From Craspedostauros australis (lineage: Eukaryota > Bacillariophyta > Bacillariophyceae > Mastogloiales > Achnanthaceae), in assembly GCA_026770025.1 (NCBI GenBank), contig JAMXDE010000014.1:868001-932000 (forward strand): a stretch of 64,000 bases of DNA, written 5' to 3'. The notes under the pieces were generated by a model, which saw nothing but the letters and a program-made list of their open reading frames with translations, was not told the origin of the DNA and made no database searches. Shown in pieces: positions 1 through 64,000 of the stretch; the first letter of the stretch is position 1, and every line of letters starts with the position of its first letter. The position numbers and the translations under genes were made by a program.

Positions 1-375
1 CATGTCATTTTCGAGGTAATCCTGCGATCGCTGATCCTTGTTGCGAACCACCATGGCGATGGGCGTTCCCAAGGTCAGACCGTCCGGAGTGAGGCCCGAC
101 ATGATCTCCACAGCATCCGCCTCATTGCGAGGAGTAGTGATGCGGGATTGTCCCGGCCGTCTGCGATCCAGATCCACCTGGATCTCCTCTCGCGTCAGCG
201 GGATGCGGGGTGGGCAGCCGTCCAGCACCACGCCGACGCCGCCACCGTGCGATTCGCCCCATGTGGAAATTCGAAACACTCTGCCGAAGGTGTTGCCGGT
301 TCCCATGGTCAATGAGAAACCGGAGGCGTCCGCCAGGAGCGCCGTGAATACAAGAGCCGTGCCAGTGAACTTCAT
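1..375 (-). CDS. Chorismate synthase, N-terminal part, plastid-targeted (partial)
   Basis: Makes chorismate from 5-enolpyruvylshikimate-3-phosphate, the last shikimate-pathway step; in algae this is a plastid enzyme. Reading down from the ATG at 375 there are 125 codons without a stop to the window edge, so the C-terminal two thirds lie outside. The family signature is clear: [18 protein letters not shown] at about residues 27-44, then [20 protein letters not shown], a SGL...GTPIAMVV stretch and [10 protein letters not shown]. The first 19 residues are hydrophobic and end ADASG before FSLTMG. That fits an ER signal followed by a short transit peptide with Phe at +1, as in secondary red plastids. 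The ATG at 375 is chosen because it yields this presequence. It diverges from the cyclophilin gene, sharing about 530 bp upstream. Identity is near certain; targeting is inferred. Confidence 0.93.
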
Positions 376-905
376 CTCGTCTCGGAGTGTCTTGCTGTCC
401 TGTCGTATTTGCTTGTGTGTGTTGCTATTTGTGAGCTTGTCGATGGTGGTTGGCTGATGCACGGTCAGTGCAAGTGTCGCAGATTGATTGCCTCTCTTGG
501 TCTCGTGGAAGCCTCGCGCGTTGCCATCACACAATCGGAGGATCATGTCAATTTTCGAATTGTCGCTCAGATCCACTGTCTGTCCTTCTGTAGGTTTTGG
601 GGGCGTCGAACCGCCAACCAAGCTGAATCCGATCCCTTCGACTACAAACATCATCCCATTTTTTGCTTTCCTGGAACCAAACGCCAAACATCTCCATTCA
701 CGTGGTGACCATGGTGATCCACGGCGATGATGGCTGCGCGTCTCCCTCTTTCTTCCACGCCCATGTTCATCCCCATCTTCATGTCCATCTGCGTATTTGG
801 ATTGGTCTTGCGACAACATTCCGATCAACGGCGCCCATCACAACCACCCGCATCCACAGAAGCACAGGCTTAACTCCACATTGAAACAAGAAACCGTGTA
901 GCAAC
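376..905. promoter_or_regulatory. Divergent intergenic region, chorismate synthase / cyclophilin
   Basis: 530 bp between two start codons on opposite strands, so it must hold both promoters. No ORF here has recognisable coding character, and I see no strong repeat or clear core promoter element. Confidence 0.5.
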
Positions 906-1849
906 ATGAGCACATCCACGGATCCCAACGCCCCATGGTCGTACGTCAAGTTCGACACCAGCGTGGGAAGTTTCGTTATCGAATTGTACCACAAGCACGC
1001 ACCACGCGCATGCTACAATGTCGCTGGGTTGGCCCATGAGGGGTATTACGACAACACCGTCTTCCATCGCGTCATCCGTGACTTCATGATCCAGGGTGGT
1101 GATCCAACGGGAACTGGACGTGGTGGTGAATCGGTAAGTTGTCGTGATCGTTATCGTCATCGTCGCCGTCCATTCCGTCATTCTATTCCACAGAATAGTG
1201 CGATCTCGCACTTGCTTGGACTTTGCGTTGATGATGAAGCTGTCGGTGCCGTTTGGTGGAAGGTTGAACGTGCAAGAACAGCGTTCTTCCAGACACAGTA
1301 TGCGTTGGTTGCTTTGTATTGTACATGTGCATCTTCCATGCGCTCCTCCCTGTTATTGGTACCATCATTCATTCTCTTCCAACATTCAATTCAACTAATT
1401 CCATTCCTTGAACGTTCTTTCTTTTCACGATCATTTCAACGGCAACGACGGCCACGATGGCATGAACATGAACATTATCATGAACATTCTGCGCCCACAC
1501 TCTGTGCAAACAGATCTACGGCGGCAAATTCGAAGACGAAATCACGAGGAACCTGAAGCACACCGGCGCTGGTGTCGTCAGCATGGCCAACGCCGGACCC
1601 AACACGAACGGATCGCAATTCTTCGTCACGCTGAAACCGACCCCGTGGCTGGATGGCAAGCACACGATCTTTGGCAGGATATACAGCGGCATGGCCGTCA
1701 TTCAGCGCATGGGATTGGTGGCGACGGACAAACAGGACAAGCCAAACAACCCGATAACCATCCACAAGGCCAAGCCGTATCGGGGCATCCCACCGGAGAA
1801 TGATTCGCAGAATGCTCAGCCGCAGTACGAGCTCATTACTTCGTCGTGA
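906..1849 (+). CDS. Cyclophilin-type peptidyl-prolyl isomerase, PPIL1-like (1 intron)
   Basis: A proline cis-trans isomerase, 187 residues. Exons are 906-1133 and 1514-1849, separated by a 380-bp intron (gtaagt...cag, phase 0); joining them restores [14 protein letters not shown], a continuous cyclophilin core. Catalytic-site motifs are present: [19 protein letters not shown] in exon 1, and [17 protein letters not shown] and [11 protein letters not shown] in exon 2. A short N-terminus, a single isomerase domain and the [20 protein letters not shown] context match PPIL1, a nuclear cyclophilin of the activated spliceosome, better than CypA-type enzymes. It has no signal peptide, unlike several plastid genes nearby. 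Its 3' end faces the Trm82-like gene. Family is certain; the PPIL1 subgroup is likely. Confidence 0.93.
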
Positions 1850-2194
1850 AGCGTTGGGAGATTGCAAAGCGGCAAATCAGAAGTAAACGAGCAACGTGGA
1901 ATAATCGAGGGTAGAATACTAGAGTATTTGTACGTGGAGAGTGCTCAAGACAAGTTGTGTTGCAGCGTAGTCTTCCTTTTGCGTCACTGTTGCCCAACAC
2001 TCGAGAGAGCAAGTATCAACCAAGTTAGACAGCAACCACACTTGTGGATGTAGAATTGCACGCATCAAAAAGGCAGAACATCAAATGCCCTAGAGTACTC
2101 TCTCCCTCTCTCTTTCTCGCTTTATTTCTACTCACACACACAAGACGTTCGATGATGAATGTGACACCAAAGAGAGCAGAGTGGATTGCGGATG
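1850..2194. other. Convergent 3' intergenic region
   Basis: 345 bp between the stop codons of the cyclophilin and Trm82-like genes. It contains a pyrimidine-rich run of CTCTCCCTCTCTC type near 2100; nothing else is recognised. Confidence 0.4.
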
Positions 2195-3724
2195 CTACTG
2201 CTGTTCCTTTTCTTGAGAGGGCTTCTGTTCTGTCTCCTCTTCACCAGTTTCAGCTTCAGCTCCCTGTTCTTGCTGCTTCTGTTGCAGGAGCTGGGTGCGT
2301 CGTCTCTTCTTGGCACGCTGATCACGCTTCTTGGCAACCTCGATGCGCTCGACGCGCTCCCACGGCTTGTAATCGCCTCCGGGTCCCCTCTTCTCTTCCA
2401 GTTTCCGTAACTGTGGGAAACCCTTCTTGTCCTTCTCCACGACCGATGACAGCGTCTTCACCGCCTGATCGGTTGCGGTTTGCTTCAGCACGGACATGGC
2501 ACTCGCGTTGACTTCTTTGTCATCGATGACGGTCAATCCATCCGCTGCCGCCTTGAATCTCGTGCAGTAATGTGGCGCTTCCAGCAGCACGCTGAGTTCG
2601 TCATCCTTGTTGAATTGGATGGACAGCGGTTGCGCATCACATGTAGCGGATGTCACGAGCTGCAATGCGTGCGTACGTTCCGCGATCGAATACAACTGGA
2701 CGGCCTTGCTCCCATCATAAATCACCGAAAGCAAGGTCGCGCTCTCGTTGATCGCCAGGCTCGTGGGAATGAGACATTGATCATTGACGTCTGCATCTTC
2801 GTTGTCCTCGCCTCTGTTCTCGTGCACATCCTTGGCGACTTGCGTGACATGGAGCTGTGCCATGGTTGGAATATCCCACGTGCGAATGGTGCCATCGGCG
2901 CTGGCCGTGAACGCCACCTGCTTGCCACCATCTTTTGTAATGCAGACCATGGAAGTGATGAACGCCGTGTGGCCGAGGAGAAAGCCTGTTGTGTTCTCCG
3001 TGTTGGGGAACTGGCTGATGCGCACCTTTTCATCACGATCTGCGCTGAGCAGGTAACTCCCGTTGGCATTGTCGTTGGTGGCATTGTCGTCGGTGGTGCT
3101 AGATGTGTGTGACACGCACATTCCCGTGATCATGGAAGCCGTGTGACCGAGCATCAATCTACGCTGCTGCTTGTCCAAGCTCAAGGCCCAGATATCGCCA
3201 ACGAGATCGCCCACCAACAGGAGCACGAAGTCGCTGCCGCTCTTGCCAGTTGCTGCTGCAAATGTGAGGGACGAGATGCGCTTTGGAACCCTGTGGATGA
3301 TCGATGGCTTCGCGGACGCTGCCTCGCTGATAGTACTCGCTGCTAGTCTGTAAATGCAGACCGTTTTGTCCTGTCTGGAAACGACGCAACAAATCGCGGA
3401 ATCGATCTCCTTGACGGCAACCGTCTCCACGTCCAATCTATCCTCCAGCTGCTTGGCCCTGTTGGCTGCTGCAGCCGAGGCACCTGCATCGTCCTCTTTT
3501 CCCTCAGATCCACTCTGCTGCTGCCGTTGCTGCTGCTGATCGTCCTGTTTCTCTTTCGATGAATTCTTCTTTTTCGACTGCTGCTTCTTCTTTGGTACAT
3601 TGGATGGCTGCGGCGAGTGCATCAGCTCGATGCATCGTTCCCCACCCTTCAGCAAGTACACCACGCTGCCCAGCGCAGCCACTGCATACTCCCCGTCCTC
3701 CGTAAATTGCAACAGTTCTCTCAT
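2195..3724 (-). CDS. tRNA (guanine-N7) methyltransferase non-catalytic WD40 subunit, Trm82/WDR4-like
   Basis: WD40 partner of the Trm8/METTL1 methyltransferase, which makes m7G46 in tRNA variable loops. About 509 residues from the ATG at 3724, which gives MRELLQFTEDGEYAVAALGS; the frame stays open upstream but only from a TTG. Order seen: first blade; a Lys/Gln-rich insert (about residues 45-85); blades with AVKEIDSAICCVVSRQDKTV, LVGDLVGDIWAL and LMLGHTASMITGM; then the family-typical DRDEKVRISQFPNT followed by GFLLGHTAFITSM and TIRTWDIP. The basic C-terminus is KKRDQRAKKRRRTQ. The DRDEKVR-GFLLGHT pairing is what separates Trm82/WDR4 from generic WD40 proteins. The catalytic partner is not in this window. 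It shares a 381-bp divergent promoter with the TAP42-like gene. Confidence 0.85.
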   Translation of the reverse strand: MRELLQFTEDGEYAVAALGSVVYLLKGGERCIELMHSPQPSNVPKKKQQSKKKNSSKEKQDDQQQQRQQQSGSEGKEDDAGASAAAANRAKQLEDRLDVETVAVKEIDSAICCVVSRQDKTVCIYRLAASTISEAASAKPSIIHRVPKRISSLTFAAATGKSGSDFVLLLVGDLVGDIWALSLDKQQRRLMLGHTASMITGMCVSHTSSTTDDNATNDNANGSYLLSADRDEKVRISQFPNTENTTGFLLGHTAFITSMVCITKDGGKQVAFTASADGTIRTWDIPTMAQLHVTQVAKDVHENRGEDNEDADVNDQCLIPTSLAINESATLLSVIYDGSKAVQLYSIAERTHALQLVTSATCDAQPLSIQFNKDDELSVLLEAPHYCTRFKAAADGLTVIDDKEVNASAMSVLKQTATDQAVKTLSSVVEKDKKGFPQLRKLEEKRGPGGDYKPWERVERIEVAKKRDQRAKKRRRTQLLQQKQQEQGAEAETGEEETEQKPSQEKEQQ

Positions 3725-4105
3725 CTTGCTCCTTTTGCTTGGCTTGTGTGTTCGATGGTGTGATGTGATGAGAGACAATGAATGATGAGGATGATGGCTG
3801 CAGTCGTTGTGGTGGTTGAAGTGGTTGGGGTTGTGTCCGGACTTTCACCATCATTGGTTGGGAGGAAATAGTACTTCTTTAATGGTGGCACAATACCTCA
3901 TGGTACCTTCATGATGAGTCCGAATGAAGTGAAACAAGACAGAAATGGAGAAAGATGACAACACAAACCCAACACCAAAACAAACAACCACACTTCTGTG
4001 TTCAACGTTCCACAACATTCGGCAGCCAGCATCATCCGACACGCTCATCCGTACCTACGGACATAGAATATTATAATACTGTATAGTCATCGTTATACTG
4101 CAAAC
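3725..4105. promoter_or_regulatory. Divergent promoter region, Trm82-like / TAP42-like
   Basis: 381 bp between opposing start codons. A TATA-like stretch (around 4068-4085, ATATTATAATACTG type) lies 20-40 bp before the TAP42-like ATG. No other motif is clear. Confidence 0.4.
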
Positions 4106-5284
4106 ATGGCGAGCAACGGCAACCCCCAAGGCCTGGCGGCGACGTACCGCAAGGGAATGTCGCTGGTGGAATCATCACCCCAAGAAGCGTTGGAGATCCT
4201 GCAGCAAGTGCAGAGGGACTGCTCTGCGCTGTCGCTCTTCTCCTCCAACGAGACCTTGGAGGATGTCAGCAACAAGTCCATTCCGTTGCTGGCGGTGTCC
4301 CACTTCGTGGCGATCGCAACCATGAACCTCCCCATGGAGGTAGGCAAGATGCAGATCCGCAAGGAGAACATCCTCAAGGCGGTCGATACGTGGGTGCACT
4401 TCCTCAATCAGTTGGAGCAGCTGGAGCAGTTGTCGCAGACGGAGAAGATGCAGCTGGAGGCGATCATGGAGCAGGGGAGCGGTGATGACAACGGCGGAAA
4501 CAGCAGTGGCAACAGCAGTGGCAACAACAATGGCGCTTTGTCTGCGCAGATGGCAACCATCAATGCTGCCCAACAGCGCGAGGACAAGATTGCACGCTTC
4601 AAGCTCAAACAGCAATGTCAGCAGGAGATGCAACGGTTGCAGGGACTGCAGCAGCGTCGGCAACGGCTGGGAATGGAGGACAACGAAGATCTCGACGGGT
4701 TCGATTCGGATCAGCTGGAACGCACCGTCGCCTTGCAGCAGCTGCAAATCTACAAATCGGAGGCATTCGAACAGATGCAGTCTGCGCAGCGCGAATTGCC
4801 CATGGTCCACATGATGCTGGCACGCGAGCAGGACATGCAGGCCAAGAATCGGCACCGCGGTGGACCGTCCTCGCACATGCAAGCTTCGCCCAACGATCCG
4901 CGGTTGGCGCAGCACCGGCAGGGCACATTGAAGGTCACCCGCGTTACGAAGGACAATGCCACGGGCCAGCTCCGATTCAAACGCGAGGAGCTCAAGTCGC
5001 AGGTCTTCCGACCGGGATGGAACCAGCCCACGATGTCGTTGGAGGAGTTGGCGGACCGCGAGGTTCGGGAGGCCAAGGAACGCGAGGCGCGCCAGAAGGA
5101 ATCGGAGAAGGAGCAATCGAAAGCGCCGAGACGGTATGATCAGCTCGTTCAGGACGGGATGGAGGACGATGCCGACCTTGTGGATGCCAGTGCGAAGCTT
5201 GATAGAGACTGGGACAACTTCCGTGAGGCCAATCCAAGAGGCAGCGGCAACAAAAGAGGTGATGTGGGTGATCGGAACTTCTAA
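4106..5284 (+). CDS. TAP42/alpha4 (IGBP1)-like PP2A-associated protein
   Basis: 392 residues. TAP42/alpha4 proteins bind and stabilise the catalytic subunits of PP2A-type phosphatases and act downstream of TOR signalling. The N-terminal all-helical domain is visible (YRKGMSLVESSPQEALEILQQVQRDCSALSLFS; then SIPLLAVSHFVAIATM and RKENILKAVDTWVHFLNQL). It is followed by a Gly/Asn-rich linker at about 130-150, the family-typical QREDKIARFKLKQQCQQEMQ, and a C-terminal RPGWNQPTMSLEELADREV with a charged tail. Length is near that of yeast and human members (roughly 340-370). The protein has no intron and no targeting sequence. It is convergent with UBLCP1. Confidence 0.88.
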   Translation: MASNGNPQGLAATYRKGMSLVESSPQEALEILQQVQRDCSALSLFSSNETLEDVSNKSIPLLAVSHFVAIATMNLPMEVGKMQIRKENILKAVDTWVHFLNQLEQLEQLSQTEKMQLEAIMEQGSGDDNGGNSSGNSSGNNNGALSAQMATINAAQQREDKIARFKLKQQCQQEMQRLQGLQQRRQRLGMEDNEDLDGFDSDQLERTVALQQLQIYKSEAFEQMQSAQRELPMVHMMLAREQDMQAKNRHRGGPSSHMQASPNDPRLAQHRQGTLKVTRVTKDNATGQLRFKREELKSQVFRPGWNQPTMSLEELADREVREAKEREARQKESEKEQSKAPRRYDQLVQDGMEDDADLVDASAKLDRDWDNFREANPRGSGNKRGDVGDRNF

Positions 5285-5510
5285 AGCAACTTGCATTCCC
5301 TTTCTCTACGTATGATCTACTCGACGGCACTCCACTGCAAAAGCTACGTGCCGCTGCTGATACTCTTGTGCTGCTTCGGTGTCCTTCTCATGCCATCCAC
5401 AAACACTTCTGATCGCAAGGAGATGAACTCAAGAGCAGCAAATTTGTATGCTCTATTACTCCTCTCTAGTATCATGGAGTACTTGTACGTACATACATCA
5501 TACTCGTGCA

Positions 5511-7468
5511 TCACGAATCACCTTCCGTCTTGTCATCGGGTGCTGATGCCGACGGCGATATCATGGATGCTTTGCCCGCCACGACATCCTCCCACACGTC
5601 AAAGTTCACATTATCAAAATTCACTTCCGCTTTGACCAGCTGCTCCAGATACTGGCTCAATGCCTGCAGCGCCACATCCCGTTTGGCCTTGCTCTTCTTG
5701 CGGTAGTATGCGGAGATCTTCAGTCCCGAGCCCATGTTCAGCGCGAAGTTCCGCGATAGGTCATCGATATGGACAGTGTTGTGGCTGCCCCATTGAGGGA
5801 ATTTCGACCAAATGATTTGCAATGGCTTCACGTGATGGTTGACGCTGGTGCCATTCCGTCTCGTGCTCTTCACGGTGAACATGGACGTCTTGTCCAGCAC
5901 GAAGCAAAATCGGTACCCCGGATGAATCAGCATCCCTAGTTCCGTCAACTTGGTCTCCAGCCACTACGCGATTCAAATTCAAACAAGCAAACAAGCGAGA
6001 AAGGAAGGAAGGGAAGGGTTGATCTGGGATTATGGTGAGGTCATGTATCACGGTGCTCCACAATGCAGCAAAGCCATGATTCCATGTGATAACTTTGGCA
6101 TCAGCATCGAACGCATGGGAGTTGGCAGCAATCTTCACTCCCAACGTAGAAAGTAGAAAGGCATTTTGGTGCACGAAACCTTGAAGGAACATCTCCCTCT
6201 CTCACACACACTCGTCCTGCGTCACTGTCTGCCTTTTTACTTACCCGCCACGATGTTTGCGACCACACCACTAGGTCGTAATACTTGTATGCGTTCGTCA
6301 AGAATTCATCCATGAAGGGTCTACGTTTTCAAGGCGGCGTGTTTGTGTGTGTGTGTGTGTGTGTGTGGTTGAGTGCAAGGTGCAATTACATGCGATGCGA
6401 CGAGGAGACGAACGTTTGATGTGTGCAACGCAAAATATTGTGAGGAGTGAAGAGGTTCGGTCATGAAACTGCGTCCCCACCCAGCGCAACGCGACGCCAA
6501 GCACTACATTTCGTTCATCATGTTTTCCGATGCAAAATACGCTGCTACGACACGGTAATACAGCACTGCATTCAACTTCAGGTATCTTGAACTCACCTCT
6601 TCATGACTGCCGCGGCACCTGCTCCAACCGCATGAGACGCCGAGTCCTGTTGCAGGGACTTGCTGCTGAAGTCCAGCAAAGTATGATCCAGATCGAGCAC
6701 GAGCAAAGGCTTCCCTTGTCTCGGCTGACTCATGATGGGGATCTGCGTACTCGCCGTGAATTTCTTTAGCTTTCCATCGTTCGCCACATGATTCAGCCAC
6801 TGCACCATATGGAGTGTAAAATTGCATCGAACGCATCGTATCGTATCGTATTGTGAGGGCGAAGTTGGGTGAGATTCACATGTTGATGGAGGATCCCACT
6901 CATTGACCAAGTGATGCCTCGCCAAAGAATCCGTCAAGGATTCAGTCTCATTCAAAGGCGCCATTTGCATCATTATTGTTCCTGGACCATTCGAGTATGA
7001 TGTGGTAACAATTCTGGAAGAACTCAGCTCTTCACTCACCTCGTCGCTCCCTGCATTGAAATCCAGATCAAAGTCATCCACGACATCGGGAAGATCATCA
7101 CGGTCGCCAGGATCCACGAAGATGTCCTTCTCCGGCGTCCCCATGAGGATGAACTGATGCACCACACCTGCACTTGCGCTGGCCGCGTTAGCTTTTTTAT
7201 TGGACGCCTTCACCTTGAGTGCCTTGAGCATGACATCGTCGCTAACGGGTCCCTTGTTCTGGAGCGCCAAACCGATGAGCTTCTGCCGCTTTGGCAGCAC
7301 CCGCGTCTTCTGCTGCAGCAGTTCTTTGACCTGGCCGATCGTGCAATCTGGCTCCAAGTCTTCCAGCGTTATCCGCTCCTTCCCGAACTTCGCGATCATG
7401 GTGACCCCGTCGTTGCTTTTGCCTCCGTCCGCGGCATCGGCGGCGTCGTTGGTCGCACCGTTCATCAT
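5511..7468 (-). CDS. Ubiquitin-like domain CTD phosphatase, UBLCP1-like (4 exons)
   Basis: Nuclear HAD-family serine phosphatase that in animals dephosphorylates the 26S proteasome. Exons, 5' to 3': 7468-7040, 6799-6597, 6320-6245, 5963-5511. Introns of 240, 276 and 281 bp are all GT-AG, and the joined frame gives 386 residues. The N-terminal ubiquitin-like domain (about 22-115) includes VLPKRQKLIGLALQNKG; DVVDDFDLDF follows. The catalytic motif is LLVLDLDHTLLDF with nucleophile Asp179 and Asp181. Across the second junction the frame reads MKRPFMDEFLTNAYKYYDLVVWSQT, then WRWLETKLTELGM, and finally PLQIIWSKFPQWG and HIDDLSRNF. This order matches human UBLCP1 end to end. ATG at 7468 is chosen because translation upstream has no family similarity. 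The second intron holds a (GT)n tract at 6344-6367. Confidence 0.93.
6344..6367. repeat. (GT)n microsatellite in UBLCP1-like intron
   Basis: About 12 uninterrupted GT units on the + strand (CA on the transcript strand), inside the intron 6321-6596. Confidence 0.9.
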
Positions 7469-8471
7469 GCTGTTATAGCAGGGTATGGTATAGTATAGTA
7501 TGGAATAGTATGGCAGAGACCTCTGCAATGTACGCTCTGCGGTGATGTCTGTATCGATATGCTCTCTCGGACTGCTTTGCCGCCAATACGCGACTCTCGA
7601 GAGTGCACTGCTCCACCAGAGTGCTATCCCCCACTTCTATTGATCGGATCAGCCTTCTGTCCAGCGGATGCTTGGCAAATTGCTATCAACTTGCAACCTT
7701 CACGTCGTCTTGGGGGTACTGATGCGATGGTGGCCACAAATGGAATGGCTGATTCATGAAATACCTCGTCTTTTCCTTCTTGTTCTTGTGTCTCGTGCGA
7801 TGTTCGCATGTCTCTCTCTCTCTCTCTCTCGTCTTCTTGCCGAGTCGGATGGAAGCCTCCTGATGTTGCCCCCTGGTGTGTTCTGTTGATTGTTGCATGC
7901 CGTTTTCATGGACTCTGCCACTGTCGCCACAAATAGAGTTATCGCGTGACGCTCCACGAACACAAACACACGATCCTTGGAGTCTTGTCACCAACAGTCC
8001 AAGCGGTCGATTCACGAGTCAAGAATACAACAGGACTGTCTCAATCACTGAACAACACGAAGAACACAAAAGAAGCAAATCGTCCCAATGTCCCAGACGC
8101 CACAACTGCAGCCGCCAGCACAACAGTTTTCGAATGATTGCTGCGTCAACGAAACGATGAGACGAGAGCGCCCCCAAGAGCGCGCTTGGACACCGGCATC
8201 AACAACTCAGACGAATGCTCTCTCTTGTGGATGCAATCCAAACGTACGTACACACAATTCGAAAGAAGGAACCAAGGTCGATCACATTCGCGTTCGTCGA
8301 CGGTTGATCATCGTTCTCAATCGATAACAGCGCGCAATCGCAATCGTTCTGCTCTTCCGTAGAAACACCAGCACTGGACACATTCATCCGCCCCACAGCA
8401 CGCCAAATCAGAGCTCCGGAATAGAATACGACCGAACGTCGCCAACGCCGTTACGTCCTCCTCCTTCCACC
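7469..8471. promoter_or_regulatory. Divergent intergenic region, UBLCP1-like / PH-domain gene
   Basis: 1.0 kb between opposing start codons. It holds a (TC)10 tract at 7811-7830 and a repeated TATAGTATGGAATAGTATGG-type stretch just upstream of the UBLCP1 ATG. Short ORFs on both strands show no recognisable domain. Confidence 0.4.
7811..7830. repeat. (TC)10 microsatellite
   Basis: Ten uninterrupted TC dinucleotides. Confidence 0.9.
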
Positions 8472-9203
8472 ATGGGTTCCGAGTCAGGATCTATGAGACA
8501 GCGACGCCCGTCACCACCGGTGGATGTCACCGCGACTGGTGCGTCACCACCCGCACGCGATGGGGTATTGAGGACTTCGGGCAGATCCGGCCTATCCGCG
8601 CTGACGTTGCTCGATTCGTCTCCGCAGCAACACGGATCCGTCATGAAGCTGCACACCCCGCCGCTCTACTCCATCCTGCCGGAGTTCCTGCAGCGCTGGG
8701 TCAGCTCCATCAGCTTTCTCAGCTTCCTATGTCCTAGCTGGAAACACCGGTACCTCATCCTCTGCGGGTCGTTCCTTTACAAGTTCTCCACCGCGACTTC
8801 GCCAGATCCCAAGGGATCGCCGTTCGATCTGGAGTCCGTGGAAGCGGGCATAGCGTCGACCGACTTCGTCGATGCAGCATCGCAGCTGGGATCAGGCTAC
8901 CGGGCCTTGGTCACGGTGTCCACCTTGCGCAAGCAACATGTCTACGCCGTCGCCAACGCGGAGGAGGCACGCGTGTGGATGCAGAGCATCGATCAGGCCA
9001 AGCAAGAGGCCATCACGAGGAGGATGGGCCATGCCAACCACGTGCCGTATCCAACGCGTTGGAAGCATCTGGATGCCTTGGGCAGGAGCCTGGTCAAGAG
9101 CAAGGAGAGGATAAGAGGACGGATGGAGTCATCCCAAATGCGTGAGATGGAGATGTCTTCGTTTGCCACCGGCGGCTCCCTGCCCCAAGGATTCCACGGC
9201 TGA
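8472..9203 (+). CDS. PH-domain protein
   Basis: 243 residues, intronless. A pleckstrin-homology domain occupies about residues 60-180. It opens with WKHRYLILCGSFLYKFS (beta1-beta2), continues through GSPFDLESVEAGI and KQHVYAVANAEEARVWMQSIDQAKQEAI, and ends with the C-terminal helix whose invariant Trp is in RVWMQSI. PH domains of this kind bind phosphoinositides or membrane proteins; I do not see enough to name a ligand. The first 50 residues are Ser/Pro-rich, and the tail is basic then Met-rich (RMESSQMREMEMSS). No transmembrane segment or second domain is visible. It precedes the enoyl-ACP reductase gene on the same strand with 786 bp between; no functional link is suggested. Confidence 0.75.
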   Translation: MGSESGSMRQRRPSPPVDVTATGASPPARDGVLRTSGRSGLSALTLLDSSPQQHGSVMKLHTPPLYSILPEFLQRWVSSISFLSFLCPSWKHRYLILCGSFLYKFSTATSPDPKGSPFDLESVEAGIASTDFVDAASQLGSGYRALVTVSTLRKQHVYAVANAEEARVWMQSIDQAKQEAITRRMGHANHVPYPTRWKHLDALGRSLVKSKERIRGRMESSQMREMEMSSFATGGSLPQGFHG

Positions 9204-9989
9204 TAGAACGGTACTGCCGCATGTCAGACTACCTTCATGTCACAAACGTTCAATTGTATCCCTAACAAACAAGCCGTTATGTTATATGTGGAGCAGCAGA
9301 GACAGAGAGGAGGGCTGAAACAGGGCAGGAGAAGAATGGATCGCCATCTTCACACCCGTACGATCACCACAAATGGAGCAGAGCATTTCATGGGACGCAG
9401 GGGACCATTGGAGGGAAACTCCAAAAGATTAACATTCAACTGCTTGCCTTGCCCCGCGTTGCAATACATCTTCCACAAGACAAAAACGATACAATACATT
9501 CTATTCGACGGAGTTACGACACAGTCTTCTAATCACAACAAGAGAGCACAAATACGATTGCGAGTACGTGTTAGTACCCATGCATGCAAATCTGTGTTTG
9601 TTTGGATCCATTCATCCTCCCCTTTCATCGATTCCTGTCTCTCCCAGACTCTCTACCCCCGATCTATCGTATTCGCACCACTGCATCGTGAAAAGATCAG
9701 CCCTCAACGCCACAGATTTGTCGATCCCAACCCACCTGCGTGGTCACGTCATCAAGTCAACTTAGTCGATCCACATCGACTCCCGTCACGCCCAGTCGGC
9801 ACAAGTACGTGTTTTCATGCCAATCGATCAATCACTCACGACATCTTCCCATCCAAACCGTATCCACACCGTGAACACTTGCATCACCGCCACCAAGCCA
9901 TCACACCACTCACATCCCACCCAGCTGCCGAACTGGAGCCCTCTCGACATCCCACAACACAAACCACCACGACCAAAACAATATCCATC
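9204..9989. promoter_or_regulatory. Intergenic region upstream of enoyl-ACP reductase
   Basis: 786 bp. The frame of the reductase exon 1 is open back to 9237, but that upstream translation is Arg/His/Ser/Pro-rich without domain character and would bury the signal peptide. I read it as 5' leader and promoter. Confidence 0.5.
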
Positions 9990-11703
9990 ATGATGTTCCG
10001 AAGCCTCTTCGCCGTCGCCACCAGCGTCTTCATCTCCACGGCTGTTGCCTTCAGCCCATCTCTGCGTAAGTTGTGCGGAGTGATGCTGTGATGATGTGAT
10101 GATACCATTGCTATTGTCGCTGTCAGCGTCCTTGGTGGATCGTTGATGTGGATTCCAAAAGTCTGTGTCTGTGTATGTGTTGATTGCATTCAGGTTCGTT
10201 GGTGTGCAGACATCAACAATTGTGTTGACATTGGATGTCCTTCTATTCAGACGGAGGTCCGCGAGGCACACCATTCCCTTGCCTTTACATCTGCGATTGC
10301 AACAGCAACGGCAGTCATAGCAGCAGAAGCAGCACCATGCGGCAGCATGCGACAATGGAAGACTACACCTTTCCCCTTAGCCAATCTCACATCATCAACA
10401 CCAAAATCCGACCAAACAACACAACTCGCTGAACCATTATTGGTACATGAACGCACTGATGAATTGCTGGTGGTCACACGAATTGCGTTTGTGCGACGAC
10501 GACGATGGCAACCAATCTACTCGACTCCAATCTATTATACTCTCCCAATTGATTAAATGCAAATCGGTTCGGTCAACCGCAAAAACAATCACAAATACGG
10601 TGCTGTTGACGCCTTGATTACCCAATGACGACGGCCGTCAACACTCAAAATCAATTCCCGCGCTTCCGCCATACCCATCGACAGCAATCGGACAGAGCAG
10701 CTTCAGCGCAAAGTCCACCACCTATGAGGTTCGATCGTCTTCGGCATCTGCCCGCGGAAGCACCGAGCTCTCCATGGCCGCCTCTGTTGACTTGAAGGGT
10801 AAGGTCGCGTTCATCGCCGGTGTTGCCGATTCCACCGGATACGGTTGGGCCATCGCCAAGGCTCTTGCTGACGCCGGTGCCACCATCATTGTTGGAACCT
10901 GGCCACCTGTGCTCAAGATCTTTCAGATGAGCTTGAAGAAGGGCCAGTTCGACGAGGACTCCATCCTTTCCGACGGTTCCAAGATGACAATTGACAAGAT
11001 CTACCCACTCGATGCCGTGTTCGATGTCCCGGAGGATGTCCCAGACGAGATCAAGGACAACAAGCGTTACGCAGGACTCGACGGATACACCATCTCCGAG
11101 GTTGCCAAGGCCATCGAGGCCGATTACGGAAAGATTGACATCCTCGTCCACTCGCTTGCCAATGGCCCAGAGGTCACCAAGCCACTCCTGGAGACCAGCC
11201 GCAAAGGATACCTCGCCGCCGCTTCTGCCTCCGCGTACTCCTACGTCTCCCTCGTCCAGAAATTCGGTCCCCTCATGAACGAGGGTGGCAGCGCCCTCTC
11301 CCTCACATACATCGCCTCGGAGAAGGTCATCCCAGGATATGGCGGTGGTATGTCGTCCGCCAAGGCCCAGCTCGAGAGTGACACCAGAACGCTCGCATTC
11401 GAAGCCGGGCGCAAGCACGGAATCCGAATCAACACCATCAGCGCCGGACCACTCAAGTCCCGTGCCGCCTCCGCCATCGGAAAGGAGCCAGGCCAGAAGA
11501 CCTTCATCGAGTACGCCATCGACTACTCCAAGGCCAACGCCCCACTGGCCCAGGACCTGTACAGCGACGATGTCGGCAACTCCGCCCTCTTCCTTTGCTC
11601 TCCAATGGCCAGAACTGTCACCGGCGTCACCCTTTACGTCGACAACGGTCTGCACGCCATGGGAATGGCCCTCGACAGTCAATCCATGGCTGGACGCGAT
11701 TAA
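9990..11703 (+). CDS. Enoyl-[acyl-carrier-protein] reductase (NADH), plastid precursor (1 intron)
   Basis: Reduces trans-2-enoyl-ACP in each cycle of plastid type II fatty acid synthesis. Exon 1 (9990-10065) encodes only [25 protein letters not shown]; exon 2 is 10685-11703; the 619-bp intron (gtaagt...cag, phase 1) gives 364 residues. The presequence has a hydrophobic core and A^FSP, the heterokont plastid signal. The SDR core matches plant FabI-type ENR closely: [20 protein letters not shown] (NAD-binding), [45 protein letters not shown]-type Tyr motif, [20 protein letters not shown] with the Tyr-Lys pair, and [18 protein letters not shown] FabI/InhA fold is certain from these. It is convergent with FCP-A across 837 bp. 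Confidence 0.96.
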
Positions 11704-12540
11704 GCAGGGATGCATGCGCCAGGCCGGGCAACAAATGAACCAACCGACAGATGATTGATTAATGGTAGTCTACCATGCATCTGTATGGTTGTCGTCGTAA
11801 GAAAAAAACTCACCATGGATATAATACCATGCCATAATACCTCCTCCAGCCAGCTAGCAAACTCGTGAATAGTTCAAGTCGTCGCATTAGAGTGATTGGT
11901 GATGGGAGTACTGTGATACAATACGATCTGGAGCAGAGGATGCTGGGGTTAGTTGCAGAAGCATAGGCTATTGCAACAACGGGTATGCACACCACACAAG
12001 ACCGGTTTGCTCGCAGCAACATCGGCAATGGGCTTGACGAGGGTGGAGAGGGATGACCATCGTGTCAATCCAGCTGGTTGACCTGTTCTCATGGACAATC
12101 AGCAGATGGATGTTCTGCAGAGTCCAGGATACTTCAGACAGGTTGGAACAGCTGGGTGATGTCACCGGGACTTAGTGGCTCTCATGTGCATGGTAAGATC
12201 TATTTTATGATACGTGAAGAGACCCCTGCGGACAAGAGCCACAAGTTTGGGGCTCGCATGTGGAACAGCGAACGCTTTCTCATGGTTGGCGTGTGTACAA
12301 GTGGATTGGAGTACGTTCGTTGTGGGGCAGAGTGGCGGTAGCCATTCCTTTGGCGTATCCAGCAGGATCTCTGGAGAGAGAGAGAGGAAGTAAGACTATC
12401 TGCTCGTGACTGCGATGAAGACAGTCGGTGTTGTTATGCAAAACTATTGAGGACTACTATTGCTTAGACAATAATTGATGCATGGTGAGGCCTTGCCCGT
12501 GGCGAGCTGTACTGTACACACGTGGTCAGTGCGTGAGTAC
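11704..12540. other. Convergent 3' intergenic region
   Basis: 837 bp between the stop codons of the enoyl-ACP reductase and FCP-A. A short GA-rich run sits near 12373-12387. No ORF with coding character or RNA gene is recognised. Confidence 0.4.
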
Positions 12541-13164
12541 TTAGAAGACACCCTGGCCATCACCGAATGGGGAGATGTGTCCAGCGGCGTACTGCTCGTA
12601 CATGGTCTGGCCAGTGAGCTGCTCGGCAACCATGTTTCCGAAGATACCCATCATGGCGGCACGTCCGTTGTTGAGCTCGACGTTCAGCTTGCGGGCCTTC
12701 TCCTCTGGGTCCTCGATGTTGGAACCGAAGTAGCCAACGCCGTAGTCTCCGTCGTACTTGGAGGCTGGCATCCATGCGAGCTCAACAAGGGCGAAGAAGG
12801 CCAAGATCTGGGCGAGTCCGGCGGTTGGGATGGCGCGGATTCCGTCAGTTCCGGTTGGGATGTCGGAGAACTTGAGGCCGGCGGATGGGGAAAGGTATCC
12901 GTCGAAGACGATGTGGTTGTTGTGGACGATGCATCCGACAACGGCAGCCATGGCAACACGTCCGTGCTTGCGCTCGACGGCACGACGGCGCTCGAAGGAC
13001 TCTGGCTGGGTCTCAACCCATCCGAGTGGGTCGTAGACACCGAGTGGCTCGGTGACACCAAGCTCGAGCTCGCTGACCTGAAGGGCAGAGGTGGTCTTGG
13101 CAGACTGGGATGGGGCAAAGGCGGCGGCGGAACCGGCGAGGAGGGCGGCGATGGCGAGCTTCAT
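12541..13164 (-). CDS. Fucoxanthin-chlorophyll a/c light-harvesting protein (FCP-A)
   Basis: Thylakoid antenna protein binding chlorophyll a/c and fucoxanthin, 207 residues, intronless. The presequence MKLAIAALLAGSAAAFAPSQ carries the canonical AAA^FAP plastid signal. Helix 1 has ESFERRRAVERKHGRVAMAAVVG, the chlorophyll-binding ExxxxR/H motif of LHC proteins; helix 3 has EEKARKLNVELNNGRAAMMGIFGNMVAEQLTG. A central hydrophobic stretch (GLAQILAFFALVELAWM) is helix 2. It equals FCP-B (28397-29442) in length and is highly similar from residue 31 on, but FCP-B has an intron just after the presequence. ATG 13164 gives the signal directly. A 17-bp palindrome lies about 470 bp upstream. Confidence 0.96.
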   Translation of the reverse strand: MKLAIAALLAGSAAAFAPSQSAKTTSALQVSELELGVTEPLGVYDPLGWVETQPESFERRRAVERKHGRVAMAAVVGCIVHNNHIVFDGYLSPSAGLKFSDIPTGTDGIRAIPTAGLAQILAFFALVELAWMPASKYDGDYGVGYFGSNIEDPEEKARKLNVELNNGRAAMMGIFGNMVAEQLTGQTMYEQYAAGHISPFGDGQGVF

Positions 13165-14199
13165 TTTGATGGTGTTGATGGTTGACTTGCAAAGGGGGAT
13201 ATTTGACTTTTTGTGGGTGTGAACTTGTCACAGCTCAGCATCAATCAACACACCAACATCCACCGCGAAGACAGACGGTGAAAGGAAGGACACCCACACG
13301 CGAAATCCACCACAAAAGGACAGGAAGAGAAGAAACGACACACGAAACAGAGACAGATGGAGGCAGACAGGACAAGAGAAGAAGAAAGATCTTTGGTGCA
13401 GAAACACCGGAACAGGTGGACAGCTGCGAGTGTTGCAGGCGATTGGCAGCGAGGATTTGAACATTGGATTCCGACAGATTTCGGTTTCACGAGATTGTCT
13501 GAAGTGAGGATACTTCAACCTGCCGCTTCGGCGAGTCGTGGGTGAGTATGACTCATTTGAAATGGGCACCAATATTCAGTTGAGGCGGACAAACGCACAC
13601 CACCGATCACGATGACTAAAACAAACATGACTGAAAAAACCCTGGGTTTTTGTGGCAACACACGGCAAACTGGCACGATGTCGAAATGACTATGACTGCC
13701 GAATCCTTCGATCTGGTTTTGTTCGGTTCTGTCCGCACTCTCCCTCTCTCTGTTGTGATCCTCTGTTGTGATTCGTTGGTTGTGGTGCCTCACATCTTTC
13801 CTCCTCGTTCTCCAAGGCTCTCTGCCTCTCTGTCTCGTGTCCCCCATCACCTTCGCCTCTCTCTCCTCCTCTCCCCCTTTTGGAGTGTTTCGCTTCTCCG
13901 CAGTCGCATCTCTTGGCTTCGTCCACCACTATCCGCGGCTCTCGTACCAGTGGAGTATTATTGAACCGCGCTGTCGACCTCTCCGTGGCCAGCATCAACG
14001 AGACATCATCTACCATACCATAACATACCATACACACGAACACAAGCTTCAAGCAACGCAATTGTCGCTTGGCATCATCTCATCTGAGGTGGCCAACAGG
14101 CGAGGACAGCGCGATTTGATTTGCCACTCGATAGGGTGAATCGAAGAAGCCAACAACAGGGCCATCAGCTCCCCTTCAATCGCAGGAACCGACGACAAA
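13165..14199. promoter_or_regulatory. Divergent intergenic region, FCP-A / RelA-SpoT-like-TPR 1
   Basis: 1.03 kb between opposing start codons, expected to carry the antenna-gene promoter. It contains a perfect 17-bp palindrome at 13635-13651 and long CT-rich runs (13735-13885). No coding character. Confidence 0.45.
13635..13651. promoter_or_regulatory. 17-bp perfect palindrome (AAAAACCC-T-GGGTTTTT)
   Basis: Inverted repeat with 8-bp arms around a single T, in the FCP-A/Rel-TPR1 divergent region. The symmetry suggests a dimer-binding site, but no function is known. Confidence 0.35.
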
Positions 14200-16440
14200 A
14201 TGACGATCTTCAACATGCACAGCGATAGCGACAGTGACAGCGACAGCAGCAGCAGCGGTGGCGAGTCCGTCGATATCAGCTCCGTCGAGGACGATGATGA
14301 CAGCAGCGAAGCCGAGGAGGCCACCTCCGTCGCAAGCAGCACAGCCGGCGGCGGCGACGACAGCGGCAGTGATGAAGATGAAGGCGAAGAGCCGGAGGAT
14401 TCCGAGGTCAACGACGAACTGGCACCGCTCGCGGATGACATGGTGCAACGCGAGGTGTACTCCGACGAAGAGGAAGACGATGACGGCGGCGCGAACCAGA
14501 CCAACGGAGCGCGTGCTCGCGGAATGGACGGCGACGACGAGGAGGAGGACGACGAAGAAGGAAGCGCCCTGCTCCTTGCCAAGCAGGAGAAGTTCTACGA
14601 ACGCCTCAATCATTTCATGAACGTGCAGCGCAAGGTGGAGGAGCGCATGGAGCGCATCGACCCCAAGGGACGTCTCAAGGAGATCGAGGTCATCGACCAC
14701 TCCGGCGGACTCATCGAGGAGGACGGCACCTACAAGACCAAGTACCAGCAGCAGGATGCGGAGGGCGACATCGCACGCAACCTAGGAGAGGTCTACGAGG
14801 CCGCCTACCAGATCAAGCAGAGCCTGCGCGACTTGCTCGACAAGATCGTGGACAAGGTCAAGGGCATGGACTACGTCGACGCCAAGATCGTCGAGCTCAA
14901 GCCGCGCGACCGCGCCAACCAGAAGGCGCGCGAGGAGTACCTCACCAGATTGCCAGGCCCGCCGGAGACGTGGCTGTGGGACGTGCTGCGCTGCAGCATC
15001 ACCTGCAAGACCATTAAGCAGATGGAGAGCGTCAACAAGTTCCTCTCCAAGAAGGCGCACATCGTGCAGTCCAAAAACAGATTCGTCTCGCCTGCCTACA
15101 GCGGATACCGCGACCTGCTCTACCACGTCCTCATCGACTGGCAGTACAAGGAGAACGTCTTCTTCGTCGCCGAGATCCAGGTCCATCACAAGGAGGCCAA
15201 CAACATCGAGAAGATGCTGGGTACGCTCAACCACTACAAGTACTTCCGCTCCTGCTTCGCCGGGCCCAACCGCACCACCATCGAGACCATGAGGGACCTC
15301 GACATGCTCCTCAGGATGGGCAAGATCGACGATCTGACGATGGACAAAATTCTCAGCTTCGACAACCCCGACCAGCTCACGGTGTTCGGCAAGCTGTTCG
15401 ACCAGAAGCTGGACGACTACAACCGATCCCTGCAGATCTTCACCCGCGTCCTCACGCTGCAGGAGGAGTCCATCGGCGAGATGCATCCCGACACGGCGGC
15501 CACCTACCAGTCCGTTGGTCTGGTGCAGGCCAAGAAGGGGCTCTGCGACAACGCGCTGCGGAACCTGCAAAAGTGCCTGGAGATCCAGGAGGAGGTGTTC
15601 GGCGCCTACAGCCCGGAAGTCGCAATCACGCGCAGCCACTTGGGCAACACCATCCGAAAACGCGGCGAGGCCAACAACGATCTGCTGGAGCACCGTGGTG
15701 CTCTGCAGCAGTACCGCAAGGCTCTGGTGATCCGGGAACGCTGCCTGGGTGAGGACCATCTTGACGTCGCCGACTCCTACCAGCACATCGGCGAGTCGCT
15801 GTGCCAGCTGGGCGACTTCGAGGGTGCGCTCGCGGCCTACCGCGAGTCCCTGTCCATCCTGGAGTCGTTGCTGGGCGAGAACCACGCCGACGTCGCTGCA
15901 TCCCACAGCCTGCTCGGCGGAGTGCTGCACCAGCAGGGCGACTTCGAGGGCTCCATGGAGGAGTACGAAATGGCGCTGGCCATCCGCGAGGAAGTGTTTG
16001 GTAAGAGCCATCCCATGACCGCCGAATCTCACACGGAGATCGGCATCCTGCTGGGCGAGGTCGAGGACTACGAAGAGGCCGAGGCCCGACATCGCAAGGC
16101 GTTGCGCACCCGCGAGATCGTGTGCGGCAAGGAAAGCCCGGAAGTCGCCGCCTCCATGGCCAACGTTGGTTTCATTCTGAACCAGAAGAGCGACTATGAC
16201 GGCGCCTTGGCGATGCACCGAAATGCGTACGCCATCCGCGATAAGATTCTGGGCTCCCGAAACGCAGACACGCGCGCGTCGTTGCAGAGCATCCATCTGA
16301 ATGAGAATCGTCAGCGCGAAGGTCTGATGGACGAGGATGACGAAGAAGAAGAAGAGGAAGGCCACAGTGAAGAGGAATATGACGATGACGAGGAATACGC
16401 CGAAGGAGAAGAGAGCGGAAGCGAAGAAGAAGAGGATTAA
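14200..16440 (+). CDS. RelA/SpoT-like domain fused to kinesin-light-chain-type TPRs, copy 1
   Basis: 746 residues, intronless. Residues 1-125 are extremely acidic and Ser-rich. About 127-350 resembles a RelA/SpoT-type nucleotidyltransferase fold: helices, then YQQQD (182-186), WLWDVLRCSITCKTIKQM (D261 and R264 of a DxxR motif), SGYRDLLYHVLI (GYRD at 302-305, where (p)ppGpp synthetases have GYQSLH) and VAEIQVHHKEAN (like the synthetase EIQIRT strand). About seven 42-residue TPRs of kinesin-light-chain type follow (400-690; LGEDHLDVADSYQHIGESLC pattern), then an acidic tail. The TPRs should bind protein partners. Whether the first domain makes an alarmone or is catalytically dead cannot be told, since the synthetase Ser/His are replaced. 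Its paralogue lies next on the same strand. Confidence 0.7.
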   Translation: MTIFNMHSDSDSDSDSSSSGGESVDISSVEDDDDSSEAEEATSVASSTAGGGDDSGSDEDEGEEPEDSEVNDELAPLADDMVQREVYSDEEEDDDGGANQTNGARARGMDGDDEEEDDEEGSALLLAKQEKFYERLNHFMNVQRKVEERMERIDPKGRLKEIEVIDHSGGLIEEDGTYKTKYQQQDAEGDIARNLGEVYEAAYQIKQSLRDLLDKIVDKVKGMDYVDAKIVELKPRDRANQKAREEYLTRLPGPPETWLWDVLRCSITCKTIKQMESVNKFLSKKAHIVQSKNRFVSPAYSGYRDLLYHVLIDWQYKENVFFVAEIQVHHKEANNIEKMLGTLNHYKYFRSCFAGPNRTTIETMRDLDMLLRMGKIDDLTMDKILSFDNPDQLTVFGKLFDQKLDDYNRSLQIFTRVLTLQEESIGEMHPDTAATYQSVGLVQAKKGLCDNALRNLQKCLEIQEEVFGAYSPEVAITRSHLGNTIRKRGEANNDLLEHRGALQQYRKALVIRERCLGEDHLDVADSYQHIGESLCQLGDFEGALAAYRESLSILESLLGENHADVAASHSLLGGVLHQQGDFEGSMEEYEMALAIREEVFGKSHPMTAESHTEIGILLGEVEDYEEAEARHRKALRTREIVCGKESPEVAASMANVGFILNQKSDYDGALAMHRNAYAIRDKILGSRNADTRASLQSIHLNENRQREGLMDEDDEEEEEEGHSEEEYDDDEEYAEGEESGSEEEED

Positions 16441-17716
16441 GATTACCACCGCAACTCCAAGCAACTCCAATGCTCTACCTCCCTCTCCATGCCCCATTCA
16501 TTCACCACCACTTCCATCACCACCACCATCATGACATATATTATGTCGACACGGAAGGATAGTTGGGCAGTAACATGACTGGGTGGTTGGGTGGCGAGGG
16601 AATTCCATGTTAATGAACCGGATGCGATCCTCGCTATCGACGCACACCGAAGCAACCATCGGCTTGCACTGAAGGGAGCGCTGTGCATTAGTGTCGATAC
16701 TCTCCCAGCACTCTACCCGCAGCGTGCCATGCAGCAGGTAGACCATAATGCATGATAAACACACATCTGCATCCGAGTAGGGAGTGGAGTAGAGTATCAT
16801 TGCTGCTCCTACGAATGCCTCTCAACGCAGCGAAATGCAACGCCACCCAAACTACTAACCCGACCGAACAAGTTCAATTGTCAAGGAGTTCCTACTGCTG
16901 CTGTTGTTGCTGTTGTTGCTGCTTGTATCCATGATGACGATGATCGCGTTGATGTTGCAGTCATTTGCCGAAGAGGCGATGTTACAACCAATTTGTGACG
17001 AAAAGGGGTGCACTTTGGGGCATGAAATGGTGACCTTTGCGATGTCCGTGACTGGTGGGACACGGATCCTTTCCCTCCCACCGTCGCAGATGCTGTCATC
17101 GATGTCTCTTTGTTGGACATACCCGTAGATGACATACCGACGCGCCAACCAGCGTTTTCGCACGAACAGTGGCCAAAGCACCACTGTGGGCAGAAAGACA
17201 CAGCAAAGAAACCGCTGTCGTGGACACTTTGGGCGCGAAAACAGCGCTCCACTTGCTTCCGACAAACGCGTTGGTTGCACTCTTGTCTGTGAATGCACCC
17301 GAAGTGGAAGCAGAGGCATTCACATCTGGAGAGTTGTTCGGACGAGTAGTAGTACAAGCCACAAGGAAGAAGCACCACAATCAATCACCTCGGCATTGCC
17401 TCGACCATACCATTCGATCTTGTCTCCTTGGCAGCTTGACCAAAGCGCAGAGTGAAACGTGGACTTGCGCAACGCAAACGACCGCCTCCTGTCCAGCCTC
17501 CCCAGCTTCTCTATTCTTCTTGCCTGTCCACTTCTCAGCTGTCCCATCAACCCAATCCCGCAATCACTGGCGCCTCGCACTCGCAGCTCATACTTGTTGG
17601 TAGCTCGTACGCCAGAAGGGGGACATCAACCGCAGCATCAACAGTTGAAACAGAAGCAAGAGCATCGCAACAAAACCGAAGGAAAGGAGACACATCCACA
17701 CCAAGACGTTCGCACC
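16441..17716. promoter_or_regulatory. Intergenic region between the two RelA/SpoT-like-TPR genes
   Basis: 1.28 kb. It holds an imperfect CTG/TTG tract at about 16893-16925 and ORFs without domain character on both strands. Presumed terminator of copy 1 and promoter of copy 2. Confidence 0.4.
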
Positions 17717-20700
17717 ATGGGGAAGGCTCCAGACAGCATCATCGAGAAGGTGAGTAAAGCCAATCCTTTGGGGCCGAAGTGGAGTGGGCTGGACTTTCCG
17801 CACCTGTGCATCTTTGGTGATTGATGCTGGACTGCCATACGGTTACTACTGCCCATGTTGCCGCTACGGGCTGCCCATACTCTCATTCATGCTCACACAG
17901 TGCATCTCCACCTGCATCTATTCCTGCATCTACTCCTGCATCTCCACCCGCATCCACCAACTGACCCCAATCGATCTGTCGCAAAGGCCATCATACGATG
18001 CAAGAAGGCACAGCACATGACCAAGTCCTTCCAGGACAAGAAGAAGATCAAGACGGGGAAGGAGACCGACAAGCGCCTCACGGCCATGGTCAACACCATA
18101 CAGCGCAATGAGGACTACGGCGAGCTGGGTGGCGAGCTGCAGGTGCTCATGACGATGGTCAACAACATGAAGTACGCCATCCTCGAACCGCTGGCAGACT
18201 CCATCGAAACCATAGAGCGCCGCATGGTGGCGTACAAGAAGGCCATCGACGACAACATCAACAGCGTCAGCGATCTCGAGGCGGCGTCCACGGCCAACTT
18301 CTCAGCCTCGGTGGCCAACCTCAACTTCGCCATGACCCACGATGAGGAGGCCGAAGAGGACCACGCGTCGCTTGGGAAGAAGAACAAGGACAGGCCCGGC
18401 AGCAAGCGCCAGGCATCCTTCAGCGGCCTCGCCAACGGCAGCAACCACGACAGGAAGACGCCCACCACGAGCCCAAGGCCAGCAAACACGCGCCGCAACT
18501 CGTCCGCCAACCTCGCCGGAGGCAGCAGCCACGACAGGAAGTCAGCCGTCCCACCTCCGAAGATCCTCAGTCCCAAGGCCAAGGCTGGCAAGCGCTCCAG
18601 CAAGACGAACGGGGGCGGTTCGGCCAATGGAAATGGGCAAGCGAATGGAGACAACACCTCTCTCAACGGCGGAAGCAACCACAAACGATCGTCGCGGATG
18701 TCGTCGCAGTATAAACGTCTGTCACAACGCAACATATCCGCCTTCCAGGAGCTCGAGCTGGATGATAACGACGATGATGCGTTCGATGTGGACATTCTCA
18801 CGCCCTTCGAGAACATCAACCCAGAATCCTCCGCCGTCACCGCCAAGCAGCAAAAGTTCTTCGCTCGTCTCGGCCAATTCTTTGAGAACATTGTTTCTGG
18901 TGACGAACGCAACATCGTCGTGGATCCGCACTGCAAGCTTGCCAACATGAAGGTCAAATCACACACCAAGGGCTTGCTGGAACGAGACGGCGTCACTCAC
19001 AAACAGGCCTACCAGCAGCAGGATCTTCGTGGCAGGCGCGTCAAGACCCTCTCGGACCTCTACGGCGCGGCCGAACAGGCGGAATCCTCATTCAAAACGC
19101 TCATCACGCAGCTTGTCGACAGCGTCAACGGTCTCTCCGCGCAGGACATCATCTTCTCACCCATCAAACGACGTGTGCGCGCCTCAGAGAAGGCGCAGGA
19201 GCAGTTCGCATTTCGCAACCCGGGCCCCGGCGAATCATGGATCTTCGACGTCGTGCGTGCCGGCATCGTCTGCAAAACGATCAAGCAGATGTCGGACGTC
19301 AACAAGTGGTTCCGCGAGAACATCCACATCGTGGACTGCAACAACCGATTCGCCATTCCCAGATTTGACGGCTACCGTGACATCATCTACCACATATCCG
19401 TGCCTTACAAGGATGAGCTTGCGCACACCTGCGAGGTCCAGGTCCACCACCGCGACTTCAAGCTGCATTTCGGCATCAGCAGCAACATGCCATTCTTCCG
19501 TCCCTACTTTGCAGAATCCACGGGCAGGAACCAGGAGAACGTGCTCGGCGATCTTGACATCCTCCACAAGGTCGGCAGGATTGACGATGAATTCATGGAG
19601 TTCCTCATGAACGCGGAGGATCCGGACCAAGTCAAGCTCTTCGGTCGTCTCTTCTTCGAGCATCTTGGCGAAACGGAGAGATCGTTGGAATTGTTCAAGC
19701 GAGTTCTCGTCATGGAGGAAACGACGATCGGGAAGGATCATGTCAAGACGGCGGCCACCTACATCCTCATTGGAATGGTGCTGCTGAAGCAAACGGACAC
19801 GGACGGATCGTTGCTCTACCTGCGGGAAGGATTTGACATTTACAAGCAGAAGTTGGGAGATTCGCATCCGCAGGTCGCCGCGGTCCATGCTTCCATGGGC
19901 ACGGTGTACATAGAAAAGGGGCACTACAACACGGCGCTCAAGGAGCATCAGATGGCATTGCAAATTAGAGAACGTCTGCTAGGCGAGGACCATCTGCTGG
20001 TGGCCGAGTCGTACAGCTGCGTGGGACATTGCTTGGCTCACAAGGGAGAAACGAAGCGCGCGTTGGATGAGTACCAGACGGCCTTGCTGGTGCAGCAATC
20101 GGTGCTGGGTGAGAAGCATGAAGACGTGGCGCCGACCCACGCCAGTATCGGACGCATGCATCTTGAGCAGGGCGATCTCGGCCAGGCCAAGGAATCCTTT
20201 CAAACGGCGTTATCCATTCGGGAATCCGCGTTGGGAAAGACGCACCCGTCCGTCGCAGAATCCATGACGTGTTTGGGTGATTTGGAATATCGTCAGGAGC
20301 ACTACATCAAGGCAGAACAGTACTACCGCAAAGCGTTGCAAATTCGAGAGAATGTGCAGGGCACCACGGACCATCCTGACTGCGCGGCGTCGATGATCCA
20401 GATGGGAAAATCCAAATGCAAGTCGTCCTCCAAGGATGGCATCGAGACCATCCGCAAGGCCATCACGATCCTCATCAATGAGCTGGGCAAAACCAATGTC
20501 ACTGTGGCGGATGCGTTTGAACAATTGGGCCATGCCTACGAAGACACTCACAACTACGGTGCAGCGTTGCAATGCTACAAGCACGTTCTCACCATTCGCA
20601 AGAGCATCCATGGAAAGAACCATCCATCCACTGCCGTCGCCATGAATTGCATTGCCACCATCAAATTGAAGACCAAAAAGGCCGCCGATATTCCGTTGGG

Positions 20701-21331
20701 CGAGTACGAGAAATCGATGAGCATCCTGGTCCGCATCGTTACCGAGAATCATCCGCTTGTCGCCGACACCTACCAATGCATCGGCGACGTCTACATCGTC
20801 AAATGCAATCAGGGGTTGGCATTGGAAAATTTCAGCAAGGCGTTGAGCATCCGCAACAGCCTGCTGGGCAAGTATCATCCCAAGACGGCGGAGTCGTGCA
20901 ATCAGATAGCGGAGCTCCTGTTGCGCAAGAATGACATCCCCGGAGCCAAAATGGCCTACCGACAGGCGCTGGCCGCCGCTGTTCATCTGTACGGAGAGCA
21001 GCATTTGCAAACCGCGACCGCGCGTCTCAACATGGGCCGATTGTACAATGAAGATCACGAATTTGACGATGCGCAGAATGAGTTCGAGCGCGCCGTCACC
21101 ATCCGCAAGGCGATGTTGGGGACGGAAGATCTTGGCACAGCCGAGGCGCATTACTGGCTGGGTTCCGTGCACAATCGACAAGGCTCCTTCGAGGATGCCA
21201 TGCGACATCACAAGATTGCCCTCAGGATCCGGCAGGAGCATCTGGAACCGAATCACGCCGATATCAAGGCATCCAAAGCAGGTATCAAAGCGACGGAGAG
21301 CCAAAAGTACGAGGATGAAATTGCATTGTAG
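17717..21331 (+). CDS. RelA/SpoT-like domain fused to kinesin-light-chain-type TPRs, copy 2 (1 intron)
   Basis: About 1125 residues. A tiny first exon, 17717-17749 (MGKAPDSIIEK), joins 17987-21331 through a 237-bp GT-AG intron, phase 0. The large frame is open upstream to 17855 but that translation is Leu/His repeats from the intron. Residues 12-130 are basic then helical, 150-290 Ser/Asn/Lys-rich and disordered. The RelA/SpoT-like region is about 298-515, with the same landmarks as copy 1: YQQQD, IFDVVRAGIVCKTIKQMSDVNKW, DGYRDIIYH (GYRD at 473-476) and CEVQVHHRDFK. Some thirteen TPRs follow (about 560-1110; LGEKHEDVAPTHASIGRMHL type). It lacks the acidic ends of copy 1 and has nearly twice the TPRs. 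Head-to-tail arrangement and shared motifs indicate tandem duplication followed by divergence. Confidence 0.72.
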
Positions 21332-21761
21332 ACCTCATCGACGAGATGTGAATGATAGTGTACAAATACGCACTGATGCAAGGATGGGCGCGTGAATGAA
21401 GGAATTAGATCTATGTTATTTCGTGCAATGAACGATGACGGTCCAGACCACCGTACCCGAAGCGTACGCACTAACATGTGGAAGCGAGTGCATCATTGGT
21501 ATGTCATGGCTGAAGGGAGGTATGGTTGCATACTAGCATGCTACTGGTACAATAAAGTCTCCGCACCAATCATCAACCGTGGAAGCATCGTGGATTCCCA
21601 CAACTCGTATCAACGACCATTCCCAACATGTGACAGGAGGACAACCACAGCCCAATTGCGACACCCTTCAGAAAACCCCGCAGTCCAAGGCAACTCAACA
21701 TGTTGCAGCACAGCATGTATAATGCCACTCCGGTACTCGTACCACGCGAACAGATGTGACT
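21332..21761. other. Convergent 3' intergenic region
   Basis: 430 bp between the stops of the second RelA/SpoT-like-TPR gene and the phosphatase-kinase fusion. Nothing recognisable. Confidence 0.4.
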
Positions 21762-24431
21762 TTACTTTAATGTCTGCTCGTGCTTGGACAACAACTGACT
21801 GCATCGAGTAATGAGCCACAACGCACTGTCCAACGACTTGTTGTACGAATTGCGATTGAGCGAGGCAGCGGTGGGCTCCGTCTCCGGCTTCCATCGTTGC
21901 CAGGCATACGCAAACACCAACCGACACATGTCCAGCACGGCAATTTCGTATTGATGCTGCAGGACGGAGCGTGGGAAGACTGATGTTTGAACCTCTTCCG
22001 CTGTCTTGGCCACGCCGTACTTGACCAGTTTGGACGTCAACTGCTCGTAGTAATAATCCAAGAACATGGTTTCCTTGGACCCATCGAAGGAAAGATGAGA
22101 CGGATGCACGGCGGCACTGATGAAGTGCGCAACATCGCTCGCAGCCAATCCAAACCCGCTCCATTGAAAATCGATCAAACCAACTTCAGGTGATGCCGCA
22201 CCATCTTGTGATCGGAAGAACAGATTCGCTTGTTTGGGATCGCCGTGGATGAAGGTGCGGTACTGTTGCAGATCCTTTGAGGCAGGATTGTTGTCGGAGA
22301 ATGGATGCGCCTGGCTGCCCGTGATGGCAGCGATGCCTTCCAAACGAGATCCAATCGTGGCGAGATCGACATCGTTCAATTCCAGAATGCTTTTGCACGC
22401 TTCTTCGAAGTCCGGCAACCTCTTCCTCCAACCGGCATCGATTCTTGTGAGCTGCGACAAGCCCTGCAACTGGGGCTGGGTGTAAGATCCGTTGGGCCAA
22501 ATCACCTTCTCCAACTCCTCGCCTTGTCTGCCACCGTCCTTTTGCCAAAAGTCGGAGCCAGCCCAAAAGTAGGCATGCATGGACGCCAGCGTATCGAGGG
22601 CGGCCTTGGCAGCCGTCTCATCCAGCAACCACTGCTGCTTCCAACCATCGTCTTGGTTGAAATCTTCCAAGAGTAAGGAGAAGCGACTTTCAATTTGTTC
22701 CTTCGGAGTGGGGCCTTCGATGGGTCGCAAGGTGCTGGCGTAGACCTTGTTGATGTTGAGGCCCACTTCTCCGATGAGTCCCTTCTGACAGGCGTCGCTG
22801 GTGAGGAAGCCACTTTCGATCTGGTACGATCGCACGTCGCGGGTGACCTTGTGCGGCGAGATGACGAGCTTTTTGCGCGAATGATCGAGGTTGCTCATGA
22901 CGATGCGCTTGTAAAAGACGCTCTTCGGCAGGGCGGAAGCAGTTCCGTCTGCGGCTGATTCTGCGACAGTGTCACCGTCCCAGTCCAACATGAGGCGACA
23001 TCCCGTGGACATGAGACCGCGCCAAGCACCCGATTCTGGAACGGAGTATCCTCGCAAAGTTGGCTTCGCGGCTGCCGTATCATCATGGACAGAAGATGAT
23101 GCAGTGCGTCCCGCAACAACGTCCAAGATGTTCTGCTGCAAGTCTTCTTTCTTCAACGGAATGCCATCAAGATCGTAGGCAACATCCATCGCCTGCGATT
23201 CCTGATCGTTGGCGTCGCTAATCGTGTACTCGCCCATGTAGTCCCCGTAGATGCGTTGCATGGATGCATGATCCGTTCTCATCTTGGCGCAGAGCTGCTG
23301 GTGGACCTTGGTCATGGCAGCTCCGCTCGACGCCACAACTCCGAAGACGTTGCCGAACGGGCGCGTGGGAGAGTAGGAGAGCGGTGCACCGAAGAGATCC
23401 GTGATCATGCCGCCGTTGGATTTGAGCAAGGCCTCTGGTGCGCAGGTGTCCCACTGTTCCGTCTTGAAATGGAGAACGGCGATGCTCTCGGTGTTCGTGG
23501 CGACCTTGATGAGCTTGGCGGCCGTTCCCCCGACGAACTTGTGCTCGGCACCGAGGTCAGCCGCTTCGGCAAACTGCTTGGTGAACTTGGTAGCATTGAG
23601 GAGGATGGGGTCGCTGGAATCGCCCGTCAGGATGGTGTTGTCATACTGACCGGAGGCCTGCTCGTCCTCTTGCAGCGGCGGATACCGCCCGACCTGATTC
23701 TTGACGTCCGTCATGGCATAGTACGTGACGACCTCGGAATCCGAGGTGCCATCGGGGAATGGCAGTCCCACCACACCCGCGATGGACCGCTGGTTGCGCA
23801 TGATGCCGATGAGGCAGGCCACGTTGTGCAGGCGCCCCTCCACGAACTCGCGCGTTCCATCCAACGGATCCACAAAGACGCAGAGCTCTTCCAACGGAAC
23901 CGAATCATCGTCGCCGAAGATGGAGGCGTCGATGTACGATGGCAGGTCGTCCGAACTCGGCGCCGGGGTTTTCGCAGTATTATCCGCGCTGCCGTCCTCT
24001 TCGCCGACGATCTTGAGATCCTCACCCCAGATCTGACGCAGGGTGCCGATGATCTGGTTCTGAGCGTCAATGTCGGCCTGGGTGACGACGGACTTGATCT
24101 CGTTGGCCTCCTTGAGACTCCCTTGCACGTTGCCGTTGGCCGCACCGTGGTAATCGCGAATGATCTCGCATCCCTGGCGGCTGGCATCGATGCACGAGGA
24201 CAGGACCTTGGCCAACGAAACCATCTTGATGGCTGCCAAGATCATTGGCTTGCGTTGTTCTTTGCTCTGACTTTGCCTCGACTCAAGCTTGATGTAAGCT
24301 TGCGGATGTCGGGAAGAGAGACAGTTGGAGTTGGACACGCTCTTCTTTGTGAGGAGCGATGGTGGTTGTGAGGATTTATGGATGACTGTGTCTGCGTGTT
24401 GCTGTGGGGCGAGTGTGCCTGGGTGAAGCAT
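21762..24431 (-). CDS. 3'(2'),5'-bisphosphate nucleotidase / APH-type kinase fusion
   Basis: One uninterrupted 889-codon frame with two enzyme domains. The N-terminal half (about 70-400) is an inositol-monophosphatase-fold nucleotidase of BPNT1/HAL2 type, which turns PAP into AMP. Metal and catalytic motifs are intact: VGEED (142-146), DPLDGTREF (188-196) and WDTCAPEA (327-334). The C-terminal half (about 440-889) is an aminoglycoside-phosphotransferase/choline-kinase-like fold of the EcKinase kind. It has HGDPKQANLFF (729-739, catalytic-loop Asp and Asn) and IDFQWSGFG (from 752, the DFG-equivalent Asp). ATG 24431 opens the frame, but the first 62 residues are low complexity; ATGs at 24245 or 24224 (MVSLAKVL) are more likely starts. 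The kinase substrate is unknown. Confidence 0.82.
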   Translation of the reverse strand: MLHPGTLAPQQHADTVIHKSSQPPSLLTKKSVSNSNCLSSRHPQAYIKLESRQSQSKEQRKPMILAAIKMVSLAKVLSSCIDASRQGCEIIRDYHGAANGNVQGSLKEANEIKSVVTQADIDAQNQIIGTLRQIWGEDLKIVGEEDGSADNTAKTPAPSSDDLPSYIDASIFGDDDSVPLEELCVFVDPLDGTREFVEGRLHNVACLIGIMRNQRSIAGVVGLPFPDGTSDSEVVTYYAMTDVKNQVGRYPPLQEDEQASGQYDNTILTGDSSDPILLNATKFTKQFAEAADLGAEHKFVGGTAAKLIKVATNTESIAVLHFKTEQWDTCAPEALLKSNGGMITDLFGAPLSYSPTRPFGNVFGVVASSGAAMTKVHQQLCAKMRTDHASMQRIYGDYMGEYTISDANDQESQAMDVAYDLDGIPLKKEDLQQNILDVVAGRTASSSVHDDTAAAKPTLRGYSVPESGAWRGLMSTGCRLMLDWDGDTVAESAADGTASALPKSVFYKRIVMSNLDHSRKKLVISPHKVTRDVRSYQIESGFLTSDACQKGLIGEVGLNINKVYASTLRPIEGPTPKEQIESRFSLLLEDFNQDDGWKQQWLLDETAAKAALDTLASMHAYFWAGSDFWQKDGGRQGEELEKVIWPNGSYTQPQLQGLSQLTRIDAGWRKRLPDFEEACKSILELNDVDLATIGSRLEGIAAITGSQAHPFSDNNPASKDLQQYRTFIHGDPKQANLFFRSQDGAASPEVGLIDFQWSGFGLAASDVAHFISAAVHPSHLSFDGSKETMFLDYYYEQLTSKLVKYGVAKTAEEVQTSVFPRSVLQHQYEIAVLDMCRLVFAYAWQRWKPETEPTAASLNRNSYNKSLDSALWLITRCSQLLSKHEQTLK

Positions 24432-24753
24432 CAGCGGAGTATCGGCATCAGGTGACGGATTTGGATACTTTTAGTTCCGGTGAAGTAATCGAACGAGTCA
24501 AAGCCAACAACAACCACCCAAAAAATACAGTTTCTGCACCCCTCACCACATTGCTTGGCACACAACAACAGAACATGTTCTCACGCTGGTCTTTCCGCCC
24601 CCTTGAGTTGGATGGCCAGTGGGTCGAAGACGCATCAAGAGACGCAGCCATACTCATCATACGAATAGAGAGAGAGAGAGAATACAACTGCAAGTGTCGC
24701 TGTATAGTAACTATCCATCATCCACCATCCATCACACTGTACACATAGCAACA
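24432..24753. promoter_or_regulatory. Divergent promoter region, nucleotidase-kinase / AATF-like
   Basis: 322 bp between opposing start codons, with a (GA)7 run at 24668-24681 about 75 bp before the AATF-like ATG. Confidence 0.45.
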
Positions 24754-25686
24754 ATGGCAAAGTCCAAATCGAAATCAAAGTCCAACAAACGCGATTTCTC
24801 CGTCTTCGATGCGGTGGATGCGTTCGAGTCGGAGGATGCCCAGGCGGAGACCAGGCGCCGTCTCAAGGCAACGCGCGATGCCAAACGGGCCAAGGCCATG
24901 CACCACCAGATCAAGGTGTACAACCAGATGCTGGAGTGCCGCATCCTGGCACAGCGTGCGTTGACCGCCACGGCCAGTTCGGAAACGGGCAGGTACTCCA
25001 AATCGGTGGACAAGGTCTGCAACCAGCTCCTCAATGTTCTGCTGCCCATTCGGCAAGCGTTGGCCACCAACTCCATTGCATCGTTGGAGGGCAGCAGCAA
25101 AGAGAATGGTGATGACGACGATGATAACAATGACGACGATGACAATGACGACGTCTCATCGGACTACACCGAAATGATCAAGTCGTCATCATCGCAACAG
25201 CTGGATGAGGTCCTGCAACAGGAGTACGACGTCTGCCGTCAACGTTGGAAGACCGTGCTCAACAAACGCCAGGAGGAGATACAGACACGAGGTGGAAGCG
25301 GCAAGGACAAGTTCAAGATGGTGGATTCCTCCTTCTGGGGACAGGTCGAGTCCACGGTGGAGTTCGGCAAACTTCAGCGGAAGCAGCCGCGACAAGCCGC
25401 CGCATTCGATGATTCCAGACTGTACCAGCAGCTGCTGAAGGAGTTCTTGGTGCTCAATGCCGCATCCAGCACCCAAAATGCAGACGACAACCCGCTTCTG
25501 GCCAAGAAGCAAATGCAAAAGAAACGCAAGGATGTCGATCGCAGAGCCAGCAAAGGACGCAAGATCCGGTACCACGAGCTCCCCAAGTTGGTCAACTTCA
25601 CGTTCCCGTTATCCCGAAGAAGCGTTTCCAACCTGCAGCAAGACGAATGGTTCCAAAGTCTCTTCGGTGGTGTTGGGAAGCTTTGA
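24754..25686 (+). CDS. AATF/Bfr2/TRAUB-like ribosome biogenesis protein
   Basis: 310 residues, intronless. AATF/Bfr2 belongs to early small-subunit (SSU) processome assembly in the nucleolus. The C-terminal TRAUB signature is nearly textbook: DRRASKGRKIRYHELPKLVNF at about 262-282, then DEWFQSLFG at the end. The central AATF leucine-rich helical region is visible (MHHQIKVYNQMLECRILAQRAL; LLNVLLPIRQAL), with an acidic Asp/Asn tract at about 120-135. The N-terminus is basic (MAKSKSKSKSNKR). Members usually have a longer acidic N-terminus, so this is a short version; the frame is open upstream from a non-ATG codon but that part looks like leader. UTP20 and NOG2 in this window act in the same process. 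Convergent with the ankyrin gene. Confidence 0.9.
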   Translation: MAKSKSKSKSNKRDFSVFDAVDAFESEDAQAETRRRLKATRDAKRAKAMHHQIKVYNQMLECRILAQRALTATASSETGRYSKSVDKVCNQLLNVLLPIRQALATNSIASLEGSSKENGDDDDDNNDDDDNDDVSSDYTEMIKSSSSQQLDEVLQQEYDVCRQRWKTVLNKRQEEIQTRGGSGKDKFKMVDSSFWGQVESTVEFGKLQRKQPRQAAAFDDSRLYQQLLKEFLVLNAASSTQNADDNPLLAKKQMQKKRKDVDRRASKGRKIRYHELPKLVNFTFPLSRRSVSNLQQDEWFQSLFGGVGKL

Positions 25687-26067
25687 GATGGTGAAGAACA
25701 GTGAAGTGGAGCCGAGTGGAGTGGAGTGAGTCACGTTGTGTGATGTCACGGCAATCTGCCCGGCGGTATGTTGCCAGGTAGCGCAGTACTCTTGAAGCAC
25801 ATCATCGCGTCGGCGTCAGCAATCATAGAAGCATACAAAAAGATAGCATCTTCCATTAGATCATATCTACATCCTCGTAGTCGTGTGTGCATGCACACAC
25901 ATGGCACAGACACATGACAGTCCTCAAGCGCGCGTACACGAAGTGCAAGCATAGTGAAGCGATACTGCTGCAATGTTGGAGTGTACCATACTCCTTGAGT
26001 ATAACTGCACGAGGAAAGTCAGAGTATGCATGCAACAGTATCTAGAGTACAAATAGTATACCGGATC
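25687..26067. other. Convergent 3' intergenic region
   Basis: 381 bp between the stops of the AATF-like and ankyrin genes. Short direct repeats (GTGGAGCCGAGTGGAGTGGAG) near 25705; otherwise nothing. Confidence 0.35.
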
Positions 26068-27681
26068 TTATCGTAGCGCGTGATTGTAGACGACACCGGG
26101 CCTGCTTTGAAGTATCGAAAACAACGTTGAGTGCTGCCGTTCCTGCGCCAATCGAGCAAACAGATGCGGGTACATCACCATCGGCAGGTTGCGCCTTTGC
26201 AACGCACCTGGGTGGCATTCCAACAGCGCAAGCACGCCCGTCGACCAACCCCTCGTTGTCTCGTCGATGGCAACATCCAGCGGTGTCTGCATCGCGTCAT
26301 TCGTCTTCGTGGCCGCTTCGGGACACTTCCGAATCAGCTCAAACAGAAAGTCATGATGATCCGAAACGTCGTCATCATCATCGTTGTCGCCAACGCCATT
26401 TTCGTCCGCATACCGCCGCGTTACCATGTGCAACGGCAGGTTGCCATCTACGTCCTTCTCCAGCAGCAGCCTTGCCCGGTGCTTCTTGATGACGCGCTGC
26501 TTCAACGCGAACGGCACGTTCTCCGCCAGCAGACACGCATGCGCGACGGGCAGAGCGTCCTCCGCCATCCCCATGGATGCCAGCGCCAGCACCTTGGCCG
26601 ATGTCCACAGGGCACGCGATATCGACTCCTCTTCCTGCCGGTACCGTGCTCGCTCTTCGTTCATAATCATGCGCAGGCTGAGGTAGTCCATCGGACGCAT
26701 GAAGTTTTCATCGGGCGTGTTGGGCAGGGATGGATCGATGGCGATCACCTTGCGGATTATGTCGTTGCGCGTTGGGATATGGATCGTGATTTGATGCAGC
26801 ACCGTGTGTCCGGCCGGGTTGACAGAGAAGCGGTTCTCCAACAGACTGAAGACCTGTTCGATCAACGCGAGCGGGAGAGATTCGTGGCTGCACATCATGT
26901 GCAGGATACCATCGCCGTGGTCGTTGCGGATGGTTCGGAGCTGGGCGATGATGTTGGGATTCTGTTTGTGAAAATTCAGAAAGTTGATCCAAACATCCCA
27001 AAACTCTTCGTAGATCCAGGTGATGAGAAGATCGTTGGAAGGACCTGGTGGGGTACGGCTGTTTCTGCTGCTGCTGCTGTTGCTGCTGTCGTTGCTGTGG
27101 GTGGGGCTGGTGTCATTGACAGTGTCGTTGTCATCGTCGTTGGTAGCAGGGTCACTGAGAGTGGGCGTGCCTTCGGTGACAGGAGGTGAGCTAGACGATT
27201 GCACGGCATTTGTGATCGTCACCGTCCTTCTCGTAGCTGACGAAGACGTAGTGCTCATGCTAGTACTGGCGTGTGAGCGTGTCTCTTCTGGTTGTGCCAG
27301 AACAGGGCTCTTTCGCTTTCTGTGATGGCTTGGACCTTGCTCTGTCGGTGCTAAGAGTTCTAGGTCCGCTTCTTCACTTTTGCTTTTACTGTTCCTGCTT
27401 GTGGCAGACGTTGACCGGCCTTGAATGAGCTCTGAACGCGCCTGTTGGTCTATGCCAATGCCAACGGGGGTGCCAACGCGAGTGCCAACACGAGATCGAG
27501 TATGAATGGAGTAACAAATATCCGTGCCAGCAATCACCTCTGATGTCTTTGATGTCTCGCAATGACGCAGTTGGCCTTCCTCTTCTTTACCTTCGCCTCC
27601 GTGGATCAGCCGTTTGACTCCCTCGCGACCTGACCCTGATCCTGTGCCTGTTTGGTGACCTGGGCTGCACGATTCTTGCAT
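26068..27681 (-). CDS. Ankyrin-repeat protein
   Basis: 537 residues from the ATG at 27681. The first about 190 residues are Ser/Thr/Arg-rich and probably disordered. Then WIYEEFWDVWINFLNFHKQNP begins a degenerate ankyrin solenoid. Repeat landmarks are HGDGILHMMCSHESLPLALIEQVFSL, NPAGHTVLHQITIH, VDGNLPLHMVTRRYADENG, FLFELIRKCPEAATKTND, MQTPLDVAIDE and VLALLECHPGALQRRNLP, ending HSTLFSILQSRPGVV. This architecture, with a terminal repeat around LFSIL..RPG, is common among proliferated diatom ankyrin proteins (from memory, not searched). Partner and role are unknown. The true start could be an internal ATG, as the N-terminal third has no conserved feature. Confidence 0.7.
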   Translation of the reverse strand: MQESCSPGHQTGTGSGSGREGVKRLIHGGEGKEEEGQLRHCETSKTSEVIAGTDICYSIHTRSRVGTRVGTPVGIGIDQQARSELIQGRSTSATSRNSKSKSEEADLELLAPTEQGPSHHRKRKSPVLAQPEETRSHASTSMSTTSSSATRRTVTITNAVQSSSSPPVTEGTPTLSDPATNDDDNDTVNDTSPTHSNDSSNSSSSRNSRTPPGPSNDLLITWIYEEFWDVWINFLNFHKQNPNIIAQLRTIRNDHGDGILHMMCSHESLPLALIEQVFSLLENRFSVNPAGHTVLHQITIHIPTRNDIIRKVIAIDPSLPNTPDENFMRPMDYLSLRMIMNEERARYRQEEESISRALWTSAKVLALASMGMAEDALPVAHACLLAENVPFALKQRVIKKHRARLLLEKDVDGNLPLHMVTRRYADENGVGDNDDDDDVSDHHDFLFELIRKCPEAATKTNDAMQTPLDVAIDETTRGWSTGVLALLECHPGALQRRNLPMVMYPHLFARLAQERQHSTLFSILQSRPGVVYNHALR

Positions 27682-28396
27682 TCTTGCATCCCTTGCATTG
27701 TCGTCACCTGCTCCTCCCTACGAGCCGTGTGCGAGGATGGAAGTGGAGTGGAGTGAGGGACTGGCCGCTCTCCTCCTGGGCTCTCACTCGCTCCCAGCTC
27801 CCACCTCTTCGTCATCCACACTGGGAATGGTCGTACGAGACTGCTCGTCTCAGTACCTACGCACACCCCCATCGCTATTTTGTTCTTCGGATCCATCCCT
27901 TGTTTTCGTTTTGTTCGATCCTTTTCGGGTTCTTGTTTTTGGTTGGTTTTGGTCGTTCCTCTCGCTCTTGTGTGACTTCGCCTTTTTGGTTGTCATTCGT
28001 GTTTCGTGATATGTCGTGAATGAATGGGAGTCATAGTAAGTCTAGTTTGACCCATACGATCATTCTGTCACAATCACGACACACGATTCGTGCGATTCCT
28101 TTTCTTTTGTTGAACTTCGGTTACGTATCTTCACACGGTACAGTTTGGATGCGCATTTGGTGTAGCGTGGACGCCGGTGGAACGGTGTGGCCAGACGAAA
28201 AGATCGATTCCTTTTCGTTTCGTTGACACGTTGCTCCATCTCTGCGTGAGGAGATGTGCGGTTCGTGTGGTGCGGAAGCGACGGCTGTTTGTCTCCGTCT
28301 CTCTCTGTGTCTCTCTGTTGGCTCTGTTCGGTCTGTTGATGCGTCGATCCGCCAAGTTCCCACAACACCAAATTGACGACACCAAACGACATCACC
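27682..28396. promoter_or_regulatory. Divergent intergenic region, ankyrin gene / FCP-B
   Basis: 715 bp between opposing starts, expected to carry the FCP-B promoter. T-rich with TTTTCGTTT- and CTCTCTGT-type runs; no palindrome like the one at FCP-A was noticed. Confidence 0.4.
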
Positions 28397-29442
28397 ATGA
28401 AGCTCGCTCTCCTTTCCGCCTTGGTCGCTTCGGCCGCCGCCTTCGCCCCAGCCCAGACTGGCAAGGTACGAGTACCTGTTGTGTGCGCTGCGTTATTCCA
28501 AGATGAAATGTTGGGGCATGAACAAAGCCGACGGCGTCTTCGAGGGGTCGGAAGAAGCATCCGTTGCGCTTTGTCTTGCGGCGCGGTGTGGATGGGCGAC
28601 AAGAGGTCTTTTCTCCACTTTGGATTCTTTCCTTCCTCCCTCTGTTTCTTGCCTTCCGATTCCTGCCGATCCGGATCGGCCTCTGCGGCAATTTGTTGAG
28701 AGATGCGACAGGCAACGGAGTGATGAAGATGGAAGATGGACGATGAATTGAAGTTGAAAGAGCCAACAGTAGTGCATGTTCGGTACAGAGCGCAACTCAC
28801 CTCTTCCTTTCTTTGTATCACCTCAATGCGCAATACTTCACGCAATCGTCACATGCGCTGCACGCACTTGTACTTGGACATGCGCAGTCCTCCACCGCCC
28901 TCAATGTCAACGAGCTCGAGCTCGGTGTCACTGAGCCACTCGGTGTCTTCGATCCACTTGGCTGGATCGAGAGCCAGCCAGAGTCCTTCGAGCGCCGCCG
29001 TGCCGTCGAGCGCAAGCACGGACGTGTTGCCATGGCTGCCGTTGTCGGATGCATCGTCCACAACAACCACATCGTCTTTGATGGATACATCTCCCCATCC
29101 AACGACCTGAAGTTCTCCGACATCCCAACCGGAATTGACGGAATCTTCTCCGTCCCATCCGCCGGACTCGCCCAGATCCTGGCCTTCCTTGGATTCGTCG
29201 AGATCGCCTGGTGGCCAGCATCCCAGTACGATGGTGACTACGGAATTGGTTACTTCGGCGGAGACATCTTCGACCCAGAGGAGAAGGCCCGCAAGCTGAA
29301 CGCCGAGATCAACAACGGACGTGCTGCTATGATGGGAATCATCGGAAACATGGTCGCCGAGGAGCTCACTGGACAGACAATGTACGAGCAGTACGCCGCT
29401 GGACACTTCAACCCATTCAACGATGGCGAGGGATTCTTCTAA
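28397..29442 (+). CDS. Fucoxanthin-chlorophyll a/c light-harvesting protein (FCP-B, 1 intron)
   Basis: Thylakoid antenna protein, 207 residues. Exon 1 (28397-28465) encodes exactly the presequence MKLALLSALVASAAAFAPAQ plus TGK. A 422-bp intron (gtacga...cag, phase 0) precedes exon 2, 28888-29442, starting SSTALNVNELELGVTEPLG. Helix-1 motif ESFERRRAVERKHGRVAMAAVVG and helix-3 motif EEKARKLNAEINNGRAAMMGI carry the conserved chlorophyll ligands. It has the same length as FCP-A and near identity around helix 1, so the two are recent paralogues, 15 kb apart on opposite strands. The exon 2 frame is open 75 bp upstream, but that translation lacks a signal peptide; the splice reconstruction restores one. 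C-terminal FFNDGEGFF-like end is conserved with FCP-A. Confidence 0.95.
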
Positions 29443-30192
29443 GCGCGCACAAGGAGTACCATGCAAATCAACTTTTCCGTACCCCCGATTCGTACCGCAA
29501 CCCCTGGAAGATGCAACGCGCACTCATCGCACATGGATGATGCAAATTGTGTTGGACAGTCGCCGTAGCCTGCTGTAAACAAACCATAGACTCTGCAGCG
29601 ACAAACCAAATACCTCGAGTACGTATTATGTTCCTTTTTCGCTTGTTTGCAACAGTCGTCGCCCTTGTTCGAGTAGTGTTGCTGGTCCAGATTAGCGGCG
29701 TTGTTGGAGAGAGTCTGAAAGAGATGCCCCAAACGAAAACTTGTCCATCACCTCCTGGCAGCTCCTTCCGCTGACCCAATCCTTGGCTCTGCTGTGAATT
29801 CAGGTCCACATGAACGAGCTTTGCATCGATGTTGTTGACAGCAACAGCTGGCTGAGGAGGTGGTTGTGATGTGATGTGAACTGGATCAAGCTTTGTCTGT
29901 TTTTCTCAGGATGCTATTCTGATACTCTGTGACTATTCTGTTCCTCTAATCTGATAGACCGTAGAATGCAAACTCCAACCAAACCGATGTTCTGCCTGAC
30001 CCCCCGAAAACATCAACCCATCATCCATCATCCAACTACACCAAAGCAGAGCAAAGAGGGGCGACCACAAGAATGAACACAAACAGCCTCGTCCACACCA
30101 TCACCAGCACAAGAAGGACTCGACCAATACACTGCAACTGATCATAATCATAATCGCAACCACAACCGCTGCGATACAATAGCACAGAAAGA
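29443..30192. promoter_or_regulatory. Intergenic region, FCP-B / LOG-like gene
   Basis: 750 bp between co-directional genes. An ORF at 29547-29774 has a hydrophobic stretch (FLFRLFATVVALVRVVLLVQI) but no other support. Nothing else is recognised. Confidence 0.35.
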
Positions 30193-31107
30193 ATGATGGA
30201 GGCTGTTGCAACCGCGCTGGATGAACTGCCTCTGCTGCAAGAAAAGGCCAAGAAACCGCTGAGGGTGACATGCTACGGTTCCTCGTCGGCCAAGACACCA
30301 CCGCGCTTTTGCAAGGAGGCGTACACCCTGGGATACATCCTCGCCAAACGAGGCCACGTCTGCATCAACGGCGCGGGATCCTTCGGATGCATGGCGGCGT
30401 TGAACGATGGCGCTTGCAACGGCAACGGCGACATCCTGGGCGTCATCCACGAGATGTTCCTGGTGGACGGCGGCGACTGGTTGGATCGCGACGGGCACGC
30501 CCACAAAGTGTTCAGCACCAAACCCGCGGCAGAGGGCGGACCCAAGCGCGAGATCCTCATTGCCAGTGGCAACGACCTGCAAGAGCGCAAGCGGTTGCTC
30601 GTGGAACATGCCGACGGGCTGATCGTGCTGCCAGGCGGGCCCGGCACGTGGGATGAGCTGTGGGAGATGGCGTGTGCTCGCAATTTGGGCATGACGACGT
30701 TGCCCATCGTGTGCGTGGATGTGGACGGGTATTACGCGCCGTTCCGGACGATGCTGGAGAATGGGTACAAGCATGATCTGATCAAGCACAAACCGGATGA
30801 GATCATCAGCTTCGTCTCGACTTCCGAAGAAGCCGTCGTGTGGTTGGAGAAGGAGATGTCGAAACCGTCCAGATCACCGAAACCAAAGCTGAAGCGCCGA
30901 TTGACCAAGCTGAAACGCAGCTCCTTCCTTTCGGAGCCAGTCACGGAGAACTACCACCACGCAGCCCCAGCTTCGAAAGCAGCCGACGAACATTCCGCGC
31001 ATGATGCTTCTCGAAGATCTGAAACGAATTGGATGCACATTGGCATGTCTTTCATCGCGGGAGTGTCATTGGGAATGCTGATAACTGTCACTAAGCCGCA
31101 CAAGTGA
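30193..31107 (+). CDS. LOG-family (lysine-decarboxylase-like) phosphoribohydrolase with C-terminal membrane anchor
   Basis: 304 residues. The LOG family releases cytokinin bases, or other bases, from nucleoside 5'-monophosphates using a Rossmann-like fold. Visible motifs are VTCYGSSSAKTP near residue 25, the catalytic ERKRLLVEHADG (131-142), and PGGPGTWDELWE at 147-158, the PGGxGTxxE signature. After the enzyme domain (about 1-225) come a Lys/Arg-rich linker (SRSPKPKLKRRLTKLKRSS) and a terminal hydrophobic segment HIGMSFIAGVSLGMLITVT (about 282-300) with a short basic tail. This predicts a tail-anchored protein, unusual for a normally soluble family. Two adjacent ATGs open the gene. Cytokinin activity is inferred from family only; bacterial members also act on other nucleotides. 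Confidence 0.82.
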   Translation: MMEAVATALDELPLLQEKAKKPLRVTCYGSSSAKTPPRFCKEAYTLGYILAKRGHVCINGAGSFGCMAALNDGACNGNGDILGVIHEMFLVDGGDWLDRDGHAHKVFSTKPAAEGGPKREILIASGNDLQERKRLLVEHADGLIVLPGGPGTWDELWEMACARNLGMTTLPIVCVDVDGYYAPFRTMLENGYKHDLIKHKPDEIISFVSTSEEAVVWLEKEMSKPSRSPKPKLKRRLTKLKRSSFLSEPVTENYHHAAPASKAADEHSAHDASRRSETNWMHIGMSFIAGVSLGMLITVTKPHK

Positions 31108-31940
31108 TGGATGCAAGAGGTAAATGATTGGACGTGAGACAGGATGGCCAGAGCGATGCGCCTCTCTTACTCCCGTACGCAGGTCACAACGGAGGAGGGA
31201 CAAATTGGCATGGAATGGAGCACAAATAGCGGGGATTGTTGGCTCGCAAGCGGTCGACGTTTGGATTTGGAGCATCGCTGAGGCACAGCTATACAAGTGA
31301 GAACACTCGACGATGTTGCAGCGGGCTTCTACATGCCAGTCCGGATTATTAGTGTGCACCTGCTGTTCCGCCTTCTCGGTGTTGCCATGCTTGCGCTTGT
31401 ATGGTGCCTGTAGCTCGTCCTCTCCTCCCTCACGTGCGGCAGTCCTTGCGTCTCTCCTTCTCTCTAGCTTCATTTACAGCATCTGTCATAGACACTCGCG
31501 ATCACGGTGTCGTCGTGTTTGTGCAGTCACGTGGTTTAATCACGAATGATTCGTTCGTTCTGGGCTTCCTCGCCGCAAACCAACAAACCGTTTCTTCTTT
31601 TCTTGCTTTCGTCAGCGTCGTTGTCACCAGCACCGTGACGCGATCTGTTCGCTTTGGCCAACGACAACTGTCCAGCGGCCGAACCTTGGAACAACAACTG
31701 AGTGTTGGTACGTGTATCCATTCGGAGGAACACAAGCACGAAGATCCAGAGCAGGAGCCGCCTTGATCCTCTTGGTTGTCATCGTCTCCGCACTACTCGT
31801 GTCTCGTGCTCAAACAGACCGTATCCAAATCATTATAGTACTCGGACGCAGGGCAGCAGATAGCAGCAGATAGCACCAGGCATTGTGTACATCACATCAC
31901 ATCGTTCATCACATCGTTCATCACATCGTTCATCACAGCC
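31108..31940. promoter_or_regulatory. Intergenic region, LOG-like gene / COX10
   Basis: 833 bp between co-directional genes. Two adjacent tandem repeats (GCAGATAGCA near 31855 and CATCACATCGTT at 31895-31936) end just before the COX10 ATG. No coding sequence recognised. Confidence 0.4.
31895..31936 (+). repeat. 12-bp tandem repeat CATCACATCGTT in COX10 leader
   Basis: Three perfect units plus a half unit, ending 4 bp before the ATG of the COX10-like gene, so likely in its 5' leader or core promoter. Confidence 0.85.
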
Positions 31941-33380
31941 ATGTCATTCGTCATAGCCGTCTCCAGACGGAGAACGAGAAGCATTCTGCGGTTGTCGCAG
32001 TCATCATCATTGGATGTGACACGACCATCTCCCGCTGTCGCCGCTGCTGGATGGCAGGGAGCTGCTCGCATCCTCTCCACCGGCGTCGACGACCATGGCA
32101 GACAGCCAATGCGCATGGCCACTCCCGTTCCGCCTGGCAATGCTACTAGCAATGCTACTAACAATGCTTCCGCTGATGAGGACGAAGGCAAGAACAAGTC
32201 CGATGCGAAGAAGCAGACCAAACCTGCAGCTTACGCGGAACTCGCCAAGGCCAAGCTCTCCGCGCTGGTGGTGGCGACGACGGCGGCTGGCTTCGTTGCG
32301 GCCGGAGGGCCGATGTGGGAGCAGGCCAGCATCGCGGGTTGCTGCGTCATCGGCACCGCGCTGTGCTCCTCTTCCGCGGCAGCTTGGAATCAGATATTCG
32401 AGGTGGATCGTGATGCGCGCATGAAACGAACGCAGCAACGCCCGTTGGTGACCAACACGCTGTCGATGCGCGAGGCGTCGCTGGCGGCGTCGGCATGGGC
32501 TGCGGCGGGGACTGGTCTTCTTTGGTTCGGAACGGATCCTGTCACGACGGCGTTGGGCGTGGGCAACATTGCGCTGTACTCGGGATTGTACACCTACATG
32601 AAGCCGAGGTCCATTTACAATACTTGGGTGGGTGCTGTTGTGGGTGCCATTCCGCCGCTGATGGGTTGGACTGCGGCGACCGGCGGATCGCTCTTCGATG
32701 TGGACGCCATGGTGCTGGGAACGACGCTGTATCTGTGGCAGATGCCGCACTTCTTCGCGCTCAGTTACATGCACAGGGTGGATTACAAGCGCGGCGGCTT
32801 CGCCATGGTCCCCGTCATGGAGCCGGACGGAGAGAGGACGGCCAACATCATCCTGCGATACGCGGCGTATCTGTCCACCGTCCCCTTCTTCACCACCTAC
32901 GCCGGCGTCACCAGTTCCATGTTCGCGTTGGAAGGCATCGCGCTCAACGCCTACGCCCTGCACCGTGCCTACAAGTTCAAGAAGGAGAGGACCAACGCCA
33001 ACGCGCGCAAGGTCTTCCTCACGTCGCTGTGGTACCTCCCCAGCTGGCTTGTGCTGTTCCTTCTCCATTCCAAGGTTTGGGACGAGGAGAAGGACAGCGA
33101 CTTGTTGCGCGATGCGATCGTCGATCTTGTCCACAGCGCACGTCAGAAGGGAAGAGAGGCCTGCATCCATGAGCATGTCGTTCAGCACCAAACGAACCTG
33201 CAGATCGAAGCTGCGAATGGGACCCAGGATGCTGCGAATGGGACAGAAGCTGCACCTAGCTGCCCCGTGACTTTGGCAAGGAAGGCCAGCATCCGAGCTG
33301 TGGCAGATGTCACAAAGAACACAGTGTCGACCACGATGCAAAAAGCTGCCGCGCAGAATGAAATCCAGCAAAGCAACTAG
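31941..33380 (+). CDS. Protoheme IX farnesyltransferase, mitochondrial (COX10-like)
   Basis: Adds a farnesyl group to heme b to make heme o, on the way to heme a for cytochrome c oxidase, in the mitochondrial inner membrane. 479 residues, intronless. The N-terminus MSFVIAVSRRRTRSILRLSQ is basic and Ser-rich without acids, a typical mitochondrial presequence. The UbiA-type prenyl-diphosphate site NQIFEVDRDARMKRTQQRPL lies at 150-169, with N150, E154 and D158 aligned to COX10 NQ..EV..D. Further family blocks are NTWVGAVVGAIPPLMGWTAA, LYLWQMPHFFALSY and DYKRGGFAMVPV, with about seven to eight membrane helices. The last about 90 residues are a soluble, poorly conserved tail. It is convergent with an unknown gene across 149 bp. 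Confidence 0.95.
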   Translation: MSFVIAVSRRRTRSILRLSQSSSLDVTRPSPAVAAAGWQGAARILSTGVDDHGRQPMRMATPVPPGNATSNATNNASADEDEGKNKSDAKKQTKPAAYAELAKAKLSALVVATTAAGFVAAGGPMWEQASIAGCCVIGTALCSSSAAAWNQIFEVDRDARMKRTQQRPLVTNTLSMREASLAASAWAAAGTGLLWFGTDPVTTALGVGNIALYSGLYTYMKPRSIYNTWVGAVVGAIPPLMGWTAATGGSLFDVDAMVLGTTLYLWQMPHFFALSYMHRVDYKRGGFAMVPVMEPDGERTANIILRYAAYLSTVPFFTTYAGVTSSMFALEGIALNAYALHRAYKFKKERTNANARKVFLTSLWYLPSWLVLFLLHSKVWDEEKDSDLLRDAIVDLVHSARQKGREACIHEHVVQHQTNLQIEAANGTQDAANGTEAAPSCPVTLARKASIRAVADVTKNTVSTTMQKAAAQNEIQQSN

Positions 33381-33529
33381 AGGCGATAAAATCGGCGGAG
33401 CTATTGTAATTGTAGTTGTAGTTGTAAACTGGAGTAGCTTTGACTGTAGCTTTGTCTGTGGCTGGTCCTTGGCATCTCCAATCTTCCACAAGGGTACTCC
33501 GTTGCGCGCGTGCAAGTGCTGCCAAGTCG

Positions 33530-34447
33530 TTACGACTCAGAGACGTCGGACCAGTCATCGTCGTCCGCCCCCTCCTTCATACCACCGTCACCATTCTCAT
33601 CATCACTGCCTCCATCCGCAACACCAAACACATCATTCAGTACGAAACCCACAAGGTCCCACTCGTGTTCGTAAAAAGGAAACGTCATGAGCAGAAAGAA
33701 CGCCGTGGCTTCGTTCATCGGCTGCAGACCCAATGTCGTCAGCGTCTCATCTAGCACCTCTGGATCCATGAATCCCATGTACCGATCTCGGTCGGCGAAT
33801 GCTTTCATGTCTGCGGACACGGTCTTGGTCGTGGAAGCTGTCTCCCCTTGCGTGCTTGAAGCAGTTGAGTCGTTACCACCTTCTTTGGCCAGCCGTGCTC
33901 GTTTGTTGGCGTGCTCCGCGTCATCGTCCTTGTCAGAAGTGTTCGCACCATCATCGTCATTTCCTTCCTCCGCCGCATCTGCCATCGACACGGCTGGCAC
34001 GGCCATATTCGGCGTGCTGTTCTGAGACCACACCTGCGCAACAAGCACATTCTGCTTCGGGCCGTATTCATGCGACGACTCGATCGAATACCAAACATGA
34101 TAATGCCTGGAACCATCCGCATTCGTATCCCATCGCCTCTTGTAATGAAACGTCAGCTGCACACCGCATTCGAAATTGACGGTGGCATGGATCCTGGCGT
34201 AGTCGTTGCCCGCCCGCTCCCGACGGCACGACGTCACCTTCAGCGTCTGCGTCAAATGCGCGATCTTGGATCGGACGTCCGCGAATTCTTCGAACGGGTC
34301 CTGTCGCAGAATGTCGACCAGCTCCTCCTGCTCCCTCATCAGCATGGCCTCCACCTCGATGGATCGCAACACATCGACGGCGGTGGCAGTGCCGCCTTGG
34401 GCATTGATGAACTTCCGGATGGCGCCGCGTATCTGACTTTGGGACAT
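33530..34447 (-). CDS. Uncharacterised acidic protein
   Basis: 305 residues from the ATG at 34447; the frame continues upstream only from a non-ATG codon. I do not recognise the family. The N-terminal 65 residues are helical (MSQSQIRGAIRKFINAQGG; EAMLMREQEELVDILRQDPF). Next comes a probable beta-rich part: CRRERAGNDYARIHATVNF, VQLTFHYKRRW and YHVWYSIESSHEYG. Then a disordered Asp/Asn/Lys/Thr-rich linker at about 165-220, a compact block GFMDPEVLDETLTTLGLQPM and FFLLMTFPFYEHEWDLVGFVLND, and an acidic tail WSDVSES. Helix, sheet, acidic linker and a short C-terminal helix pair loosely recall p32/MAM33, but no signature supports that. It shares a 603-bp divergent region, with an E2F-like palindrome, with the Sec-PDI gene. 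Confidence 0.6.
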   Translation of the reverse strand: MSQSQIRGAIRKFINAQGGTATAVDVLRSIEVEAMLMREQEELVDILRQDPFEEFADVRSKIAHLTQTLKVTSCRRERAGNDYARIHATVNFECGVQLTFHYKRRWDTNADGSRHYHVWYSIESSHEYGPKQNVLVAQVWSQNSTPNMAVPAVSMADAAEEGNDDDGANTSDKDDDAEHANKRARLAKEGGNDSTASSTQGETASTTKTVSADMKAFADRDRYMGFMDPEVLDETLTTLGLQPMNEATAFFLLMTFPFYEHEWDLVGFVLNDVFGVADGGSDDENGDGGMKEGADDDDWSDVSES

Positions 34448-35050
34448 TGTGTGAGTGCGTTTGAGTGCGCAAGTGAGTGAGTGAGTGATGGTCAACCTCG
34501 GCGAGTCGCATTCTCACTTGTTACTCGTGCATGAGCGCAATGGCGTGGCTTTCGTCGTCATCACATGTCCATCGGAACATCGGGGCAACAACAACTGCAG
34601 ACAACAAGGAACGAGCGTTTTCGCTGGAGATGATGAGTTCCCAGTTTTGGCGCCAAAAAATGACTGATATGTGTTGGGTCGAGCGGATCAATGAATGTAG
34701 TGGGAGTGACGGACAGACTAGACGAGAAGAAGCTGCAAGAACGACAAAGACGTTAGTGTTCGTGACAGGAGAGGATCGGTAGTCACGAGTTTGGGTCACC
34801 AGACCGCGATCTTGGCAATCAAAAAGGCTTCGCCGATTTCTCACGATGAGTGCAGATGTTTCCCTCAACGCTTCGCCACAACACGAAGACGACACAAACA
34901 GAACAACGGTTGCCAACACCACAACGCTGACAAAACGGTCACAGTAGAGGACACAGGAGACATCTTTGCGTTACTCAGCGACAAGAGCGACAAGAGAGAC
35001 ACAAAACCAAGACGCACGACGCACGACGCAGGACGATAAAGAGAAGAGCA
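34448..35050. promoter_or_regulatory. Divergent intergenic region, unknown acidic protein / Sec-PDI
   Basis: 603 bp between opposing start codons. The one notable element is the palindrome at 34645-34658. No coding sequence recognised. Confidence 0.45.
34645..34658. promoter_or_regulatory. E2F-like palindrome TTTTGGCGCCAAAA
   Basis: A perfect 14-bp palindrome containing the E2F/DP consensus core (TTTSGCGC) on both strands. It lies 198 bp before the unknown gene's ATG and 393 bp before the Sec-PDI ATG. Confidence 0.5.
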
Positions 35051-36267
35051 ATGAGATCCATCATCGCTACGGGCGTGGCCCTGCTGGCCATGCTGCAAAG
35101 CACTGCGGCCGACGGCGCTGTCGAGCTGACCGAGAGCAACTTCAAGGCCTCCGTTGGTGGCAAGAACTCCTTCGTGAAGTTCCTTGCTCCTTGGTGAGGC
35201 CACTGCAAGGTGTGTATTGCCACTGGTATCGGTGTTGGTACAGTACGACCTAGTGGAGTACAGGAAGTCTGTCCATTCGATCCTTGGGTCATCCGAAGCT
35301 CTGGCATCTGCACCCACGTTGAGTTGTCGAGGCATTGAGACGTTGGGACGTCGAGGGTTTCAATGTTTGCGCACTTCGCGCATGTGTTGTCACCGTTGCC
35401 GCTTTCGTCCTCTCACTGAACATCACGTGGCTTTCTCTCCTGCTGTCTTTTCATTGCTCACTTTTCCGTGGCCTCAAACTATTGTTTGCTCTGTCCCACA
35501 TACCACACACCACACGATACCCACCATTGCAGTCCATGAAGCCAGCATGGGACCAACTTGGTGACGAATTCGCAGCTTCGTCATCAGTTGTCATCGGCGA
35601 CGTGGATTGCACATCCGAACCTGCAAAGGCATTGTGCGACAACTTTGAAATCCGCGGATGTAAGTGTCGAATCAGTTTGTGGAATGAATACACGAAGGCA
35701 GAGCATGGGAGCTTCGCGTTGATGCATGTTGCCACAAGCCTTTGCTCTGGCTTCCAACAGCCTGTGATAAAGTACAGACAGCTTCATCTCACTTGGTTTG
35801 CGACATCTATCATTCTTACTCATTCAATCGCTTCTCTTGTTTCTACGCACAAACATGACACTCTGCGACTACTTTTTCCATTATTTTGTGCTCTGTTTTG
35901 CCAAACATACCGTCCTTCCTCCATTCTTACATTTTGTTGCATGGGCATTGCAGACCCAACCATCAAGTACTTCGCTGATGGTGACGAGAAGGGTCAGGAT
36001 TACAACGGAGGACGTGACTTCGACAGCCTCAAGAAGTTCGTCGAGGACGAGCTCGTGGTCAATTGCGACATCGAGAACCCAGCCGAGTGCTCGGAGAAGG
36101 AAAAGAAGTACATCGAGAAGATGAAGGGCAAGCCATCGGAAGAGCGCATCAAGCAGTTGAAGCGATTGGACGGAATGAAGGCCAACTCCATGAAGGCCGA
36201 GCTGAAGGCCTGGATCTCGCAGCGCATGCACATCCTGCGATCCCTCGAACCACACGCTGAGCTTTAG
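35051..36267 (+). CDS. Selenocysteine-containing protein disulfide isomerase (in-frame TGA at active site)
   Basis: ER thiol oxidoreductase. Exons 35051-35209, 35533-35659 and 35954-36267 (introns gtgtgt...cag and gtaagt...cag) give 199 residues. Exon 1 reads a signal peptide (MRSIIATGVALLAMLQSTAA), then FVKFLAPW, TGA at 35195-35197, then GHCK. Every PDI has Cys at the TGA position (APWCGHCK), so this reads as U49-G-H-C52. After the first junction, SMKPAWDQLGDEF follows as in PDIs. After the second, FEIRGYPTIKYFADG contains the cis-Pro loop. One thioredoxin domain is followed by a helical segment (about 150-195) and the C-terminal HAEL, a KDEL-like retention signal. A Sec-PDI is known from the haptophyte Emiliania huxleyi. 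I could not identify a SECIS by eye downstream. The alternative is a nonsense allele. Confidence 0.85.
35195..35197 (+). other. Proposed selenocysteine codon (TGA) of the PDI active site
   Basis: In-frame TGA, codon 49, replacing the first Cys of the CGHC active site and lying 12 nt before the exon 1 splice donor. All downstream coding and splice signals are intact. Confidence 0.8.
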
Positions 36268-37325
36268 AGAGGTTGCACCACCCGTGTTGCAACGAGCGTT
36301 GGCACATCGCACAACAATGAAATGACCAGCAGAATGGACACTTGCATGGGCATGTCCCAAGCGAACAGTCACATGTCACACAGAAATCAGCGACACCAAT
36401 GCACATGCTGATAGAGCATGCCATGATGGCGCAGCACTCGAGCCAAGCCGTGCGATGTTCCGTATCATACGTTCATTCTGCTCCACGATATCGAACCGTC
36501 CATCACCCAACAACCAACCAACAGAGACACTTCAAAGGCAATCGCTGCGTTTTCAGAATTGAATGATTCGCCGAACGAACCGAATGACGGTGTGAATGGA
36601 GACGACCAGACATGAATCCACGTTGATTCTTTTGGGATGATCCACCACGCCTGACAGTGCTCGTATGGAGGACATCCGTTGGATGGGGTTGGCTTGTCGG
36701 ACGACGATGGCGTTGAGTACACGAGAATGAGAATGGGACAAGCGCCAACCCAAGTGGAGTATAGTGCAGTATTGATAGATTATACTGTTGCACAGCTCTA
36801 CTTCTCATGACCAATGCTCCAGCAGAGTACAGCAACTCCGGAGACAGTGTATTTCTTGTTCGATCAGCGTGTGGTCGATCAGGGTATTTGGTTGTTTCGA
36901 AATGTCACCACCAGTCATTCTAGTTTCCTTCCGTAGCATCCAGATCGTACGTCGACCGTTGATACCAGTCTAAATTCTCATCTCCACAACACACGCACAC
37001 CAATGTGTGCGGTGCCCATCATTGATTGAATGATGTCCCCTCACCACGCGCCAACATCACCCATCACTTTTTTCTGCACAACCCGTTCTTTCTCGCAATT
37101 CTGCGCTGGTCAGGATCCAAGGCTCGTGAAGTTGTTGGCATTGACCAGCCCTGATGAGGAGGCATCTTGTCACTCAAGAGTAAAATAGCATCCCATACTC
37201 GTGTGAGATAAGACTGTTGTTGGTGTTGCAGGCACATTGCAGGCAACGGAACGATTGATCGGCTGATGAGCCAACGAAGCGTCCAGCCACCCAGCAGCGC
37301 ACGTGCGACGCCCCACAAACACAGC
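36268..37325. other. Sec-PDI 3' region and helicase upstream region
   Basis: 1.06 kb between co-directional genes. If the PDI is a selenoprotein its SECIS should be in the first part. I checked each ATGA in 36268-37000 for a following stem, AA loop and opposing GA and found no convincing core. The rest would hold the helicase promoter. Confidence 0.4.
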
Positions 37326-40300
37326 ATGGCAAGGATGGGGTTTTCATGCGCTCTACTGACCGTCCTGTGGTCAACCAACACCCTCTTTGCGAAAGGATTT
37401 GCGATCCATGGCACAAAAGCAGAGTCGCATCTCCATCAGGATCGTCCCCATCAACGCAATGGGCAGACTCCGCATCCCATCATGCATCGTCAACCCCGGC
37501 ATCAGTCAATTCTCCAAAGGAATGTCCAGTCGCAATCAGCAGACCCCTCGCAAGATGCTGCAGTGGAAGACGCTGACAACGACAACTATCACGGCAGCGA
37601 AGACAGTGGTGAAGGCAACGACTACGCGATGGATAGAAGCACCATACAGTTGGGAAAGGATGAGCTTGCGGACAAGTTCGACTTCCCTCTCGATGACTGG
37701 CAGTTGCTGGCGGGTGGCGAGATCCTCAAGGGTCACAACGTGGTGGTGTGCGCTCCGACGGGAAGCGGCAAAACAGTGGTCGGCGAGATGGCCTTGCACA
37801 CCGCCTACAACGAAGGCCTGGAAGGCATTTACACCACGCCGCTCAAAGCTTTGTCGAATCAAAAGTACTCCGAGCTGCGACAAGTCTTTGGTTCGCAGCA
37901 TGTCGGGCTGTCGACTGGTGACACTTCCATCAATCGGCGTAATGCTCGTGTCACCGTCATGACGACGGAGGTGTACCGCAACATCGCGTGGCGGGCAAGC
38001 GGACGATCCTCCGATGAGAACCGGACAGCGGTGGTGCAAGAAGTCGACTCCATCTATCCCGTCAACGATCTCAATGACAATGCCGTCGTGGTGCTGGATG
38101 AGTTCCATTACATGGGTCAGCCTGGTCGTGGCGGTGTGTGGGAGGAGTGCATCATCACATCTCCCAAGCACACGCAGATCGTCGGTCTTTCAGCGACCCT
38201 ACCCAACGCCGCGCAACTCGCGGAATGGATCGAAGGCGTCACGGGACGCAAGACGGTTCTGATCGAAGCCCCAGGAGCCCGACCGGTGCCGCTGAGGTAC
38301 ACGTACGCCACACGAGAGGGTCTGTTCCCGCTGTTTCGCAATCCAGATGCGGGACCAGGCGCCCCTCTGGGCCTGCTGGGGTACAGAGGTGACGGTGTGC
38401 CACCCACGTCGACCGAGGCCAAGAAGCCCAAGCGACGACGAGGCAAGGGCAACTTCGTGTCGGAATACGACGAGATGATCGCGCTGGATGAGTCCGATGA
38501 CAAGATTCCAAGAGGGCTGCAGGTGAATCCTGCCCTCCGAGCTGCGGCGCAACGGCGCATGCAACGGGTCAACCGGTCGTTGGAACAGCAACGCCAACGG
38601 CAAAGGAAGCCATGGGAGGATGAATCGAGCGACCGCTTGTACAAGGTCGACAAACGTCGCAAAATGTCGCCGCGGGAGGAACGCAGAGAACGAGAGCGAC
38701 TGCTGAAACGGGAGATGAGAAAGGCGGTGCCATCCATGCCGGTGCTTTTGACCCGGATGAAACAGAAGAAGCTCCTTCCAGCCATCGTCTTCATCTTCTC
38801 TCGCGCTGGGTGCAACCAAGCGGCGGAGACCATCGTGAACTACTCCGAAGGTCCTCGCGATCCGACGCGGGACGTCCTGTTCGGTGACGAGACGGATGGC
38901 TCTTCGGGCCGGCCGCAACGAAAGAAATCTCGCCCCACGAGACAACGTGGTCGCCACCAGCCAGAAGCTACCGATGATGTGTTCCGCGATCAGAACGGAC
39001 GGACATTCCGCCCGGGAAGTGATCAGCTCAGCGATGACGTGATCAAGGCCATGATGGATGGCGATGGTGCAGAAATGGAAGAGTACGACGATACCTCCGT
39101 TCTGGCGCAGCACAACTGGGATTTCTACGCCTCTGCCGGATTCCTGGAGTACCATGAAGTGGAGTCTGTGGCATCCAGGATCACCCAATTCAACGAAGAT
39201 AACCCGGAGATCTCTTTCGACGACAGCGCCAGCAAGCAGTTCATGTTCGGCGTCGGGTCACACCACGCAGGTATGCTGCCGGCGCACAAGGCGTTCGTCG
39301 AGACCGTGTACCGTGCGGGCTTGATGAAGGCCGTTTTCGCGACAGAAACACTGGCTGCAGGCATCAACATGCCGGCCCGGTCCACCGTGATCTGCGCGTT
39401 GGCCAAGCGTGGCGACAGCAGCGCCATGAACTTGCTGGAGACAGCCAATCTACTTCAAATGTCAGGGCGTGCTGGTCGGCGTGGCATGGACACCGACGGA
39501 ACGTGCGTCATCGTCGCAACGCCCTTCGAGAGTCATGAAGACGCGGCGCTGATTCTGACGAATCCGATCAAACCTGTGGTATCTCAATTCCGGCCATCGT
39601 ACTCCCTCACCGTCAACCTCGTGAGGAGAGGTCGCGGCAAGCTGGATGTCGCTAAGAACCTGGTGCGGAACTCCTTCGCGATGTGGGAGAAGCGGCAGCT
39701 CGAGCTGTCCATCTCATCGGCCAACCAGCACGAAGGCGTCGAAGAGATCCTGGAATCATCGTCACATGAGAAGTTCATGGGACTGCTTGTGGACACACTG
39801 CAGCGGCTCATCGATCGCAAGAATCCAAACTACGACATCGGCAAGTTGAAGTCCATGGTATCCGTTCTGAAGGACCGGGATCTTCTCAAATCCTGCTCTA
39901 AGCAGTTCATCGGGAAGAGCCGGTCGTTCGAATTGGAAACCACGACGTTGAGCTACCTGCAATCCGAACTCTCCGATCTGGAGCAGAATCAGCCACCGGC
40001 CGTGTTTGAGGGCGAGGGGGGCGACTCCGTCATGGAACTGTTCGAAGGTGACCGTGCTGCGATGCTGGAGCAAATTGAGAATCAGGAGGAGCGCGTCAAG
40101 TCCGCCGCCAAGGAAATCAAGAGGCACCCATACAACCGCGTGGCCATTGTCGCCAATGAGCTCATGGAAGGCGATTCGGAGGATGGAAGAAATTTGCTCG
40201 CGGCACTCAGAAAGCTGCGAAAGTCATCCGATGATGACGTGCAAATGCTGTCACCGCGGGATCTGTCGACGTTCGCCAAATCCACCATCGTCATCCGTCG

Positions 40301-41570
40301 CAAGCTGCGGAAGCTTGCGAGATCGAATCCGGGAATTGACCCGGAGGAGCTGCTGCTGAAGCAGACGAAGGTGGAAGAAACGAACGATGATTCTTGGGAC
40401 GATATGGTGGCGATTACCAAGGTCCTCGTCGCGTACGGTTGCCTGTCCGCGAAGGTGGAGGAAGATGACGAGCAGGAAGATGATGACGGTGACGTCTTTG
40501 GCAAAAGCTTTGAGCAAAAGACGTTCCAGGTCACGCCTGCAGGAGAGGACGTGGGGATGCTCGGGTTTGAAAACTCGCTGTGGTGCTACGTGTCGATGGG
40601 CGGGACCTACGACATCACGAGGGAGTACTTGGTAGACCAATCACCATCGTTGTCACCGCCGGTGGGAGAGGAAGGAGACGAAGCGGGAGCGAATAATGAC
40701 ATCGCCCAAGCCAGTGACGATGAAGATGATGAATTCACATTTGATTTGGACGCCGACGATGACGGTTGGGCGGATGAAGACTTCGAATTTGGAATCTACG
40801 ACGCCCCAAAGAAGCAACCCAAGACAGCCTACGAGGAAACCGAGGCGCATTTGAACAACCTCCGAAATCTCGAGCCGTACGAACTCGCGGGGTACATGTC
40901 CTGCTTGGTATCGGAAGGTGCCAGAAGCGGAGGTAGCGTATCGGTCCTCGATACGTTCCAAAAGATGACTCCCAATCAACAACGGGCGGTCCAGAGCTCA
41001 CTCAACGTGATGGAGCACTTCGTCGATGTGCAGAAGAAGTTCGATCTGGATGAAAAGATTGCCAAATGTGGCTTCGACATCACCAATTGCGCCGTGGCCA
41101 CAGCATGGGCCGGTGGATGCACGTGGACTGAAGCGATGGAGATCTCTGGCGCGGCACCTGGCGATTTAGCCAGGACGCTGAGCCGGGCGTTGGACGCGGT
41201 CCGACAATTCGGTAACCTGAAGTACTCTCCCATGCGCAAGGAGGATTACGAATCCGGATCGTTGGTCGATCCATTTTCCCGGGGACTGCACCCGCACGTT
41301 CGTTCGTTATGCCGAGACGCGGCCAAGACGATGAACCGATATCCAGTGAAGGACCCACTGCCGTTCGAAGCTACGGAGGATGACATATTCGAAGACGGAG
41401 ACGAAGATGATAATGATGACGACGCAGACATTGACGGCGGCGACGACAACATCGACACTGGCAGTGAATTCGATGCCAATGAGAGTGAGAGAGTCGAAGA
41501 GGAGGCCACCAACAGCGACGAAGATGGCGAGAATGACGGCACAGAAAAGCCCTCTAGTGCTGGACCCTGA
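37326..41570 (+). CDS. Plastid-targeted Ski2-like DExH RNA helicase (ISE2-like)
   Basis: Large RNA helicase, 1414 residues from ATG 37326; another in-frame ATG at 37266 adds 20. The chosen start gives MARMGFSCALLTVLWSTNTLFAKGF, a signal peptide ending in a Phe-containing plastid site. Motifs: FDFPLDDWQLLAGGEILKG, Walker A APTGSGKT (143-150), TTPLKALSNQKY, STGDTSIN, VMTTEVYRN, the DEFH box (258-261) in VVLDEFHYMGQPGRGGVWEE, and SATLPNA. A basic insert holds AIVFIFSRAGCNQAAE; the second RecA domain has GVGSHHAGMLPAHK, FATETLAAGINMPARSTV and QMSGRAGRRGMD. A C-terminal DSHCT-like region ends in an acidic tail. DE(F/C)HYM with RGxVWEE is typical of cyanobacterial and plastid Ski2 helicases; plant ISE2 acts in chloroplast RNA processing. 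Intronless. Confidence 0.9.
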   Translation: MARMGFSCALLTVLWSTNTLFAKGFAIHGTKAESHLHQDRPHQRNGQTPHPIMHRQPRHQSILQRNVQSQSADPSQDAAVEDADNDNYHGSEDSGEGNDYAMDRSTIQLGKDELADKFDFPLDDWQLLAGGEILKGHNVVVCAPTGSGKTVVGEMALHTAYNEGLEGIYTTPLKALSNQKYSELRQVFGSQHVGLSTGDTSINRRNARVTVMTTEVYRNIAWRASGRSSDENRTAVVQEVDSIYPVNDLNDNAVVVLDEFHYMGQPGRGGVWEECIITSPKHTQIVGLSATLPNAAQLAEWIEGVTGRKTVLIEAPGARPVPLRYTYATREGLFPLFRNPDAGPGAPLGLLGYRGDGVPPTSTEAKKPKRRRGKGNFVSEYDEMIALDESDDKIPRGLQVNPALRAAAQRRMQRVNRSLEQQRQRQRKPWEDESSDRLYKVDKRRKMSPREERRERERLLKREMRKAVPSMPVLLTRMKQKKLLPAIVFIFSRAGCNQAAETIVNYSEGPRDPTRDVLFGDETDGSSGRPQRKKSRPTRQRGRHQPEATDDVFRDQNGRTFRPGSDQLSDDVIKAMMDGDGAEMEEYDDTSVLAQHNWDFYASAGFLEYHEVESVASRITQFNEDNPEISFDDSASKQFMFGVGSHHAGMLPAHKAFVETVYRAGLMKAVFATETLAAGINMPARSTVICALAKRGDSSAMNLLETANLLQMSGRAGRRGMDTDGTCVIVATPFESHEDAALILTNPIKPVVSQFRPSYSLTVNLVRRGRGKLDVAKNLVRNSFAMWEKRQLELSISSANQHEGVEEILESSSHEKFMGLLVDTLQRLIDRKNPNYDIGKLKSMVSVLKDRDLLKSCSKQFIGKSRSFELETTTLSYLQSELSDLEQNQPPAVFEGEGGDSVMELFEGDRAAMLEQIENQEERVKSAAKEIKRHPYNRVAIVANELMEGDSEDGRNLLAALRKLRKSSDDDVQMLSPRDLSTFAKSTIVIRRKLRKLARSNPGIDPEELLLKQTKVEETNDDSWDDMVAITKVLVAYGCLSAKVEEDDEQEDDDGDVFGKSFEQKTFQVTPAGEDVGMLGFENSLWCYVSMGGTYDITREYLVDQSPSLSPPVGEEGDEAGANNDIAQASDDEDDEFTFDLDADDDGWADEDFEFGIYDAPKKQPKTAYEETEAHLNNLRNLEPYELAGYMSCLVSEGARSGGSVSVLDTFQKMTPNQQRAVQSSLNVMEHFVDVQKKFDLDEKIAKCGFDITNCAVATAWAGGCTWTEAMEISGAAPGDLARTLSRALDAVRQFGNLKYSPMRKEDYESGSLVDPFSRGLHPHVRSLCRDAAKTMNRYPVKDPLPFEATEDDIFEDGDEDDNDDDADIDGGDDNIDTGSEFDANESERVEEEATNSDEDGENDGTEKPSSAGP

Positions 41571-42095
41571 CTCGGTGCGATGCTTTGGAGTATTCAGGAA
41601 TAAATCTATCGTATAGTATTCTATCGTACTCGTATGGTACTACATATTCTGACGATTTCGCAAGCCATTACAGTGGATGTGGCGGTCGTTGGAGCTGCGC
41701 CGGGTCCATTCTACCAATTGACAATGCACGTGACGCACACGATACAATACTCGGACTAAATCGTGCAAGCCATTCTGAGCGCTCGTGATACTTTGCCCCC
41801 ACTATGATGTTGCAAAAGATCGCAGCATGCGTCGGCGCTCTTCTCGAAACGAAACCCCGCATGTTCGACGGACAGCTTCAGCTATCATGAGAAGCGTTCA
41901 TACGTGCAGTACGCATCGTTGACGGAGTTCCAAAGGCGTGCAGTCAGTCATGATGCATACCGTTCCATTCATCGTGCCATTCAATGGTGACAGTATTGTG
42001 TGATGGAATGGCATGATCCCAGATTTCATCACAGTAACAACAAGGGATGGATGAATGACATAATGTGAGGCAACGGATGTGATAGCATTCTGGTG
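41571..42095. other. Convergent 3' intergenic region
   Basis: 525 bp between the stops of the helicase and Nudix genes. AT-richer than the coding flanks, with TATCGTAT-type repeats near 41605-41640. Nothing else recognised. Confidence 0.35.
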
Positions 42096-42953
42096 TCATT
42101 TGCGCTGGAGAAAGCATAAGGGGAAGTAAGGGATGCCAAAGTCAAAGTCAAAGTCAAGGACAGTGTTGATGTGAATGCCATGGCCGACTTCAACACAGCT
42201 TTCGCCACAAATCGAATGTAGGTTGGCAAGTCCTTTCCAAGGCATGCGTTCAGACACATGCACGAACGTGGCTTGGGGTATGGTTGGAGTCGGGTATAAC
42301 GCGTCACAGGGACACGACCCATTTTCCAGACTCACCATAAGACCTCCTGCTGTGCCATTTTCAGCCGCGGAAAGGCCTTCCTGCTGTGTTGCATGCGATA
42401 CTGATGACGATTCATCCCTGGTGAAGAAATCCGAGTCAGCCACTTCGAGCATGTAGAACACGCGGCTCTTGAAGAGATTATTGGGAAGATCCAGCTGGTT
42501 GGGATGATCTTCGCCGACCGAATCATTCTCCAGCGGAACTGGCCGCAAGCGTCCCAATTGTGACCTGACATCGATGCCCGTTTCCTCAAACAGCTCTCGA
42601 GCGCATCCACGACGTGCCGCGATCTGGAGGCACCCTCGTTTCGAGTTGGTTTGGCTCGATGCCGCCTCGAACTCAAAGTCATCGACATGGCCTCCCGGAA
42701 GCTGGTAGTGGACGGGCTTCGTCAACTTCCTCGTGCACTTGAGCAGCAGCAATCCATGCTCACGATGATGCACGAATGCAAATCCACGGAAATCGTGTTC
42801 TTTCCAGAATGGCTGACTCTCTTGCGTTGCCTTGTTGGCCTCATTCGTTGGGGTGTCGTTGCTTGTCGCGAAGGCTGCGATATCCCGCTCAGCAGCTTCC
42901 GCCTGGCGACATTTCGAGAGAAGTGCTTCAAATGAGAGTGACCCGTCTGCCAT
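42096..42953 (-). CDS. Nudix hydrolase with interrupted Nudix box
   Basis: 285 residues from the ATG at 42953. A Nudix fold is indicated by FRGFAFVHHREHGLLLLKC, YQLPGGHVDD (Gly87-Gly88 starts the box) and the catalytic helix AARRGCARELFEETGIDV (R119-E120, E123-E124). Metal-binding Glu residues of REUxEExGU are intact. Between the Gly pair and the helix there is an insert of roughly 17 residues (FEFEAASSQTNSKRGCLQ), longer than the standard GX5EX7RE spacing. That places it with Nudix proteins having an expanded loop, or the family Glu of GX5E is in the insert. Later blocks are FKSRVFYMLEV and a C-terminal hydrophobic end. Substrate cannot be told. A small intron is possible but no good splice pair is seen. 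Confidence 0.75.
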   Translation of the reverse strand: MADGSLSFEALLSKCRQAEAAERDIAAFATSNDTPTNEANKATQESQPFWKEHDFRGFAFVHHREHGLLLLKCTRKLTKPVHYQLPGGHVDDFEFEAASSQTNSKRGCLQIAARRGCARELFEETGIDVRSQLGRLRPVPLENDSVGEDHPNQLDLPNNLFKSRVFYMLEVADSDFFTRDESSSVSHATQQEGLSAAENGTAGGLMVSLENGSCPCDALYPTPTIPQATFVHVSERMPWKGLANLHSICGESCVEVGHGIHINTVLDFDFDFGIPYFPLCFLQRK

Positions 42954-45641
42954 GTCGGCTGATTCTGGATAGAATACGAGAATAACTATCGTATTATATG
43001 AAGCGAGTTGTCGTTGCTTCCGTGTTGGCTATAGCTATAGCTATAGCTGTGGCTGTGGTTGTAGCGGCACTCCATTTCCGTCGTCGCCATCATGATCATC
43101 GCCAACCGCAACAAGCTCAGCCATGAGCATCGACAGAAGGAACGAGAAGGACCACCAACCCTTTTCTGTTGCGATGTTGACACCAACCACAAGGCTGTAC
43201 TTTCGGCGACAGAGAATCTCTTTTGGGTCTTGGATGCTGAACCTCTTCTACATCTCTGCAAACATCGGAAGGCTCACAACATGCAATACTTCAGGACATC
43301 GAACATTCACAAAGAACTACTTCCGAGCGCAACGAAGCTGCGGGATGACGTCACGATTCTGATTTCCGATTGGGACATCGAGACAAAACGAAAGAGAACG
43401 AGGATGACGAAAGGACAACAATTGAGCCACGGATGTCCGGCCAATCCTGAGTCCGGGTTGGTGACAAAAGTTGCCGAGCAGCGACACCAACACAGACATC
43501 GTCAACAAGACACATCATTGCACAAGAAGTCTTGATTCGGATTGGCATGACGTTTCGCTCCAAAAGTCTGTTTGGTTGTGCTCCCATCACTCTGGGGCCA
43601 CCCTGTCCCAACCCAAACAGAACATGGATGTCAATGTCAGAGAGACACCATGAGCGCCACATGCATTCACTTGAGAGCCGCCACGAAATGCCCAAAGCAT
43701 CAGACACGATGCGAGACGTCATGCTATCGTGGTGACAATTTCGACAACTTGCAGGTTCGTTGCTGGCTTGGTGAAGCTCCCATGTCATCCAGTTGTGCCA
43801 ACTCCGTCTCCATCTCTGTGTGTGTCTCCTCGTCTTTTACCGGAAGTTTGGAGCCTGGAGATGTGAAAAGCCGAGACCCGCGACGGCATCGCTGAAACCT
43901 TGTTGTCGTCATGCTTATTTGTTGGCCATGGTCTAATCGTGGTCCGTGCGCAGCTCCCCCTCTGTTTCCCAACTTGTCCGGTTTCGCGGTTGTGCCGTTT
44001 CCGGGGACAGTTCGCAACATCGAAACCGCCTCCGCCAACCACGTGGGTGTCCGTGTCAACATTGGCACCAGCAACATGGGAGCAACACGAAAACCAGTGA
44101 ATGATTCGGCTCGGGGATCAGCTGAGATGCCGAAACCTTGCCGAGACGATGATGTGGACGAGCAACGAGCGAAGAGAGCACAACTCCTCGCCAAGGGCCA
44201 CCTTGTGAAGCATGAGGCCGGGATGAAAGCAGAGTAAATGTCGGACAGATTATTGTGCTTTCTCTGTTCCGCACCCACCTCAACGTCTGCATCGGCCGTT
44301 TCCTTCCTGAGGCACGCATCACCACACAAGACGCAACTTGCATCCGTGTTCGCTGTGATGATGTGGTGGTCAATTTGTCCCTCGCGTTCGCAGCTATCTC
44401 CAGACGTTGGTGTTGTGAGGGTCACCAACCCACATCCTTATGGAACTTTGCGTGCTGTGTTAGTCGCGTCAATCGACTTGGCTTGGCTGTGTTGCGACAA
44501 TCGGAGTGCGCCATTGACAGCTTTGTCACGATGTGTGACATTCTTTCTTACTGTCGCAGGTCTGTACGTCGCCCGTGGGCTGTTGAAATCCAAGAATTAT
44601 GGCAGACCCGTATATTCTCTGGGCCGGTAGCACGGCCCTGATCTTATTTTCTCGTCTTGCGGACGTCTTGTACATGTCGTATCACGCATCAGATTATGTG
44701 TTGGGCTCGCTTCAGGAGGTTTCGTAATGTTCTGTACTTTCGGACACAGAAGAACAGTTGTGTCGGGCGGAGCAAGTGCTTTCGCGCCACGAAATCTCGG
44801 AGAAATAGTTGTGCGAATATCGAGCATAAGTACATCTTGTGAAGAATAGCCATAGTTGTTGGTTTATGGCCCCTTGGACACTTTGGGAAATTCCAAAGCG
44901 CGCAAGTACATTTGCAGACAAATTGATTTGTCGACGACATACGTACACGATACTGCGTAGCGCAGTAGGACAAAATGCAAGCGCAGAGCTTAGCCAAACA
45001 GGCCAAGATTCGATGGTTCGACAATCCAGTTGGACACAAACCGCGAAATGACAAATTTCTTTGTACTTAACGACAAGCGCTTTGAACTACCACGTACAAA
45101 GAGCTCTGTTTGACGGCACGTACGAGGATACGTACGGTGGGATTGATTGGGTGTTCTCGCCGTGATGCGACAACTCGCTGGTGGGGCTTGGTTGCCGCTT
45201 TGAGCGAGGGCATTTCTTGGTCGGATTCGCGATCGCGAGGGAACGAAGACGCCCAACCGCGGACATCCAAGGCAACGCTTCTGCCCCCTCTGTCTGTCCC
45301 AACGTGTCGCCGTGTTTTTTGGCTCCGAAGGGAGGAGAATTGTCGCGGCAGTGAAGCGCAGTTTGGTGTGACAGCTACACAGAAACTGCGCGATGTGCCT
45401 TGGAACGTGCACTTCCCTCACGCGCAGAAACACTGTTGGACCGCGTTGGGCCGCGTTGGACAGTGCGAGGCCCCCTCGTTGCAACACGTACCAACGTGTT
45501 GTGCACAACGACGTCTTCCACATCATTTGGTGGTCCTCCACCGTTCTTCTCATAAAAAATTGCAAACTCGCTCTCGACTCCTCCGCAGCCACCACATTCA
45601 GCAATCACACAACACCAACAACAGTGATAGCCATAGCAACC
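42954..45641. other. 2.7-kb gene-poor interval
   Basis: Between the Nudix and HSF start codons. It contains a short GCTATA tandem run near 43029-43045 and a loosely basic ORF ending at 44237 (QRAKRAQLLAKGHLVKHEAG), whose family I do not recognise. Codon quality of the ORFs on either strand is unlike the neighbouring genes. No repeat with clear ends was found. Confidence 0.35.
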
Positions 45642-47036
45642 ATGAGCACCAAGATGAACAGCAGCAGCTCCAACAACAGCAAGAACGAAGACATGAGCGG
45701 AAGCAGCAACATGGAAGAGTATGAGGATGACTGCCAGGCCATCTTCCCGCAACGCCTCATGAACATCCTTTCGGACGAGAGCAACACCGATGCCATCTGC
45801 TGGTTGCCGCACGGCCGCGCCTTCATCATCCGCAACCGCAAGTCCTTCGCCGAGAAGGTCATGCCCAAGTACTTCTCCCGCAAGTCCAAGTACAGCAGCT
45901 TCACCCGCAAGCTCAACCGATGGTGAGTCCAAGCGCATCGTTCTCTTTTCTTGCTGGTGGGGACCGTTTGTGCTCTCCGCTTGCGAAACTTTCGTTTCTC
46001 TTTGCGACATATTCGTGCTTCTGCACTACTTGCACCTGCATCTTCTGCAATGCCTATTGTTTAGCTCACACCTTCAACCACATTCGAACCTCCATGCAAC
46101 AACGATGATCGCGCTTTGACTCTCTTCACCAACAGGGACTTCCAACGCGTCTCCAGCGGGCCAGAACTTGGCGCCTACTACCACGAGTTCTTCCTCCGCG
46201 ACAAGCCGCAGCTGGCTGCGCAGATGTTCTGCAAGAACCAGCGCACCAAGATGGCCATGTCCACTCCGACCGTCTCTCCAGCATCGGCACTCATGAACGC
46301 CAACACTGCTGGAACCGCCAACGTCGCAAAGAACGTTCCATCCGACAGCGAGACCGTCAACAACGCCAGCATCAGCAGCAACAACGCGAACAACAACGCC
46401 AACGCCAACAAGTACAACATCCCAGCAACCGCGCCTGCCATCAACCCGCTCTTCCAGGAACAGAAGATGCTCGAGCAGAAGCTCTCCACCGGCGGTTCCA
46501 TGGACATCATGCAGCTCTACCTCGCAGGACAGGGCATGGACCGCCAGACTCGCATGCTGGTGGAACGCCAGCTGCTCTTCATGAAGCAGCAGCAGCAGCT
46601 GGAGCAGCTCAAGCAGTCCCAGTTGCAGCAGCAAAAGCAGCAGCAGCAGAACTCGCTTGCTGCCAACCAGGGAGCCTCCCTGCCATCGCAGCAGAACATC
46701 CAAAGCCAGCTGCTCAACATCCTCACGGAGAAGAACGCGGACATCAACCGCATCATCCAGAACACCAACTGCGTCGCCAACAACGCCAACGCCGTTCGAC
46801 CATTCCTCATGGGCAGCGCCATGGCCAACCTGTCTGCCGCCGCCGTGGCGGCTCCAGTGTCCGCAGCCAACGCCAACTTCGATCCAGTTGCCTTGCGCCA
46901 GCAGATGCGCGAGATCCAAGCTCACAAGCAACAGCAGGCCCGCATGCTGCAGATCCAGCAGCTCATGGCTGCCAACCTGCAACGCCAGCAGCGCAAGAGC
47001 AGAAAGTCCAACAACTTCCGCGCTTCTGCTGCCTAA
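45642..47036 (+). CDS. Heat shock transcription factor (HSF-type, 1 intron)
   Basis: 393 residues. Exons 45642-45922 and 46136-47036; the 213-bp intron (gtgagt...cag, phase 2) splits Trp94. HSF DNA-binding domain at about 31-118: CQAIFPQRLMNILSDESN, WLPHGRAFIIRNRKSFAEKVMP, YFSRKSKYSSFTRKLNRW (recognition helix), then DFQRVSSGPELGAYYHEFFLRDKP. The intron falls in the Trp following the recognition helix. The rest is Asn/Gln/Ala-rich (NNANNNANANKYN; QQQQLEQLKQSQLQQQKQQQQ) with no clear HR-A/B leucine zipper beyond the Gln-rich helix at about 270-315. This short, GAYYHEFF-bearing HSF type is strongly expanded in diatoms (from memory). Target genes are unknown. Confidence 0.93.
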
Positions 47037-48998
47037 GCACCCTGCATCCCCCACAACACACAAGTACACACACAGACCATACCAACGCAACCGCCGAACA
47101 CTCACAACGCGAGTCCTCGCGTTGGCCTGGGCAGCACCAGCAGCGCTCATTGGCGTGTCCGAGTGATCTATTCAAACTTAGCACGTGGCACAATCTTGGT
47201 GCCTTCCTGTTGCAGGAGATTGGAGTGTGATGATAGACAATCGATGATAGACCGCGGAGCTCTCTCCCATGGGAAGCTGGAGAGGTACAGCAAATGTGTA
47301 GCTCTGCATACATTTTTGAGCTGGAATAACAACAACACTAATACAATTATATGAAACGAATGAAACCACTGCTCTATTCGTGCGCTACTGGACTTGCCAG
47401 GGTTTCTTTTGACATCGGCTGCGCAACGAAACAGGCTGCGGAGCAGGACGGCCAAGCATCGTTGCAACATCACGATCACTGGCCCACCGGCTTTCGCAGC
47501 CACAACTGTCTCCCGTTGTACCCCTGAGTCTTCTTCGAGATTCCCCACAGGAACACCCACACCAACAAGGACATCTCCCCGGACAAGTGCGTCATCACAC
47601 TCGTACCTGTGGTATGCAATGCACAAGCCTTGTTGTTGCTGATGTTGATGTTGTCGTTGATGTTGTCGTTGATGTTGTTGATGGTGGCGGATGCGCCACA
47701 GCGGGGAGTGATGCATTCGAAATCAGAGACTCTGCTCTGCTCTCACTCTCTGGAGTGGGGCAGACAGAGGAGAGCGTTCCATCCTCTCACGAGGCAAAGG
47801 CGGAAGTTGCCATCGTGGCCACTTGAGCGATGAATGGTGTGTCGAAGTACCACCGTCATAGTAGTGGCCATGAGAAAAGCACACCTCGGCAGCCAATGTC
47901 CGGGTGTGCTAATTTGGCGCCAGAACTTCCGGTTCTTCCTTCCGTACCAACATGGTGGAGGCGGGTGTCACAGCGCGAGATTGGTCCAGCGCAGCGTGGT
48001 TGACAGAACATCCGGCAGATCTACTACTGGTTTGACTGGTGTGTCATGCAAGTACTTATGTGCAAGAGTAGTCAACCTTAGGTACGTTTAGGTTTGCTGG
48101 TAGGTCGCGTGGTCTGCTCCGTGTGATCGTATGTACGCAAAGGATGGTGTGGGAGGCATCGCCGTTGCGCCTTGAATGATGCGGCAGCAAGGTAATCAAT
48201 CGTGCATCCATTTCGAGGGTTGGGCATTCCGAAGATGCTGCTGAGATGCCGCCATCCATGTTGAAGTCCCCAACCAAGGGAGAATTGTTACGAGCCTTCC
48301 TTCAAGGACACAATGTCTGCCGTCGCTTCTGTCCGATCTGTGAGATCCCGCAAAGCCACGAGAATGCCCTTGCTTGCATTGCTACGAGTAGCATGGATGC
48401 CATCTTGTCCACATCCAGAACCGGCCCTGTTTCTTCTTGCGGCATGTCCATGTTGTCGCTGAACGTTGATGTTTGACTCCGCGTACCGTACGAGTACGTA
48501 CATGTTGTTCCCAAAACGGACTCTCGTGTTTGCATTCAACGATCGACCGTGGCAGAAGCCGAAATGGTTGGCCCTCGCACAGTATGGAGGTTGACACATG
48601 CGCATGAGGTGACGGCGCACCCATTAGTCGACGGATGGTTGACTTGGAGAGCATCCTCGCTTTGCTTCCCCGCGCTCAGATCAGACAACTACCATCGGCC
48701 AATTCACATTGTGGGCGTTCAGCTACCACTACTTGCGGTGGGTCACGATGAGCTCTCTGAAAGTGCGTCAACTTGAGGATTCGGTGTGATTCTTGCTCAC
48801 ATTCTCCAAGCTGTGGCATCGTACGAGTAAGTCCCAATCACCTCCACACCGTCATGGCACGGTACAGATCCAATTCGGTGCTTGGATGGATGCGTCGCTA
48901 TTCCCTCTGTCGAAATGACAAGTCGCCGACAACGGACATCGGCGAACAGCGGCCTCTCTCGCTCGCTCTCTTTCTTCCTTCATCCCCGCTCTTGATGT
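47037..48998. other. 2.0-kb gene-poor interval (convergent)
   Basis: Between the stops of the HSF and GT61-like genes. Contains a small minisatellite at 47646-47678 and an E2F-like TTTGGCGCCA at 47913-47922. The ORFs present have no recognisable domain. Confidence 0.35.
47646..47678 (+). repeat. 12-bp minisatellite TGATGTTGTCGT
   Basis: Two perfect units followed by a 9-bp partial unit, in a TTG/GTT-rich stretch. Confidence 0.75.
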
Positions 48999-50708
48999 TT
49001 AGAACCAGTAGTCGTAGCTGTTCTCGCGCAAGATACCATCCAGCTCATGCTTCACGAGCAGCAGCAGCGCGTCGGAATCCACCTGCGAATCCATCGTGTT
49101 GCGCGGGAACCAATGCACGCGAAGGTAGGCAAGGTTGTTGTACAAATCCCAATCCAGCCGCGCTGGGAGATTCGTGTACTTGTTGTTGACCACGCCACCG
49201 GTCTCCTTGTAGTAGATCAGCACGCTGGCTTGCTTGGGCAGGAACATGGCCGTGACCGAGCCTCCTCCGCAGCCCGTGATGAAGATGGATGTCTGACTGG
49301 CAATCTCCATCTGCTCCTTCAACGTGAGATCCTTGAAGATGTAGGATTCGACAGAAACGAAGTTGGGATTGAAGGCGTTTCTGAGCAGCTCGATTTGCTG
49401 GCGAAAGTCGACGCTGCGGTTGGGAATGTCGGATGACTTTTCAGAGAACACGATGCGGAATGGTGCGGCGAGCTTGGTGTGCGGATCGACTCCGATGTTC
49501 GTCAGCATGAAGTTGCGAAAGTCGTACAGCATGCCACCTCGGCCATGATTGTGCGTCGTGGCGTAATCCCTCTCATCCCAGCCGTGCGATTTGTCCGTGC
49601 CGTGATCGGTAAGACCGCCTATGCCGACAACGGCATGACGCGAGCAGACGAGGGATGACTTCGGCTGCTCGCCATTGCCGTTCTTCATCTTGACGGCGGC
49701 ATCGGCTGTCGATGCCAGCGTGTGCTCGTATTCCGTTCCCACCATGAGCGGCAGGAACTTGTTCTGCATGGCTTTGCAAGCCTCCCTCTTGTCATCCCTC
49801 CAATCGCAGGATGCCCACAGCCCTCGTTCCCCCGACAACACGTAACGCATCATCAGCAAATGGCTTCCTTTGTCGAGCTGGAACATCGTCAGCAGCGTGT
49901 AGATCGGGAGGAAGTCATCCCACACCAAGTGTCCCGGATTGGCCCCGTTGAGGCTGTGGAAGGGCGCCATCACGACGCTGGATGGCAGTTCGTAGAATGA
50001 TGTCATCTCATCAAGCGGCGTGGTCTGGATGCGCGGCGACCATTCCAGACGAGGTATGCCGCTCTCCTTCCACGTCCATTTCTGGTTGATGCCACCGATC
50101 GACATGGTGTTGGTTTGATTGTGCGCTCGCTTCATGTACGACTGCGAGACATCCATGAAGGGCCTGTCCACCAGCTTTTCGTAGATCGTCTCATCCTTGG
50201 GAGGTTGGAAGATGACAAAGTCCCTCCGCGTTACATCGAAGCAGAAGAATGAGAACTTGCAGGATCGCTGCATCCATGCCTTTTCGTTCTGGTAGTTCTC
50301 GCCGATGCAATGGGATGTCGAGAATGCACGCTCGCGCTCGGTGTACTTCAGCGGAAAGCCGAGGAACTCGGCATCGGCGTCCGCAAAGTTGAGGGGCGGT
50401 CTCGGATTTCTCTGTTCCTTGTTCACTCTATCTCCGCCCGTGATTGATGAAGCGTCCATTTCAGTGCGACGACTGTTTTGGTTGGCGGAGTCCTTTTGCT
50501 GAGGAAGGAAGGGACTTGCACCATTTGCGCCATTGCCAACAACAGGCTGATTTGAAAAGCGGATCCCCACATGGAAGATGGCGATCTGAACCAGAATGAG
50601 CCCGGTTCCGAACACTGCGATGGGTGAACACCTGATGAGCGAGGATGACTGATGTGTTCTGCCTGCGCCGGACTTCGCCCCTCCTCCAGTTGCGCTCTGT
50701 CGTCGCAT
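48999..50708 (-). CDS. GT61-like glycosyltransferase, type II membrane protein
   Basis: 569 residues from ATG 50708; the upstream extension starts only at TTG. A short basic cytoplasmic tail (MRRQSATGGGAKSGAGRTHQ) is followed by one transmembrane helix at about 26-47 (CSPIAVFGTGLILVQIAIF), as in Golgi glycosyltransferases. The luminal part contains NPGHLVWDDFLPIYTLL and FRIVFSEKSSDIPNRSVDF. Its best landmark is LTLKEQMEIASQTSIFITGCGGGSVTAMFLP, which matches the C-terminal GT61/DUF563 pattern (EQM..A...I..G.HGAG..N..F.P) with the His-Gly-Ala-Gly replaced by Cys-Gly-Gly-Gly. GT61 enzymes add xylose, arabinose or GlcNAc to proteins or polysaccharides; donor and acceptor are unknown here. Confidence 0.75.
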   Translation of the reverse strand: MRRQSATGGGAKSGAGRTHQSSSLIRCSPIAVFGTGLILVQIAIFHVGIRFSNQPVVGNGANGASPFLPQQKDSANQNSRRTEMDASSITGGDRVNKEQRNPRPPLNFADADAEFLGFPLKYTERERAFSTSHCIGENYQNEKAWMQRSCKFSFFCFDVTRRDFVIFQPPKDETIYEKLVDRPFMDVSQSYMKRAHNQTNTMSIGGINQKWTWKESGIPRLEWSPRIQTTPLDEMTSFYELPSSVVMAPFHSLNGANPGHLVWDDFLPIYTLLTMFQLDKGSHLLMMRYVLSGERGLWASCDWRDDKREACKAMQNKFLPLMVGTEYEHTLASTADAAVKMKNGNGEQPKSSLVCSRHAVVGIGGLTDHGTDKSHGWDERDYATTHNHGRGGMLYDFRNFMLTNIGVDPHTKLAAPFRIVFSEKSSDIPNRSVDFRQQIELLRNAFNPNFVSVESYIFKDLTLKEQMEIASQTSIFITGCGGGSVTAMFLPKQASVLIYYKETGGVVNNKYTNLPARLDWDLYNNLAYLRVHWFPRNTMDSQVDSDALLLLVKHELDGILRENSYDYWF

Positions 50709-51131
50709 CTTGGCCTCTGCCTTGGTTGGATGCTCACGGCGGTCTTTGGTGAAATCGATGCGTCGCAAGACTCGGTGTGATGATGATGGGTCCTTGAGAG
50801 AGCTTGCTGTTGAGATTCGTTCTCACTCAATGATGGTATCGCACGATGAATCGAGTGTCCAAGCAACCGAAGAGGGGGGCGACGGAAGGATGAGCAGCGC
50901 AGGGCAGAGATCAACAACAGAGAGACTTGAGTGCCTCAGCTTAGTGATCATGATTGTGTTTGTTTGGGTCAGCGAGGCTGCGGAATTGTGTCCTTTGCGT
51001 TGAGCAAGCGTTTTTATCGTTGTCAATTGGGCGATTCAAGTCCCTGGAAACAGAAAACTGGATTTTACTGATCAGTAGTACTCGGCAGACTAGTAGAGTT
51101 TGGTGTAGTTAGAATAGAGGAGAACGCTCTA
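50709..51131. promoter_or_regulatory. GT61-like upstream region
   Basis: 423 bp between the GT61-like start and the transposon-like element. The target dinucleotide TA of that element is at 51130-51131. Nothing else recognised. Confidence 0.4.
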
Positions 51132-51162
51132 CCTGCAAGGCACGGGAATTTCGTTGAAACTG
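51132..51162 (+). repeat. Left terminal inverted repeat
   Basis: Pairs with 52272-52303 in inverted orientation. Contains GCAAGGCACGGGAATT then TCGTTGAAACTG; preceded by TA. Confidence 0.85.
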
Positions 51163-51300
51163 GTACTCAGAGATAAACCAGCAGTCCCGGATGCAATCGT
51201 GCGTCACCGGACACATGCTCGTGCCGATTCGGCCACACGAACAACAATGAAGGTGTCATATAAACGTTAAATATACGTTATGGCGATTATTTAGCGACCA

Positions 51301-51480
51301 ACTAGTTTCAACGATTCTCTATTAGTTTCAACAAGTCGGGGTTAGTTTCAACGGTTCTTGATTAGTTTCAACAAGTCGGCGTTAGTTTCAATGGTTCTTG
51401 ATTAGTTTCAACAAGTCGGTGTTAGTTTCAACGGTTCTTGATTAGTTTCAACAAGTCAGCAATAGTTTCAACAGTTGCAC
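51301..51480 (+). repeat. Left array: nine 20-bp units with TAGTTTCAAC core
   Basis: Cores start at 51303, 51323, 51343, 51363, 51383 (one base changed), 51403, 51423, 51443 and 51463, exactly 20 bp apart. Spacers alternate between AAGTCGG and GGTTCTTG types, giving a 40-bp higher-order repeat in the middle of the array. Confidence 0.95.
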
Positions 51481-51950
51481 AGTAGTGATTGACTCGTGTT
51501 TGGATGATCCTGAGAGCATCGGTTGGTTGCGGGGCCAATCCGTGGCAAGTGACATCACTGGTTTCGGCTTTCGTCCGCATCCTGACACCAAGAAAAGACT
51601 GTCACCAAGACACCCAACACAACAACATGACAATGGGGAAACAAAACAAAACTCTGCAAGGATCGTCAAATACCATGTACGGCATTGCAACAACCATCAA
51701 CCCAATTCCAGATCCAAGCATGTCAACGGAACCGCCATGGAAAGCTTGGTGCATGGGCAAGGGGGCGCTGTCAGAGCGGCTCATTTGCGACAGTGGGAGC
51801 GAAAACAGCGAATGGCAAAAAAAGGTGGCTTTTCCGCCGTTGCCCTGTTGTGTGATGACATCGCCTCGATCAAATTATGTGTGTCATTTTTCATCTGGAG
51901 TGTCACAAGGCTTCGCGAATGAATCGTGACTGCTCTCAACGGCTCTCTAT

Positions 51951-52130
51951 TAGTTTCAACACCTCGCCGATAGTTTCAACACCTCGCCGATAGTTTCAAC
52001 GTTTCTTCATTAGTTTCAACGTTTCTTCATTAGTTTCAACGTTTCTTCATTAGTTTCAACGGTTCTTCATTAGTTTCAACGTTTCGTCATTAGTTTCAAC
52101 AGATCAGTGATAGTTTCAACGTTTATTTGC
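51951..52130 (+). repeat. Right array: nine 20-bp units with TAGTTTCAAC core
   Basis: Perfect cores start at 51951 and every 20 bp to 52111. Spacers are of GTTTCTTCAT type, repeated three times unchanged, and ACCTCGCCGA type. A degenerate tenth core (TGCTCTCAAC) precedes at 51931. Same orientation as the left array. Confidence 0.95.
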
Positions 52131-52271
52131 CATTGGCCGGGTGTTCGGATTTTAAAATAATTGCGGTTATAGACGTTATATATCATTCTGCTGGTTGTGC
52201 ATATTGGTCGCTGTAGTCGAATCGTGATTGCGTTTCTAGAGTGGTCGTCTTGGTCAAGTGCGATCGAGTGT

Positions 52272-52303
52272 CAGTTTCAACGGAATTCCCGTGCCTTGCT
52301 GGG
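52272..52303 (-). repeat. Right terminal inverted repeat
   Basis: Inverted copy of 51132-51162, followed by TA. Its inner end reads CAGTTTCAACGG on the + strand, one base from the array core TAGTTTCAACGG. Confidence 0.85.
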
Positions 52304-52994
52304 TACGAGTGCTCGTGACCTTCGCGGCCTCTACTACTGCACCGTTATGTGTAGCCATTGCTCGCGCAACATCACAGCGTTACCTTCTAAATGCAATAGT
52401 ATGGTACACATCTACTACGGGCATAGGTCGTACTGCATGGTATGGTACACTGATGGAAATGCAGTTGAGAAGGAACTAGTCACTGTAGAATACATAGAGT
52501 AAGACATTTGCCTTCGATCCTTGCTGGTCGAGTGTGCCTTGTCCTGAAACTCAACAATACTTGTGGGAAGAGGGAAATGTAATAGAAATACAGACCTCCT
52601 GATGGTTCGTTGCAGTTTTGTATCGATTTGTTTGGGCTCCGGATCCGCTCACTGATGTCAGGGAAGCCAACAGGAAAGACTGTGCTGGTGATGTGATCCC
52701 CACTTGGTTCAATCGTGTATTGTACACGAGATGTTCCTCCAAAGACCATCGTGTTGGGATGCAGGAAGATGATGTGATGTAGCGATTACGCCTTCGTTTG
52801 AGTTTGCGTCTGTATGTGTGTTGGTTAGGTTGATTGGTTGTCTGATTGGGTCGATTGATTGAATGTATAATAGGTAGAATAATATAATATGTTTGTGTGC
52901 TTGTGGATGCAGACGGAAGATGGAAGATTGCAGAAAGAAAATGGTACCATGTGGTGCAGGTGTGATGGCACGGACATTTGAAAGAACACCTACG
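52304..52994. other. Intergenic region between element and uncharacterised gene
   Basis: 691 bp following the transposon-like element and downstream of the stop at 52995 of the minus-strand gene. No gene, RNA or further repeat recognised. Confidence 0.35.
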
Positions 52995-54015
52995 CTACTC
53001 CAAACTGGTGCGGCGCTTGGGATAGCTGGGAACATCCAGGCTGGTGCTTCTGCACAGCACCTTCAGTTTCTCTTCTCGCAGTGGCTTGGGCAGGGATGAG
53101 ATCATGTCAAGCTCATCCTTGAGCCCGCGTTGTCTCGCTGCTTGCCGAACAGGTGCCGTGACAGCCCGATACACTTCTGCGATGAACACTGGATCATGAA
53201 TGCCATCCTCGTCCTGGATCTCCTGCTCGTCGAGGACAGCATGTATCGCTGCTGTTTTGTTGCGTTTGCGTCGTTTCGAAGCTTCTCGTGTGCGGAATTC
53301 TGCGAACGGGGGGTGGTTGAGTGATCGAGCGATTGAAGTGAAAGCAGGCGGTCGGTAGCGAGAGGTGCAAGAGCAGGAATAGAGTGGTCAGCGTGGGAAC
53401 GAGTGCGATGCGACGCCATACGATACAAGTTCATACACGTGTGTTGGTGAGATGTGCATGGACGAAGATATGGCGCATGATTGCGAGTCAGCCACACGCA
53501 TGGCACATCGTGTTCTCTTTTCGATGTCGCAACAGCAGCAGAAGGCGGACCACCAATAGATGCCAAGGAAGGGACAGGTGACGTTGCACGCAGGGTAGGA
53601 GCACCACGAGCAACACCAACGGCACCAACGGAATGGGCGACACGAGCGACACGATTGACGCAAGAGAGGTGAAGCAGATCTCGCACGTACCTAACCCTCT
53701 TGCGCATATTCCTTTGCCAAGGTCTTCAACGAACTGCTCTCTCAACCTCATCATGATCTTGACGATGTTCGCGTAGCTCTGTTTGATGGCCGCCATTTCG
53801 TCGAACGATATCCACACCGCCTGGATCTGTCTGTCGGAGATATCGTTGAGATGCTCGACGGGGTGCACCGTGGGCTCCATGTTGAACTGGACTCTCCTCC
53901 GGTCCTCCTTCTGCGGCGCGGGGGTCTTCCCTGGCATCTTGAGATCCGTCTCCTCCGCGAGGGTGGGAAGCATGAAGTTCGTTGAATAGCCTCTCATCTT
54001 CAGTCTCATCGTCAT
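52995..54015 (-). CDS. Uncharacterised protein, probable diatom-expanded family (1 intron)
   Basis: 209 residues from exons 54015-53691 and 53299-52995; the intron (gtacgt...cag, 391 bp) is phase 1 and restores CARGLEFRTREASKRRKRNK. I do not know a function. The layout is an N-terminal disordered part; RRRVQFNMEPTVHPVEHL and VWISFDEMAAIKQSYANIVK (a short beta strand plus helix); CARGLE; then a basic helix and AAIHAVLDEQEIQDEDGIHDPVFIAEVYRAVTAPVRQAARQRGLKDE. The order V-x-F, W...E...I, RGLE, VL.EQ..Q...G, D...IA..Y, A...G..D matches, in my memory, a large set of unnamed diatom proteins. An alternative start is 54009. It has no membrane segment or signal peptide. Confidence 0.6.
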
Positions 54016-55299
54016 CCTTCGTGTTTATTTGTGGGAATGACTCGTTGCTGGTAAATCGTGGCTCGTGCCCCTTCTGCCGTTGCTGTCGTTGCTGTCGTTG
54101 CTGCTCTATTCTGCACTCTCCGTTCTGTTTCTTTTGGGACCAACCAGACTTCGCTTTCCAGGGATGTTTTTGGTGATGGGAATGTTCTTTGGCCCTCTTA
54201 GTCGTTGGTGCTGCTTGTTGTCGTCAGTGCCCTGTCGGTGGGTCCAAACTGTTTGCTTGGGATGACGCTGTGATCCGTGATCGTGGCGTGCTTGCGGTGT
54301 GCTTGTGGAGTGGTTGACGGATGGATGGATGGAGAGAGAGAGAGATAGTGGTGGTCTTCAGTTCTTTGTGATCGGGCAAACTCCCGCAACCATGGGAGAC
54401 CACAAAGCTCAACGACCGCGCACCCAAGAGGGACAAGGGGAAGAGGAGCAGGGAAGGGGCTGAACCAACGTCTCTCCTCGTCCTTCTCCCCCTCCTTTCG
54501 TTTCGCCACTTGATGCGCACTGGTGGGAGTGTCTCTGCTCCCAACGCGATCGATGGTGTGGAGAAATGGCGCTGAACTCGAGGAGAGCAGAACCGACACA
54601 CGAACCAGCAAGAGATGACAGCACTCACTCACCTTGAAGCACACCAACAAAACGCGTCACGCGTTCGTGTTCTCGTTGACTTTGTGCGCGTCTGCGTCAA
54701 CCAAGACAACCCAGTCTGTGCGAATCGATCTTGTGGCATGCAAATCGTGATTCAGATCCTGCTCAACCAACAGTGCCATTATGCAGATTGTGTCACACTC
54801 CTTCGTTTAGCTTCGCAACCGTTATCACATTAATGTCAATGCAGCCTCAAGTCGATAAGTCCGAAAAATCTTCGTGATTCATCTCCAATCCCAGACTCGA
54901 CAGACAAACAACAGTGGAAGCGCGCACACGGGCTCACGAAGTGCTTTATCTTGTCTCATATGCATAGGCTCAATGAGTGATTCTATCATCTAGTCTTCCT
55001 ATCTTAGTCGTAGAAAAGGACCCGGAGATACTTGTCGCCATTCATTTTCTGTGGTGTCGAATTCGTCGTCTTTGTTGTGTGGTGCGGTGCAGCACGTTGT
55101 GCTCATGATGCCAGTGCTCATGTGTGGAACATTCATCCTCCCGCCATTGTTCTTCCCCGAGGTCTTCCAACCAATGCCTTGACAATAATACGTATTATAC
55201 AATACGTCCATACACTACCAGCACATCCACATCCACATTCTACTCCACCCTACTCTACCATCCCAACTAACCGCTCGAGGTCTATTGGCAGTCTCCACC
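54016..55299. promoter_or_regulatory. Divergent intergenic region, uncharacterised gene / NOG2
   Basis: 1.28 kb between opposing start codons. It contains a CTGTCGTTG-type tandem run (54075-54105, RYY-rich) and a (GA) run near 54330-54346. No coding sequence recognised. Confidence 0.35.
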
Positions 55300-57180
55300 A
55301 TGGCGAAGAACAGAACCAACGCCATCCCGCGCACGGGGGCATCCTCGAAGGTCGGCAAGGGCCGCGAGAATGCCGGCGGCGGCCACCGCAGCGCCGACAA
55401 GATCCGCCGGCTCAAGCTCTACACCTCCAAGCCCATCCGCAACAAGAAGGGCAGGGTGGTCGGCGGCAGCTTCATGATGGAGGACAGGGCCGGCGACCGC
55501 AAGATCACGGCCGAGACGGGTCGCATCGCGCCCGATCGCCGCTGGTTCGGCAACACGCGCGTCGTGGATCCCAAGCAGCTCGACACCTTCCGCGAGGAGA
55601 TGACGGAGGCCGTCGCCGATCCGTACTCCGTCGTGCTCAAGCGCAAGAAGCTGCCGATGGGTCTGCTGCAGGAGGCGGCGCTGCAGGAGAACCCGGCCAA
55701 CAAGGCGCTGCTGGAGCAGGAGCCCTTCTCGCATGCCTTCGGCAACAAGTCTCGCCGCAAGAAGGTCAAGCTGGGCCAGCTCATGATGGCCAGGACGGAG
55801 GTGTCGTCGTCGGGTCGCAAGTCGAAGGCAACGGGCGGGGGAGGCCAGTCGGCGGTCGTCAAGACGATCGGCAGCGGCAAGGAGAGCGACGCTTACGCCA
55901 ACCTCCTCAAGGTGGCGCAGAAATCGCACGCAACCTACGAGGACGTCAACACGAGGGAGGGCATCGTGCCGTGGGGACGCGATTCCAGCATCGAAAAGAA
56001 GGAAGGCGAGGACGTCGACTGGAGATACGAGCGCAAGGACGACCTCTTCCTCAAGGGGCAGTCGAAGCGCATTTGGGGAGAATTCTTCAAGGTCATCGAC
56101 TGTTCCGATGTCGTGCTTCACATCATCGATGCCCGCAACGTGCCTGGAACCAGGTGCATGATGGTGGAGCGCCACATCCGGGACAACGCATCGCACAAGC
56201 ACCTTGTCTTCGTCCTCAATAAGATCGATCTCGTGCCCAACTGGGTGGCGAAGCGATGGATGGGAGAGCTGGCCAAGGTCCGCCCCACCATCGCCTTCCA
56301 TGCCTCCCTCACGCACGCCTTCGGAAAGGGCGCATTGATCAACATCCTGCGCCAATTCGGCAAGCTCCACGACGATAAGAAGCAGATCAGCGTGGGCGTC
56401 GTCGGCTACCCCAACGTCGGCAAATCCAGCGTCATCAACACCCTCATTTCCAAAAAGAGCTGCAACGTCGCTCCCATCCCTGGCGAGACCAAGATCTGGC
56501 AGTACGTCACCCTCTTCAAACGCATCGCGCTCATCGACTGTCCCGGTGTCGTCGTGGATACGGCCGGCGACTCTGAGGTCGATTCGGTCCTCAAGGGAGT
56601 CGTGCGAGCAGAACGCTTGGAGAACCCAGAGGCCTTTATCGAGCACATCGTTCGTGGCGTCAAACGGGAGCACATCGCTGGACAGTACAAACTCAGCAAG
56701 GAGGAATCCAGATTCGAAACCGCGATGCAGCTGATGGAGACGATCGCGCGCAAGGCCGGCCGTCTGCTCAAGGGAGGCGAGCCATGCATACGCAGTGCAG
56801 CCATCACGCTCATCAATGATTACCAGCGAGGTCGGCTGCCGCATTACGTCGCACCTCCGGAACTTAAGGAGGATGAGACGCCGGCGGCGGCAGCATCTTC
56901 CAAGGCCGACGATGCCGAGACTGGCGAGAGCAATGATGAGAAGAAATCCGCAATTGACAATGTCAAGCAGAATCTTGACGAGATGGACAACCACGAGGCC
57001 AAGGGAACTGGGATGGATGGCGATGAAGATGGCGACGATGCTGATGGAGGTGGCAAAATTGTTGCTCCCGCAGCAGCCAAGTCAACGCAGAAGGACGAAC
57101 ATGACGATGGCTCCGACGCCGAAGATGATGCTGAAGGAGGTACATCTTTGATTGCGTCTGGAGATTGGGAAGATCCATAA
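55300..57180 (+). CDS. Nucleolar GTP-binding protein 2 (NOG2/GNL2-like)
   Basis: 626 residues, intronless; ATG 55300 is chosen because the extension starts at TTG. NOG2 is a circularly permuted GTPase that rides late nucleolar and nuclear pre-60S particles. The NGP1 N-terminal domain is well kept: LKLYTSKPIRNKKGRVVGG, GRIAPDRRWFGNTRVVDP and DPYSVVLKRKKLPMGLL. The GTPase motifs appear in permuted order: NKIDLVP (G4, from 307), then GYPNVGKSSVINTL (G1, from 369), PGETKIWQY (G2) and DCPGVV (G3, from 413). Just before them stands FKVIDCSDVVLHIIDARNVPGTRC. The C-terminal 110 residues are acidic and Ala-rich. It is followed, on the same strand, by UTP20, another ribosome-biogenesis gene. Confidence 0.96.
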   Translation: MAKNRTNAIPRTGASSKVGKGRENAGGGHRSADKIRRLKLYTSKPIRNKKGRVVGGSFMMEDRAGDRKITAETGRIAPDRRWFGNTRVVDPKQLDTFREEMTEAVADPYSVVLKRKKLPMGLLQEAALQENPANKALLEQEPFSHAFGNKSRRKKVKLGQLMMARTEVSSSGRKSKATGGGGQSAVVKTIGSGKESDAYANLLKVAQKSHATYEDVNTREGIVPWGRDSSIEKKEGEDVDWRYERKDDLFLKGQSKRIWGEFFKVIDCSDVVLHIIDARNVPGTRCMMVERHIRDNASHKHLVFVLNKIDLVPNWVAKRWMGELAKVRPTIAFHASLTHAFGKGALINILRQFGKLHDDKKQISVGVVGYPNVGKSSVINTLISKKSCNVAPIPGETKIWQYVTLFKRIALIDCPGVVVDTAGDSEVDSVLKGVVRAERLENPEAFIEHIVRGVKREHIAGQYKLSKEESRFETAMQLMETIARKAGRLLKGGEPCIRSAAITLINDYQRGRLPHYVAPPELKEDETPAAAASSKADDAETGESNDEKKSAIDNVKQNLDEMDNHEAKGTGMDGDEDGDDADGGGKIVAPAAAKSTQKDEHDDGSDAEDDAEGGTSLIASGDWEDP

Positions 57181-57786
57181 AATCTGTGATGCGATAATAT
57201 GTAATAGCATAATGATGCTCGTGGCAAGAATCATGCTGCGCTTCTCCAACCACTCAATTTCAGTCGCAGAAGCAAACAATGCAGATGTGCAGGTGTCGAT
57301 GATTGCGAAGACAAACACACTGCCAATCGTGGTTTGCACAATGCAGAAACTGATTGATATCAAGCGGGAAAACAGCCACGACAAACATACAGGTGGTAGT
57401 AGTAGACAGACACATACAACAACAGTGTGTGACAGCCATGGCATCGTCACGTCGAACAAACTGACAGACTTGAGTCGGACATCCGGACAGGCAATACTTG
57501 TGTTTCTCGCTACCGCCAACCACGCTTTTGGCGCCACATTTCGCGTTGAGATTTTGTTCCTGTGTTGTTCCTGTTGCGTTTGGCGTCACTATCTTTTGAT
57601 GTTCGATTGTGCGCAAAACCACAATTCACGGTGGCGTTCACCCACAGCACACGGACACAAGGAAATACGTTTCATTTGTACATTGTGACAACAGCCAGGG
57701 ACGTCACAACCAAACAAATTAGGCGCCAACGTGCATCCACATCCACATCCACAGCAACGCCTTGAGCTCTTTGCGTTTGCTGCACG
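57181..57786. promoter_or_regulatory. NOG2-UTP20 intergenic region with two GGCGCC sites
   Basis: 606 bp between co-directional genes. It contains TTTTGGCGCCA at 57526-57536 and TTAGGCGCCAA at 57719-57729; the second is 58 bp before the UTP20 ATG. Both resemble E2F sites. Confidence 0.5.
57719..57729 (-). promoter_or_regulatory. E2F-like site TTGGCGCC upstream of UTP20
   Basis: On the minus strand it reads TTGGCGCCTAA. With its partner at 57526-57536 it makes two such sites within 260 bp of the UTP20 start. Confidence 0.45.
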
Positions 57787-60700
57787 ATGAACGATCAGCA
57801 GACCAAGGTGCTGCAACGCGACAGCCGTTCCGAGAAGCGGTTGCGATTTCAGTCGAACAAACAGCGATCGAAGAAAGCATCCGCCGATGTATTCCGTCAA
57901 AGCCAGAGCCGCATTGCGGGCAACCGATCGTCGGTGCGAGAGGCCGCTGTGCACGGGAACAAGGATCAGCGACCGCAAAAGCGCCTCAAGGTGGGAAAGC
58001 TGCGAGACGGTCGTGACGGAGGCAGCGACACGCTGATCAGGATCGGCACCCTCGACGAAGCCGAGCAGCTGGCCGTCGAGGACATCGAGAGCAACAGCTT
58101 TTCGGTGGAGCTTGATCTGGCGTTGGATCGGAATCCGTCAGAGATCTTTTCATCGTTGCATCGCAAGACTTGGAGGTTGGTCCGATCCCTTCCCGAGATT
58201 CTGCACAATGCTCCGCAGATAGTGGATCACATTTTGAATCACATGATCTCCTTGGAATCGCATCCGGAACAGCCATGCCAAACAGCCGGTGATGACAGGA
58301 AGAACACCGACGACGATGCTGCTCCTGCTCCTGCTGCTGAGCGTCAAGTTTCGATCGGTGGCTACGTGATCAACCATGCGACGTCCGACTGTCTCCACAT
58401 GCTGGCCGTGCTGGCTCGAGACCTGCGACAAGAAATCCACCCCTACTTGCATGTCAGGATACTCCCAACCCTGTTCGATGACCTGCTCAACGTTTCGGGA
58501 AAGTACGCCAAGAAACAGCAGAATCCAATCCACGCCGGCATCATCGAATCCGTCTTCCGTACGATGGCGTACGTCTTGCGATACGACACCGCCATCGATG
58601 ACAAGGACCTCGAGAAGATGAGAAAGTATTACGGCGGGAGCCTGGGCCATCGCAGCGAACTCATCCGCAGGCTGTCGTCGGAGGTGTTCGCGCAGCTCAT
58701 CCGGAGGCAGAAGCGCGAATCGGCACAGCAGAAGCACATCAAGAAGGTCTTCCGCGCGCTGCTGGCGTCCGAGAGCAAATCGACCACATCGCCGTCGACG
58801 CAGAGAACGTTTGCGGATATCGCAGACGGAATGGCCCACCTGCTTTTTCATGTCACGCGCGGGGCGTCAGGATCGTTGCATTCGAAGGGACAGCAGATGC
58901 TCACCTTCGTCTTCGAACTCTCGCTCGACCCAAAGTCGTTGTTGAAGAACGCCAGCTCCAGCGAGTGGAAGTCCTGCAAGATCATCTTCAATATCCTATC
59001 GAGCCTGTTGTGTCGCATGTGTGAGAAGCTGAAGAACACCGTCAGCGTTTCGGTTGTGGAGGCTTTCATCTTCGCTTCGTTGAAAGCTATCGACGGGTAC
59101 AAACCCACTGCTCAACACCTCGAAACGGAAAAGCCAACGAAGACGAAGAACGAGAAGAAGAAGAAAAAAGGTGGAGACGCGGAGGCGCAGCCGACCCAGA
59201 CCGCGATTTCAGACTTCGGTCTGTCTGGAATTCAAGGCATTCTCCGCCTTCTGCGCTCGATTGCGAAAACTGGCAATCAATCATGCGAGCACGTCCTGCA
59301 AACCCAGCGCGTGGGCATTCTCAGCATCGCGAGAAAGATCCTCGAATACAAATTGTTTGACAGTTTTGACGGTGCCGGAAAGATCGAACTGGTGGCATCG
59401 ATCTGCTCCATCTGGCAGGTCTGCCGGATCAACGTTGGCGACGTCGGGGACGTGCGATTGTTTCTCCGCTCCATCATGCAGCAGCTCTCGTGCGATACCC
59501 CGAGTGATGCAGATCTGCAACACGTCTCATCCATGACCAGCGAAGTCTTGGGCGAGCTGTTGCCTTCCATTCAGTCGCAAACGGTGACGAACGCTGTGTT
59601 TGGCGAGATCATGTCGACTGTCGCAAAGGCGATCAGGCTTCGCTCCAAGGACGGGGAGTCACGAGCGACGACAGCAGCCTCTGGCGCGAGTCTCAACATC
59701 CTCTTGCTCCTGTCGCAAACACTTTTGTACCGATTCCAAAGCACGAGCGACGACGCATTCGAAGATGCAGGAGAGGATATGGACTCCATGTCGCAAAGAT
59801 CGGCGCAGACCATCTCATCATGGCAGTCATCTCCTGTGAATCACAAAGACAAGAAGTGTCTCGTGGATCATCTCACGGGACATTACAACATCAAGGCAGG
59901 CGTTGACGGTCAGGACTGGGAGGGCATGAGCGTTGCGATTCGGTGTTTGCCTTCAATCATCCTCTTTGGTGTCGACAATGAAAACGCGGCGACAACAAGC
60001 GAGCACATCAATCAAACCATCGAATGGGCACACACGATCTTGAGACAGGTCCCGGCATTCCCATCGCCCGACTTGATCGACGATGCAGCCACCAATCGGG
60101 GCCCGACGGACCGTCCTGCACACCTGATCACATACCAGGTTATTCAGACACTTTGCGCCATCCTCCAGGTTGCAGATACAGGAAGAGAAGATGTGCAGGT
60201 GCCATTCGCCACAGTATTCCCGCCAAAACTAAAACGCCAAATCGAGGCCGCCATCTTCTCTGCCTCTGGATCAGCCATGGGCATGAAATGCGCTTCCCTC
60301 TACATGGAGATGCTCGGCGATCATGACGAGACAGCTGGCATCGAGGCGTCCACACTGATTGAGACCCTGTCGGAGAACCTGCGAAGTCCAAGTCACTTCC
60401 TTCGCTTGCACACGTTGAGAGTGCTGAATGGACTTCCGAAGCTGCCACTGGTGGTCAATTTTGCCGACTTGGACATGGCAAATGATCTGGACGAAGATGC
60501 GGAGACCGCCACCGATGCTTCGGCAAAGAAAGAGGATGGCGGAACTATGAAGCCTTCATCGGTCGCGCACGGTTTGTGCGACGCCTTGGAGGTCTTGCTG
60601 AAAATCGAGACGACCCCAATCACGTTGAGCAATGAAAAGGTCCTCTCCTCGCTAGTTTCCAGGGTCGAGGTGCTGGCTCGCTCCGGCAGACTCCCTGAAC

Positions 60701-63700
60701 TGTACGCCGTCGCGGCCACGAACTACATGATCGGCGTGTTCTACATCAAGTTCGCGCCGGTCTGGACATTCGCATCGCAAACGGTGCAGGCGTTGCTGCA
60801 ATGTCACGACTCCAGTGCTTGGCCAATCGTCGGTGCGCATCTCCAGAACATCGCCGAGCTCCTCCCAGGACGGTCACGCACCAAAATCGAACCTGAGGAC
60901 AAGGCGGAGCTCCTCGCGAAATCATCGAACTTCGATGCTTGCGTCCGGATGGAATCATCGTGTGGACTTGATATCTCGCCTTCCTGGTTCCCATCGGATA
61001 CGTCAAAACGCCGGCCGACGGATGAACTGGCATCCTTTGGTTCCTCGTGGGGTGTCATCAAGGCCAACCCAATGACTCTGTCGAAGCATTCCAGAGACTT
61101 GGTTCCCATCCTGCTCGATTTTCTTGGCAATCAGTACTATTCCTACAACGATGGAGATCCGGAGGGAAGAGAACTGCACCTGGACGAACACATCGAAATC
61201 AAGAACTACAGCAAGGACGAGCTGGACGGATACGCGCTGACCAAGAGGCTGAAGATCTTGCTGGGCGCCTTCAGTGTGGTTCAAGGCCCCGAGCAGCTCC
61301 TGAAACGCGACGTCATCCAGTACGTGTTCAGGGGCTTCATGACGCATCAGGACACGGACATTTCGTCTCTGGCGCTCGCCGGCTTCCTCAAATTCAAGAA
61401 CTCCTGGCCTCCGTCGCTGCCACCCCTTCTGAAGGGACTGATGAAGACGGCTGGATTCCGAGAGGTGCTGCTAGACTTTGAAACCAGCATGAAGGATCAG
61501 AACATATCGGACGAACATCGCACCCAGCTAGTCCCCATAATTTCGCGCATCCTCTTCGGTAGAGTGACATCAAAATCAGGCAGCTCGCGCCAATCCAAGC
61601 ACTCGCCTGCAGCCAGACGAGCCGCGGTCCTTGCAGTATTCTCCAACATCTGCAAGCATGACGAGGAGCTGCATCCATTCGTGTACCTCATGGTGAGGAA
61701 CTTCATCCCCGATGGCGATCATCGAATGACACCATTTGAGAAGCACGGGCAACAGGACAAGGATGCTATCGACAAGGCACTGCACGAGCTCACCATCTCC
61801 AAGTTGACGCCAAGCCACGGTGCTGTGTACATCGGATACCTCAATTTGTTGGGCACCGTCATCACTCAGCTGGGGCATCGCATCGCAGGCAGTATCCCGA
61901 CGCTCACGAGCATTGTCATCGCCCTTTGCAAAGTGTCGGAAGTGAAAGGGAAAGTGCAAATACAAGCCGATGCCAACGATCCCCTAGTGCATGCGGAAGG
62001 TGCCAGCGCTGATGCTGATTCTGACCAAGCCCATGGAAGTGTCAATGAGGCCTCCAACGCAGGCATCGATGACAGCAACGACACCGACATCGACGCCAAC
62101 GCGGGGGCTGGTTCCACTACCGTTCGGATGAGATCCATCAGAAGCCTATGCTTCAGCCGTCTTTCGGATGTGTTCAACCGCTTTTGTGGCAGGATGGACC
62201 TCGAGCACTTCTCCGGACCACTCTGGGACAGCCTTCATCAGTCCCTCATCATGCTCCCCGAAATGACGGTGGCTTCCAACGGAGTTCCCGCCTTGCTCAC
62301 GCTGTTGACCACGATGTCATCATACACATCCACAATCAATATGCTGTCAACCAATCCAGCGACAATCGAAGCAGTGCTCAAGTGCATTGACAGACGATGC
62401 TCGCCTGCGACGATCACCTGCTGCCTGAGATTTGTCGAAAATCTTATGGACGACACTGACGATGAAGGCGGGAGGAGGACCTCAGGACAGACCTTGGTCC
62501 TGAGCAACCTGTCGCTCGTCTTTGCCCGCTTCATCGACAGGCTTGGTGGCAAAGCCCGCGACGCTGACGATTCGCCCAACACTCCCACTAACGTTGGTGG
62601 GAACGGGAGCAACAGGGGCAGAGCCCATCATTCCGACACGTGGCGTCAAGAATTGAGGATCCTGTTCAAGCTGAGCGAGGCAGTGATTTCGCGGACAGAT
62701 ATGATACCGGACGACTCGGCGCTTCTCGAGGAGCTGCTGTCGCTCATAGTGCCTCTCGTTGAAGTTCGACGTTCCGTCACCGAGGCAGACCTTCTCAATG
62801 CGTTGGGGATTATCAGGACGCTCGTTCCCAAGATCGGAGAGAGATCGGCACTCGATACCTATTTCGACCTCTCAACGGCGCTTGCACCGAAGAAGGGCTC
62901 CACGGGATTGATTTCGCTCCAAATCCGTCAGGAGATATCATCGATCATACTGACGATAGCGAACAAGCAATCAGGGTTGCGGCATGTAGCAGACACTCTG
63001 GGAGGGCTGTCCGCTGTCAGTTCAAAACGAGTGGACGAATTGAACTTGGAGATCGTAATCGTGCATTTGGCCAAGTTGTGTTCGGATGATGATCAAGGTG
63101 AATCACCATGGCTCTCCATGCTCTCTGGATCCGAAGATGACCCGACACTCCTCTCGCCCGTGGTCAACGCGTGCTTCCATTTCATTTACGATTCAGACAT
63201 GGTCCTTGCTCGGACCGCTTTCAGTGCCATCAAGCATCTGATCGCCACGGGTGCAAATCAGATTGAGCAGGAGCAAAATTCAAGTGTGGATGGGCCGTGG
63301 CAGAAGTACATGGAATCCTACATCGTCCCTGCCATCCGCAATGGTTTCTCTTCGAGAAATGCGGCGGAACGACGCTATTTTTTGCTCATGATAGCAGAGG
63401 TGGCTCGGAAATTCCAGTCGCATCCATCGCAGCATTTGCACGGCGATCTTTTCTGCCTGTGTTCCGATGAAAATCCAGACGTCGACTTCTTTCAGAGCAT
63501 CACCCACGTGCAGCTTCATCGTCGAGCACGCGCTCTGAAACGACTGCGCGAGACGCTGCGAAAGCAACTTGCTGTTGCTTCTAGTTCTGCTGCTGCTGAT
63601 GATGATGACGGTGGTGAACGGAAACGTGAAGTCAAGACGTACTCCATATCCAACGTGCTCCTCCCAATCGTCATCCATCCTGTGTACGAGGTAGCGACCA

Positions 63701-64000
63701 ACGCAGAAGAAACGATGGCAATCGAAGCCATCGCCACTGCCGGTGTCGTGGCGAAGACTCTTTCGTGGAGCAAATACAGTGCTTTGCTGTGGACGTCGCT
63801 GCGTAGCTTCGAGCGCAATCAACAACAGGAGAGGTACATCGTTGGTCTCGTCTGCTCCATCCTCGATGGTTTCCACTTCGACGTGATCCGCAGACTGCCC
63901 GCCAGGGGGGAAGACTGGAAGAGTGGTGACGAGAATGCTCCTGCCGCGGCTGGTGATGGCGACAACATTAACTACGAACAGACCTCGGTCTGGAGGGCAT
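57787..64000 (+). CDS. UTP20-like small-subunit processome component (3' end beyond window)
   Basis: Giant HEAT-repeat scaffold of the 90S pre-ribosome (SSU processome), needed for 18S rRNA maturation in the nucleolus. From ATG 57787 the frame is open for 2071 codons to the window edge, with no intron; family members have about 2500-2800 residues. Supporting blocks: basic N-terminus (RLRFQSNKQRSKKASADVFR); EIFSSLHRKTWRLVRSLPEIL; ARDLRQEIHPYLHVRILPTL; GIIESVFRTMAYVLRYDTA; then RRLSSEVFAQLIRRQKRE. Near the end comes the signature ENPDVDFFQSITHVQLHRRA (about 1895-1914), followed by RALKRL, as in UTP20 DxDFFxNxxHIQxHRRARAL. In between are amphipathic HEAT-type helices and acidic, Ser/Asn-rich loops. 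The missing C-terminus is outside the window, not a truncation. Confidence 0.93.
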   Translation, partial: MNDQQTKVLQRDSRSEKRLRFQSNKQRSKKASADVFRQSQSRIAGNRSSVREAAVHGNKDQRPQKRLKVGKLRDGRDGGSDTLIRIGTLDEAEQLAVEDIESNSFSVELDLALDRNPSEIFSSLHRKTWRLVRSLPEILHNAPQIVDHILNHMISLESHPEQPCQTAGDDRKNTDDDAAPAPAAERQVSIGGYVINHATSDCLHMLAVLARDLRQEIHPYLHVRILPTLFDDLLNVSGKYAKKQQNPIHAGIIESVFRTMAYVLRYDTAIDDKDLEKMRKYYGGSLGHRSELIRRLSSEVFAQLIRRQKRESAQQKHIKKVFRALLASESKSTTSPSTQRTFADIADGMAHLLFHVTRGASGSLHSKGQQMLTFVFELSLDPKSLLKNASSSEWKSCKIIFNILSSLLCRMCEKLKNTVSVSVVEAFIFASLKAIDGYKPTAQHLETEKPTKTKNEKKKKKGGDAEAQPTQTAISDFGLSGIQGILRLLRSIAKTGNQSCEHVLQTQRVGILSIARKILEYKLFDSFDGAGKIELVASICSIWQVCRINVGDVGDVRLFLRSIMQQLSCDTPSDADLQHVSSMTSEVLGELLPSIQSQTVTNAVFGEIMSTVAKAIRLRSKDGESRATTAASGASLNILLLLSQTLLYRFQSTSDDAFEDAGEDMDSMSQRSAQTISSWQSSPVNHKDKKCLVDHLTGHYNIKAGVDGQDWEGMSVAIRCLPSIILFGVDNENAATTSEHINQTIEWAHTILRQVPAFPSPDLIDDAATNRGPTDRPAHLITYQVIQTLCAILQVADTGREDVQVPFATVFPPKLKRQIEAAIFSASGSAMGMKCASLYMEMLGDHDETAGIEASTLIETLSENLRSPSHFLRLHTLRVLNGLPKLPLVVNFADLDMANDLDEDAETATDASAKKEDGGTMKPSSVAHGLCDALEVLLKIETTPITLSNEKVLSSLVSRVEVLARSGRLPELYAVAATNYMIGVFYIKFAPVWTFASQTVQALLQCHDSSAWPIVGAHLQNIAELLPGRSRTKIEPEDKAELLAKSSNFDACVRMESSCGLDISPSWFPSDTSKRRPTDELASFGSSWGVIKANPMTLSKHSRDLVPILLDFLGNQYYSYNDGDPEGRELHLDEHIEIKNYSKDELDGYALTKRLKILLGAFSVVQGPEQLLKRDVIQYVFRGFMTHQDTDISSLALAGFLKFKNSWPPSLPPLLKGLMKTAGFREVLLDFETSMKDQNISDEHRTQLVPIISRILFGRVTSKSGSSRQSKHSPAARRAAVLAVFSNICKHDEELHPFVYLMVRNFIPDGDHRMTPFEKHGQQDKDAIDKALHELTISKLTPSHGAVYIGYLNLLGTVITQLGHRIAGSIPTLTSIVIALCKVSEVKGKVQIQADANDPLVHAEGASADADSDQAHGSVNEASNAGIDDSNDTDIDANAGAGSTTVRMRSIRSLCFSRLSDVFNRFCGRMDLEHFSGPLWDSLHQSLIMLPEMTVASNGVPALLTLLTTMSSYTSTINMLSTNPATIEAVLKCIDRRCSPATITCCLRFVENLMDDTDDEGGRRTSGQTLVLSNLSLVFARFIDRLGGKARDADDSPNTPTNVGGNGSNRGRAHHSDTWRQELRILFKLSEAVISRTDMIPDDSALLEELLSLIVPLVEVRRSVTEADLLNALGIIRTLVPKIGERSALDTYFDLSTALAPKKGSTGLISLQIRQEISSIILTIANKQSGLRHVADTLGGLSAVSSKRVDELNLEIVIVHLAKLCSDDDQGESPWLSMLSGSEDDPTLLSPVVNACFHFIYDSDMVLARTAFSAIKHLIATGANQIEQEQNSSVDGPWQKYMESYIVPAIRNGFSSRNAAERRYFLLMIAEVARKFQSHPSQHLHGDLFCLCSDENPDVDFFQSITHVQLHRRARALKRLRETLRKQLAVASSSAAADDDDGGERKREVKTYSISNVLLPIVIHPVYEVATNAEETMAIEAIATAGVVAKTLSWSKYSALLWTSLRSFERNQQQERYIVGLVCSILDGFHFDVIRRLPARGEDWKSGDENAPAAAGDGDNINYEQTSVWRA

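Follow-up and report, generated by a model that had tools for sequence, protein, structure and literature searches.

The window, the whole 64-kb stretch of DNA analysed here, corresponds to C12:868001-932000 within a 74.8-Mb assembly of 90 contigs. Contig C90 of this assembly codes for a cytochrome b6/petB-type protein (PF00033); the gene is read as plastid DNA, and the source organism is thus taken to be photosynthetic. Two large adjacent ORFs rich in TPR repeats (746 and 1,158 aa) lie on the plus strand of the window at 14200-21331. A gene for a protein disulfide isomerase (PDI) follows at 35051-36267, also on the plus strand, and its three exons splice into a 600-nt frame of 199 residues (MRSIIATG...HAEL). 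The features of this gene are:

35051-35209, plus strand: exon 1, with the start codon, a signal-like N-terminal stretch (by eye), the first part of the thioredoxin domain and APW-TGA-GHCK
35195-35197, plus strand: the in-frame TGA (codon 49), which takes the place of the nucleophilic Cys, the first of the CxxC site, and is probably read as selenocysteine (Sec)
35210-35532, plus strand: intron 1 (GTGTGT...TTGCAG), phase 0; the Cys paralogue at C16:873 kb is interrupted at the matching point
35533-35659, plus strand: exon 2 (SMKPAWDQ...FEIRG)
35660-35953, plus strand: intron 2 (GTAAGT...TTGCAG)
35954-36267, plus strand: exon 3 (YPTIKYF...), with a charged, helical-looking tail, the C-terminus HAEL and the stop codon TAG at 36265-36267

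The TGA at codon 49 is the sole internal stop of this frame, and both introns are bounded by GT-AG. Its context is FVKFLAPW-TGA-GHCK, where it aligns to the leading Cys of APW[C]GHCK; its end lies 12 nt upstream of the first splice junction and 139 nt upstream of the second. Gene structure and TGA position are thus seen directly in the DNA, and they bear out an earlier note on this locus, which had placed the TGA exactly at the reactive N-terminal Cys, 12 nt upstream of a splice junction, in a gene without other defects whose two clean introns and following exons rebuild a thioredoxin domain, a helical tail and a HAEL end. Codon 49 of this PDI is the one place in the 74.8-Mb genome where the DNA pattern for W-TGA-GHCK is found, and the reversed control pattern has no match in it.

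With Cys written at codon 49, the protein matches the Thioredoxin family PF00085 at 84 bits (cut-off 23.5). Its PDB matches are PDI-type thioredoxin domains, the best being Thioredoxin domain-containing protein 5 (E = 3.6e-78). The architecture is simple: a single thioredoxin domain plus a C-terminal tail. The N-terminus is signal-peptide-like by eye only, and the protein finishes with HAEL; the endings SDEL, GDEL, KDEL, TDEL and AKEL occur among related reading frames of the genome. An FKBP protein at C11:607872 (L078) has a tail with 38 percent likeness to the exon 3 tail. At this second locus (L078:1000-1731, G000:C11), an FKBP-type peptidyl-prolyl isomerase is fused to an ERp29-like tail with the end DAKEL. 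The ERp29 C-terminal domain model (PF07749) has no match in exon 3 of the window PDI, and the FKBP tail itself scores 19.8 bits against it, below the 24.3 cut-off. The likeness between the two tails agrees with an ER oxidoreductase, and the window PDI is probably located in the ER.

Among the full-length paralogues assembled, the closest is a Cys-PDI at G000:C16:872930-874000, with 81 of 190 aligned residues identical. Like the window PDI, it has one thioredoxin domain, a helical-looking tail and a probable ER-type end (SDEL), and both genes carry a phase-0 intron after GHCK. The paralogue has CGHC where the window PDI has UGHC. Its intron 1 is of the GC-AG type (AAG/GCAAGT; L051, reverse strand, ~1115-1145), in contrast to GT-AG in the window gene, and its 3' flank has no GAATGAC in 1,065 nt, unlike that of the window PDI. 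Another PDI paralogue, on the minus strand at G000:C16:1082521-1082913 (L075), has a Ser-x-x-Cys site (TSWSKPCK) in place of CGHC and ends in GDEL.

The genome holds most of the machinery for decoding UGA as Sec: tRNA-Sec, SepSecS, SPS2 and eEFSec, the components covered by the search, are all present. At 76.6 bits the tRNA-Sec lies above its gathering score of 47, and ARAGORN labels it tRNA-SeC (anticodon TCA). SepSecS is found as two pieces (239.6 and 105.7 bits), and SPS2 (211.9 bits) has one in-frame TGA immediately 5' of ACKIPQDEL. The eEFSec gene at C2:164 kb (L086) has eEFSec structures as its best matches (E = 4.2e-97) and carries the eukaryotic third domain PF21208 (44.3 bits, cut-off 27). 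The earlier note had proposed a genome search for tRNA-Sec and eEFSec, among others, and both of these are present. A candidate eEFSec at C4:2459 kb (L085) was dropped; it reads as what we take to be mitochondrial EF-Tu.

Other genes with TGA at Sec positions are also present, and the codon was checked individually in each SelT, GPx, SelM, SelU, SPS2 and PDI-like gene. SelT has CIS-TGA-G; two GPx genes have TGA at the Sec position; two SelM genes have CRG/CGG-TGA; and two SelU-type genes have RRPG-TGA-xLCR. A PDI-like pair with G-TGA-GYC lies at C6:906548-906835 (minus strand, PDIx1) and C6:1872832-1873119 (plus strand, PDIx2), the two copies being 93.9 percent identical across 2,280 nt (L049, L050). 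PDIx2 carries an extra upstream TAG besides the TGA and is without GAATGAC, and therefore has the look of a duplicated selenoprotein gene in decay. C/D-box snoRNA-like matches occur near the PDI-like genes at L049:1013-1098 and L050:3280-3357 (SNORD24, 50.2 bits, above the cut-off; SNORD53_SNORD92, 32.2 bits, below it).

SECIS elements are defined by an AUGA...GA core, an upper stem and unpaired AA, according to the available portions of two sources (PMC2375036, PMC11227280), and AUGA, the known SECIS core (PMC11227280, in its available part), is contained in GAAUGAC. This 7-mer was first spotted by eye in the flanks of other genes, then tested, and then all 7-mers were counted; the count is exhaustive, yet it was made after GAATGAC had been noticed. 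Among eight TGA genes, no 7-mer other than GAATGAC recurs in every 3' flank, and the runner-up reaches six. It is likewise the sole 7-mer common to all flanks of an extended set of ten, which SelU1 and SelU2 joined after GAATGAC had been seen near both. Across all TGA genes, window PDI included, it occurs in 10 of 11 3' flanks, the exception being PDIx2, which nearly duplicates PDIx1 but carries an extra TAG. PDIx2 was excluded from the shuffle set. Dinucleotide shuffles of the ten flanks gave a 7-mer common to all ten in 0 of 400 cases, with a maximum of eight flanks, reached once. The common core is an observed property of these flanks.

The control genes comprised paralogues with Cys or Ser, further thioredoxin-like genes and the gene with the FKBP tail, with SepSecS and Cys-GPx omitted and flank lengths of 246 to 1,065 nt. 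Ten of these control flanks begin at the next in-frame stop past CxxC, which may differ from the real gene end where introns are present. GAATGAC occurs in the flank of one of 17 distinct control genes (1/18 rows, L017 being the same as L072). This one is the Ser-type paralogue L075 (+683), and no closing hairpin is found there. Counted from the stop codon's first base, the 7-mer lies at 98 to 477 nt in the other TGA genes, and a second SelM2 copy lies at 822 nt.

A strong hairpin (-20 kcal/mol or lower) stands at GAATGAC in five of the nine other TGA genes (SPS2, SelT, GPxB, SelM2b and SelU1). The remaining four have none of this strength: GPxA has no hairpin, SelM1 reaches -6.3, PDIx1 -5.0, and the SelU2 site, scored only in the background list, falls outside that list's ten best. 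The background list holds 40 other GAATGAC sites, four of which reach -20 kcal/mol. Two of these are on the sense strand 3' of SelU-family matches (L056, which is SelU1, and L060, where no TGA was seen); the others are on the opposite strand of the GPxB locus and on the minus strand of the unrelated L020. The SPS2 element is textbook-like: GAATGAC leads into a stem of 9 bp, which is followed by an ACC bulge, a long ministem and CGA, and the lower helix has 12 pairs.

The 3' flank of the window PDI holds the following candidate:

36582-36655, plus strand: SECIS-like element, with GAATGAC at 36582-36588, a 63-nt hairpin at 36589-36651 and the closing TGAC at 36652-36655

Its GAATGAC starts 317 nt past the stop codon's first base, and the GAATGAC...TGAC hairpin folds at -21.6 kcal/mol. 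The 64-kb window has 12 GAATGAC sites, and only the one at 36582 closes at -20 or lower. The hairpin core is more stable than most shuffles (z -2.34; 3 of 200 equally stable); once its flanks are included, the fold does not stand out from shuffles (z -1.00; 31 of 200). The upper stem comprises 6 bp, AA opposite C, and 4 bp, and the lower helix is poor. The AA sits 7 nt past AUGA, off the canonical position, compared with 9 nt in SPS2, and SPS2 and SelT both have more regular hairpins.

Standard searches are negative. Rfam, at E up to 10, gives no SECIS match in the PDI 3' flank; genome-wide, SECIS_1 has no match among the 133 of 967 candidates scored; and on seven loci Rfam finds no SECIS, the clear SPS2 element being missed likewise, so the Rfam negative carries little weight. 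A strict canonical scan (home-made) of 36268-37700 finds no SECIS, while a relaxed scan gives several competing hairpins within the flank. A MAFFT alignment of five SECIS-like elements misaligned the GPx element, and no covariance model was built from it. For the 3' UTR SECIS on which the earlier note made its reading depend, the GAATGAC...TGAC hairpin at 36582-36655 speaks in favour; the negatives of Rfam and the strict scan and the placement of the AA speak against. The element is a probable SECIS, not of textbook form.

Taken as a whole, the gene very probably encodes a single-domain, likely ER-resident Sec-PDI with a C-terminal tail and a U-G-H-C site, in which UGA codon 49 is read as Sec through a 3' UTR SECIS. 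This reading, which the earlier note preferred to a pseudogene, is the most likely one because of the Sec machinery, the other TGA selenoprotein genes, the common GAATGAC hairpin core and the Cys paralogue, whose intron stands at the matching place. What we infer from these features is that Sec is inserted at codon 49, that the protein resides in the ER and that it is active as an enzyme. The hairpin at 36582-36655 would direct recoding of the UGA, tRNA-Sec and eEFSec would decode codon 49 as Sec, and the catalytic site would then be U-G-H-C. By general chemistry, the pKa of such a site would be lower, and its thiol-disulfide exchange faster, than with Cys.

There is a small chance that the locus is instead a Cys-PDI recently turned pseudogene by a Cys-to-TGA mutation, or an error in the assembled sequence, with a coincidental GAATGAC hairpin. 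A single substitution (TGY to TGA) is enough for this, yet the Cys version of the gene has 82 single-base routes to a stop, of which TGA at codon 49 is one and TGA at any Cys six, and the 199 codons show no further in-frame stop and are joined across GT-AG introns. The window hairpin is imperfect, and GAATGAC is expected by chance 0.1 times in a flank of this kind; against coincidence, the core is the one common to other selenoprotein genes, it stands with a closing hairpin on the correct strand, and the genome does decode Sec. PDIx2, with its TAG and TGA, provides an example of a decayed-looking PDI-like copy in the same genome, but one without GAATGAC. It is scarcely credible that alternative splicing or initiation at an internal start bypasses the TGA and yields a PDI lacking the active-site residue: the TGA does lie inside a donor-like TTG/GTGAGG (GTGAGG at 35194-35199 resembles a 5' splice donor) and the frame of exons 2-3 is open through intron 2 into intron 1 (ORF 35335-36267), but splicing from that donor to the same acceptor changes the reading frame, which then runs into a stop two residues past FLAP (FLAPCP-stop), translated intron 2 would break the conserved RGYPTIKYF, and the Cys paralogue splices at the same downstream intron-1 position.

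If the Sec-PDI reading is true, a TGA that breaks the annotation is functional coding sequence, and one probable ER oxidoreductase depends on selenium. The earlier note had further suggested a selenium switch through nonsense-mediated decay (NMD). The usual NMD rule calls for a junction about 50 nt downstream of the stop; the first junction, at 12 nt, is too near by this rule, so an EJC-type effect would rest on the second, at 139 nt. The switch is possible for the window PDI, and hypothetical.

The common GAATGAC core also offers a practical handle for finding the remaining selenoproteins of the genome, since the Rfam SECIS model gave no match in it. By eye, GAATGAC is followed by stems of ~22-32 nt at L064:1639, L049 (reverse strand) 1745 and L057:2138, and two of these three sites are flanked by a complementary lower helix (GAAAGT/ACTTTC and CGTTTT/AAAACG). 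They are possible miniature SECIS elements, which the hairpin scan scored weakly or not at all. A tentative broader proposal, with somewhat less than an even chance of holding, is that the SECIS of this lineage has drifted to a fixed GAAUGAC core with a relaxed upper part and an apical AA displaced or absent in several genes, and that in SelU2, in one SelM2 copy and in the PDI-like C6 gene the element may be such a miniature hairpin of ~22-32 nt, judged by eye; standard models would miss them, and selenoproteins like the window PDI would thus be overlooked or called pseudogenes. A precedent for lineage-specific conserved letters adjoining the SECIS core is UGUA in Dictyostelium, as given in the available part of PMC2375036. 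A fixed GAATGAC core across selenoprotein genes was not met in the available portions of the algal selenoprotein literature, the 7-mer itself not having been a query.

The window PDI resembles several known algal proteins. A selenoprotein PDI of Emiliania huxleyi was reportedly described by Obata and Shiraiwa in 2005; it is a Sec-bearing PDI homologue like the window gene, from a different lineage, the likeness being one of kind. The same E. huxleyi selenoprotein PDI is named as a query in the available part of PMC2375036. The earlier note had named E. huxleyi as the known case of a Sec-PDI, which overstated the novelty: as far as the available part of that source shows, two Sec-PDI homologues were already recorded in the diatom Thalassiosira pseudonana, and two Ostreococcus species had three apiece (Lobanov et al. 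2007, PMC2375036). These PDIs, too, are counted there as selenoproteins of marine algae, and they are like the window PDI by description. 'The algal selenoproteomes' distinguishes, in its available portion, subfamilies PDI_a to PDI_e and places PDI_a among the most widely distributed algal Sec proteins (PMC7539508). As described there, PDI_a to PDI_d have a single Sec, as the window PDI does, whereas PDI_e has a GUGUU motif that the window PDI lacks (PMC7539508). The Sec-PDI class is already known from algae, diatoms included, and the window gene adds a member to it.
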